A stretch of 64,000 nt of DNA from Dipylidium caninum (taxonomy: Eukaryota; Platyhelminthes; Cestoda; Cyclophyllidea; Dipylidiidae), in assembly GCA_017562135.1 (NCBI GenBank), contig QEYB01000377.1, forward strand, positions 124,001 through 188,000, in the 5' to 3' direction. Below, in pieces: positions 1-64,000 of this stretch. A program made the translations under genes and the position numbers. Each line of letters opens with the position of its first letter. Within the stretch, counting starts at the first letter, position 1. The notes beneath the pieces are model-generated. The model did not search any database and had not been told where the DNA came from. It saw nothing but the letters and a program-made list of their open reading frames with translations.

Positions 1-875
1 TACAAAATCCCTGCGGTGGGGAAATACAATGTATTTTAATTAGAAATTTAACCCGGAACGAAACTCCGATTAGAGATGACTGAGGGGCGGATCTGAAGGC
101 GTGTTAGAGAGGGGCAAACAATAATCTCCAAGTGACCATTGGAGCACAATACTTTGCGACTCCACAGTCAAAAGGTAAAAACGAGGCAGCCAGTGAAAAA
201 TTCATTAGTTGATGAGCACGACCTCATTCATCAAAGGAAAAAGTGATTGAAAAAGGCCTGAGGATGGCTACAACTGTGAATACGAGGGTGCTCATCTAAT
301 GGAGGAGAACTGGACCGGCCATCCGACACATTACTCCGCCACCAAGCTCAAATCACCTTCAACAGCAACGCAGCACTTCGTCGCAGTCATTCTCTACTCC
401 AACTCGTCTCACTCGCACACCTCAACAGCCATCATTTCCAAAAAGACCTCCGACTTGAGGAAGAGCACAAAGCATCAGGACGGACAATTGCAGTTCAAGA
501 GGCACAGGACAGGAAGACTTCAAGTACCCTTGACTAGACTCCTTTTCTACGGTCTACGCTTTCCTCCCCACAAAATGCAGACTCATTTCAATGACATTCA
601 CACCAACGGGCATTTTGCCGCCTTCGCACATTTCAGAGACTGCAAGTGAGACTGCGCTGCCCGACGATTGGGCATCTCACTCTCACTAACACGCAAATAC
701 TCGCATTTACGGCGAACTAAGAAGAAAGTCAGGACTTTAATTGATGAGTTCAGCGTAAATGGCGTGTTGCAAAGGTGCACGAGATGGCAGGACGGAAGGA
801 GGGGGGAAGCCCTCCCCCACCACGCGTCTCGTATTTCCGAAATCAGCCTTCACTTGCCAGAATCATCGGGGTTGG
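1..875. repeat. Direct repeat R1, copy 1 (partial at window edge)
   Basis: This stretch matches 12,634-13,530 nearly base for base in the same orientation, with small indels (net 22 bases) and scattered substitutions. It starts at the window edge, so its left end is unknown. The right end of similarity is sharp: both copies share the bases up to GGGGTTGG (875 and 13,530) and then diverge. In copy 2 the last ~18 bases are coding sequence of a RhoGAP exon and its splice donor. In copy 1 the same bases lie outside any recognised gene, and the donor reads GCAAGT instead of GTAAGT on the minus strand. It could be a dispersed element or a segmental duplication of intron sequence. Confidence 0.85.
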
Positions 876-1826
876 GAGATCACAGAGTCAATCACCAGCT
901 TCTTCCTTTCGGCTCAGACGCCACGAACGCATGGGGCTCGCAACTGACGTTGTGAGGTTCCCCGCGAGGGGTCACGTTGCGAGCAGCATCGCCTTCTTCA
1001 AGGAGGCTGCTGGAAGGCGCAGCTCTGACTTGCCTTCGTTCGGCCACCGGCGGCCTTTCTTCGGCCCTCAGGCGCCAGTGAGACGACGTGGTCCACTCAC
1101 TCTACAAAGGCAGTGCCGCCGCCACCGAAGCTGCTGCTGCTGATGCTGCTGCCGCATTACGGTAGCCTCGGTGGTGTTTCGCCCATTTTCGGCCAAATGA
1201 GGATTTATTAGGTGCGCCTCGGCTGTTAATTCCCCATAACTCTTCAAGTGGAAATTATGAAACGGGTGTTGAATATATGCGGGAAACAAAATAACTTTTA
1301 CCGACATCTACGACTAGTCTTCTGGAAAAAGATTCTTCCTTCTGAAATCTTTTATAATACCGCTTTGGCAATTGTTTGTTTTTTCCCTTAAAAAGAGTTC
1401 GTAAGTCGCGAAATGATGATGCTCCGTGGGCCGATGAAATATCGGATGAGCGTGGACGATGTCCACAACAATTGTCGTCCTGCGTTCTCATCATCCGGTC
1501 GCATCGCGCCCTGACGAGTGACCAGCGATGCTCGTTTTTTCCTCATAAGTTCCTTCTCATGTCTCAAGGCAGCACGACTGCGGTGCTGTTGTGCCTCTGT
1601 CTGGCTTGTCGGAAGGAATGGTGAATGATCAGGCCTTGGACATTCCACCATATGGAAACCGTAATTTTCTTTTTTGGTGAAATTTTGCCCTCAGGGATGT
1701 ATTCTAGGGGGTATTCCCATCTGTTCACTGCCTTGATCAGCCAAAATTCCCTTTTCGCCACAAGTGATGATTTGGTGTAAAAAGAAAGGCGGCAATCGTG
1801 TTCTGCGAAGGAGTCAGCAAAGATCC

Positions 1827-2645
1827 TCACTTGCTCTCGCCGTGGCTCGAGCATCTGCTATTGCGAAAATGTTTTAGCACCGGCGAATGGATGGAGAGTT
1901 CACCGTTTCGACCCAAAGGGCTGCGGGACCACTTTGACAGGTTGACACTTGATGGAGGCACGGAGAAGGCGGCGATCTTCGCGTGGACAATTGAAAGAAG
2001 TTGTGTGAGGAAAAAGGCTTTCGCCATTAAGAAAGCTTGTAAAGAATGGGTTATCAAACCACAGGAGAGCAAAAGAAAAGCCAGGGAGGATAAAATGCAG
2101 GACGAGGGAGTTGCAGATCGGTCACAGCTTTGTGAGCCAACATGCCACGGAACGCAAATGAATGGCTTTAAGGCATCCGCAAACGGCAGGGATTTTGTGT
2201 TAAGAACCGAAAAGTCGGCAACACAATCTGCACAGGATCCCAGTTCCTCGCAAACGGTGGCAAGTTCGGTGGTCAGAGAAAGTCTACTATCATAAATGGA
2301 ATGGAGAAATTTCGTGGACGGACCCGAAACGGTCGCTTGCCATGGTTTCTGCTCACGAATGAGTGCTGAGATGAGGAGGAAAAGTGGTCGTGGGCGGAGG
2401 ACACCATCTGCACCCTCAGGTGCATCCTTACCGCAGAGCATTTTAACGGCCTCCCCAATCAAGGCAGTCGACCGAGTCACTTCAGACTGAGCTGAGTTGG
2501 GACATTCTGCTCCGCCTGTTGCTAGTGTGTGCACCTCGGTGAGAACAGAGCCACCGGAGAGGAAAGGCAAGCCGCCGCTGGGACGTTGAGTTGGACAGAG
2601 CAAGACGAGGTGAAGTGAGAAGCCTCGAATGGCCACCGTTTTCAT
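1827..2645 (-). other. Long open frame (272 codons) overlapping repeat R2, function unknown
   Basis: This open frame is long for the surrounding non-coding DNA. Residues ~30-90 are encoded by inverted repeat R2 and recur in the same reading frame, free of stops, at 10,300-10,476 on the plus strand (shared words include [20 protein letters not shown] and [19 protein letters not shown]). The rest of the frame is not shared. No domain is recognised. It could be a remnant of a transposable-element or multicopy-gene coding region, or a chance frame. Conservation of frame between the copies is the only argument for coding. Confidence 0.25.
2331..2622 (-). repeat. Inverted repeat R2, arm 1
   Basis: The minus strand of this stretch matches the plus strand of about 10,172-10,478. 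The match is strong from the GTCGACTGCC/GGCAGTCGAC region through the CCATGGTTTC/GAAACCATGG region, and weaker with small indels towards 2,622. The arms are about 7.5 kb apart. One lies downstream of the PI3K regulatory gene and the other inside its intron 7,820-11,164. No terminal repeats or target-site duplications could be defined by eye. Confidence 0.8.
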
Positions 2646-3926
2646 CGTCTGCCAGCCCAGATTGCATTATGACGTGTCCTCGACGTTAGCCATAGCCACT
2701 CGTGAAGGAGTTAGTGTCAAATGCATTTCCAAATCCATTTTCTGGGCTCATTGGAAGACTCTTAGCTGTCGCTGCAAATCACAGCTGTTCACTGTCGAGA
2801 CATTCATGTTTTCTTGACGAAAGTGTGTGACTCTGTTGACGTCCGCTGCTCCTTCCGTAGTCATCAGACATCGTCGGCAGTGCAGACGAGGACAGTTGGG
2901 TGTCACATCCGGTCACGCTGAAATCTCACCAGAAAAACCCGTCGGGACTGACAGTCATCATTTTCCCTCCAACACTTGGATCGCATTTACCGAGATGCGA
3001 GGAGAGGACGAGAGAACTAACGTGGGCGAGTGACGGTCGTCAGGAAGGTTAACACCAGATCTCGCATTCAAGCTCGGTGGGCGACCGGCTGTTCCAAGGG
3101 AGTAGAGTTTTCCCACGCCTCAACAGCCGCCTCGCCTGCGGAGAGAAGCGGGGCGCTGATGCGTCCCCACCCAGTCCACTCGACGGCGCGGAGGAAATGC
3201 CCGACTCCGCCACTACGAAGTCCACACTCGCCGCAATCGCCCTGCCCATTCAACTGAAAAAGACTTCCTTTCGAACCTATGGGATTTATCTGTTAGAACC
3301 TGCGAAGATTCGGCCCCTGGCCCATCTTGGCAATACGAAAGTGAAAACTGAGCACGCCAAAATCCACCTTCGACTCCGGAAATTGGAGTCTCATGTCAGA
3401 TCGAAGGGATTAAGGCAATTCAGCCATACCGAGGCGGCTTCCCCCGAACTACCTGAGGCGTGTCTCTTCGCCACGCTTCGAGGACGTGAGGAGGTTGTCC
3501 CCATCCCACTGACACGCCGTCGCTAGCAGGGCAGCACCCGACACCACCGGAGGCGGAGCCGGCACAAAATTTGGTCAAATCCACCGAACAGACTCCGCGA
3601 CCAAACCTTGCCGGGAATGAAAGGACCCCCGCCGAATTATGAACCAACTTAATGAAAAAAATCCTCGCGACTGCCCACCCGAGAGGAGCTGGTTACGGAC
3701 TAAGCGCTTCCCAATCGACTTGTTTAAGCAAAATGAAGTGCTGGTTGATTTGCATGATTGCGTTACCTCGCCACCGACCAAAACTGCCTCCACGTCGCTC
3801 TCAAGTACGCAAAATAGGCTCTCAACGCCAGCCCCCGTTGCATCCCCTTCATTTTAAGGCGGCACACAGTAAAGGCGGGCGTGAAGACAAAAATACAAAA
3901 GAGGGTTGGAGAGGGGGGGGGGGTTC

Positions 3927-6900
3927 TTAGTTCAGCGTTGCTTCTTTGGTCGGCGTCTTTGGCGACGGTGAAGTGGGGGGCAGTGCAAAGGCGGGGAAGA
4001 TGAGCGAAGTGTCCAGAAGGGCGTTGTGTTGAACCAAACTGGTGGCCCGATAATACGCCACCAATTCGTCCAACGAGGAGAAGAGGAGAGCCTTCTCAGA
4101 GAAGCCCCAGCGCGATCCGCCGTCGTCACTGCTTTCACCCACGCGGCCTGCGTAGATGAGGCAGTGTTGGACAGCATTTCCAGCTCTATGCACGCAAAGA
4201 AGGAATACCTTTACACTTTTTATCCGTTTACTAGGATTACTCGGGTCAAGGATACGATAAGCGCGTTAGATAAACGAAACCGGTTTTTTCCCCTACTTCC
4301 GTCAACTGTGATGATTATCGTAGTAGTTAACTTCAAGGGAGACCAGGAGGACTTCCTTCCGACGCGTCTCAAAATGCCTTATATTCGTTGATAGAAGCAA
4401 CTGTCGACCAACACCGGTTCCCCATAGTGCTGAACCGTCGGACGAGACGTGGTGAGACTAAAGTCTGTCGAAGGCGATCGGTGCAGAAACCTCCATGCTA
4501 ATTTGCAAAACAAATAAATGCGACAAATGTGTTCCCTACGGGGACACCGTCGCAAAAGTGGTGAAGTACTCGGAGGCAGAGGTGTCGGAATTTGATACGA
4601 AGCCTCGTCTCCCCTTTAATTAGATGATAAACGAAGGTCAAAGACTTCTCCTTTTGTCTGCTCCAAGAGAGTAAATTAATTTAGGTGAGTGCCAGTACCG
4701 TCGCCACAAGGGCCGGCTGTGAATAAAAAAACGACCCAATTCCACTTTCTTCGCTGCCCGGTTTATAGTGGAAGGAGACGGTAAAGGGGAGAACTATCGA
4801 GACCCGCCTCACACCGCAAAAGAACTCCGTAATTCGTAAGCAATGGGCTTGAAAAACTCTCTCTAACTCGACAGGGGAAGAGGTGAAGGGAGGGAGGGGG
4901 AAAGGGAAAAGAGGGTATTTGGGCTTTGGGGATGAGATGGATTGAAGTGGACAGCGTAACCAGCCTCTCTTTCCCTCACTGTTCTTCAAATGTCCCTTAA
5001 CCACAGCGCGAGTAACCAAGGATAATTACACGGAGAATGGACAGGTAGAAGAGAGCGAAAGGACACGCAACCCACTGTGACGAGAAGTGGCCGTTGGTCA
5101 AGATAACGAGGGTTTTCTTTTGTAGATGAACTCCCTGTGTGAGACTCGCTTCTTCCCTAAGAAAAGGCTCTACACTCGATTGTGGTTTAACGCGCGAATA
5201 CCCATTCTTCAACCTCCTTGTCTGAGTAATTTTCAACGTTGGATCTAGTCTGCCACGTGTGGACGAGGTGGAAGACAAATATGTGAGGCTGATGCTCCCT
5301 CATACGGCAGTCTCGTTGTCCCTCACAGCATTCAGACAAAAAAACACCACCACCACCACAGAGGTGGACGAAGGCTACTTTTAAGCGTTAGGTTCTCCCC
5401 TTTCTCCCCCACGAAAATACACACATTACTTCGTTTCGGGGCCTCATGAGTGAATAACAATGGGGATGTGAGACGAAAGGACGCCGCTGTATGGACCAAA
5501 TGCGAAGCACAACACCGAAAGGCGCACATTTGTGGTCTTCACAATCGGTCAGCTAATTAAGCGATTAGGGAGATGTAAGCTTTTTCGGAAAAAAACGCAG
5601 TTGGTTACCTCCTGAGTCGAATTGTGACTCAACGCCCAGGTATTAGAGGTTTTCAAGGCAAAACAAAACCCAAAAGAATAGCCAGTTGTTGTGAGAAAAA
5701 TTACTTGACAGACAGAGCGAATCGGTCGGCCATAGCAGAAGGGCGAATGAGGAAGGTGCCTGAAGGCTTGTTGGACAACACCTCCTCAGCTTGCTGTCGC
5801 GACACCTCCGCGAACCACGTGGAACGTTCTAGCGGTGGCAGCGAGGCCAGTACTGAGGACGACGGATTGACACCCATCTCTGCGACATCCGTGGCTGCGG
5901 TCATTAACGGTGGCAAGAGTGCGTCCGTGGGGCCCAAGTCACAGGCAAGAATAACCTCATCGGAGACGCCACGACGCTTGAGTTCTCGCCGGATCTCCTG
6001 CATACGCTCAGTCACTTGGAGTTTTTGGGAGTAGATCACCACCAAACTCTCGCACACCTCGCGAATTTGGTCGAGGAGACTGTTGTGCTGTTTACGCTTA
6101 GCCAGACGGGCTGCAGTGGCCAAATTCAAACGCTGTTTCCACAAAGAGGTGTGGCGCTCCAGCACCTCTTGGCTGAAATTGAGTATTCACATGCCGTAGA
6201 GCATAGGGGAGCCATAGAATTAGGAACACAGGAAATAAGAGGTGACTGTAGAAAATCTGCGCCGAGTTTATGACGGTTAAAACGCAAATTTTCTACAACT
6301 ATTCGCAGAGTTTAAGGCGAGAGAAAAGACCTAAAACAAGACCCAGATGCATTCTTGGAGACGCATCACATACCGAATGTCAGGATTATTTGCGGCGCAC
6401 AGGTATCAATTAAAATCCAAGTTAGAGGGAACAATGGACACCTCCTTCAGAGAACAGTGGGGATTGGCGGCCAGATGGGAATTGCTGAGTTCATTTATCC
6501 CAGCCTCCCTTGCGGAGAGTGTTCTATCTATGTGTTGCCTCTACATTTCGTGTTCTATCCAAATGTCCAAGGCTCCCTTCGACTAATTGTAAGGCCAAAT
6601 TTCCCTTCAGAGGTGTTAATTCATGTCAACAGGCGTAGCAATTCCAAACCTCTGAGTTAATGGATGTCGAGGGGGTGGACAAAGAAGCACCACGGAAACC
6701 GGGGCTCGAACTAAGGGAATCACGGCCAGCCACCGCGGAAAGATGTGGATTATTTATTCGTTTGAGAAAAATCGGTTACTTCCTGGAAGTGCGGACTGAA
6801 TTGACGCAATGTGAAGGCGGATTCGCAATCTGTCGGAAGGGAGGAGCCGAGGGATGTAGATTTGAGGCTATTCGACGAGAAGTTATTTGACAGCACAGAA

Positions 6901-9900
6901 AAATTTGTGACAGGATGGGGCATCGCAGTTACCTGGCAGGCTTTGCAAACTTTTTGTTGCGGGCGAATTGCGAGTTGCTCTTCACCAGCCATTCCTGTGC
7001 ACGACCCAGGGCTTGCATTTGGTTGGTTGTCACAGACAACTGATGCATGAACTTGCTCGATTGACAGTTCAGCTCATCGACCTATTGACACACAAAGTCA
7101 ACAGATAAGATCGCAGTCAGTGTAACTAGCGGACTAACATCATCCACCATATTCACATCATAAAATTTAGTTTAGACGGACCAAAAAAACCAACCAACGT
7201 TGAATGCATGTCTACGAAGCTCCCAGATGAAATAGACTTTGCTTTACATACCAATCGGCACTGATATTACCAAGTAAGCCAGATAGAATGGAAAAAAGGA
7301 AAGGATGGCTAAGAGGATCTCTGCGAAAAGTTCTAATTCGGTGGTACTATTGGACGAGGTCACAGTAGCAACAGAAGTATCAAGGAAGTTTGACCGCAAA
7401 CGAAGATAATAATGCAAGAAATATGCGAAAAACGCAAACCAACGTGTGTCACAAGAAAAGCGAGGCGAATTCCCGGAAGCGCAAGTTCCGTGCCGATGAA
7501 AGCGATGAAGACCAAAGAGCAACTCACCTTAAGCTGCAAATGGTTGAGTTCCACAGCGGCCGATCGCAGCGCAGACAAAAGACACGTCATAATGCAATCT
7601 GAGCTGGCAGACAAGGAAAGCGGTGGTAGTGCGAGGCTGTTTCGCACAACCGGAAACAACAACCGCGGGACGGGCGCGTCAATGCTGGTGAGGGGCGCTT
7701 GTTGTTGGTAGTGCGCCACCAGCGCGGAGACCAAGGCGAAACCCGGTGAGGGCGGATTGGTGATGTCGAAGACGTCACCACGATGGTAAATTCGAAAGTG
7801 GATGATATTGTCGTTGCGTCTAGAACGGATGGCCACAATTAGTATTTGGGTGTGGATGAAGAACAGATAAAACCACAAGACGGAGGCGTGAAGGAACGTC
7901 ACTTAAAAATGACAAAATGCCATTTAAAGACAAAGAGGAGATGGCTGTCCGCATTCGATCTACCACCAACTGGCACAACGACATAAAACCGAGAATATCA
8001 AGCCCATGATTCCATCTAAGCATTGCCACAGTTAGTATTGACTAGGGATGCTAACGGGGCAAAGGCAACACCACAAAAAGAAAGAAGGATAACCACCAAG
8101 AAAGTCCCTAGCACACTGTGGAACATCGCCTCCTCTCATCTTTGTCTCTGCTTCTGCCTCCATCTGCGGTTTGATCCCCAATCGCTCCCTCAAATGAAAT
8201 GACCCCGGCACTCCTCCACCCCACAGGGAGGAGGAAGCAGAGAAGAAAAGACCTTCTCCACCCCCAACTCCCACTTCTCTGCTGATTGACACACCAAAAC
8301 CAAGTGGACGTGGAGACAATAACTAATGTCAGCAAACGTCTACTTCCACTACATCGTCCCGGTCGCGACAACTGTGAAAATATACGAAAAGCGCGTCTCA
8401 AGACACTATTCAGGTCGCCGGAAGCACGCGCACTGCGTCTGTCCCCACTCTCATCCCGACCTCCTCCGCGGCTGGCAGCGCAGACACGAACTCCGAGCCG
8501 CAGCCTCCACCACACCGACACACGCAAGCCTGACGGGAGGAGTAAAGCGGTAGAGAAACCGACGAGCAACAAGGAGTGAACGCGTTGGGCAACAGACAGG
8601 CGGCGACTGACTGGTGGTGGGAGTCTGTCAAAGGGACTGTGCCAACAAAGGCGGCTTCACGGCTGCCCAAAAGTTAAGGTGAGGCCAAATCCGAAGTAGG
8701 CCTGCCTTCGTGTCTTGAGGGGGCGTATAACGACGTATGGACGAAGGGGACAGAGAAAGGACATCGATGCGGACGAACAAACGAAGCAATTGTGTTAAGG
8801 AAACCACCGTCAGCTCTACTGATGATGCACCACCTCCTGCCGCGATCGACACACCATGCAGGATGGGGTTGGCTGCAAGGCGGCTCTGAAGAGGAGCGAG
8901 AGGGTAGGGACTGAAGGGGGGGCGGTGGCTGGCACCCCACCTCCTTTCCTCACCGCTTGCACTGCCAACACGTCCAGTCTCGACATCCGGCCACACGGGG
9001 GCAGACGGTAAAGAGGACGTTTCAGGGGACATACCATCAAATGTGCCACGCTCAATGACCTCCTGTTTCCATACCATCCGCGTACTCACAACGCAAGCGA
9101 CTCGCTGCGATGACTGCGCCCCTGCTGCGTTGTCACCTCCGCCTCTCCGCCTGCCCATTTAGTGAGGGTCAAGGATATGAGAACCGCTGACCGGGACGTT
9201 CATCTCCTTGCCCCATAAAAAAAACCCACCGTTGCGGGACGCTCGTTTCGCAACCTCGACAACTGCCTTACTCACTGCTTGATGTCTATCACCGACGAAC
9301 ACGTTGGTTAAGCAGACTATCTCCTGGCGTCAGCCTGCTGTTTCGCCCTCTCAGAGGCGTCGCGTTAGAGGGGACTCACAGGCAAGTGGTGTCAACCACG
9401 TGCGGCGGTCAAACAGCATCTCATCGCTTGCTGTCCCAATCTCCCTGCACCGTCAACGGCTCCAATAACCTGCGACTTCTCAAACCCGTCTACCCTTTGT
9501 CCTCCACCTTCCATCCTCTACTCTCTCCCCTCCTCTTTCTACATCTCTTCTCCTACTCTCGCCACGCCTCTCCTCGCCTCTCTTCCCGCCTTTGGCCTCT
9601 CCCCCTCTGATTACACGTCAAGGCGAGGCGGAGGTCAAACGCACTGTCCCACACGGACACGTGAAGTCACAGCAACAACCACCTCTCACTCAAACCCACT
9701 GTCCCCCTCATTCAGACTACTGAAAAAACACTTTCGCCTCGCATGATGGGCACAGAGGCCGCCTTGAGCAGCGGGTGGCTCCCCAATCATCGCGGCGTGC
9801 AGTTGAGTGGAATGCGGGTCTCGTGATTCGGCGCAGCGACGGCCTCCCACCTGCCAAACCAGTCGCGCCAGCGCCTCTCCTCTCTCACCTAGCGAGGCGC

Positions 9901-12900
9901 CGTTGAAGCGCACTCTGTCTGACGACACCGAGCAGTGGACAGCCATGTCGTAAAGTCGCCTCCTATTTCACCCCTGTGCCAACGCCATGTCTAGTGTGTC
10001 ACCTCACACGCAGATGACAGGCAGCAGACAGTGGGCAGACGGACAGACGGACAAATGGCGGTGGCGAGTTTTTGGTGAGCACATCATGTTGACCGAACTA
10101 CAATAGGAGCGGCAACGTGCCGGCGCCAGCGGCAGCAGACTTCTCGCCCTGTGTTGTGGACGTCACGACTTGGCTTCTCCTTTCACTTCACTTCACCTCG
10201 TCTTGCTTTGCCCATCCACTCCCAGCGGCTACTTGCCTTTCCTCTCAGGTGGCTCTTTCCCACCGAGGTGCACAAACTAGCAACAGGCGAGCAGAGTGTG
10301 CTAACTCCGCTCAGTCTGAAGTGACTCGGTCGACTGCCTTGATTGGGGAGGCCGTTAAAATGCTCTGCGGTAAGGATGCACCTGAGGGTGCAGATGGTGT
10401 CCTCCGCCCACGACCACTTTTCCTCCTCATCTCAGCACTCATTCGTGAGCAGAAACCATGGCAAGCGACCGTTTTCTCAAGTTCATTCGTACGAAACAGG
10501 ATTCATGTCCCATAAAACCGCAACCATTACCATAAATCAAGTATGTAATTATTATTTTCTCATATCATACTAAATGGACTTGCGTCCAAAATTTAAGTGG
10601 ACTCAGAACGAGTACCGCATTCGTGCTCCTTCTCGGTTTAAAAGTAACCATGTCGTTTGGGGAACACAGTCCCCATCGCCTTCTAAGCACCTTGTCGCGC
10701 GGTTATTACAGCAAACTAGAACTCCCAATATTGTACGTAACGCTCAGTGCAGACGAGATGCAGAGCATGAAATTGCGTGGTAATGATTTCAAAGCAAACA
10801 AATGATAGGAAAAACGGTACATGCTATACCACACACGACTAGGAAGACGATTGGGACAAGGCCTACTGATGGGCTCATTTAAGTAGTATTTATTATTGGA
10901 GTCGGCGAATCACCATCTTTGAATTCGGAGATAAACGGTTAAAAGTGGGTACAACCTAACAATTAATGCACAAATGAAAGTATAGTGAATAAAGAATTGT
11001 GTTTGGAAAAAGGAAAACAAAGAATAGTTGCAAAAAACACCCCAGTATTATGTGATCCTGGTGATATTGGAGCCACTAACAGCATAAGTAGTAAATATCT
11101 AAAAGGCCGAACAGTTCGGCAGCCTATGGAGGTGGACGACTGTGGTCCAGCATTTAAAACGCACCTCTCAGTGAGCGTAAATGGACTATTGGTGGTGGAG
11201 GTGGAGTCGCGGAGGAGAAAGGCCCCATCGGGATGTCCGCGCATGATTCCGCTCACCTCCGACCGCGACACGTCGTTCCAGTACCAATCGCGCGTTGCCA
11301 GATCGCGGCGGTTACGCTCTACCGAGCGTGCTGTTGGTGGGTCCCACTGTGAGGAAGCACCCGGTTCAGCGACGGTGACAGCGGAACTGCTCGGTACGAG
11401 AGAAAGAATCGAACTTCCACCGGATTGAGCCAACAGCTCCGCATAGCACTCATAACCTAGTGAGAGAACACGTATTTAACTACTCTCGACATGTACGTTT
11501 GGGTTAGGGTAAAAGAATGACGCCGATGATGCTCTACTTAAATGGATAATGACATGGCCGTCAACGCCTCTTCTTTCCCACGTCTATAAATGCAACTGGC
11601 CGAGGAAGCACGCTTTAGACCCAAGGAATGGATCGCATCATTGGCATTCGGTGAATTACCGCCACTTCCAGGCAACCAACGAATTTCGAGACATCTTCGA
11701 AGTAAAAAGGCTTTCAAAGTGCAACAGAAATGAGGCCCTCGTGAATAATACGAGAATGCAACAAAACATTTTAGAAAACTTCACAAGCCTTGACTAACTT
11801 TTAATCGACCTTGCCGACCGACTGCGCAGCCTCCCACCCGCACCGGCAGCGCCAGGCCTCCGAGTGAAGTATTCAAAAAGGCGTTCTAGTGCCACCAAAC
11901 GCCGATGATCGCCAACCGGTGAGGCGAGGAGTACAACACGTTGCCAAGTGGGGCGAATGAGGACATGAGCAAGGATGGAAAGGACGAGACGGGGATCGTC
12001 TAGACGATCAATGTTGCCGTTATTGGTAATGCCAGGGAGGTGATGCTTTTGCTGTTGACCAACGGAGAGACGAACCTTGAGGAGACGTTGGTGACAAAGG
12101 ATAAAGCCGACATGCTGCAAAATGTGTCGAAGAGTAGCCAGGTTGCGAGGAGGCAGGGCGGAGAGAAATACCTCTAAATCGGCTAAAAATGAATCAGAAG
12201 GCAAGTGCATTAAGTTTTCTTCGGTTATCCCTACATGCCATTAGTTCGTAAAACTGACAGAGTTCACATGCACCGGTGATTTCCCAGCATTAAAAGAAGT
12301 TGCCGTTAGAATGGATTGGCAACATTTACCCGGAAAGAAAGTGAACATCATGGGAGAAGGGAGTCAGAGTGAATACCTTATTTCTGAAAATGAACTCGTC
12401 CACCAGAAATAAACGCTATATTTACTGAAGTGTAAGAAATAGAGGGGGTTAACAGTTCACAAAGCCTCCTCAACACACTACATGGCACCTCAATCCGCCC
12501 AGGCGCCTGCCCAAATACCGAAAACTTTTATCCCCAACACTTTTGCAATGGACACCGCCTGCATTAACGGCAGAGCAAAGGGCTGCAGATGAAACATGTG
12601 GGCGAGTTTGCAAAAAGAGAATGGTGTGATGTGTACAAAATCCCTGCGGTGGGGAAATACAATGTATTTTAATTAGAAATTTAACCCGGAACGAAACTCC
12701 GATTAGAGATGACTGAGCGGGCGGATCTGAAGGCGTGTTAGAGAGGGGCAAACAATAATCTCCAAGTGACCATTGGAGCACAATACTTTTGTGACTCCGA
12801 GTGAAAAGATTCAAACGAGGCAGTCCAGTGAACAATTCATTAGTTGATTAGCACGACCTCATTCATCAAAGGAAGAAGTGATTGAAAAAGGCCTGAGGAT

Positions 12901-15900
12901 GGCTGAAATTGTGCATACGAGAGTGCTCATCTCATAATAAAGGAGAATCGGACTGGCCATCCGACACATTACTCCGCCTCCAAGCTCAAATCACCTTCAA
13001 CAACAACGCAGTACGTCCTCGCAGTCATTCTCTACTCCAACTCGTCTCACTCGGCTCACTCGTCTCATTAGCACACCTCAACAGCCATCATTTCCAAAAA
13101 GACCTCCGACTTGAGGAAGAGCACAAAGCATCAGGACGGACAATTGCAGTTCAAGAGGCACAGGACAGGAAGACTTCAAGTACCCTTGACTAGACTCCTT
13201 TTCTACGGTCTAAGCTTTCCTCCCCACAAAATGCAGACTCATTTCAATGACATTCACACCAACGGGCATTTTGCCGCCTTCGCACATTTCAGAGACTGCA
13301 AGTGAGACTGCGCTGCCCGAGGATTGGGCATCTCACTCTCACTAACACGCAAATACTCGCATTTACGGCGAACTAAGAAGAAAGTCAGGACTTTAATTGA
13401 TGAGTTCAGCGTAAATGGCGTGTTGCAAAGGTGCACGAGATGGCAGGACGGAAGGAGGGGGGAAGCCCTCCCCACCACGCGTCTCGTATTTCCGAAATCA
13501 GCCTTCACTTACCAGAATCATCGGGGTTGGAAGGTCTATTGCCGTTATCGTTCGTAGTATTGACGTTACTGATGCTGTCGCTACCAGCTGCCAAATCCAG
13601 CATTCTTTGGTACATCTCTGCAGGAATCACAGGTTCGGGTAATTGTGCAAGAAAGCGTTTAATGATCTGCGCTAGTCGCACCAGTCGCTGCTCTGCCGGA
13701 ATTGACGAAGCCGTCTCCAAATCCGTGGGGAGACAGTCCGCATACGTCCATTCAAGGTCCTGAAGTTCCCGACCAGTTGCCGAAACTCGATACACATCCA
13801 CACAGTTCACCATCGGCAGAGACGGAGCAGATAATAAAGGGGAAGATGAGGGAAGCAAGGATAAGAACTGCTGTGGGGGCCGCAGTTTCGTTATCTCTTG
13901 TGCATTAAAGGTCGCCAACTGCTCAAAAATGCGAGTAGCGGTGGAGAGGAAGATTGGAACTTCGTCAGCATCTGTGATCTAATTTAAAGAAATGCCATTT
14001 ACTTTAAGATAATGCTTTTTCTTAAGGTCTTGCATAGATTTGCATGAAAAGAGGACATCAGAGATAAGATAACTTCTAAGCTACGAAATAACCGAGACAA
14101 ATGAAAATACCTGTTCTTCCAGCGGTACAGTGAAGTAGGTATGCCTACATATTGCTAAGGCTGTGGGGAGTGTGCTGCCACTCTGATGCAAATCAGAGTC
14201 TGGAGGAGGTGAATCCAAACCGATCAATCGCGATGGCTGCGCATCTACCAGCAATCGACCCGGACAAGGTGGGTGTGCTTCCGTGAAAACTCGGCAAATA
14301 CGGTGGAAGACACTCCCACAGACACTGCAATGGTAGCCCTGATAGACCAGGCCTAGAGTAGAGAGCAGACACTATAAATCATAATGAGGGTTTACCGACA
14401 GTGATTCTTCAACCGCAATGTACTGTGACTTCCTTTTAGCGGCTTGACTTCCGGTCAGGGGTATAGAATTCCAGCATCTGGGAATTAATAAATATTTCCC
14501 GTGCTGATTTTTACGTCCTTTAGCATAAAAAAACAGTAACTTTTCCTTTGATCCCAGCTACGAACGGATTAAAGAAGTATTCTTCGTCGTCCATAAATTC
14601 CGGCAGTCAACACAATTTTACGCTTCTTTGTGTAAGAAATGATAACGTAATTGAAAGCAAATTTGGAAATGAACTAATTGGGGGAAGTTCCGTGCATACC
14701 ACTAAATAAATTAACCCTGGGATAAAAAAGTCGCTATGAAGAACAATTTCTACTGAAACATTATTGAGTTCTGACATGCTGCTTAGTGCCGAATATAAAT
14801 GAAAAATAAGGCACTCGCCTAAGGCAATTCCTAAAGGAAAAAAACTAACTAAAACATGAACAACATTTCTTCTCTATCCCGCCCAGATGTGGTTGACTAC
14901 CGATTTCGACTCAACAGTTGGTTTTCAAGGAAGCAGGGACAAACGAGTGAGATAACGCTCCCTAATGTACTAAATATGAATTAACCTAGGCTTAAGCACC
15001 AAAAAAACAGGGAAGTATTTGGGTTTTGACAAAAAGTACACGCTCTCTGAAAAAAACTAACAAAATAATTTCGATAATCTGACGGCTAGATAATAACCCG
15101 ACCCCTTAGTAAGCTACTGACGGCCTGGGGACACACTTTTAACTCAAATTAACTCACCCAAAAGTGGGAGACCACAAACACAACACGCCAATTCACAAGT
15201 AAAGTTCTGCAGACGAAGATTAACGTGTGGGGTGGGGGAAGAGACTTGAGAAGCGATAAACGTCCTATCCGATGGCGAGGGTAATTCTCCCACTAGGGTC
15301 TGAAATCAGTAATGTTGTTAAAATCATCCTTACTCAAATTCCCTCTGTAGTAATGTACCCACCATGATAGCTCGTTTCAGGGTGCATCTGGCAAAGGAGT
15401 CATTGATGTCATTTAATGGACTTAACGGCTTCAAAAGTCCCGGCAGAGCCTCTCCGTTGATGCTGTAGGAGAAGAAGAGGGCGGTGTAGCGTGAGAGACC
15501 CACTACAACTAGCCACTGGAGTACCTGCTCCACGGACCAATTGGCTAGCGGCTGGAGATCGAAAAGAAATCAACTACCCGACCTGACAAAATAATTGGTT
15601 TCGGTTTGGGAAAAACAGTACAGGAAAATACAGTAGATTACTAAAACTAATGGTACCTGCCTATGATAAGTGTTTCAGTGTTATAAAAACTACACAAAAG
15701 AAGATGCCTTGCTAAAACGCGTACACGCTCTTTTCCCTTTAATTTATGAAAATTCATTACAATAGACCACGTCTCAAATCAACTCTTGTTCGAGGTATGG
15801 CGAAGAGTGCCTATATTTTGGCAACTAGACAAGTTTAATTAAAACACAAATGTGGATCCCTCAATTAATATTCAAAGTATCGAAGCAAGCAATATGGTAT

Positions 15901-16411
15901 TCTAATCACCCAAAAGAAATGACGTCTGGTAAAATCAACCACGCCATTTGCAATAGATAACTGTACTGAGAGATCAGGAAAAATAAAAACCATTTATCAA
16001 CTGAAATGCATAAATCTGGCAATTAAATACAGCATCCATCCAAAATTAATCGAAAAATATTCTTCTCAAAATTGGGACGAAAATTTATCACCACAATAGA
16101 TTAAATCTAAGACAGGGAAAGTTGTCTAACCTGATCGGATAGAGCTACACCAGCAGAAGCTTCAGCATCAGTGCCAATGCTCTCGCTAACCCCGGAAGAC
16201 ACGGCAACGGCAGCGGAAGATACTGACCCATGACACCGCCCTGCTTTGGTAACACAGGAGGCGTGGAAAAGGCTTCCACATGTGATGCACTGTCTCGCCG
16301 TACATCGTGGAGTCACGATGTAGTCATCACAGGTTAAACACAATCGTGGATACACGACCGACACACGGACCAAATTATGTACAGGCCCCAAACTCATTCC
16401 TACTTCATAAT
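3927..16411 (-). CDS. PI3K class IA regulatory subunit (p85-like) with C1-SAM-C1-RhoGAP-SH2-iSH2-SH2 order
   Basis: This protein should bind phosphotyrosine motifs on receptors or adaptors and hold a p110 catalytic subunit through its coiled coil. Exons on the minus strand are 16411-16131 (ATG at 16397), 15551-15334, 15264-15158, 14352-14111, 13978-13513, 12230-11838, 11456-11165, 7819-7528, 7081-6933, 6172-5705 and 4185-3927. All phases close, giving ~1,050 residues against 724 for human p85-alpha. Domains: C1 at 7-50 with the full zinc pattern (H-x12-C-x2-C-x13-C-x2-C-x4-H-x2-C); SAM ~93-155 ([10 protein letters not shown]); second C1 ~178-222 ([19 protein letters not shown]); RhoGAP ~275-550 keeping an arginine in VDVYRVS; nSH2 ~622-725 ([17 protein letters not shown]); helical iSH2 ~740-910; cSH2 ~929-1040 ([22 protein letters not shown]). 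Both SH2 domains keep the FLxR arginine. There is no SH3 domain. The N-terminal start and the donor at 11,837 are the least certain points. Confidence 0.88.
7820..11164 (-). other. Large intron of the PI3K regulatory gene
   Basis: This 3.3 kb intron splits the nSH2 domain between the conserved TLTE and the [16 protein letters not shown] part. The joined codon AG+A restores arginine. It contains arm 2 of inverted repeat R2 and a pyrimidine-rich stretch near 9,480-9,610. Many open frames occur on both strands (for example 8,628-9,158 minus), but none has a recognisable domain, so no nested gene is called. Confidence 0.75.
10172..10478 (+). repeat. Inverted repeat R2, arm 2 (inside an intron)
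   Basis: This is the reverse-complement partner of 2,331-2,622. The plus strand carries the same open reading frame as arm 1 ([20 protein letters not shown] then [19 protein letters not shown]) inside a 132-codon frame at 10,117-10,515. Similarity to arm 1 ends abruptly after GCAAGCGACCGTTT at about 10,476. The host intron splits the nSH2 domain of the minus-strand gene. Confidence 0.8.
12634..13530. repeat. Direct repeat R1, copy 2, overlapping the end of a RhoGAP exon
   Basis: This copy matches 1-875. It fills most of the minus-strand intron 13,512-12,231 and extends 18 bases into the upstream exon (13,530-13,513), where it encodes part of PNPDDSG and supplies the splice donor GTAAGT. The next exon (12,230 down) restores phase with GG, giving glycine and then ITEEN. 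The overlap falls in a non-conserved loop of the RhoGAP domain. Confidence 0.85.
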
Positions 16412-16529
16412 CTAGACGAGAATGAAAACGGTACTTAGAATGGTGGAGTCAATAAGTAAAAGATAAAAAGACGAACAAAGGTAGATTGTTTTATTCATGT
16501 CTACTTTGTCTACGAGCTAATCTAATTTA
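16411..16529 (-). promoter_or_regulatory. Short intergenic spacer with polyA signal and a 3' splice site
   Basis: Reading the minus strand, the NDUFA11-like stop codon (16,529-16,527) is followed by AATAAA at 16,495-16,490. A pyrimidine-rich run ending in CGTCTAG (AG at 16,413-16,412) follows, directly before the first PI3K regulatory exon. A 3' splice site with no coding exon before it fits a spliced-leader trans-splicing acceptor, which is known in flatworms. It could equally be the acceptor of a normal 5'UTR intron whose first exon was not recognised. Confidence 0.45.
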
Positions 16530-17187
16530 CAAAAACTTCTCAAGTTCCTCCTCCTCCTCACGCCATTTCTTGTTCATATAGCGATGGTTCAACGAAATGT
16601 AACCATTGGGTACGCAACCATAGGAACGTCCAACATTCCGATTGGTAAAGTAAGGTCTTAACATCTCGCACTGTTTGCCTAAAGCGCAAATGACTGCGAA
16701 ACAAACCACCATGTGCATCGGCTAGCCAAGGGAGCTAAAAAAGGACACAAATGACAATGAAGAAAACCCATATATTAGACCGTATTAAAGCCGAGTTATC
16801 TTACCTTTGTAACGAACAAGAAAGCCAGCAGCGGCACCACCAATTGCATGGTTCAAGGGGCTATGCTCCTTATTTAAAAGTTTTGCGCTGGCGTAGCTAG
16901 TAATGGCGTGTAGAGCACCGGCCGAAACTATCCCACAAATGAAGCCTATTCCTTAACTTACTTCCAAGAGCAAGACAGCGGACCGCCTTAACTCCGCCTA
17001 GGTACATATTATCACCATGCAGAAAAGCGGGAAAGTAGGCGAGGGCAGCGTTAAAGGAGCCTGATAATAGAAAAGTAATCATAACTGACTTACCAATTAT
17101 ATAACCCGTAAATGAGGCCATCTTTATACGGTAAAACAGGTGATCATTGTCCTTAGTGTTTGCATAATTATAGAGATAGTTCGGCAT
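16527..17187 (-). CDS. NDUFA11: NADH dehydrogenase complex I subunit NDUFA11-like (B14.7, Tim17 family)
   Basis: This is a probable accessory membrane subunit of mitochondrial complex I. Exons on the minus strand are 17187-17094, 17060-16962, 16945-16805 and about 16734-16527, joined with intact phase through exon 3. The product would be ~180 residues against 141 in human. The N-terminal MPNYLYNYANTKDND resembles the family start. The centre has the glycine/alanine-rich membrane segment HSPLNHAIGGAAAGFLVRYK typical of the family, followed by a further hydrophobic helix (MHMVVCFAVICALG) and an acidic C-terminal tail. The start at 17,187 is chosen because the upstream in-frame ATG adds only eight residues with no family match. 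Exon 3 ends in phase 1, but exon 4 is one base short near 16,719 to join in frame. The assignment rests on remembered family pattern, so it is moderate. Confidence 0.55.
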
Positions 17188-17219
17188 ACTAGTCAAAAGA
17201 GCAAAGGGCAAAAGATCAA

Positions 17220-20200
17220 GCGAACCAAACGGGCGGGCTCACAGGCACTAGGACCAATTAAATGATCAGTAGCTCTAACCTTAATTCCAGTCAAAAAAAA
17301 ATATTATTGTTAGCTTAATATTTCGTGAACATGTCCACAACTTTAATCACCCGCCAAAATGGTGCAAAAGACGTTTTAGACATCAGGCTTGCTGCAGCAA
17401 GAGGTTAGCGCTGAAATCCGTGTTTAATTTACTATAGCGTTAAGGGGCACACATTATAAAGTAAGCAACCAATAATCTCGCGTCAACAACTTCTAATGGT
17501 ATAAGACACAGGGTGGTAAGCGGGCATGCGTTACATCCTAAAGGTATAAAATGGATGAAGGTCCCACAACTACCGAAAGGTGTTAAAGTGCTGAAAGATT
17601 TAGCTGATCCTGTATTAATAATTTACGTCAAATCCAAGCAATCCCCGAGCGCAAAGGTGATCAATCATATGGTACCACGGCACTCGTTTTCTGCGAGGAT
17701 ATAATGCATAAAGGGTTTTTCCTAATGCTCTCGAAATTGTAATGTCTAAGCAGCGGCTAGGATTTTTCACTAGCTTCAAAAGACACAAAAAACGAGCCCG
17801 CCATAATCTTAAACTTACAGATTTCTCATGTTTCGTACTATTACGACATCTTCCGTTATAGTCGCTATTCCGGAATCGTATTAAGGGACGAACTGATGCA
17901 TTCACTCGATCGTGGATCCTGCGCCCTAACCGCTAGGAAAATTCTTCCGTATCACAAGGCGTTTCTCTTAACTGTCATTGTGCTCAAGGCTTTACTGGAG
18001 CTTAAACTAAAACTTGTTTCCTTTCCTTATAAAATACCATATATTAGGGACTGTCGTGCCACTAGTAAGTTGCATGAAGGATATTTTTTGCAATTTTGTA
18101 CTATTTTGCAATTACTTTTCTGACAATAAATTACTGTTTTAATAATTATTCCCTTGCCGGGCCAATCGAAATGGTCTCCCTCTCGTTACTAGTTGACCGG
18201 CCAGAAGGAAATTCACCCGTTTCATAGCATAATAACCCTCACAATTTCGCTGGCTTGACTTCTCGCCCTTGTTCCCAACTCCGTAAGCTCTGGCGTGTTT
18301 TTTCAAACAATTTTGTCGTAATTTATCCGTTGTCGAGTGTATTGAAACATTACTTTAGGGCAAATTTTGGTCGCAATGTTGATTTGCACCGGTGGACTCA
18401 CCTGCGAGTCCTTCGCCATTCTTGACGGTCAAGATAGGCACGTTGTCTTAGCGCCTGACCTTCCCACTTGGGAAGACAACCAACCTCCTCAATACCGGAA
18501 GTCCCCCAGACGACCTCATCGACTCCTCCGTCTACCTGATACCAACCCGTGTGCTGTATGTAGTCTGATTTTATCCTATGCGATTTTAAAGGTTGAACTA
18601 CAGTCAGGTCGCGGGCTTCCCCAAATCAACATCGACTTGTCGCACCCCGTCCCCCTCATCGCTTTGCATGAGAGAGACTCTGTTCCTGTGAGAGCTGCAA
18701 CATGGCGTATTCATTGGCCAAAGATATGTCGTGGCACATGCGCTTGCATCGGAGTTTCAATACATCCAAATACCTTGGATTCACCGATCGATCGTCTACT
18801 GTACTGGGATCTTGCGCAGTGCTCTTCCCATCTCGCGAACACTCCAACTCATGGTACCTCTATTTGATTTCATTTCTCCTTGTCGGGTATTCAGATACCA
18901 TCACCCAGTCTCTTTTTGTTATTAACTTCCTAATTTATTAATGATTAAATTTAATGCCTTAAGCCTGTGGTCTCCTTATTTTCTTTATTCTGTGTCGTTG
19001 ATTTAGGATTTTTTTAATCGCAATCTGATGCACTTTTTCTATTGTGATTAGATTGGGAGCTTTTGGATTTGGTTTAGTCTCAGTCTGTTTGCGGCATAAC
19101 TTGGTGTATCTGCCCTCCGCGAATGGCACATCAGACAAGTGTAACCTTTGGTAGCGGATTGAGGAAATAATAGACTCCTAAGATTTGGTCATTATATAAA
19201 ATCAATTTGTGTTTTTTTTGTCCCTATTTTTTTTATTAACGGTTGCAAAGAGAATATGCCCTCCGGTGTGTAAATCTCCTAACAAATAAAAGCGGTGTTT
19301 GATTGTAAGCTGGTGTGTTTGGCGAAAATATTGCTATTATTGTTGTGGCCTTTATCGACTTTCGTTAATTTGCGTTATCATTAAGAATAATATTTTTGAA
19401 TTATGTTGCCATATCTTATACTATCCGTGTCTTTGACTAACGTCTAAACCAGACTTGGATGTTTATCTATTTTTTGGACTAGTATTCTGAGTATTTTAAA
19501 TGGTGGAAACATGTTAACCACGGTTGCAAACTCGCACATAATTAGAGTTAACTTTCTATCACTCTACTAAGGCGACTATCAGTCCATCTTACATTAATGA
19601 AATCCCAACAATTCACGATATCTTCTGGTCTTTGTTTCGGTATCGCAAATAGCCCTTTTTTTCAATTGGACACTTTTGTCTTTAACTCAGCAATCCGTCT
19701 GTGCCACAATTACATGATGTCTGACTAATGAACTCATCCTTATTGCTTTGCGGCCTTCAACCTCAAAATAGTAGTGTTGATAAGTCTCTTATTGTACACC
19801 TCAGGCTCCTAATCATAAGTCAAGGTTAGTGAAGTTAACCAACTTCGCAATTATCACTGAATCCTTAACTGCTTTTGTTAGCGATTTTGCTAACATTTAT
19901 GTAGTAAAGTACACGTAGGGTCGTCTTTACGCCAGCTGATATCCCCCTTTGGCGCATCATTCGCTTGCCTCAACTAACGACCAATAGTTCGTTCCGAATG
20001 CTACTGGTAATTGTTAAGTAGAATTATCTCCCCTTTAGTTTTTGGCCCTCCAGACGCTGATTTCACGATGACTCTAGCAGTTCATTGGAACAGTCGCCGT
20101 CTCCTTGAAGCCAAGCTTATCTACAATTTCGCCAATCTGTCTCCCATTGCAGCATGCACTCTTAGTCGTGAGGTCTGGCTGAGCTGTCGAGACGCTCCGA

Positions 20201-22630
20201 GTCTCACAGTCTCACCCTTCATCTCTACTGCTTGGGGCTTTGCTGAAGTCGACATGCATTTTGTCGGTTTTTTGTCGCATGGTAAGCACCTACTTACTGC
20301 CACCACCTTAAGTAAACAACTCATCAATTTGATCAAAATGCTTAAGTTCTCCTCACATGTCTTTTCCCCCACATAGAGTTTTTCCCGTCAAGCTTATCAA
20401 ACCTATCCTTGCCCTTATCATCTTTCTCTTGCCAGGCGTTCTTGAGCTTAGAACACTCTGTCGGTGGCGTATTTTGCAGCAACTCATGTCCGTCATTCAA
20501 TCAGAAGGGTGTAAGTCAAGCCTCACATTTCACTTTAACCTAATTGACTCTAGTAATCGGTAGCTGCTGCCCTCAGCCCCTTGATGACACTTCATCAAAT
20601 AAAAGAAAGAAATGTGTGGCGGTACCGCTAGGAAAGGAGGGATTTTTAGACCCCTCTCCCATCCCCTTGTCTACCCCTCCATGAGGACGGATGACATAAT
20701 TTAACAACTGCCCCCTTCCACTGGTTAGACAAGGAGGGTGAAGTTTGGTCGCGTTTGGAAGAACTACTTGGGCGATTACCAGTACCCAGGACCATTAGAG
20801 ATCAACTTCGATTGTCCAAGTACGCCACATTCGGGTCCTTGAGTCTATTCTCATCCTTTTCTGTTTCCCTTAATAGTAATCTCGTTATTCTAGTTTTAGA
20901 AAGGCATGCGAAGGGGCCTATGGTGACGGGTGGTGCGTGAAAGCCTCGTAATCATCCGTCTTTTTGTACCTTTGATTACCTGAACTATCGCCCTCGTAAC
21001 ATCAACAGAAATGGCACAGGCATTTATTGATGTTATTTTCCTATTTCGTATGTGATTTTCGAGATTTAGTAGGGGTGATTTCATGGTTTGAATTGGTTCA
21101 TTTGTGTAATAAAGACGAAAAACGTGCACAGATTGTTGAAATCCGCGCTGTGGCTAATCTGGGGCACAGGTTCTAAAGGTGAAATTTTTTAAGGAAAGAT
21201 TTGCTGGAGTTTTGGGTTCATCGACGCAAGTGAAGTACGGACGTGCTATTCGTCTGCCCAGAGCATCTCATGTTTGTTTCATTTGGTTTTGTTTTCTAAG
21301 TCAATTTTGGTGAGTGGTTCCAGAGCTGGTTTCGAGTCCGTTGCGGTCACCCAGTTCCGTTTACACGGTGATAAAATATTCTTCCGTCAAGTCGGGTTAT
21401 TATGCGTGAAAAATTAACCAAATATTGTGAACAACAGGACGATTTTGGCGTGGTTGCCCATCCTCGACGGCGTGTGGTAGAATTCTACTAGAGCTATCGC
21501 GTCTTAGTATATCCGTCTTAGTTACATCGAAGTCCGGGGCGTGCACACTATCGACTCCTAAGAATTATGTAAAAGTTCAAGAATTTGTAAAGAGCGCCTG
21601 TTTGTCAGTTTAAACTTAGTCAGTCACAGGTAGGGCGCGGAGGGTACTTTGTTACACAAGAGGACTGCGTCAGCATCGAAAGAAGCACGAAATCTACCGG
21701 GGATAGGTAACTGTTAATGCCGGGTTGGGGTGAGTGCGCGTAAGATTTAGGAGTCCTGTTTTCCACCGTTAATGTGTAAAGTGTGGGAAGAAGCTCTGAG
21801 GGCAAACAATGCTATATCACATATGGGAGCTTGCAGCGAAAGTGTAAAGGGTTTATGTGTTTTCAAGAATTATATTCGTCACGGGTCGATGATCTAAAAG
21901 CATTCATTAAGGAATGGAAAAGTGTTCGATGTATAGAGGAAATATCAAAAGTATTCCCGACAAGCGTTGAGTTTATCATGCTTCTGCCTCAATATACAAA
22001 GTTGAGGGGCCGGTTTTAAGTTTCTCTGTCACGATTCTACTTAATTAAGCAAAAGACTTAGGAGGCAACAGATATTGTGTGCATAGGGAGCGGAATTCAT
22101 CGCCGATTACTAAACAAATCAGAGGTAAAATAGCAAAGTTAGACGACGTTAGCAAACATTTAAATGTCTTGGAAAACAAATTGGCGACATCGTTATACAT
22201 TATACGGTTTGCCACTGCACTTTTGTTAATAATAAGATTGTACAAACTAAATGCCCTCACTTTTACTTTAAATTCTATGTAATAAACGAATTATACCCTT
22301 AAAACACAATTTGATTAACCTGCTATAAAAATTTTTGTTTGTTCGACCTTGAATTTGTTTAGTTTTTTCACGATGCGTGGAGATCCCATCCGCGGGTTCG
22401 GATATGTACATACCTGCCCCGATCCCGCCTTACAAACAACTCGTAGAAGCTAATCATTGTAAAGTATCAATGTATAACAGGACTGCGGGCCAATTCGTTT
22501 AACTTATTTGAATATTAAGTTAGGGAAAATTTTATGATGGCTAAACATGTTCTTTTTTCTCCACCTTCTAAATGGTGGCTAACAAATGCTTAATCTGAAG
22601 CCTTCATCAACTTTAGAGCTGCAAAAATAG
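17220..22630. other. AT-rich intergenic stretch, no recognised gene
   Basis: No exon with a known domain was found in 5.4 kb. The longest open frames (18,367-18,867 plus, 166 codons; 20,011-20,376 plus, 121 codons) have no recognisable motif and no convincing flanking splice sites. The strand is T-rich from 18.1 to 20 kb. It could hold decayed mobile-element sequence, but no long terminal repeats or polymerase motifs were seen. Confidence 0.5.
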
Positions 22631-22633
22631 AAT

Positions 22634-25600
22634 ATGAATATACGATATGTGTACACGCGAAAGAGAGCCGACTTTGGCAAACAGTGTAATTTTTCCGACC
22701 GGGCGGCTGAAATACACGCAGAAGTTTCCACCTAATCCTCAAGTGGCCGATAAATTTATACTCCGAAACCCCATCTCCCGTGGTATTCAGCATACCAATG
22801 AGATGTCAGAACACGAAGTAAACACGGAACGGGTCTTGTCTGAAGTCCGAGGCATAAATCATACTGAAGGCGGATGGCCTAAAGATGTCAACCATAACGA
22901 GCCTGAACAGGTCCAACGATATAGAAAAAAAATAGAGAAAGACGAAGCATATACGGGCATCCTACAAAATTTGGCTAATGTAAGAGACACACTAGCTTAT
23001 TCTGGTAGGCTGTGGAGCATTGCATTAAACAAAATAATGCCTTGAATATATATGAGGACTATTTCAATGACATCGACTATTATGCTTCTGAGGAGCCACC
23101 CTCAGCAAAGGTCATAATGGTTTTTCGGTAAGTCAGCGAGGACGCAGTGATAGATTTTAGTGACATTAATGAAATTAAACGATCGGCAAGTTATGTCAGT
23201 TGGTTCCCGGAAGGCCCCACAAAGGTTGCTGTCGCTTATAGTAGACTAGGTTTTCTGGAAAATACGTCAAACATCTCCATGGACTCGTATATATGGGACT
23301 TTTCAAACCCAAATAAGCCGGACCTCGTTCTTTCCCCGCCTTCGTCTTTGGTGTGTGTTGAATTCAATCCGAAAGACGTCCATACTCTTGTCGGTGGATG
23401 TCACAATGGACAATTATGTAGGACGATGATTTCTGGCATATCTCACTTACATTGGCGCAAGTATTAATATGGCAGCGTTTTTTCCATTGCATTACGTCTA
23501 ACATTTTTCGTCTGCCGCGTTGTTCCTCAAAATACTCTAGACGAGAGGAAATTATCGAGCCTTCAAGTCTAAGTTTGATACGTAAGTTCTAAATAAGTAG
23601 TCTCCACTGTCGTAAACGTGACCGCACCACAATGAAAGGAAAGTGAACGTTTATTTAGCTCAATTATGTAGGTAGTCCTGCAAGGTAGACATTGTCACGT
23701 GAATAAGTAACTTCGGATATATTTGAGCCTCTTATGGACTAACAAGGTCTCTGGGATCGCCGAAGAGGCTCTCTTCCGGTGGAAGTGTCATTGATAGAAA
23801 ACAGCCATCGTGATCCAGCATGGCAGGTAATCTGGATCCAGTCTAAGACTGGGACCGAGTTCTTCTCCACCAGTACCGATGGCCAAGTGCTGTGGTGGGA
23901 TGTGCGCAGAATGGCCGAGCCCACAGAGAAGCTCTATCTGGACCCCACCAAGAATCAAGACCTTAATTGTGCTATAGGCGCATACGCCCTTGAATATGAA
24001 TCCACCATTCCTACCAAATTCATGGCCGGCTCAGAACAGGTGCGACTAGCTTTTGTTGCATCTACTTAAATCCACTTAACAGTAATATATTTTCCAGTTG
24101 AAAAATTTTGCACTCCCCTAGGGCATGATAATTTCATGCAATCGGAAGGGGAAAACCGCGACGGAGAAGGTCTCTGTAGTCTTCCCAGGTCATAAAGGGC
24201 CAGTTTATGCACTGCAGAGGAACCCATTCTTCCCCAAATTTTTCCTCTCCGTGGGCGACTGGTCGGCCCGAATTTGGTCCGAAGACATGCGAGATGATCC
24301 GATAATGTGGACGCCTTATCATGACTCAGGTTGACTCTGCTTGATAACCTAAGGCTCAACAATCACAAATAGCCCTCTAAGTAACCGCGAGAAATTATTC
24401 CACTTAAGGTGTTACGGACGGCTGCTGGAGTCCGGTTCGGCCAGCTCTCTTCTTCCTCACCCGTCTAAATGGGTGTCTGGAGCTTTGGGACTACGTTTTC
24501 AAGCAACACGAACCCACCCTAAACATCAAGGTGAGTCTCATCTCAACATCTTATCATAATTTGAATTAGGCGCAGACTTCCGACAGGTCGAAGTGGAGTA
24601 GACAAACGCGGTCCTCATTGCACATTCTCACTTTTGCACGGCTCTCCATTGCGACAAGGGGGTAAGTGAGGCCATCGAGGGGATTTAAAGGGAGTCGGGG
24701 GCATCCACAGCGCATAAACCCCTCCGTCTGTGGTCTACAAGACGCGCAAGCATGTGAATACAGCGGTTGGACTGAGCGACACCACCCATAAATGGCCGGT
24801 GGACCACACGACGGTGACCTTTCCGCCGTAGTTCACCGATAGACTTGGCAGCATAAATATGTTTGGCACAAGAAAGCATAAACACTTGAATTCAATTGTT
24901 TTCCCTAAAATCACTCCGAACAGCGGCGTAGTTCCACGGAGGAGTCATGGACTGCCCGTTCCGTCGGCCAATCCATCTTCCCCATTCGCCGTCAAAGGTC
25001 TCCGTTCCAGTCCCCGTCCACCGCAATCTCCATCGGGTTTCTCTCAAACCACTCAAACTAGTGCTTGGAGAAAGGTCTACTTATCCTCTTCCCTTCCATC
25101 ACTTTTACTCAAATTAAAAAGGGGCCACGTAAATAGCTTTGGAAGGCAATTACGAGCGCATCGAGGAGTCCCCCTCCTTATAACTCTTTCGCCATTCTCC
25201 TCTGAACCCCAAAACTTGGTTTGTTATTAGCGAAACATTGACGGAAGAAGATCTTTAGACGTGGAGGAAGGTTTATCACCTTTCTTTCTGAACTGCCAAA
25301 AGGATTCCGTCCCACAGACCCCAAATATTATCGTCCTTTTTACGAATTCACTATTCAAGTCAGGACTTTTGTCACTGAACCAACTGTGGAATCTGTGCCT
25401 CCGGAGAAAAAATCTTTCATCGCTAAAAATCTATTCCAGGGCCTCATATCACGAACAGAGGCGGTCTTTTTATGAACAAACTATCGTTCACAGGTAGCTG
25501 ACGACGCCCTCCACTGCGTGCGTGTCAACGAGGAGGGCCAACTGGTGGCCGTCGGTTCTCATTCTGGCGTTACCACCATCCTCGAACTCTCCGGCGGCTT

Positions 25601-27021
25601 CTCCACCGCTGCCAAGAATGAGAAGGCCACCATGGGCGCCATGTTAGAAAGGGAGACGCATCGTGAGAAGATTCTCGAGGCGCGGGCCAAGGAGTTGCGG
25701 GTGAAGGAGAAGCAGCGCGCCATGGCCGAAGCAGCAGCCGCGTCTACAGCCCGAGGCGCGAGACCGACTGAGGCCGCGGCGGAGGCTCCGGAAAAAGACA
25801 GGACGGAGGCGGTGGAAGGGGAGGCGAGGGAGGAGGCAAGTCTGCTGCGTGATCGTTAGCTCACGACTAATGCGAGGCGGAGAGAGGGAAAGAGTACGGC
25901 CGCTGCCTCCTCCGTCACTGTCCAACTGACGTAGAGGCGAATGCATAAGTGGAGTGTTTTGTCGCCTTAACGGAAGACCGGTGGGCCATTGTACTCGGTC
26001 GCTGCTCCTTATTTCCACAAGCAGCGCCTCCTTAAACTATTTAGCCAAGGAAGATGTCTTAAAGCCCTCAAACGGTATGTCTTTGCAATTTCTGGCTTTT
26101 ACCTCGCCTCAATCGAGATGGAAGGTGTGGCTAGAGGGAGACAGGGACTTTGCAGGCGACTTTTGCTTGGTAGTTAAAAATGACAAAATAACCAGGCCGA
26201 ATGAGGGAGAAAATTGTCAAATCGTGGATCGGTCTCAAGGCGAGAAATTCTAGCTGCATTAGGGTTTTTGCGTGGAAACCCCCCTTTCAGTGGCTTGTAG
26301 CTCTAGTCCATGACGTAGGGCCCCCTTGAAGACTCGGCGACGCCAGCATTTTTCTGTGAAATGAGCACCCAACAGTGCCGAAGTCCACCGGTAGGTGAGG
26401 CACGTAATATTTCCATGCCACGTTACTTTATGCCGGAAGTGGCCGCTGGTTAAAGCCGAGAGAGTGGTGGGGCCACGTGAAGGGTGGTGAAACCATCATA
26501 TGTGTTAAATTGCCCCATTTGATAATTGCCTTCTCTTCCCTTCCCCCATCTGGGCCTTCCATAGCCTTCACCATAATCGTCTCGCGTGACCTTGTTATTC
26601 CTTCAGGCCGAAGGTGAGGGTGAAGAGCTCGCGGTAGAAGAACAACTCTCGGCTGAGGAGCTTTTAAAAAAGGTAGAACAGGAATTCTTCAAGATGATTG
26701 AAGAGGAAAGACGCAAACGTGAAAGAGATAACGATGAACGCAGCCGCGTAATGGAAACACTGGAAATCGTGAACAGGGAAGGGGATATGGAGGAAGAAGA
26801 GGGGGACGAGGAAGCAGAAGAGGACGAAGGCGAGGAAGAGGAGGAGGAGGACGAGGAGGGCTTTGAGGTTGACCTGGCAGGAGAGGCTGCGGAGACTCCT
26901 GATCTTGCTGGGCTCGAGGAAAACGAGGTAACCCACACGGCGCCATAGGATGTCAGGGGTTTCGCGCGCGTCAAATAAACTAGGCCTTCACAATTTTCCT
27001 TTGTAGGACGCGGACTCCTAG
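22634..27021 (+). CDS. DNAI2: Axonemal dynein intermediate chain 2 (DNAI2), WD-repeat protein of the outer arm
   Basis: DNAI2 is an intermediate chain that anchors outer dynein arms on ciliary and flagellar doublets. Exons are 22634-22979, 23009-23127, 23161-23417, 23747-24039, 24122-24329, 24409-24530, 25494-25835, 26607-26927 and probably 27007-27021, giving ~673 residues (human 605). Family words occur throughout: [13 protein letters not shown] at the N-terminus, [29 protein letters not shown], then WD repeats ([66 protein letters not shown]) and the [13 protein letters not shown] helix, ending in a long Glu/Asp-rich tail. Phases close except in exon 1, where one extra T in 22,725-22,727 shifts frame between RAAEIHAEV and [10 protein letters not shown]. 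Two introns are 29 and 33 nt, and intron 7 uses a GC donor. If the last intron is retained the stop is at 26,946-26,948. Confidence 0.93.
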
Positions 27022-28660
27022 GCAGGGCGCATTCGCCATCGCCCACACTCCATTCGGTGTCAATTAGCACTGTAAAATATCTACGACCGGTTGTGTTCGA
27101 ACTTTTTATCGATTTCCAATTCTGGTTATGCTTCTATGCTGGGAAGGCAGGTGGAGGCGCAAATGTTCGCTCGCTCGTCCTCTGGCCCCGAGCGAAAATC
27201 GATAGTGCGTTCGATGCACCGACTGAAACCAGCCTGTCCCGCTAACTGGGTCAAGTGGGTTTGGATCCCACGACCGCCAACGATGACAAAATTGGAGGGG
27301 GGGGGGGGACGTGGAGCGGGGGAGGGTCGCCTCGAGGCTGACGGACAGATGTCGAGCGAGTCTTGTGACAAGCTGAGACTGGCTTTGGGCATCAGACCTC
27401 TCTCTCCCTTGCCTCCCCTCCACACCCCTTCCTCCGATTTCTACTTCCGCCATCAGCGTTTTTCTCCCCTCAAGGCTCCCCACCAGTGGCACTGAGTCTC
27501 TGTTATGAGTATACACACTAATAGGGTGCAAAGCTCCTTTTTTCACGCAACTTGATCGGAATAGTAAATGCTACGAACGCGTCAGCAGTCCTAAACACAT
27601 AAATTAAATGAACTAGCAGTGTCTGCTTCTTGTTTATCATGTGGTTTGTAATTCGACCCCTGTACCCGCCTTGCTCCGGTCACCCGGCTTGTGCGAGTCT
27701 GAACATTGGACTCGGTGGTCGGCGTGTTGCGCCACTGTTGGCGCAACGGAGAAGTGCTGATGAAAGGCACTTAGGCGCAGAGCGGCAGAGAGCAAAATAC
27801 CGGTGTGCAAGGTGAGCACGAAAATATGACGCTCCTCGAAACACTGGAGATTGAGTCGCCTTCGAAATAAAGAAGTGGCCCATTTTCTGCGGTAAACACG
27901 GATCATCGGACCAAAAAATCCCGACATATCAAAGCACAGCATGCCGGAGAGAGGCAGTTGGACCACTCAAGCGCACACACACTTCCCTGTCTCCGAGGCC
28001 ACATGACTGACGCGGCGTCCCGCCTACGATTATCAAGTGGACAAATGACACGTAGAATGGCCTCCGACCTCGAGACGACCGAAATCCCACACAGTAGGGG
28101 CAAAAGCGAAGCAGAATTCAAGTCGAGGGTCGCCGTGACGACCGTCCGCCGTCACAATCGGAAAACAAGACGGGACTCGTAAACTGAAAAACCACCACGA
28201 CCGCATGCCACTAGCCTACCTCAACTCCCAACTCACTGACTGACGTGGCAAGCAGCCCCCACCTGCAGCCAAGCCTGCTCCATACTCAGCAGCACGAGCT
28301 CAGCGACTAACAAGTGCTGAGAGTACATCGAGGACCCGAAAAAATGACCCATAAAAGAATGAAACCCCCACATGGCAAGAAGCAGGTAGTTTCAATCTGT
28401 GAAACTTGCACCGGAACCTACCAGAACACGCGTCTGAGTCTCCAGTAAGAAGAGAAGAAACGACGGGACCACGAGCCAGATGGGAAGGCCCCCAAGCACG
28501 AAAAAAGCATACAGAATCCCTTTAGATAGTGTTCAACCGCTCACTGAGAGTGACTAAACCCCACTCGATCGTGGACACGTAACAGTACAACTAAAAGTTT
28601 GTAAGAGCGGGAGCAATCAATAATTTTTAAATGGGTATCCACAAAACGTGGACACAAAAA
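27022..28660. other. Intergenic region, no gene recognised
   Basis: It contains a long G-run at about 27,297-27,308, which is C-rich on the other strand, and several open frames of 60-146 codons that overlap each other with no domain or splice consistency. The stretch around 27,252-27,275 (GGGTTTGGATCCCAC) faintly resembles a tRNA T-arm, but no cloverleaf could be built around it. Confidence 0.5.
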
Positions 28661-28669
28661 ACGGGTAGT

Positions 28670-29617
28670 TCAAGAGGTCAAGGAAGACGACAATTTTTCG
28701 TAACATGGCGGTGGGTAGGGAGGCGGTGGGCCCAGTGGAGGCGCAGTAGCTCTCGAATAAGTCGACGAGTCGAAGGTGGGACTCTGAGGCCCCGATAGAA
28801 GGGAAGGAGCCCCCGCCGCCGGTGGCGTCTAAAGTAGATGAACAATTAGTTAACCATCTTACCGAACGTACCTTGAACTCATATACCGAAATAAACATAT
28901 AAACGACTTGAACCCTACAGGACAAAATAACGATTATGGTTTTTAAATGAACACTATTTCAGTCAAGGTTAGAGAAGTAAGAGAAACATAAAACAACAAG
29001 ACTCCCAAAAAGACAATTTTAAATGCCACGAAGACGTATTTGGCATTTATTTAAGGCACTGTATTTACTCAATAACAGAAATCAAGAAAACATCATAAGA
29101 AAAAATGCCAAATGGACATGCTGACCACAAATGCCAAGGCGGGGGGCCGCAAAGGATATGAAAAATACATACTAGAGCACTCACAACATAAACTGCTGTA
29201 ACGTTCTGCTTCGTTGGAGTAAGGCAATACACAAAAGCGGCGCTTATAATGGCAAAAAGCACCATTATTGCACCACAGACGAGTAGTCCAATGCCGAGAG
29301 ACTTCCTGCGAAGAAGGGAAGGAGATCAAGCAAGAGCAAAATAACTTTCTTTGGGTTAAGATCCCTAAACCATACCACATCGCGCGGTTCTCTATTATAT
29401 CAGGACGGGGATCGGTCATGTGTTCAATGACATCAATTAAAGATTCTGATTTATTCGTGTACACAAGGAATCCGCCTGCGGCAATGAGGCCGGCCGCGAA
29501 TGCTACACTGAATACCAGGCAGCAGCGGCAGCAACACAAGCTGCACTTTTGGCAACAATTAACCTTGGATACAATGACGGCTGGCGACATGTGCGACCGC
29601 TGGGGACTAAAACCCAT
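28670..29617 (-). CDS. Small two-pass membrane protein with cysteine-rich N-terminus and PPPPY tail
   Basis: The family is not recognised. Exons on the minus strand are 29617-29376, 29305-29185 and 28828-28670, with closing phases, giving ~173 residues (179 if the ATG at 29,635 is used). The N-terminal part has a cysteine cluster (CCQKCSLCCCRCC) that could be palmitoylated, directly before a first membrane helix (LVFSVAFAAGLIAAGGFLVY). A ~35-residue loop (SESLIDVIEHMTDPRPDIIE) follows, then a second helix (LGIGLLVCGAIMVLFAIISA). The C-terminal tail is proline-rich with the motif PPPPYPPPCY. PPxY motifs bind WW domains, for example those of NEDD4-type ubiquitin ligases, so an adaptor or trafficking role is possible by analogy. 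The donor after ATGTG (29,376) was chosen because it keeps frame. Confidence 0.6.
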
Positions 29618-29639
29618 GGCCAATCGCGGAACCACCTAA

Positions 29640-30555
29640 GAACGCACAGTCGCGAGGAGAAGGTCGGCCGCCGTATGAACTAATAAAGTGGTGAAGTTAA
29701 AAAAACCACTAGCGATTAACTTTTAGAATGATCAACGTATTTTCCATTTAAGAAAAATTGTCATTTAAAAATCTTTGCAGCATTTAATTTGAAGATAAGT
29801 GAGTTAATAAAAGCTATAAGCCATGGGACTTTTAAGGACTTCCAAGACTAGCGTAAGTCAAATAAATACAATGTATCGCCTCAGACTTAGAAAATTTCTG
29901 CGCGACCTGCTTTTGTTAATCCACCCAATATCAGATAGAAAACGAGGGGACCTTTGTACAGATAAATTGAGCTAACTGTCCCCACCAATCGAACAAATCT
30001 ATTTGAGCAAATTTATTGTAAGTGCTTACGTTCTTTACTTGACGAGTTGTAAGTGCGTAACTTTGGATAGTCATCTGGTAGAAGTGCCAGAAATCTGGGA
30101 TTTCCTTCACTGAAAGTTATCACCTATGAAACATCCCCATTCTACAAATTTTCTTGTTTTCATCAAAGTCAAGGTTCTCATATTTGTTAGTTTTTCGTAA
30201 GAATTATACCTGAATGACCATCTTTTCGATACTGTTTCTAAAAATCGTTTTATATTAACTCCCACTCCTCACACTTCATGGCGGATGATAAAATACTCTT
30301 GGACTAACGCTGGTGCGTTGAATGAAGCGAAAAAAAACACCAGTGATAGCCTTGAAGCAAACAATATCCAGTAGATCAATCATTCATTGGACCTATTTTT
30401 AGAGTATTTATTGAATTTGCCGGTTGCCAGCCTACACTATCACCGTGGGATGGGATGTTCGGTTGAGAACCTAGTAGATGGCATCTTCCTGTGAGAGTTT
30501 AAACCTCGGTAAACTCGAAAGTAGAGGCAATAACTCTGCGTCAACAAAAAATACG
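29640..30555. other. AT-rich spacer, nothing recognised
   Basis: No open frame with recognisable features lies here. The sequence is AT-rich and contains several short homopolymer runs but no repeat of note. Confidence 0.5.
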
Positions 30556-30817
30556 CTAGATGAGAGCATGTGCTTGTGTTTTAAGAAATTCTTTTGAAGC
30601 TAACATCGAATCACAAAGATGTGAAGGCAGGAACAATTGCTTGAGTGGGCCGTAAAGTTCAACCTCGGCTGTTCCAAACGTGCGCTCAGGGCCTCGCATA
30701 CAGTTGTACCACGATTGAAAATCCTCTAATCTTTGAAGACGAGTAATATAATTTTGTCCACTATACCGTGAAGGCGCAATATTCAAGTATGGCAAGAGCT
30801 GTGAAGCCACCAGTCTA
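30556..30817 (-). CDS. Possible terminal exon of an unidentified minus-strand gene
   Basis: The open frame reads on the minus strand from an apparent acceptor (TGTAAATACATTAG-like context near 30,818) to a stop at 30,556. The ~85 residues have a balanced, protein-like composition (for example NYITRLQRLEDFQSWYNCMR and LFLPSHLCDSMLASKEFL), unlike the surrounding AT-rich sequence. No upstream exon was identified, no family was recognised, and it may be a chance frame. Confidence 0.22.
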
Positions 30818-31825
30818 ATGTAAATAAAATGAAGTGATTTTGCATGACAAATCGAAGAATTAGAAATCACTGTTTGGATAAGAAATATAACCAAACTGGT
30901 CAGGTTCACAAGTTTATGAAAATTCAAATTCAACACAAATGCTTACTTGCCAAAAGTTACATTCGATGAGCGCAGAAATCGAGTCTTTCTTTTATTGGAA
31001 GGAAAGATTCTCCATTGCGTGGCAGAGTTCTATGTTTAGAATCCGATTTTTAATTTAGTTCTCCGTAAGCTATTTTAGATTTTGCTCTTTCAGAGGACGA
31101 CTTAGGCTGCGAGGCTGCCTTTTGGCAACTTCTCTTAGGGTAGACGATAGGGTTATCTCAGAGATCTTCAGGCCTTATGAGCGCAATGAGCTAACACCGC
31201 ATTAGTTCCATGAATCGCAATTATTTTATGGTCAGAGGTTAGCTTATTTGTAGCTTGAAGCGTTACTCGATGCACCGGGTGAAATAAAACCTGTCTCCAG
31301 AATCGAAAAATGCAAACATAACATTAGCTTCTTCTATTTGAGCACTTGCAGTGAGCTTGGAACAAATGTACCGCTCAGATTGTTTACTCGCACATAAAAC
31401 ACGCAAGAACCACCGATCCGAATGCCTCAGTCAGCACAGTCTAGCAGTCTGTATAATGCAGCAGGAAATTTGGGCACTTCCGAGCTACTAGCTTCCTGGC
31501 AAAGAAAAGTAATTAGGAATTTCTAAAACAAATCATGTTTTTTTTTGGAAGGGATGACCGTACCCTTGGTATTTTTTTAAAATATTAACTGACTTCTTTA
31601 GCCAATCAGATTGCCGAAAATCCACCAATCACCTTTTTCCTCACTTTTACCCTATTTTAATGTGATCTCCGGGTAATAAAAAGGCATATTAAGCTGTAGT
31701 CTTATTCTTCAAATAAAATATTAATAAATCGCTTTGGTTTTAGTAGAATTTAGTAACTTGTTTACCATAAGGTCCCCTAAAATGGCCTATAAGTTAATGA
31801 GATTATATGGAAACATTCTTTTCAA

Positions 31826-32529
31826 ATGATCACTGAAGCGGGAGAATCCGATCTCGATCAAAAACGCCGAATTGGCGTCAGGTGGTGTGACCTTTTGAGG
31901 GCTTCTTCTGGAGCACAGCCCCGACAAATTCGCCAAAGCAGCATTGCGTTGTTAAGAGGGTGCTTCCGTCAGGTCCCAAATCACATTCTCATATTTCCAC
32001 CAGATATCCTGGCTTCCTCATTTTCCAGATGAAATTCGAAACAAATACTCACGCACATACTAACAAATGCTTTCACATTAGCGCTGCGAATTCTTTTTCT
32101 TTAGGCAGATTAAAAGCTCTTACATTTCTCACCTGGTTTCAACTGCTTTAAAGGTGGAGACCGGAGCAAAATGTTTCCACAAATATTTTCCCCGGCCACA
32201 TTGTAGCCCTCAGAGTTCAATGTTCTCGAAGCGGATATGATTTCTTGTAATGTGGACAAGACTTGGCATTCTTTTATTGCAATTCTGTCAAAGTCGAGCT
32301 AATCAAGCCGTAGGGCGGCCGTCAGGTCGAGGTGGACGCCCCGTGTTCGACAGAAGACCGAAGTTTTCGACTAGGCAGTTCACACGATTCCTCCGAGTCT
32401 GTGTCTCTCATGGACCCGCATTTTCCAGCTCTGACTTGCCTTCGCAAGCATGAAGAGGCCGGGGAAGCGACTAACCTCCTATATTTCGAGGCCGCCAGGC
32501 TTCAGCTCCCTCCGGCGAAAGACTCCTAG
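31826..32529 (+). CDS. Possible 3' exons of an unidentified plus-strand gene
   Basis: Two stretches look like exons. The first, 31,826 to about 31,971, reads from an ATG through QKRRIGVRWCDLL and RQIRQSSIALLRGCFRQ to a possible splice. The second, about 32,324-32,529, follows a CCGTCAG acceptor and reads VEVDAPCSTEDRSFRLGSS, SLMDPHFPALTCLRKHEEAG and FEAARLQLPPAKDS to a stop. The joining and the start are uncertain and no domain is recognised. Confidence 0.22.
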
Positions 32530-33700
32530 TCTAAGGAGTGAAGGACGTAGTTTGGTGGGTTCGGACAAGGTGATCCTTTAATTGTTGAACACTCTGTGTG
32601 ACGCATCCCTCGATTCGGTGTTTTGGAAAGCCGCAGTAATTTCGTTTTCCCGCCCGCAGGCGACTCAGCTACAAGTTGCCCGCTCGGAAGCCCTGTTTCA
32701 TGGATTGAAGGTGGTTTTTCCTCTTTAAGTAGGTTGTAGAAGATATGCTCCATTCTAAGTTGAAGCAAAACTATTGTCAGCTACGCCGCTAAAAGACAGC
32801 GTAATTCTAGCAGAAGGCGGTAAAGACGAAGCTCACAAGGACCCTCTTCACGGTCGTGTGTCAGCGGACTCGTTCTAATCGCCTCGGGGTCTCCCCTGCA
32901 TGCCGCCGTCTTTGCTTAGAGCCCGGCTGTTGTCCGGTGCGGCGTGCTACGACGCGAGGTGGAAAATCCTCGGTTTAGACGAAATCTTGAGTCGAAGAGA
33001 TGCATTCGGTGAAGCAGTCTCGCGGCGATGGCACGGCGGACAGACGAACAGACGGCATCCACGGCCAGTGACGCGTTCGACGTGGCGTCCAAGAAGGGCG
33101 GGAAGAATCTGACACTGGCTTCCTCGCTGTGGCTGCGCTCTCTCGTCGTCGACGCTCTGAAGATGTCCACTGCCGCACAGTTGGGCGCGGATTTCGCCCC
33201 GTTATCACGCTTTATACGGTGGCTCGCAGTTGCCAGGACGACGGAAAAAACGGCCGACGAACAGGAATTGGCATTTTCGCTGATCTACCCGACATTTACG
33301 CCTTTCCCTTTGCCTACAATCTAGTTTTGCGCTCACTAAAACGTCAGAAGCATAAAATTTTGCGTAAAAATAAGCTTTGCCCTGCGAACTCTTTGCACAT
33401 CAACGCAAATTTCACAATCGAACAAATTGTTTGCCGAACAGGCTAACGCTTGACGTGCCACCGCCGCTTAACAACAGTAAACACCTTTCCGTGTGCTCTA
33501 ATGAATCTACGAATGGTGTCTGATGCGACATAGCATATGGATTTATATATTTTCCACTACCATAAGCATAATAGACCGGAAAATGCTCAAAAAATCACTA
33601 TTTTTAATATGTTAACCACGAAATTGCACTGCCTTGGCATGTCCACTGAGGCGATCTGTAGATTTGCATACCCCATGCGTTTGGCACACAAACACACCCA

Positions 33701-33735
<35 letters not shown>

Positions 33736-33870
33736 GACTGGTAGGAAACAGGATGGCGAATGGATTGTGCTCACACCGAATTTACGACCAACGATTCGTC
33801 TGTGCCTCTAGGTCAGGTCGACGGTTTGGCGTATTTGAGTGGTCACTAACGCTACATTAAATATTTCCAG
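32530..33870. other. Unassigned stretch with a (CA)n microsatellite
   Basis: No confident gene is seen. An open frame at 33,028-33,324 (plus) reads LTLASSLWLRSLVVDALKM and could be a first exon of the helical gene that follows, but no donor with matching phase was found. An overlapping frame on the minus strand is equally long. The CA microsatellite is described separately. Confidence 0.4.
33703..33732. repeat. (CA)n microsatellite
   Basis: A nearly perfect CA dinucleotide tract of about 15 units is preceded by degenerate CA-rich sequence from about 33,686. It lies outside recognised exons. Confidence 0.95.
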
Positions 33871-36800
33871 GCCTGTGGTTCCGGGAGTTGCACACGTGTC
33901 TATGTTTTATTGAAATCAGTGAGTTCTAACCTTCTGTTTACTGTAAATGCCGGTAATCCGCAGAACGTGCCCAGTTTAACAAATTTCTTAATTGCCTTAG
34001 GATTACAACTTGGCGTGCATAAAATGGAGGTGAGTAATAGGTTAAATTTACTTATTTTAAACGGGTGTTTGCTTGCTTGTGCCATGGGCAATAATTAAAA
34101 GAACTCGATAAATGCTAGGAGTCATCAGCGGATGGTAATGAGAAATCATTGAAAAGTACCGACTTCTTGCATGAAACCTACAGTCGGCATTCATTCCTTC
34201 GCCGGTTGTTCAACCAAAGTCGGGGTAGTGAACAGGTTTGTTTGTTCACGGAAAAACACATTGATAAATCCCGGACGGACATTATAGCCAAGGCATAAAT
34301 AGTTCGCATCCTTTTACGGACATAAAATAAATGTTCCTCTTAAACATGAAAGAATCATAGTTTTTTTAAATCTTAGGGCTTCAAAGGTCGAGAGAAGACT
34401 TTAGCTGGCATACAAGTAATAGAATCCCTTAGAAATATATTGATTTTAACGAAATTTTCACATTGACCTTGTGTAACGCACCTAGGCCAAAATTAGCAGA
34501 TTTTTACTAAATTCATTTTAGGCTCGAATAGAGAACAATATCGAGACATTGGATTACTTGCGTGGAATTAGTTGCTTGGAACGAGATTTTGTTGTAAGTT
34601 GTGTTTTAGCGGATCAAAATTTATTTCGAGAAGGACGTAGCTTTCAGAGCGAAACTTTAAATTTACGGAGTTATGATGATTTTTATTTTCTGTATTACCA
34701 GGCAAATGTATTAAATAACTTCTTTCTATACTTTAAACATTTCCTGTAGAGTTTAGCCGATAAAGTGATCAAGGCATCGCTTCAGTTGTCCCACGAATGC
34801 AGGAACATTAATCGCGATGCGCTTAACTCCACTGTGAGCCAATTGCAGAGTTTGGATTTGCCAGTTTATAAGGATTCAAAAACATGAATAAGTTTCTTTC
34901 CTAAATGCAGCAACTTTTGGAAGAGGTGGACACCTCGTGGCAGCATGTGACTCACATGGGAAACATTCTACAAATACATGTCAAACACGCCAAACGTTAC
35001 CATTTTGTAAGAAGTTTGAACATGTCTCCTTTTTTGTAAACATTTTTGCAGACATTTTTTACCAGTGAGTCTAGTGCTTCTTTTTCTCCTAGGAGTACAA
35101 AACCAATTGCCTTGACATTGCAAAATTAAGTGTTCCACATTTAGTGGATGCAATGTTTTTTTGAAAACTAAAAGGATCTTAACGGTTGAAAATTTCCGTT
35201 ATAGCTTGCTCTGGAGATGGAAAATTTTGAACGAAGCCTGAATGAAATAGAATCGCGTGTTAATGTTGTGGAGACGATGTCTACAGTGCCCAGTGAAGTA
35301 GGCATCAATGAAGTTTCCTCAGAGATCCACCAACTTCTGGTCGGTTTGGATTTAATTATCTTTGTGTACTTCTTCGCGTTTAAATTAAGCGGTCAGAGGG
35401 CATCAAACTTGGTCTTGGATATTCTGTCACAGGACTTTAACTATATTTACAATGCAACGAATCTTGCTAAAAGTGATCTCAGTTACCTTCACCATCACCT
35501 GCTAACAAGTGGACGTAGCAAACGTCCCAAATGTACTTCAATCCTCCTCTCGTGACTCCTCAACAAGAGCGACGCTGTTACATTCTTCCTTAGCTTTAAA
35601 ATTTAATCGAAAATGTCTCTAACGGTTATTCAAATTTGCCAAACTGAGATGGAACTCGATGAGTTCGAGATACTTTGTTCAAGTCAGAGGGATTTCTCTA
35701 ATCATATTACTCTGCATGACCTCGCTATTAACTTTCAACCGGGGAGACTAAAATACGTCCATGTGGAGATTCGCTTTCCCCCACCTGCTCATTTGCCTAC
35801 TTGGTACATCGAGCCAGGTCGGGTTATGATGCTGCAAGCGAGCGAGACTGCCCTCTGGAAAAGTACAATAAGACAACTTTTGTACCGAACTCGTGAGTTT
35901 AGGCTTAAGACTTGCTATGCTGAAGTCACACGAAGACCAACTGTCGCATGGGTGACAGTAGAGAAGTGTAAATTGGTGTGTCAAGAAGCGACATTTTACC
36001 TGCTAGATACTCACTTTCTGAGCATAATACATTAAAAACTTCTTTTAGGAATCTTTAGTGCAAGCATTCGTGGCCTGGCAGAAGATTAGTCAAAGAGCGG
36101 CCACTGTGAGTCCGCTACACCGTCGAATGCCTCTCCCCAGTGGCCTCCACAGCGGCGTCCTTCTGACCTCCATCAGCTTGTCGCCCACCAGCGGTGGGGC
36201 TGAACGCATTCTCCGCGCCGGCACCCGGGTTCAGGTCCGCGCCAGTCGTCCGGCCGACCTGATGCATCGAGAGTGGTTTTTGGTGGATCGGACTAAGGGA
36301 AAGGAGTCCGGTGGACTGGTCATTGCCTCCGTTCCCGCCGCGTTTGTGTGGTTGGATTCTCCTGAACCATCGCCCGAACGCACTGCGGACGTAGGCGAGG
36401 CAGCTGATGAGAAAGTCGCAGTCCGAAGGTGTCAGTCCGCCTCGGCAGTATCCCGTGAACTGAACAACATTGGCATGGTCGAGAAGTGAGTCCACCAGTT
36501 TGGAAGGAGTTTGGCATGCGTATTGGGTGTGTGTGAGTTCACCGTACTGCAGGCCGGTTCGTGAAGTATTTGAGACTTGTCGCCATGTTGAGAGACAGGC
36601 AAGTTGACGGGACTGGCCGCAGTCTCGCACCCACACTCACCCTGAATCCCCTTTAATCAAACGGCTACCCATTAAACAAAAGACATAAGCACCGCGGTAT
36701 CTATGGAAACGTACTCCCACCAAACGTATCATTAGTTTGTGGTGTTGGCAGCGGGCGTGGGGGTCTTGGTGTTGCACGCGTTGTCTATGGAAAAGAAAGT

Positions 36801-39800
36801 GGAGGTGCTGAAGACTCGTTTCCTGAAATTCAAAGTATGTCAACAAGGCAGACAATGCCTCGTCTCCTCCGTTGTCGCGTCTGGGACTGTCGGCCTGAGT
36901 CTTCCATTCGTTCCTTCTTCAAACGAGACGGATTTTCTCGTGCAATTACCCGTTCAACTCTACGCAACCGAATCTTCAGGAAGGCGAAGTTTCACAATGA
37001 ATCATCAGTTCCTAACCGGGTTGCTCTATAGTAGTCTTCAAGATTAAATTCTGTGGAGTTTTCACGCCCTCTTCCGCAGCACATTATGCTGCAATGAATA
37101 GTATGAGCGACAGACCAAGTCGTCATACAGGAGAGTTGACTCTCGACGCAGTGAGGAGTCTCCACATGTCAGGTCTGCCACAGTGACACTTTGAAAGTGG
37201 AGACAAAGGCCTTCCGCTGAGGCGAGGGCAACTCCACGATGCTTTCGGGAATCCTCCAGTTTTCTTGGACAAGGAGTTGTTGATCGACGGACGACAACAG
37301 TTGGCATGTGCCTGCCCACGTAGCAGAACATCTCCCCGACAGGAGCGGCATCTTCCCTCGGACGGTTGTCATCCATCTTCCCACTTGGGAGGCTTCAACG
37401 ACTGACCTCGTCGGCCGGTCGATATAAACGCTTCCCACAGATTCCTCACCTCTGTGTGTAAAGTGAATTTTGGCGTTTTTTGTTTCGTCTTTGAGGAAAT
37501 GCAAAAGCTTCTGCCCCTGACATCTCCTTCTTTTGCAATGCAGTTTGCGAACACGCCTCTTCGCAGTGTGGGAAGAAGGCTGCTCCAAATTTGGTCAAAT
37601 CTTGCGAGAAATGAGCATTGCACTATTCAAAATTCCTCGCACCGAGTCTCGGGTAGGCCGAAGTTGTCACAATCTCACCGCCTAATATCCGACAAAATAC
37701 ACACTGGTGCTTTTCATTCCCAACCTTTCTCCTCTCCCCATTAACCAGACTGTCTTGAGTCAGGAGGCGGTGGCACACGTGCAGAAAGCCCTGCAAAAGG
37801 TCGCCATTTTACTGGCAATTGTCGAGGAGAGGCAGGAGGATGGAACGGCGAAATTGGCCCAACTGCTCGACTCTATGAAGCTACGAGTAAGTGACGTGCG
37901 TTGGCCTTCGTCCTGGCAGAACATCTGCAATTTTTTAATCTCATTGAAGGTGAAATGCCGAGTGTTGACGTGAAAGCTGCGGATGCTCTTGTTCAAGCAA
38001 TCGATATTTTTGAGGCAAGTTGCTTGCACTACTTTTAACTGTTATAAGTAGGCGCGTCTCTATTTTTTGTGTGCGGCGAATAAACAGATTTACTTCCTTC
38101 CAACAGAAGATAGAGGAACCCAAAATTGTTTTTAAACAAATCTAGTCCAACATTATTTGTCATTTGACCTTTTTCTCTTGAAATGAAAAAGAAAACTGTA
38201 GTAGGAATTTGAAAACCAAATTCTACCCGAACTCTCGAAATAGAATTTCACCGCTTTTGTTAATGAAGGGATGGGATAGGTGACTGCAAGACGACGATCA
38301 AATGAAGCAGGGATTAGGGCGAATAGGCGAGAAACGATGCTGAAGGCGCCATCCACTCGTCAAGCGAAACAGATTTTTACGCATTTCCCAGATCTTTAAG
38401 CCTCTTTTGGCGCAAGTAAGGTGCACTTCCAACTTTAAGAATTCCAACTTTCTAAATATTCTTTGAAGTCTCTTTTTTTTAGCAGAGCTTTAATAAACAG
38501 ACTTCAAGTCGTTATCGCCATTTATGAGATGAATGTCCCCATAGAGGAACCATTTAATAGAGATTTATTTGTGCTAACTTAATTTTTGCTCCTTGTTTGA
38601 CGTCAGTGTGTCCTTGATCCAAAGTCACAGTCTTCCGCTTACTCAATTTTCTTTCACACTGGTGATTTGTCTTTATGTATTACCAAATATGAAGTAAACT
38701 CTTCTGACACAACTCTTTTTGTGATCCCGACACAGAGATAGAAGCGTCTGTGCGCGTGGTATTCCATCGGATCTCCTCTGTGTTGGTAATAGGCCGCTCA
38801 GCATTGCGTGGGCCGTTTCATTGCAAGCGCGGTTGATCCAGTAGGGCAATATATTTTTTTCTGGGTAATAATAACATCATCTCCATCGGACAGAGAGGGC
38901 CGCTGAATTATTGTTCTCGTTTACCATATATTCTCTCTCTTTAAGCATTTATCCACTTATAATAATGAGTAATGTGGCTGTCTTTTACAGGAATTGATCA
39001 TTTGCTGTCAGCGCTATGGGTCTATGGGGACATTAAATGGCGGTCCTGGGCCCGAAACCTTACAACCGTATGTCCAACTCAGCTGCTAAAATTTCTACCG
39101 AAATGCAATAAGTAGCATTATTAAGATACTTTTTGTAGTTGGTGTGGTAAAACGGAGGGCTTCGATGTGACAACGAAAGCCGCCATGGAATCCCTTCAGT
39201 CACTCCTGACACCCCTTCAGGCTCAGCCAACTGTTTCTGTTGACTTCATTTACGCCGAAGGAGTCTAAAACTATGTCTTCGAAAACCCCTGACTTAAAGA
39301 AATCACGAAAATCGCCGCGACGCAAATATCGACATAGATCTTTAACTGCCGACGGATTCGACACAGAGACTAACTGCCCCTACTCCCCTTATTCCTCGGC
39401 TAAGAGTTCGGAGCATAACGTAGCCTCACGAGCAAAACCTTCCACGACGGCCACAGAATCGAGGTCTATTTCGAGGAGCAGGAAACGTGAGCGATTCTAC
39501 CGTCTTTTGCCCATACTTCTGCGTCGACATACACAGAATAAGAAGAAAAAGGGATCCAAAATATCGGATGATGGCGAATCCGGATTTTCGGACACCGAGA
39601 CCAGTAATGTGGGCTCTCGCCTCCATTCCACCTCCCCGAAAAGGGGCCCACAGACCTACGAAAGCCTCACACTGGGTCGGGTGAATTATATGAAGAAATC
39701 AGACTTTGCTAAGTTTCATCGCTCTCCCATGCTCTTCTCCACATCAGCACTCTTAAATCCCACGGGCGGTGACCTCACCTCCACCGCGACCTCGACACTT

Positions 39801-40478
39801 CGCCGACAGGTGCCCCCACACGAGGACGAGTCGACGCCGAGACCTCCGGCTCTCTACTCCGTCGCCTGTCAGAATGGTGTGTGTCTGAGCTCCATCACGA
39901 CGGGCCATGAACAACCGTTGTTGGTGGAGCCTTCTCTTCGGAAATTTGGCAAGAAATTACAAGTTGGAAAGTCGTTTACCTCCTATGATTTTTATACCTC
40001 AGTGGAGAAGCCGGAAGAGGATGAGAAAATGGGGCAAACACAGCCTGAAGAGACGGAGGAGGAAGACAAGGGGAGACGGAGCGACACATTGAAGGGGGAG
40101 AAGGAGAAGGTGGCGGAAGAGGAGGAAGAGGAGGGGGAGGAGAAGGATTACAACCAATCGTCGCATGTGTACGCAAACATCGATCCTCTGAGCATGCATC
40201 CGCTGGAACAGGCGAATGTTCGCGTCGAGCTCTTCGACATCGGAGTTCAAGCTGATCTGCCAAACCGTTTGCGGGGTCTGAGATGTCGTCTGGAGTTTGA
40301 ACAGCCCGGCGTAGAGCTAGCCAACAATGCTTTCAAGGAGCACTTTGACTCCGTTAGTGATGGAGATGCTGAGGTCAGAGGCGACGGAGGAGGAGGAGGA
40401 GGGCAAAGAGACTTCAAGACGCTGAGCTTCCGAGTCGCCTTCAACAACAAACCGGCTGGGTGCGCCAGCACCATCTAG
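33871..40478 (+). CDS. Multi-exon helical protein with an SH3-like segment, possibly plakin/spectrin-like
   Basis: The identity is uncertain. Clear phase-0 exons rich in helix-forming residues are 34522-34593, 34750-34833, 34911-35006 and 35205 to ~35339, with a further one from ~35393. A longer exon follows at about 36055-36489. It contains an SH3-like stretch (RILRAGTRVQVRAS, REWFLVD, IASVPAAFVWL) reminiscent of the SH3 inserted in plakin spectrin repeats. Helical exons at 37752-37888 (SQEAVAHVQKALQKVAILLA) and 37941-38013 (ending at a GC donor) follow, then 39001-39068 and 39139-39232. The last exon, 39261-40478, encodes a ~405-residue basic-then-acidic tail (SRSRKRERFYRLLP; a glutamate-rich run near 40,100-40,145; HVYANIDPLSMHPLEQANVR). 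Not every junction could be resolved (35.3-36.0 kb and 36.5-37.7 kb), so the span may combine two genes. Confidence 0.35.
39240..40478 (+). CDS. Large terminal exon: Ser/Arg-rich then acidic tail, unknown family
   Basis: This is the longest open frame in the window (412 codons). It begins with a basic, serine-rich part (KKSRKSPRRKYRHRS; RHTQNKKKKGSK) and a middle part with YESLTLGRVNYMKKSDFAKF. A strongly acidic stretch (EEEEEEGEEKDYNQ) follows, and then a better-ordered C-terminal segment (NVRVELFDIGVQADLPNRLR). A glycine run comes near the end (near 40,388-40,402). It has no start codon context of its own and probably continues the preceding exons, either through a 28-nt intron (39,233-39,260) or after a one-base sequence slip. 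Function is unknown. Confidence 0.6.
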   Translation: MTSFTPKESKTMSSKTPDLKKSRKSPRRKYRHRSLTADGFDTETNCPYSPYSSAKSSEHNVASRAKPSTTATESRSISRSRKRERFYRLLPILLRRHTQNKKKKGSKISDDGESGFSDTETSNVGSRLHSTSPKRGPQTYESLTLGRVNYMKKSDFAKFHRSPMLFSTSALLNPTGGDLTSTATSTLRRQVPPHEDESTPRPPALYSVACQNGVCLSSITTGHEQPLLVEPSLRKFGKKLQVGKSFTSYDFYTSVEKPEEDEKMGQTQPEETEEEDKGRRSDTLKGEKEKVAEEEEEEGEEKDYNQSSHVYANIDPLSMHPLEQANVRVELFDIGVQADLPNRLRGLRCRLEFEQPGVELANNAFKEHFDSVSDGDAEVRGDGGGGGGQRDFKTLSFRVAFNNKPAGCASTI

Positions 40479-41282
40479 TCCAGACGACCTCCACACTCAC
40501 TCCCCCTGTTTCCGGGCCCACTTCTTTCTCGCTTAGGCTTCTTTTTGTTTAGTTAGTTTCTCCTTTCTTCTACGGTACACCCTTTTTTGTTGAAAGCTAA
40601 AGGCATGCTTATTTTTCATCCGACTTGGAAAGCAGTCCTGTTTAAATTAAGTGGTTCCAGCCACGACCTATACTTGCTTTCTCCGTCTTCACAGGGTTAA
40701 GTCACCCTAAGCGTGGACGTTGGGCCTCTTAGAACGCCCAAAATCAACTAGCTCTTGTTCTACTACTAGCTGGGTCGCCGAAAGATCGAGCAAATGTGCG
40801 AATAGATGGACGAAGTAGTTAGGACAGGTGCAAAGACTGGGTGTGGATGGGTTGAGGCCGTGATTATTCTCTTCATCGACGCCACCTCTTTTTCACAGTA
40901 GCTCTCATGTAATGGCATCTGATTCCCACAACATCTGTTGACTTGAACTTTTCAACTTGGACGTCCACCGCTTCACCTCCTCCACCGCCGCCTTTGGACT
41001 CGACACGATTTGAGGCGATTTCTTAAAATTCTCCGTCTTCTCTGCGTCATGAAATTAGGGAGGAAAACTACGACTCAACCGGTACAAGGGAGACTGAACC
41101 CCATTTCGACTGGCCAAAGTGTCAAAAATGAACACTCTTTATAACTGCCAAAGTAGCATTAACGTTCCTCCTGGGGAAACTCGGGGAAAAATTTGGCATG
41201 ACAGATGGTGAAGGTCTTGATAGGAGCGAGGTAAGCGAAAGTGAGCGGAGGAGAGCCTTATATTAACGTAGGCAAGACAAAA
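40479..41282. other. Convergent intergenic spacer
   Basis: This spacer lies between a plus-strand gene ending at 40,478 and a minus-strand EF-hand gene ending at 41,283. No open frame of note and no canonical polyadenylation hexamer were recognised. Confidence 0.5.
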
Positions 41283-42070
41283 CTAAACGAAGGCGGGATC
41301 GGAGAAGAAGGCGACGAAGTCCTCAAATGTCAGTCCCATTTCTGGCGAAATACCGTGGAGCTGCATGAGGTTCTCCACCAATTCTTTGTTGTTCGCAATG
41401 GCGGACAGGAGAGCCATCACCTCAGGAACCTCCAGTCGACCCGAGGAGTCGGTGTCGAAGGAGGCGAACGCACGTCGAAGGTTGCAGATGCTAAGGTTGG
41501 AGAGGAGGGCAGACGTCATATCAGCCGCCACTGTTAATCTAAACGTCTACTGAAAATACTTAAGTACACAGATTCTTATGGTTTCGGTGTATAATACCGC
41601 CCGAAAAAGTTTACCGCTTTCCTCCCTTTTACGCACAGAACTTACTCGACGCTATCATCTGGAAGTCTGGCTAAGACCATGTTGAATTCTTCCGCAGTTA
41701 TTTGCCCATCTTGATTCAAATCGAAAGTTCGCCAAAATTCCTGAAACGTATCCTCAAAAAATTGAGCAATTCGTGGACAGAAATGTTAAAACAAATCAAC
41801 TTTTCATCCTTATTTTGCCTACGAACTGCATTACATATACTAAAAATCACAAAACTACAGAATCTACGAGGGCAGTCGGTGAGCTGCCGCATAGCACAGA
41901 ACTCGCAGGGTTACCCTGATGGCGGAAGGATCGTAGCGATGTCGTTGAAGATACTCGTTGACCTCGTTCATGTGAAGGATGCGGTCACCGTTGCAGTCCA
42001 TGCGGTTGAAAAGTTCTACCAGACGCTCCCTCCGACCGACATCGTTGCGACGACGTAGACGGGAAAACAT
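41283..42070 (-). CDS. EF-hand calcium-binding protein A
   Basis: This is a small cytosolic calcium-binding protein by domain content. Exons on the minus strand are 42070-41915, 41740-41646 and 41538-41283. Phases close exactly and give 168 residues. Four EF-hand units are laid out as in calmodulin-type proteins: loop 1 DCNGDRILHMNE, loop 2 DLNQDGQITAEE and loop 3 DTDSSGRLEVPE have the expected oxygen ligands. The fourth unit (GISPEMGLTFEDF) has lost acidic positions 1, 3 and 5 and probably does not bind calcium. The family beyond EF-hand is not recognised. Three more EF-hand genes lie within the next 6.5 kb. Confidence 0.85.
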
Positions 42071-43721
42071 GACGGCTATCTAGTCTAGCAAAGCGGACAT
42101 ATACTAAAAGAAAGGTCTGATGCGTAGAGACATCAACTCTCGTGAAGACAAATATATTCTGGCCCTCAGCATGCTTTTCACACTTATTCGACGAGGAGCT
42201 GACAAGAGACACTCGGGGTGACATGTAGCGCAAGTAAAGGGTGTGACGAGGCAAAAATGTCGGAAAGGCATGTCTGGCGGAGTTGGTACTCACCTGATTA
42301 GGAGAGCAGAATAGATTCACCTCTGTCAGACGCGGCTAATTGTGAAATGAGTTAGAAGGCCTCGAGGGTAACGCGGATTTTATGGTGAATTTGCGCAGTT
42401 TGGACGATCGAACGGCGCGGGTCATCGTGAGAGCACGCACCGCGCATTTAAATGGGACGCTAAAAGTACACGGAAATTTGGAAAGTGGATACTTTGCGGT
42501 TAGCAATGCTTTTTCTATTTTTTTATGTACTCTTCTTTCCTTTGAGGTGGGGAATGCCTTAGAGTCGTGATACAGGCGACCACGTGTGGGCACACTGAAA
42601 CCCGATGGGGAGTGGGATTAGTGTCGGGGAGAAGTTACGTTGGACAAAATTTTGTGCATAATTACAGGCACAGGAGTTATCAAGTGACTGGCTTGCGTGC
42701 CCCATGTTAGCTCGGTGAAAGCTAAAATAAGTTTCATGCTCAAAAATTGATGCGGTATTTTGAGCAGGTTTCTTTCGTACACGGAGTTCCTGCGCGCACC
42801 GCGTAAGAACTAAGGTGGACGAGGCAGTACAGAGCTTTCGATCTGTCGACATAACAACCGAAGTGAATTTATGCTAAGCCTCACGGTTTTATCTATTCTG
42901 GGGGATCGATTTATTTTAGCGACAGGGCTTCCATGATTTGTGCGGTAACACTTCAATAAATTTCCGCTCTGAATCACCATACCAGAGGTTGCTACTGATT
43001 TAAAATTAGTAGTGTAGTTGTAGGACTATCCATTTTAGTTAACATCCATCCACACGCAAAATTTTGATGAAAAAAGGGGGGTTTCTGAAGTCCTGTTAAC
43101 CCCAGTCTTTGGGCGCAGCGTGGAGGAAGGCATCGTTAAGATGATTTCTGCATCTTAACCGGAATAACATTTACGACACCCTCTACTGTTTGCACGATTT
43201 GCTGGACAATGCCACAACCTCCGCCTCGTCTACGCGGATGTGTGTCGACCCGTCGGGACTGCCCGGGGCAGAGGCGCTCGCTCTTGAAGGGTGAAGTCAC
43301 TCGTTAGCCTTGAATTCAACCTCGGCTTTCTTCGGCCTCCATTCCATACCCGATGCGACCCACCAATTCGCCTGGTGGCAGGTTGCTACTAGAAAATGGA
43401 ATCAAACGGGGAGGAGTTTCGCGGCATCGGTCTTGGCTGTCGAGACACGACAGCCAAGACAGACGGGATTCGAGTCAGCCCCGTTCCTGCAACAAATGAT
43501 TCCGCCACGACTCATTCGTCTTTTGTCTAGCGAAATCGCGGCTACGCCAGCCCTTCTCTACGCTACAACTCAGCCCCTCGACAAAAAGGGACATTTGTTT
43601 TAATTTTCTCTTTTTTTTATTATAATGCTGGTTTAGGCACAACGTCCGCCTCACCGGCGTCGTTGTTGCAATCAGCAGACCATCAGATCCGTGGGGTCTG
43701 CTGAGGTGGGGCGAGAATCGT
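42071..43721. other. Spacer between EF-hand genes A and B
   Basis: No exon is recognised. Open frames of 60-111 codons occur on both strands without domains. A hexamer reading AATAAA on the minus strand at 43,621-43,616 lies about 100 bases past the stop codon of EF-hand gene B and is its likely polyadenylation signal. Confidence 0.5.
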
Positions 43722-44374
43722 CTATCTCATCGACGATGGAATAAATTGTTGGGCTGTGCCGCAGCAATTCTTGCATTGTTTGGACCAATTATTCTTCACA
43801 AAGGTCAGAAACTCGGACTCATTTATCTCCCCGTCATTGTTGGCGTCCAGGGCCTTGAGGAAGCCCTCCACGTACTCCTGTGGAACCGTTCCAATGCAGC
43901 CTTCGAAGAATTTGTATAACTCCCTCATACTCACAGCGCCCGACTTGTCAGTGTCGAGGAAATGGAAGAGTGAACGGGCCATCTCCTCGTTTCTGGAAGA
44001 AAAGAAGCGCACACGGTCAAAATAGCACTCAGCACCTGGCAGCACCACCGCGTACCCCCCGCCGCCCGGCTTCTGGCCGCGGCGGAGCCTACCGGAGGTT
44101 TTGGAAGAGGTAGGCAAGCAGCCCGTTGCGATACTCCTCGAAGGAAATCTTCCGATCTCCGTCTTGATCGTATCGCCTGAAAAAACACTAAAAGACGGGA
44201 GGCACGCAATGCTCCTCTCCTTTATACGACGCTTACATTGATGGCACAGGAGTGCACTGGATGGCCTTGAATGGAGGTCTTCAAGTCCGCCTCGCTGATG
44301 AAACCGTCGCCATCACGATCCAACTCGTTGAACTGTTTGCGCATAAAATCACCGCCGGCAAAGAGGTTGGACAT
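43722..44374 (-). CDS. EF-hand calcium-binding protein B (calmodulin-like, four EF-hands)
   Basis: Exons on the minus strand are 44374-44237, 44187-44093 and 43992-43722 with closing phases, giving ~167 residues. The start is the ATG of MSNLFAGGDFMRK. All four loops look competent: DRDGDGFISEAD, DQDGDRKISFEE, DTDKSGAVSMRE and DANNDGEINESE. The C-terminus carries CKNCCG and no obvious membrane anchor. Intron 1 is only 49 nt, and its acceptor TTTTAG at 44,188 was preferred over a later CAG because only it keeps frame. Plus-strand open frames over this gene (44,252-44,947) are antisense shadows. Confidence 0.88.
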
Positions 44375-45370
44375 GGCTTTTTCGAGTGGCACAGACTCGG
44401 CGCCGTCCGGACCGGTCTTTTATATGGACGGGGTTCTCCGACCACCTCGAGAGTCGCAGATGGCGGTGGGTGGCGAGGCGGGGCGGGGCCGGGCTGGCGG
44501 GAGGGGGCCGCGATGACCTGGGGCAGTCCTGGCCGCGGTCTGTCTCGAAATCACCGTCCTCAGGTGGACTTTAGCGAGCGCTGTGATGCGGAGATTTGGC
44601 TTCAGAGCACAATGCGCAGTGAAAGTGCACCTCGCCAGTGTCGCACGCTCGAGGGCAGGGGAAAAGCGACGGTGGCGAAATCCTTTTCATCCCTTGGCTA
44701 CGTCCACGAGGACGTGGTTGTGGAAGTTAAAGAGCTCAAGGTGAGAGACCAAATTGCACTTATTGCGTGCAGTCGCGGTAATCTCGCGTCCCCAACCGCA
44801 CCACCGCCTGACACTTGCAGCGACACTGGCGGCAGGTGGAGGAGAAGAAGGGAGGTGGAACTACGCAGTCCTCGTCGCGTGCGATGCTTCCACCGTGGGG
44901 ACACCCTTCCTCCTGCGCCGTCGGCAAGTTGCGGACCGTCGGGCTGAGAAGCCCATAACGGTGGTAGATCGCGGTTGAGCCTTTTACCCTTGCACAATGC
45001 TAAGTTGGTTTAGAGTGAGCGGCTAACCAGCCGGTCTCTCCAAATCTTGGTTGCCGCAAAGTAGCAGAATATCATTCCCAAACATTTGCGGTACAAATTC
45101 TTATTGCCACTTCCGGAAATGGAAAATCAGCGGTGGCATTAGAAGAGCATACGAGGAAGGAATAAACAAGGCGGTGCACTTTACGGGTGGACTTGTTGCC
45201 CTGCGCATCAGTCGAAAGAACGCACTTGGGCACACTTCTTCTTCTTCTTTTGCGTTCTCCGATGTTCACACGCTTTTTACGCAGATGATGTCTACCAGAA
45301 AAGAACATCCAAAGGACCGTCAATTCAAGAATTCGTTGAGGCCCCGACGTCAGCGCGTTCCACCTCGGCC

Positions 45371-46025
45371 ATGAGTGCAAGTAACAACGGACAATCGGCG
45401 ACGCCTTCCTGCAGCATGTACGTCAAAGTATTTCCCTTCCACCGTTTCTCCCCTTCCCTTATTATTTCTGCACCGTCGCCAAATCTAATATCCCGCTGTC
45501 GATATTTTTTTAAGTGAAGGGAACCTTAAACTAAATGTGACAAGGACAGGAGATTAAGAGGACAAGGAGAATTTTTCTTGATCCTCGTTAACATAAGTGA
45601 TTGCGGTGTAAAACGTAAGTCGAGGCAAATTCAGGCCGCTATAAAGATGGAGATAGGCAAAGTGTATTTCGATATGGGGCAGAGTAGCCGGACGCAGGTG
45701 CTCGCAAGAAAGAAAGGTAGATTTCATTTTGCTCAAAGATGAAGAAATTTGTATTAGTTAAAGATGTAACCATCCACATCGTGAGGATAAGTAAAAAGAC
45801 GGATTTTTTGGTTGCAGCATTGAAAGACTGCGCGAAGTCTTCGATAGGTTCGACATCAATAAGTCGGGTATGCTAGAAATCTCCGAGATTCAGGCAGTTC
45901 TGAGGGAGTTGGGCGATCCTCGACATGCTCCCTTGGTACAGTCCTTCTTGAAATTAAGAAGTCTCCACGACGGCATCATCTTTCCCGACTTTGTGCGGTT
46001 CTTTATCTGCTTAACTCTGCCCTAA
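45371..46025 (+). CDS. EF-hand calcium-binding protein C (short)
   Basis: Exons 45371-45417 and 45818-46025 join in phase 2 to give 84 residues. The N-terminal 15 residues (MSASNNGQSATPSC) are polar, followed by one good EF-hand (FDRFDINKSGMLEISEIQ) and a second, degenerate unit (LKLRSLHDGIIFPDFVRFF) without the calcium ligands. The protein is half the length of its neighbours, so it may have lost a pair of EF-hands. AATAAA at 46,148-46,153 lies about 120 bases past the stop and is the likely polyadenylation signal. Confidence 0.8.
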
Positions 46026-46029
46026 ATCA

Positions 46030-47533
46030 CCCGAAATCCACGCAAGAATTAATATGACAAAATAGTTATGAACTTTGAGCAATGACGTATCTCAAAAATT
46101 TACGGGCAGTATAATTGATGGCAGATCTTTTTTGCACTGTTGTCTTCAATAAAATCTATTCTCAATGAACAATAGGTTTTATTTTTGTACTGCTCATGTT
46201 GTGCGAGAGAAGGAGCACTTAATTTGTAAATTTAGCACAACTCATTATCGGATTTAGTGCCAGAACAATAGCTTTAAATCGTCTACCCGGAAAGTCAAGC
46301 TTGATATGGCCTTTACTGTTTTATTTGTTTAGAAAAATTACGGTGCGAAGGCTGCGTGAAATACGTGTTACTGATAAAAGTTTTCAGGCATTCTAAACGA
46401 CCACTCTTTTGCTTCTGCAATTGGACTCATAAAATTTTAGCTGATCCACTTCACATTGTTAGATATGGGTCGGCGAGCGTTTAAGCACGCCATTGTTTAT
46501 TTTGAATGTTTTGTACAATCAATGAGTCCAACTTGAGCGTCATGCAACCTGGCGCACGCTATAAGATGGTAGATAATTGAGTCAGTGAATGGTTTAACGC
46601 AGAAGTTTATTTTATAAATAAGTACATCTGGGTAATCTGATACTGATCGTATTCGAAATCATGCATTTCTGTAAAATGTATGGGACCATACAAGGAATCT
46701 CCCATAACACACTATTTGCTTCCGTACATTTGGGGAAGATTCTTAATGAAAGCAAAATAACTGGAAATTGTTGCTCACAAGGCCTTAGAGTGGCAGCGAC
46801 CTGTTTAATGCGCCGTTCCACAAGGGCTGAAGTTACGGCTCTGGCCTTATATACATCTCCTCTCAGCCATTTTGGTGTATATACGATGGACGACCTGAGT
46901 TCCACATTTGAACATAAGAAGTGAAAATTTTTTTCAGAAGAACACCAAATAAATGCAGTTAATTGACCACAAGAAATGTTGCTCATCTTAAATGTCCTCT
47001 ATAAGTTGGTTTTAGTAGCCCGAGGAATAAGTAAATTAGGTACAGTTGAACGTAGCGATGAAATAATAAACTCGATCACATCCGCCGCTGTTTTGTGCTG
47101 ATAATCCATAGATTATGGAATTAAACTTTAAAAAAATCATATAACCTAGTATGTGGTCACAGTTGATAAGTGAAATAGAGACGATGGGCATCATGGTTCC
47201 CAAGAAATCAAACTTACAAATTTTGCATTCATAAAGGAGTATTTTAAACTTTCGTAAGGGATCGTGCTCTTTCCATTGAATCTTTCTCCCATCTTTTACG
47301 GTTATTTAGCATTCTCTAGGCTATTTAAAGGGGCAGGTGGAAATGTCTGGGTCTCTTATAGTATGGCGGACCCCCAGCCGCCCTGTCAATCAGCGGGGAG
47401 TGACGCTGACTTCCCCTCGTAGTGCTTGTTTGATATGGCTTTTTAGCAATTTTCCATTGAAAATTATTCGGCACACTTGGACCGAAATTCCACAAAACTC
47501 TGCCATGTCCAGAGACGAGAGCTCCCTTTACGA
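46030..47533. other. Spacer between EF-hand genes C and D
   Basis: Apart from the polyadenylation signal of gene C, no gene is recognised. A 124-codon open frame on the minus strand (46,612-46,986) reads VYTPKWLRGDVYKARAVTSA and then RIKQVAATLRPCEQQFPVIL. It has protein-like composition but no known domain and no flanking exons, so it is not called. Confidence 0.45.
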
Positions 47534-48417
47534 ATGCATTTGAATACCGGTTTACTTCCTAGGAGTCGATGCTCCCACCATCGCAACTGTCCGGCCGGGG
47601 CGAGTGTGAGGGCGTTGAAGATGCTGTTCGCCGAATTCGATGGCAACAAGGACGGATTATTGACACTCGAGGAATTACGCCGATTGGGCAAGGACTTGGG
47701 CATTCCCTATGGAGAGGTGAACACTCTGTTTGCCTTTATCCCAGTTGGAGCTTTAAATTTCACATTAATGCGATGTCTGGACAGCCTTCTAAACAACCGC
47801 CTTTCTCTCCTACCTCTTGTTGGCAGTTCCTTAAGTGGACACGCACCAGTTGCAACGAGGAGTTGACAGCCCTCCCCTACGACACCGTTCTCGAGTGCAT
47901 CAAGGTTTTCGTGACACGACAAATGAAGCAAGTCTAACGCCCTCGCAGTCCATTAATGCTTGGCCAAAAGAGGAGACACTTGGCGCGGCTAATGTTAGAA
48001 ATAATGGAGTAAAAATAAGATTACTCGCTAAGTTAGCTACGTACTTATAGGAAGAAAGCTGATTTCACTTTTGTTTAAAAGGAATAGTCGATTCGAACGC
48101 TTTTAGTGAGAGATTTGTCCATCGAGCAGGAGGAGTAGGGTCTTAGAAGAGGGCTGTCATTAGTGAGGATTTTCCCTTAATTGTAATCTTAATCTCAAAG
48201 GACTAAGCAGGCGCAGCAACTGTTCAAGTTGGCCGACGCGGACCAGTCGGGGAAGCTGAGTCTGGCGGAGGTGAAACGCCTCTTCCAGGCCTCCAACTAC
48301 GACATGGAGGACGAGGAGTTGTGCCAACTCTTCCGCCGTGTCGACGCCAACAAGGACGGCGAGTTGGACGACACGGAATTCTTCGATCTCATGAAGTACA
48401 TTATCGCTAATAGTTGA
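47534..48417 (+). CDS. EF-hand calcium-binding protein D (three clear EF-hands)
   Basis: Exons 47534-47716, 47827-47931 and 48211-48417 all join in phase 0, giving ~164 residues. Loops are DGNKDGLLTLEE in the first exon and DADQSGKLSLAE and DANKDGELDDTE in the last, each in a good helix-loop-helix context. The second exon (FLKWTRTSCNEELTALPYDT) holds what should be the second EF-hand but lacks recognisable ligands. The first ATG (MHLNTG) is chosen by analogy with gene C; an in-frame ATG exists at 47,477. The donor of exon 2 (CAA then GTCTAA) is weak, so exon 2 could instead end the protein at the TAA at 47,935-47,937. ATTAAA near 48,473 may serve polyadenylation. Confidence 0.75.
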
Positions 48418-50102
48418 GGCAATGCTAAAAATGAAACGACTTTATGTCTTCTTAAAATTGTGATGGAAATTCATTAAAGTTGGTGACTTTGAAGTAGAAA
48501 ATTTCCCTGGACTATTTCATTGTTGCCTGGAGATAATTTGTCGCATAAACAGACAAACGTCTCAGTATGCTGTAATCACTTATGAGCAGACGAGGTGCTT
48601 TCAATTCTTTAGAAGTCGCCTCAAATGGGCCCGAGACCACGGGGCGCTTTGCGACGACGTCTACGGGTCCAGAGCGCAGTGTTGCAGCCAGGATGGCGAG
48701 TTTGAGACTGGTCCACGAGATCAGGCGCGATTTAGGGCAAATTCTGCCTGTCAGGGGGGCTCCACACCGAAAAAAGGCCTCCGTGACCACGGACATCGCA
48801 AAGACCTTCTTTTATCCACCGACAAACAAGCTGCCAGCTCTGGAGCAGGGCCTCGTGGGTGCTCGACCCTGCACACCATGGTGTGAGTGCGGTTTGGAAG
48901 CGTGTTTCCTCCCGACTCCCGCTTCAGCAGCGGTGGTGGTAGGATTCTGACCAAATTGCCTGGCACATCATCGTTAGCTGAGAGACTCTTCCCTCGCAAC
49001 CGGACTACACATGAGCATTTGCAGCGAGATGTACGCTGAATCCGCCATTTCGACCGTCTAAAAGGAGGTGTCGCAGAACACTCCTCCTTCGGCAACTCCT
49101 CGCTGTGCTGCCGTCTCCTCCGCCCTCATTAGTGCCACCCACCCGTCATGGATTTGAATGGACCAGCATGTGGACGGTCGTACTGACAATCGAAGTAACA
49201 GGGAAGAGTCTTGTGGAGACGATGACACTGGAGAAGAATAAAATACTGGAGGTGACCTCGGATGGGGTGTTTGTGTTGAATTAAAGGATATCAACCTGAG
49301 TATACTGCATTTGCTGCCGCTAGAGAGCTTTAATACGAGACGCTCTTAACGTATTTCTCTCTGTTCGCGATTTTCCACTCCACAAACCTAATATCTATTG
49401 TCTAATTAAGAATTTCCCGACATATTAGAGTATAATTTAGTCGCCTAAGCGGGGCAGATTTTTCTCTAGATTTTTCTCGGCCGTTGGATTTGTAAACCAT
49501 GTAAGGGCGATGTTGACGGTGGGAGGAGTAAAGGAGGAGTAAGGCAAAGACATGCCGTCTGGCTAAAATTAGGGTGATGAGCTGATGGTCCAATTTTTCC
49601 CAGCTTAGCCGCTTTCAGATTGCGAGAAGTGTGCACATGTCTGAAGATGAGGTGTATTTTTTGAAAATGGGCAGACAGCCACAAGTTGTGTCGATTTCAA
49701 GCGGTTACTCAAAAATTTTCGACGATATTGGAGAAGAAGGAGTAAAATCGCGCCCTACATGATGCTCTACCTACAAGTTGCAGGTGGTAGTACTCGTGGG
49801 CCAAGCCAAATAACAGACTCGTATTTTCCACCATGCGGAAGTTATTTGCTCTCTAGACGTCGTATACCATTGTCAATATCCTGCCGAAAATTAAAATATC
49901 TGTGTGATAAGGTGTTGAAATGCTTGAATAAATGTGCAAATAATAGGCGAAAAACAATTCTTGAGACAATCAATCATATTGTTAGAATTGTACCCCACTG
50001 ATTGGTTATTAACGAGCGCGCGCGATTGTGATTGGACCGTTTTGTCGCATTCACAAGCCAGCATTCTGCTTTGCCGTAAACGGGAGCAGAAGTGAAATTA
50101 CG
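48418..50102. other. Intergenic region upstream of the guanylyl cyclase gene
   Basis: No gene is recognised. A plus-strand frame at 48,582-48,950 (122 codons) and a minus-strand frame at 48,751-49,095 overlap each other and show no domain. The promoter of the downstream gene presumably lies here, but no element could be defined by eye. Confidence 0.45.
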
Positions 50103-53100
50103 ATGGTCTCGATGATATTTCGCTTCCTCCTGCTCGCTTCCATCTGTGAGGGCTACAAACTGCAGATAATTTACATGCTCAGCAGCGAAGTGTGCCTCGT
50201 CCATTCTCACGTCTTCGACATTAACGGAACCATTCACAATACAATAAACTACGTCACTTCTCTCCACCCTGTCCTTCTCCCGCCCCACGAAGTCAGAGTT
50301 GTCAGCTATATTGTCCGCGGGTGCACCGTACGCGAGATGGATCGGGGATACAACCTCTTTAAATCCCTCACGGACATGATCCCACTGGCAAAAGAGGCCG
50401 GATGTTTCACTGTTTTCATCGGCCCCTCCCTGGGCGGCGATTGCCTATTCATTTCTGATTGGGTGGTCCACACATCAGCAGCAGTCCCCTGGCTCATAAA
50501 GCCATACCAAATCAGCTACCTCTGTCCGTCAATACAGTTCGCCCGGGAGTATAATGAGAATTTTCGACTGGTTGACGTGCAAAAGAAGGTAAAAATTGAG
50601 AATCGGCAGAGATTTGTTGGAGTCTCGATGACATTGCAAACGGGGACGGTGACAGATGTCTTTGCCTCCCTTCTCCGCTTCGAGGGCTGGCGGCGCGTCC
50701 TCCTACTTTACGAGATCAGCGAGGCCATATCTCCGCTTTATGGGCTGGCAGACATGATGGATTTGTCCATGGAAGCCATGAAACGCGTTGGCTCGATGGC
50801 GAACATAGTGGCGATTAGGAGCATCTATCGGGAGTCCAATTTCACCCAAGTGGTCCACGAGTGGGCGGAGCTTATAGATGGTAGGTCGTAGTTGGCATTT
50901 TCGTCCCCGACTTGGCTTATACCTAGACGTTTACAGTCTGGGCAGCTCTGAGTGCACTGTTGCGTTGATATCTCACAGTTTGCATTAGGTCACTGTCAAA
51001 AGAGTTCGACTTTAGACATTTTTTCACCGCATCGGTTTCCCTATTCGCACCCTTCCTTCAGCTATCGTCATTCTTGCTCGACCGCCAATCACTATTGTCC
51101 TGTTGGATAGTATCCAGAATCTGCCGAGGATTCAGGCGGGTCGAGTAGCTCTTCTCCAATTAGACCCCTCAAGCAGTAACACTTACGATTCCCTGCGTTA
51201 CTGGAAACTCGAAATTGCCCAAAGGCCCTTCCTGGGTGCTGGGGGTCAGAGTTTCTTCTTGATCAACGCTTTGCCGTACGGACTGGGATATGACACGCTT
51301 TCGCCACTCCTTCACTCTGTGAGTTACATCAACTCATGCTGCTTGCCATTTTTAAGCAGAGACTTAAGATGGCAAATGGCGTGGTGGTGACTATACGCCA
51401 GTCCGTTTCTAGGGATCTATCAGCCCCTCGGAAATTAATGCATTAAAGACAGTTCTCGATACTACTGGCACATATTTAGCATAATAGTAGTTCTCGACTT
51501 ACCCAGGTTAGCACAAATTTTAACTAATTTTGTCTAAAGATGCAGCCTCACCCTCACTAAAATTTTTTATTGAATTGTTACTCATATCAGACGAGTAGGA
51601 AAAATTTTATATTTGAAATACCTATTTACAAAATTATTCCCCCCAGCGGGACATTAATGTCTCTTTAAAGCCTCTCATGCAAAATCTGAGTATCAATGAA
51701 TTCAAAGCGGCTATTAAATATGGGATGACCCTTCTTTTGGCAGAAAGACATGCTGTCGCTCGCCTCTGCAGTCGCGTTGGCGATAAAAATGACTCAACAA
51801 GCAGTGATGGATTATAACGGAAGTATTCCGCCGAGCGCAAGCTTTTTCTCTCCCATCCTTTCGAATCACACGCATGTTCCAGTGGCACCAGGACTGGAGT
51901 ATCACGTGTCATGGAATGGGGAAGAATTCGTCGACCTCTATGATTTCTACGTCTTTCAGGTCAGTGATTTCCGCCACCACTGTTGCAACCTCGGGAATCC
52001 ACTGTAATATATCATTCGTGTTTCACCAATGTCAGTTACTAGTACTAGGATTATTGCGAGAGCAATACTTGAAATATACGCCCGATGTCCCATTCTCAGC
52101 GCTGAGATCAGATATAAGCTGAAGTAGCATCAAAAGACTTGTCACTGTTGGGATTCTTCAGGTAGTAATTGAGTCTAAATATTTATAATTCTGCTCTCAG
52201 GAGACGTTATGTGCAGAGACAACTACTATCTTACTAAGACAGTCTAGTCGCTTTGGAAAAGTGCTTGGGTGCGAAAATCTGCAGAAAAGGATTGACGTGA
52301 TGCTGTTGTTTTTCCGGTTACGAATAAGTGAAAGCACAGGGCAAAAAATTTGTGACAAGAACGCAAAATGAATGGTGGATTCATAATTTACCATGGGATG
52401 ACTGCTGTGGGGTTAACAGATTTAGCGATGCTTTTGCTAAAATTCAGGCTTTTCGAAACAATCAAAAGACGGTATAAAAAAACATTTAAATGGTTTATTC
52501 TTGTAGTAGAATGAAACAGAGCAACCACGCCGCCGTGGGTTATCACATCCAACACTGCTTATCCCGAAGGGGACCTCGAAATTATTTAAAAAAAAATAAT
52601 AAAAAATGCACCGAATGCTACTCTGCCAAAGCATGAATGCCACCACGACAGTACTAAATCCAGAAAAGCATTTAAAAAATCGGTTTAACCTCACTTGGGT
52701 CTCGGGAAGACCACCATCAGGAGCCGCTTTCGTAGTTATTCAATTGAAACCCTCGGCAGTTTCCTCCTCACCGACTCTTCCGGGGAGGACAGCCGCGGGC
52801 CTCCATTGCCTCAGAGAGCAGCATTGCCACGCTTTGACAGGCTAACCGCACGGCCACTGGAATTTCTCTCGAGTCACATGTAAAATCTGTGTACAAACAA
52901 ACAAAAAACACCTCCACGTAAATAAAAAGGCTCAGTCTTTTCGTTGAACACGGCTACTAGGTCTCAAGGTTTTGGGGCTAATGAACAATGGCAGGAATCC
53001 TCCCGGATGCATTAGACTTGTTTCAAATAAAACTTAATATTTTTTTCCTTTTTACTAGCTGAACACGAAAAATATCTACAATAAGACTTTCCACATTGTT

Positions 53101-56100
53101 GCAGCAGAATTCCATGAGATTTTTACCCTTGTCGGTGTGATGCTCACGCCGGGAATTTACTTTCAAGAGATACAGGAGATAACCTGGCCGGAGAATAGCA
53201 CGGGACCTCTGGTGGACGTCTGTCTCCAGTCCGTGTGTCCAGGAGGTAACGAAATCACTGCTTATTCACCTCACTTTTTTGTTCAAAATTAAAAAATACA
53301 ACTGAGAAAATCGTGAAAGTGGAACGCCCGAGTCGCCTAAGCGAGGGTGATCCGCCGCAAGAAGTATTCCAGCGGAACGAGGCGTATTACTTTGTTCTCC
53401 GCACACAGTATAAACGTTGCTCTTGGAGACTCCACAACGGCCAGTGGGTCTGGTGGCAGTAGACAGAATGGCGCAAAGGAGAGTGGGAAAAACTCCTCCT
53501 CCGACGTGATGACGTCGGAAAAGACGTGGCGCAGACGCCACCGACTCTTCCATATTCCCCGTACAAACTTTCCATCGATGTCGGCGACTTCCATGCGGAA
53601 TGTGAGGTTAAAAGGGCACCTGGTTCGGTTGTACTTTGTAAATGGATTCTCTCCGACGCGCTTATGTCAGAGGAGTCGGGGCGGTGGAGTTTGGAATTGA
53701 AGGTGAAGGTGAAGGTGGACGACCTGGCAAAATGTGCTCAAGTTCTACAAATTACTTTAAGACGATGGCGGTTGAACTGAGAATATCCCAATTTTCGACA
53801 GACAAGTGGAAATTATTGCAACAAAATAATGCGAAAAGCTAGCCGAGAGGGCATGAGAGAAGGAAATTTTGGGAGGACAGTAGAGCAGCCGCGACAATCG
53901 TTTAGTCAGTCAATTGTTCGGTTACGTGAAAAGAGGCAAACCTCACCTAAACTGTTTGAAGCCTGAAAAACCACCCTTGAGGCTTTTAAACAGTCCACAA
54001 ATAAAGTAGACTGTCGCTGAAAGCAGAATGGGAAGACGAGTGGTTTAACGGCTCCTTTCATTCGGCAGAAAGTTAAAATGGAAAGCATATCCTCTTCCCT
54101 CTAATCGAAACGAGAGATATTTCACGTGTCAGCACTTATTTTCTCATCCGTTCTTTCAGATATGCTCGTCAGCCAGATTGTCATATTCATCTCCATGGCA
54201 GGCATACTGGGCGCCCAGGCCGGTCTCGTCCTCCTCTTCTTCAGGTAATCTCCCACCCGCCATACCCTCCGTGTGTGACAAAAATCCGACCAAATTGTAT
54301 TTTAATTGGCTGGAATATCGGTACTTGCCACGAAATCATAACCCAATTGAGTCTCCTCCCAACAGCACACCTCAAAATACACTCTTACCTGACGTATTAA
54401 ATGCGGGAATCAACAATTTTCTTCCCCTTAAGGAGTCACTACCGTTCGGTGAAGTTGCGAATGGGTTCGAACAAACTCGTTCTCTACCCTGATGATGTTT
54501 CATTAGTGGAATGTGCCAGGAAGATTACCCGGAACTCCAATACCGAGGCAGGTTTCGTAAAGGAGTTGAGATGCCGAATAATGCCACATAAATCCATAGA
54601 ACCCATGACTCATAATTAGTGTTTAGCTCTACATTACCGAGGCAGGAGAAGAATTAGTTCTCATCACTTTAGTATATTCATGTCAAGCAGGGCCTCTTCG
54701 TTGCTCCTTTGACACTGTAGAGTGGCGTGTAACACAGCGGCTACAATTATGTGATTGTCTTTGAAATCAATCTACTTCATGCCTTAAAGCATTCCCTCAT
54801 TCGTAACTTTAACTTCTATAGGTTTATACTGTTTTCCTCTGTCTTCAGTTGTCCGTTAGTCAAATATTTCCCGTCAATGCACTGGTCAGTCAAATTTTCT
54901 CCGCGTCTGTTGACAGCGAGAGCGATGGGGGAGAGGAGATTTCTTCATTTTCCGACACCGACGTGGTTCAGTCGCCCAAATATCGCGCAGTTTTTAATGT
55001 ACTTTATTTTCCTTTTTATAATTACGACATGCGTTTCCAAAGGTTACACCCCCGTACCATAATGTCCATTGTCTAAATGTTGCAATTTTATAAAATACTA
55101 CTTATTTCATTAAGTAGCACTAATAAAAGGCACAACTTTATATTTAATTTCCAGGGAATAAATTTGCACATCAAACGACTCGAATTGCCATCAATTACCT
55201 TGAAAGCCAAGGTGGTTGACCATCTCCGACGCATGCGAGAAATCCGTCACGAAAATCTCAACCTCTTCATTGGATGCTACCTCGACTCGGAGTCCTTCAG
55301 CGTCGTCTACGAGGAGTGCAGCCGTGGCAGTCTACGGGTGAGTGATTCCAAATCTTCCCCCAGCCTCATAGGCCATTTCGCTTTTTCATGTTATTCAGCG
55401 CAACCCTTACATTTCAGTCTATCCTCTCCAACGAGTCTATCAACCTCGACTGGGAATTTAAGTTGTCCTTAATTACTGATCTAATTCAGGTAAGTCGACA
55501 CCCCATCCACAATTTGAGAAAACGGAAGAACCACGGCTCTTCCCTGGTGTTCACGATACTCCCTAACATTTTGTCATGCGGTGAGGCAGTGTCCAGTCTC
55601 TGACATGCCCATTTCGTGAGAGTATTTTGGTACCTTACAGGGCATGACCCACCTCCACAAAAGCGAACTCGCCGTCCACGGTTGCCTCACCTCTGACACT
55701 TGTGTTATTGACAATAGGTGGGTTCTAAAGGTGACGGATTATGGTCTACGAAAGATATATGCGATGTACAACCATTATCCAACGAGGACCCTCATTGGTA
55801 AGGCCATCTCGTATTAAGTGATGTTTAGCGGTAAGTAATTTCATCAAAAACTCATAGATTAGGCTGTGGTACAAAGTTAATCAGAAATAATTGTGTTTGA
55901 GAGATGTGATCGCCTACTAAGCTGTTGTCTCCATCAGAGAAACTCTACCTCGCGCCGGAGTTGTTGCGCGACGATAAGGCCGCCCAACTGGGTAGTCAGG
56001 CGGCAGATGTGTATGCTGCCGGCGTGGTGATGCACGAGACGTTCTCTCGCGCACTCCCATTTGACGTCGATCCGGAGGTGGAAGGAGCTGTGGAAGAAGT

Positions 56101-59048
56101 GCTCCAACTTCTCCATCGCCACGATGACTCTGCGCCCATTTACCGGCCTGGCGTGAGTTCCACAGTGCTTCTTTGTGTTTCATACCACTCAGTTAACACT
56201 ACTTTTTCGGTATCTACTGTTGATTTCACTTAGTTTGAGGGTGTGGATGTGCCTATGGCCTACGTGACAATGGTGCATCTCTCGTGGTCCGAGAATCCCA
56301 AATTACGACCTACTTTTCGTGAGTTAGAAAACCAACTCAACCGTCTTTCCAAGGGCAGGTAGGCGTTCCGTAGCTAGGTTTCGGTATCACGTCACATACC
56401 TTTAGGAAAACCAACATTGTTAACCATATGCTCAAGATCATGGAGAAGTACTCAGCCAATTTAGAGAGCCAGGTGGATCAACGTACGGCGGAGTTACAGG
56501 TGGAAAAGCAGAAGACGGAAATGTTGATCGCCAAAATGCTACCACCGTGAGTCTGCCTATATCCGTATAAGTAGATACAGTGTATCCTTTTGAAAAGGCA
56601 AAAAAATTGCCCTCAATATAAGAAAACTTTTATTAATGGGACCGTCTCTGGATCAGACACGCTTCAAAATTAATCATAAGCAAAGATTACGCTTTAATTT
56701 GATCAAAACACACCTCACCTAAATGGGAAGAGAGTTCGACGAGGATATGGTAAATCACATCGATAATTCCGTTGATTTCTTCATACTACGACAACAATCC
56801 TTATGTTCGATCAGGTCTGTCGCTCAAGCATTGCTCTCTGGCATTCCCGTGGATCCCGAAGCTTTCTCAGAGGTGACCATATCCTTTAGTGACATAATCG
56901 GATTCACCACAATCTCAGCCAAGTCTACGCCCCTACAAATTGTTAATCTACTCAACGATCTCTACTCTACTTTCGACGATATGATTCAGACTTTTGATGT
57001 CTATAAGGCAAGCCCGCAGGACGGAATTTTTGGAACTTCAAACAAGTCACTTTGTATTCGGAATATGATCGTAGTGCTGGTTTTTCTGATATTCAGGTTG
57101 AAACGATCGGTGATGCATACATGGTAGTCTCGGGTCTCCCTATTCGGAACGGACGCAAGCACGCCGGTGAAATAGCTACAATGGCATTAGAGCTAATAAG
57201 CATAAGTGGGTCCTTCAAAATCGCCCATATGCCGGGTGTTCCGCTCTACCTGCGTCTTGGGATAAATTCAGGTGTGGCAGAGAACCTTGATGTTTAATTT
57301 TAGTGTACGAGTTAGAAAGTGCAAAGTTACAAATAAAATTAAGTGACAATAATGTGGTAACAACGACTATTAAAAGGGTAGTCAAGTGTAAGATTTGAAT
57401 AAACAGTGCGAGCGAAAATCAAACATATATTCTGTTTATCAATACGTGACTCGCAAATTTCAGGTCCATGCGTAGCAGGTGTGGTTGGCCTGACAATGCC
57501 GCGTTATTGCCTCTTTGGTGAACAGTAAACACGGCGTCAAGAATGGAATCCACCAGTTTAGGTGAGTTTCAAAGATCCCTCGCGTCAGCTCTTTTCTTTG
57601 ATTGGTTGTTGTTGTGGGTCTTCCAGTATTTTCCAACTCCGCGTCAAGGTCACAAATATTATAAAATAAAAATTCCTCTCAAAAGATTATTGCCAAGATG
57701 TAGGGCGACGGTTCAGCATGTGGAGCCGAATTATTGGTACAATGTAGTTGGTTAGTGACCATTATGTGGAATTTCATCTGCGTATTTGCCGTTTTGCTTG
57801 GGCCGTCTTAAAACAGCACTACTAAAAATATGATTACTTTATGAAAAAGAAAATCCAATCTGCACTATATCAGGAGACAGCGGGAAAAGGGGGAGGGGAA
57901 AGAAACCTGAACATAGCAAGGTTTTCGGCGAAAATCCATCCAGGGAAGAATTTCTGATCAGTGGCCTAATCGGAAACCTTGCTACACATCATTACAAGCG
58001 ACCATATTCCAACGTCTCCAATTTATCCTTACTCAAACCGTCATATATTAACAACTTGTGCATGTGGAATGTCTTAATGCGCTGCCCATTAGTTTTAGAG
58101 TGTTTCAATGCTATGTAAATGCTCCGTGTGCAGGACTGAGCGTATGAAAACCATCTTAACAATGTAAGGAAACGAAGGAAGTCGCTGTTAAATAAGGTCT
58201 AGAAGGTTGAATTTTAGCCTATAGAAAACATCTGCATTTCTTGGTTGATCTCTGCCCATTCTCCTTCATCACATCCAGGTGTCGGTCCTCTGTGTCCCTA
58301 ATTAGGTGGGTGGCTGCATCCTAAATAATCTGAGATCAGTTTAGCCAGTGAGAGGAGGAGAGGTATTTGTCCACATGCGAAAATGGTTTTGGGAAGAAGT
58401 TGACCAATCTTGACGGCCCCGAGATTTTTGACTGTGATCGGCGACCGACTGATTCGCAACATCTGCCTCCTTTCGACGTAGCCTTTCGCATACATGTGAG
58501 CGCTCAAGCAAAAGCTATTTTGGACGAACTCGGAGGGTACCACATGGAGCACAGGGGGAAGGTATTTCTGCGCGGAAAAGGGGAGGTGGACTCTTATTGG
58601 CTTGTCGGGAAGGACGGTTTCACGAAGGACCTCCCCTCACCTCCCACAGGCGATGCGTGAGTTTATCATCTATGCTCAATTTGTCATAATCCTTTCCCCT
58701 CGTTCCCAGAAAACGAGGGACATTAATTTAATGAGAAGCATATCTTTCACCCTTTCCCCTTCTGACCAGTTCCATTTCACCTTGATGCCTCCATTTTGTG
58801 TGCTCTATTACCACTTCAGTCTGAAATACCTGAACGAGATGATAGAAGACATGCCTGAGGAGTCGGATACTCTACAAACGAGTGGAAGTAACCCTTCGAT
58901 ACCACCCGAGAGCCTTAGCAGCTGCGCCAGTCTAAGTCACCAAGGGAAGGAGAAAAGCAGACAACGACGACGACACCATGATCACAAATATCACCACTGC
59001 CGAAAAGCGAAAGACGCTAAAGTGGTTGCGACATCTGACATCCACTGA
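50103..59048 (+). CDS. Receptor-type (particulate) guanylyl cyclase
   Basis: This is a plasma-membrane receptor that should make cGMP on ligand binding. It has 17 exons: 50103-50880, 51062-51318, 51744-51959, 53059-53245, 54160-54244, 54860-54998, 55155-55337, 55418-55489, 55641-55797, 55938-56152, 56234-56358, 56406-56546, 56815-57007, 57097-57271, 57464-57561, 58482-58656, 58820-59048; ~1,141 residues. A signal peptide ([17 protein letters not shown]) precedes a ligand-binding ectodomain. One membrane helix follows (exon 5). The kinase-homology domain has HGC for HRD and DYG for DFG, so it is probably inactive. The dimerisation coiled coil ([20 protein letters not shown]) comes next. The cyclase domain has FSDIIGFT and [14 protein letters not shown], with both metal aspartates, and ends [20 protein letters not shown]. 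Exon 15 is one base short in the [13 protein letters not shown] motif. The tail is basic and His-rich ([14 protein letters not shown]). Intron 13 uses a GC donor. The ligand is unknown. Confidence 0.93.
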
Positions 59049-59492
59049 GACGACACCAACGCCTCCTCCGCCACTCTCGACCTTCCTGGCCCCTTATATC
59101 CACTCAGACGTTACGTTTGTGCCATGACCAGATCGCCTCTACGCAGAATCGCATTTTCTGCGGTGTAGGGGATCCATTCAGTTGAGCACTTGTTTTATAT
59201 GGTATTTCGTGACAATACTGACAGGATAATGAAGGTTGACAGGTGGTGGGATCTAGAGTGAGCGTGTACACTGTTTCGGAATTGGGCAGGAAGGGCAATT
59301 TAAGTTGGGCTGCGTGTTTAGAGATGCAACGTTTGTCACTTGGGTTTTCCCATCACGTAAAACTTCCCGTATTCACAATCTCCGAGGATCAGCTGTGAAC
59401 GCATGTGTTTAGTGACAATGACAAAGAATCAATAAGAGGCGTGAGAAGACGGAGTTGTCAGTTGACACAAGCAGCCTCCACCGTTAAGGGGA
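59049..59492. other. Spacer between the cyclase and coiled-coil genes
   Basis: This is probably 3'UTR and short promoter sequence. No canonical AATAAA follows the cyclase stop closely. A minus-strand open frame of 64 codons shows no features. Confidence 0.4.
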
Positions 59493-60080
59493 ATGTCAAA
59501 AAAGGGCAGTCAGAAGACCGCCTCCGGTCAGAATGAAGAACAATTATTGTTACAGATCGAGAAACTCCAACTCCTAACTCGTCTTCTGACCTTCCGAGCA
59601 TGTCGTTCGGAGGAGGTAAACAAGAAATCCGATCTGGCCGTAAAGAAGATGCAACAAAATAAACTGCAGTTGAAACAACAATCACAGATGATGGTGGATG
59701 ACTTGGAACAGGTCATCTTCGCAATTCTGACCTCACTCAAGTCCTTCCAAGCTGAGGCACGTGCCACACTCTTTAGTCTGCAAACTCAACTACAAAATTC
59801 TGAGCGCCTCCTGTTAGAGTCAAATGAAACAATCTGTCGATTAACAGAGAAGGTTGACGGATTGGAGGCCTCCTTGGCTGAAAGTCGTCGACTATATGAA
59901 ATCAGTCTGCAGGCAATCCACATCACCTACATTAATTGTATCGAAAGGGTTTTTGAACGCCTACAACAGTTGATTCTGTCGGACTTGGAGGATCTCGTAC
60001 CCAAAAATGACGCCCTTCACGAGGCCTATGCAAACAAATTCAAGGCGCTCGGTCTACCCTGCTCCTTTGATTCCATCTGA
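59493..60080 (+). CDS. Coiled-coil protein, single exon (195 residues)
   Basis: This intronless frame is predicted to be helical over most of its length. A lysine/serine-rich start (MSKKGSQKTASGQNEEQ) is followed by heptad-like stretches (LLQIEKLQLLTRLLTF; AVKKMQQNKLQLKQQSQ; QLQNSERLLLESNETICRLT; KVDGLEASLAESRRLYEISL), with a compact C-terminal end (FKALGLPCSFDSI). Length and layout recall small ciliary coiled-coil proteins such as DRC12/CCDC153, but no diagnostic motif was found, so no name is given. AATAAA at 60,205-60,210, about 125 bases past the stop, supports a real transcription unit. Confidence 0.65.
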   Translation: MSKKGSQKTASGQNEEQLLLQIEKLQLLTRLLTFRACRSEEVNKKSDLAVKKMQQNKLQLKQQSQMMVDDLEQVIFAILTSLKSFQAEARATLFSLQTQLQNSERLLLESNETICRLTEKVDGLEASLAESRRLYEISLQAIHITYINCIERVFERLQQLILSDLEDLVPKNDALHEAYANKFKALGLPCSFDSI

Positions 60081-60307
60081 ATTGGAGCCTGTGTCAAAAG
60101 CCGTGTAGAAGATGTAGGGAACGATGAGAGTAAGGACACGGTAGAAATAGAGAGAAAGAGAGGAGAGACGACGCTCCCATATCTCTCAACTTTGTAAGCA
60201 TATAAATAAAGAGCTGACAGATGCTGGTCTTTGTCATCAAAAGTATCACTACGCAATATCAGTTGGAATATCATAGTCAAGCCTGATAAGTAATCCACTC
60301 GGTCTGT

Positions 60308-60550
60308 TCAGAAAAAAAATCTGCGAAGCTGGCGAGAGAGGACTACTCGAACTATCGAAATAGTGGTGTTTTTATGATAGCTCATGTAAATCTGCGCGTG
60401 CGTTCCGATGGCCTCTCCATCACGCCAGACTTGTGGATCGGTGTGCAATTTCACTTCCTTCCGACCAAGGAGGAAGAGGTCGGAGTCGATGAGTACCTCT
60501 GCTGGGGCACAAGTGAAAGGAGTTAAGGAGGGAATATCCATCTTAATTAC
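60308..60550 (-). CDS. Possible terminal exon of an unidentified minus-strand gene
   Basis: A good acceptor (CTGTCTTTTCAG, AG at 60,552-60,551) is followed by 80 open codons reading VIKMDIPSLTPFTCAPAEVL, then DSDLFLLGRKEVKLHTDPQ and GEAIGTHAQIYMSYHKN, to a stop at 60,308. A possible upstream exon ends at 60,863 (GAGGAG then GTGAGG) in matching phase 0, within a hydrophobic frame. The family is not recognised. Composition and the splice site make it better than a random frame. Confidence 0.35.
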   Translation of the reverse strand, partial: VIKMDIPSLTPFTCAPAEVLIDSDLFLLGRKEVKLHTDPQVWRDGEAIGTHAQIYMSYHKNTTISIVRVVLSRQLRRFFF

Positions 60551-61736
60551 CTGAAAAGACAGTGGGGAAGGATACGTATTCGTGGAAAAAATGAAATCTT
60601 ACTTATGGGACGCATTTACAAGAGCATTATATTAGGGCTAAGTAAAGTGAGAGAAGACTGAGAACGGACATAAATAAAATCACTGCTGCTCGAAGAGGCC
60701 AGTGGCCTCTTCCAGTTAGACTCACGATCTTTGAGCCTGTGGATACAAACTAGAAGGACCGAAAAGGCGGGGAAGGAGGGAAAGGTGAATTAATGGATTC
60801 CATTCAAGGTAGACTTGAAGAGATGGCACAAAAATTTGTCATCTTTTCACCTTGACCCTCACCTCCTCCACGCACATATATGAATCTGGTGAGGGTCCAA
60901 TCACAAAGTGCCATGCCATTAATGATGGAAGAAGTGGTCCTTTCAAAAGAAGTAGCAGCGCTACCACCCTTGCCGGTATAAAGGAAAAAGTTAAAAGAGG
61001 TGAGAAAAAGAATGCCCAGGTGATAAGGAAAAAGTGCGGTACTGCTCTCTCAAATTCAAATGGACAATATTTGGGATAAAAGCTGATATTTAATCGCGTC
61101 TGGTTGCCAGGGTAGTGACCATTATGAGATTGAGAGATCAAAACAACTTGTGTGTGTAGTGCGTTAGGCCGTAGACAACTATGCGCCAAGCAGAATTTTT
61201 TACACTTTAATGTATAAAGGCGTCTTTTGTTCATAAGAATAATCAAAACTCACCTAAGCAAGTGGCATATAATGGAGATAAATGTGTTTGAAATTAATTT
61301 ATGGTTGAATTAAAAAGGACAGGAAAAGACAGGATGAAAACTATCCAACCATTTATACTGGTCAAATATATGGGAATAATGGAAAGTGAAATAATCAAAT
61401 AACGTTCACGACTAGTCATACGCCTAGTGCGTAGTCCATCTGAATCCATATATTTCTTTCAGTCACTGTCAGTTGCATGAGGAACTGCGCTAGGTAGAAT
61501 AAATACATAAACTTTTTTAGTTCAACAAAAAAAACTGTAATTTTGCGATTAACTGATAATTATAGGGAAATATCACGACTTGTCCTCTTATCGTTTCGCC
61601 CTAACGAGATATGATGAACATGGTTTAATGGCACGAAGTTCGAATTCCATCTGCAGCTGCGTTTGCTCGGGATTTGGTCGCTTTTTGTGGACATGCCCAG
61701 TAACTTCTAATCTCTCATGTTTGACCCATCCTTTAG
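60551..61736. other. Spacer between an unassigned exon and ORC1
   Basis: Most of this stretch shows no recognised coding sequence. A minus-strand frame (60,839-61,246) includes a hydrophobic run and might contain an exon of the unassigned gene to its left. A plus-strand frame at 61,580-61,736 runs into the first recognised ORC1 exon and might belong to it. Confidence 0.4.
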
Positions 61737-64000
61737 CACGCAGGAGTGCAGCGACAACGGCGAAGTCTGAGGCTAGGACTTCTGTCTCCGAAAGTGCACC
61801 GCAGAGAAAAATTCGGCCTCGGAAGGCAGAAATGACTCAACGTTTCAAGGTGCCCGGTGTGCCAAGTTAGTCCCTTTTTTCAGTCAGGCCGAAATTAGCA
61901 AAGTCTGCTCCTCTGTGTGGTTTTACACTGTTTGTTCACTTTTATTTTCGTTTTTCTTTGTCCAGTCCACAATAGTGTTTGTCTGAGCCTGAATACCGCG
62001 TCCTTTCTTTCAGCCCGGAGACTAGCCAAATTGCAAATTTCGGCCTCGACCAATCCTGACACGTCCGCAAGTTCTAGCCAGCTCTGTATGCTAAATGTTT
62101 TTTCTAAAACTGCTTTCAGTATTCTCAGACTGTTCTAAACCCGTCGTATACCCATGTGTAGCTGAATTAACCCATATATAATTTTTAATATTCCGTTTCC
62201 AAAAGTCTACTGCGACCCACCTTATCTACAGCCTTTTATTCGCTAAATATTTTTGTAGTTCGTTGTCGAATCGACTCCGATGTGACCGGTATTCCCTTGT
62301 AATACACGACCGGCTGGTCAGAGGCAGTTTCACCTGGCTAAATGACTACAATTTAAACCACTCTCTACTGCCGGACTGCAATGCTTCTTCATGACTGTGT
62401 TGTGACTTTATAAACTCCATATTTCTCGAATCCTTCCCACAGGGCGTTGGTGGTTACAATGTTGGGGAGCTTCGATAGGCAAAACATTGATTGCGAACGT
62501 ACTTCTTTGTTGTTCTTAAGTTATCGTCTATTCATCTTTTTTTTGTAGTGGAAGCTGGCAGAACGTCGATGAAGAAGTCCACCCCACTCCTGGCTAGAAA
62601 CACAGTCAGTAACGCTACGACATCGGCCCCTGTGACTCCACGACGCACGTGCAAAGAGCAGGCTATGATCAAAATTTTGAAATGTTTTGAACAGCTCTCT
62701 ACCGATCCAAATAAAGGCCACACTGTGGTTTATGGAGCACGTAGGCACACAGAAAGGAGTAAGTTGATGATTTCTGTCAATATTTACTCAGACTTTGCGG
62801 CAATTTAGCGTAAATTCCGCGTAGTATTTTCTGTTGAGAGATCTGTGCCTGTATCACATGTTGATTGAGTATTAATGTGATTAGGTGGATCTAGTAACGC
62901 AAAACTCTTGTACACTTACATGTACGGGGTTATGTTGAAACATCTCTAAGCTAAGGGAGTTGCGCTTTCTACCTCAAAACGCCTAATAGGACCGCTGATT
63001 ATACGGGGATTTTTAATGACAGACCTAGCTTCTACTTCCAGCCTGTTCGACCTCGCTGTCTCGCAGAAAGAATCCCAAAACTCTCTCCTCCGATGAATCC
63101 TCTTCTTCCCCTCTTGAGAGTGATTCATCCTTCGAGGAATTTGTCTCCGAAGAAACAACCTCCTCCGACGAGAACCTCACATTTTCTAGTGCTTCCACAG
63201 ACGAATCCGACCATGTCCGGTCACGCTCGTCCAAGGTGCGACGGAGAACAACGAAGAGGAAGGTAACTCAAATAGGCATTTTCTCTGAATTCGAACATGA
63301 GTTGGATTTACCTTTAGGCGTAATATTTAGAACAAGTTCGTTTTTATTTGCAGACGCATTTTGTCGACCAAGTCCTCGTGCCCCGTCGTACCATTGGCAA
63401 AATCGACCGCCAAACATTGAATGCCAAGTACACTATCCCCACCTTCGCTTATTCCTCGCCTCCGCTCTTCTGGGAGGCCAATGTTTGCCCTACGTTTGAT
63501 TTGTTTTGTAGACTTCAAGCCTCCCACCTCTCCATCGACTCGTTGCCCTGTCGTGAGCGGGAGTTCGACGCAATCTTCGAATTTCTCTTCGAACATCTTC
63601 AAAATCGCATTGGAGGGTAATATTGCCTTGCCACTGTTGCTTGTTATTTCGTTACTGTAATCTTACTTTTGGGGTAATCTGTTTGCCTACCGGCCAATAG
63701 TTTTGCTATAACCTATCTTTCCTAATTTTTTGTCATACGCAATGGCGATTTGCGTCGAAGGTTGTTCCCCTTTGAGGTATTTTTCTATGGTATGCTAAAG
63801 ACAGAGTTGGATGTTTTGATCTGTTTCCATCACTACTGAGCTCTCAGTCCGCAGAAATACGTTGCGGCGGTCGGAAGACGGTAGCCCTGACAATGAGATG
63901 CATGTTAACCCTTGTCAGTTAGTGGCGAAAATGGGTTTTGTACCTTTATTCATTTCCCTTTCTCACGTTTTTCTGCCCACAGATGCCTCTATATCTCCGG
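61737..64000 (+). CDS. ORC1: Origin recognition complex subunit 1 (ORC1), 5' part, cut by window end
   Basis: ORC1 is the AAA+ ATPase subunit of the complex that marks replication origins and loads MCM helicase in the nucleus. Exons are 61737-61865, 62014-62085, 62549-62758, 63042-63262, 63354-63616 and 63983-64000 onward; junction phases agree. The assignment rests on the start of the AAA+ module: QASHLSIDSLPCREREFDAI, then EFLFEHLQNRIGG, then GCLYISG, matching the family pattern just before the Walker A motif, which would lie beyond the window. Upstream is a linker rich in Ser/Arg/Lys (RKIRPRKAEMTQRFK; SDESSSSPLESDSSFEEFVS), as in the disordered region of other ORC1 proteins. No BAH domain was seen before it. 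The true start codon was not found, so the 5' end is open. Confidence 0.8.

Follow-up and report, generated by a model that had tools for sequence, protein, structure and literature searches.

Gene structure at the locus

The window, that is, the whole 64,000-nucleotide stretch of Dipylidium caninum DNA analysed here, sits in a 106-Mb assembly. On its minus strand, from 16,397 to 3,927, lies a predicted gene of 11 exons whose phases are consistent throughout, and all ten introns of the corrected exon model are GT-AG. The predicted product of that model is 1,049 residues long, against the 1,050 given by an earlier sequence-only reading. The features are listed below in order of transcription, P0001 being the homologous protein from Echinococcus granulosus.

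AG 5' of exon 1: 16,412–16,413, minus strand; candidate spliced-leader trans-splice acceptor
Exon 1: 16,131–16,397, minus strand; residues 1–89, donor GTTAGA in phase 0; overlaps the match to P0001 residues 6–111
First C1 domain: about 16,379–16,233, minus strand; residues 7–55, within exon 1; C1 zinc-ligand pattern and HMM
Exon 2: 15,363–15,551, minus strand; residues 90–152, most of the SAM domain; SAM_2 at 23.2 bits in this exon alone, and HMM
Exon 3: 15,158–15,299, minus strand; residues 153–200, the final codon being split; SAM ends and the second C1 begins here; junction taken from relatives
Second C1 domain: from about 15,227 (exon 3) to about 14,264 (exon 4), minus strand; residues 177–229
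Exon 4: 14,111–14,352, minus strand; residues 200–280, remainder of the second C1 (HMM); by alignment, the RhoGAP region probably begins here
Exon 5: 13,513–13,978, minus strand; RhoGAP, with invariant Y343-R344
Exon 6: 11,799–12,182, minus strand; remainder of RhoGAP
Exon 7: 11,165–11,456, minus strand; linker and first part of the N-terminal SH2, with arginine 646
Exon 8: 7,528–7,819, minus strand; remainder of the N-terminal SH2 and start of the inter-SH2 region
Exon 9: 6,933–7,081, minus strand; inter-SH2 region, helical in the model of an orthologue
Exon 10: 5,705–6,172, minus strand; remainder of the inter-SH2 region and first part of the C-terminal SH2, with arginine 951
Exon 11: 3,927–4,185, minus strand; remainder of the C-terminal SH2, tail and stop codon

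Two details of the model differ from the sequence-only reading. The 5' limit had been put at 16,411; this position comes directly after an AG, and the first in-frame start codon is found at 16,397. The exon 2/3 junction had been placed at 15,334/15,264, which proved wrong and was dropped on homology with tapeworm relatives. At this boundary all nine full-length relatives carry close variants of KRAIM-TLIGELPSPADR, which fit an intron whose donor follows 15,363 and whose acceptor precedes 15,299, and exon 2 is therefore ended at the former and exon 3 begun at the latter. The alignment of the P0001 protein to the genome reaches window position 15,305 within exon 3, and the remaining junctions of the corrected model are backed by alignment with relatives. 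The P0001 protein matches 16 genomic places, 11 of which are the exons described here, in order; the other five are weak (E 0.001 to 0.007) and confined to the SH2 parts. With all 19 candidates scored, a single place in the genome matches the 11 exons in order.

Upstream on the same strand, open frames at 16,527–17,238 belong to another gene, whose stop at 16,527 is separated from the AG at 16,412 by about 113 bases. The arrangement suggests a spliced-leader operon. Pfam gave no identification for the two upstream open frames; the gene's resemblance to NDUFA11, a complex I subunit, is weak (E 0.06 at best, with the piece carried by P0004). The window also holds a direct repeat of 300 bases, 99% identical (402–701 and 13,058–13,357), one copy of which lies in the intron that follows exon 5, and an inverted repeat of 186 bases, 98% complementary (2,327–2,512 and 10,289–10,474), one arm of which falls within the long intron separating exons 7 and 8.

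Domain content and the inter-SH2 region

The order C1-SAM-C1-RhoGAP-SH2-inter-SH2-SH2, first read from the letters, is confirmed by the exon model and Pfam, the inter-SH2 region being placed by its position, its length and the helices of an orthologue. In the window protein, Pfam matches two SH2 stretches (86.6 bits, cut-off 21), RhoGAP, also called the BH domain (42.9 bits, cut-off 24.5), and two C1 stretches (31.6 bits, cut-off 26.5). SAM_2 scores 18.4 bits in the whole protein, under its cut-off of 20.5, and 23.2 in exon 2 alone, over it. SH2, RhoGAP, C1 and SAM are all matched in each of the seven members of the protein alignment (E up to 0.1), and Pfam finds no SH3 in the window protein or in any of these seven. 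The phosphotyrosine arginines R646 and R951 are invariant in all seven sequences, and Y343-R344 of exon 5 presumably marks the arginine-finger position of RhoGAP. When the first exon model, still with the 15,334/15,264 junction, was used as query, p85alpha headed the search of solved structures (2.6e-34). Together, the SH2 pair, RhoGAP, the p85alpha-led structure matches and the tapeworm homologues uphold the proposed identity as a PI3K regulatory subunit.

The inter-SH2 region is the part in which sequence similarity to p85 is undetectable. The iSH2 family PF16454 matched neither the genome nor the window protein, and in the same genome search it matched one of 14 control genomes, with no control over the cut-off. 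Profile-profile comparison with iSH2 returned a probability of 0.34%; against the PDB, the inter-SH2 profile found no p85 and one match, to interferon gamma (E 0.69), and BLASTP gave one chance-level match (E 6.8). The region is thus assigned as inter-SH2 by where it lies, how long it is and the helices predicted for an orthologue. The Hymenolepis orthologue, rather than the window protein, was modelled twice, and each model has two helices of 66 residues between the SH2 domains. The models differ in that one was built with ordinary p85 in its alignment and the other without, at low to middling confidence. With the orthologue's model as Foldseek query, p85alpha chains lead. The C1/SAM part is poor in both (block pLDDT 23–37 over residues 1–250 in the model with ordinary p85, 22–50 in the one without), so these domains rest on sequence.

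Such undetectable iSH2 similarity could mean that the region has degenerated, leaving an SH2/RhoGAP adaptor that now works independently of p110. This is very unlikely: the two long helices are predicted in an iSH2-like layout with and without ordinary p85 in the alignment, 32 inter-SH2 positions are invariant among six tapeworm sequences, and the genome encodes a p85-binding domain of p110. That domain (PF02192, 46.7 bits, cut-off 27) is on a separate contig, C678, where the match is an open frame in locus L001 (1,465–1,758), and the p110 encoded there is likely to be the catalytic partner. The Ras-binding domain of p110 (PF00794) was matched neither in the genome nor in any control, and the blank is uninformative because the controls gave nothing either.

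The C1-SAM-C1 block in tapeworms and other animals

Homology search found ten proteins, all from tapeworm genera: nine full-length homologues and P0010, of 654 aa, which covers 33% of the query. In all nine full-length proteins the C1-SAM-C1 block and the remainder are in one protein with the order kept (43–68% identity), and for five of them a source gives the name PI3K regulatory subunit. The order is identical from end to end in P0001, P0006 (Hymenolepis diminuta), P0009 (Schistocephalus solidus) and others. They differ from the Dipylidium protein only in species sequence, except that three public models, P0002–P0004, carry an extra N-terminal part, a piece of the upstream gene fused to p85. 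A search with the tapeworm alignment (E up to 1e-10, 7,999 candidates scored) returned the same ten tapeworm proteins and did not reach p85 of trematodes, planarians, annelids or molluscs.

Six p85 proteins from arthropods and amphioxus, and none from flatworms, supplied the C1-SAM-C1 sequences for a profile HMM of the block. It aligns to residues 7–229 of the spliced model in a single unbroken stretch (76.1 bits). Scanned against the window's 1,678 open frames, the HMM matches just three at E up to 1, the frames with exons 1, 2 and 4; taken by itself, exon 3 has no match at that threshold, and these E-values apply to the small set scanned. The C1/SAM exons might form a gene of their own that ends before 13,978, two genes having been joined in the model, and public tapeworm models do include one false fusion, that of P0002–P0004 with the upstream gene. 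Yet 9/9 full-length tapeworm homologues unite both parts within a single protein without any change of order, and the six arthropod and amphioxus p85 proteins also hold both. Because homologues carry all parts in one protein, the two-gene model is rejected as barely credible, and the block and the remainder are treated as a single gene.

Outside the tapeworms, two SH2 domains were scored against 2,299 candidates of at least 737 residues. Among the 431 that passed, 120 were listed, so that frequencies among them are not frequencies in nature. By precomputed Pfam matches, 13 of the 120 listed have SAM or C1: two tapeworm proteins and 11 others, from a scorpion, three spiders, a horseshoe crab, two true bugs, a whitefly, two amphioxus and one further source. 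All 11 non-tapeworm proteins among the matches listed have SAM, and six of them also have C1. The other 107 of the 120 listed have neither, and 100 of these are named vertebrates; the statement that C1 and SAM are both missing from vertebrate p85 accordingly holds among the matches listed (0/100). Annelids, molluscs, planarians and trematodes are not represented among them. P0102, a public gene model from a kangaroo rat that bears the name MAST3 kinase, carries SH2 and p85 iSH2, and is probably an annotation fusion.

Nine proteins were scanned further. Six (P0109, P0113, P0117, P0119, P0126 and P0128) contain two C1, SAM, RhoGAP, two SH2 and iSH2, with one C1 before and one after SAM by zinc-ligand pattern. 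Of the other three, P0116 begins at SAM with a single C1 that does not reach the cut-off, P0115 lacks C1 though SAM is present, and P0013, a vertebrate control, lacks both. Three of the six (P0109, P0117 and P0119) have SH3 above a cut-off; that of P0113 narrowly misses it, and none is listed for P0126 or P0128. The arthropod proteins (P0109, scorpion; P0119, spider; P0126, horseshoe crab; P0128, whitefly) thus share C1-SAM-C1-RhoGAP-SH2-iSH2-SH2 with the tapeworm, but their iSH2 is clear by Pfam, their first C1 loop keeps W-G, and an N-terminal SH3 is present in P0109 and P0119. The amphioxus proteins (P0113, P0117), from a chordate, have the same order again; they differ in an N-terminal SH3 near the Pfam cut-off and in RhoGAP and iSH2 scores far higher than those of the tapeworm. 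Vertebrate p85alpha and p85beta (P0013 and others) have RhoGAP-SH2-iSH2-SH2 in common with it; they carry SH3 and lack C1-SAM-C1. The N-terminal SH3 is found in full-length vertebrate p85 and is absent from p55/p50 and insect p60, so that it does not define the p85 family. Chimaerins are SH2-C1-RhoGAP proteins that lack SAM, a second SH2 and iSH2. Their C1 lies ahead of RhoGAP as in the tapeworm protein, and the orthologue's model matches the folds 3cxl and 1xa6.

In print, a 2025 paper reports two C1 and SAM in p85alpha of the shrimp Penaeus vannamei, absent in human (PMC12817958). The order had been put forward as unusual, and this did not survive: it occurs in tapeworms, chelicerates, a whitefly and amphioxus, and in the published shrimp protein. 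The published description of FgAAP, a regulatory subunit of 1,171 aa from Fasciola gigantica, gives it a 'protein kinase C domain' and SH2 (PMC11162077). As described, that domain is probably C1, which would liken FgAAP to the tapeworm subunit. The open-licence literature searched, mostly at the level of abstracts, holds no description of the layout of the tapeworm protein, and within its searched portions none of the role of the C1-SAM-C1 arm in PI3K control.

Function and history of the tapeworm subunit

All eight zinc ligands are kept in both C1 domains by zinc-ligand pattern, as first described, and the same is true of the six tapeworm relatives compared. The loops were read against PKC-delta C1B; the typical consensus for diacylglycerol binding is P11, G23 and Q27. 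It is present in full in neither domain. The first C1 keeps P11, but its loop is without W-G and QG, in the window and in 6/6 tapeworm relatives. The second keeps G23 and Q27 in a GLVYQG loop, with E in place of the proline P11, and P and L at positions where PKC-delta has L and W; all six relatives agree. In the second C1 of arthropod and amphioxus p85 the proline is also gone (L or V), and the first C1 of four arthropods and two amphioxus keeps W-G and has no Q27.

The sequence-only reading had linked this subunit to diacylglycerol and polymerisation, with C1 domains recruited by the lipid and SAM polymers clustering PI3K. Two C1 domains with complete zinc ligands, the retained GLVYQG loop and a SAM domain matched by Pfam are compatible with it. 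Nevertheless, diacylglycerol sensing is doubtful because the first C1 is without the conserved loop residues and the second without the proline, losses partly shared by arthropods and amphioxus, and such a subunit seems unlikely. As judged from residues, classical binding is unlikely for the first C1 and uncertain for the second. The C1 and SAM domains may be protein or membrane docking modules.

The gene is almost certainly the tapeworm orthologue of class IA p85, probably in the ancestral bilaterian layout, without the N-terminal SH3. On the established biology of p85, its two SH2 domains, with phosphotyrosine arginines kept, would dock on phosphorylated receptors, and the inter-SH2 coiled coil would hold p110 through its p85-binding domain. 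Release of SH2 inhibition would then leave p110 active at the membrane. More tentatively, the C1-SAM-C1-RhoGAP arm might act as a docking module for membrane, GTPase or partner, not as a classical diacylglycerol sensor.

Since amphioxus and arthropods share C1-SAM-C1 between SH3 and RhoGAP, the matches listed point to an ancestral order that was probably SH3-C1-SAM-C1-RhoGAP-SH2-iSH2-SH2. From the same matches, C1-SAM-C1 was probably lost in vertebrates and SH3 in tapeworms. The missing SH3, a divergent inter-SH2 region and an atypical first C1 are modest tapeworm traits. A more far-reaching proposal is that class IA PI3K has been rewired in tapeworms: with SH3 lost and the inter-SH2 region diverged, together with p110, until its sequence is no longer recognisable, C1-SAM-C1-RhoGAP would be the main membrane/GTPase input and the second C1 still responsive to lipid. 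We consider this improbable.

The architecture is already in databases and in print, and it is real but essentially ordinary, because the layout recurs across tapeworms and in several arthropods as well as amphioxus. A correct tapeworm gene model is useful because host insulin is reported to change PI3K/Akt phosphorylation in Echinococcus (cited in PMC11162077). For the family as a whole, the finding corrects a vertebrate-centred view: SH3-RhoGAP-SH2-iSH2-SH2 looks like a reduced form.
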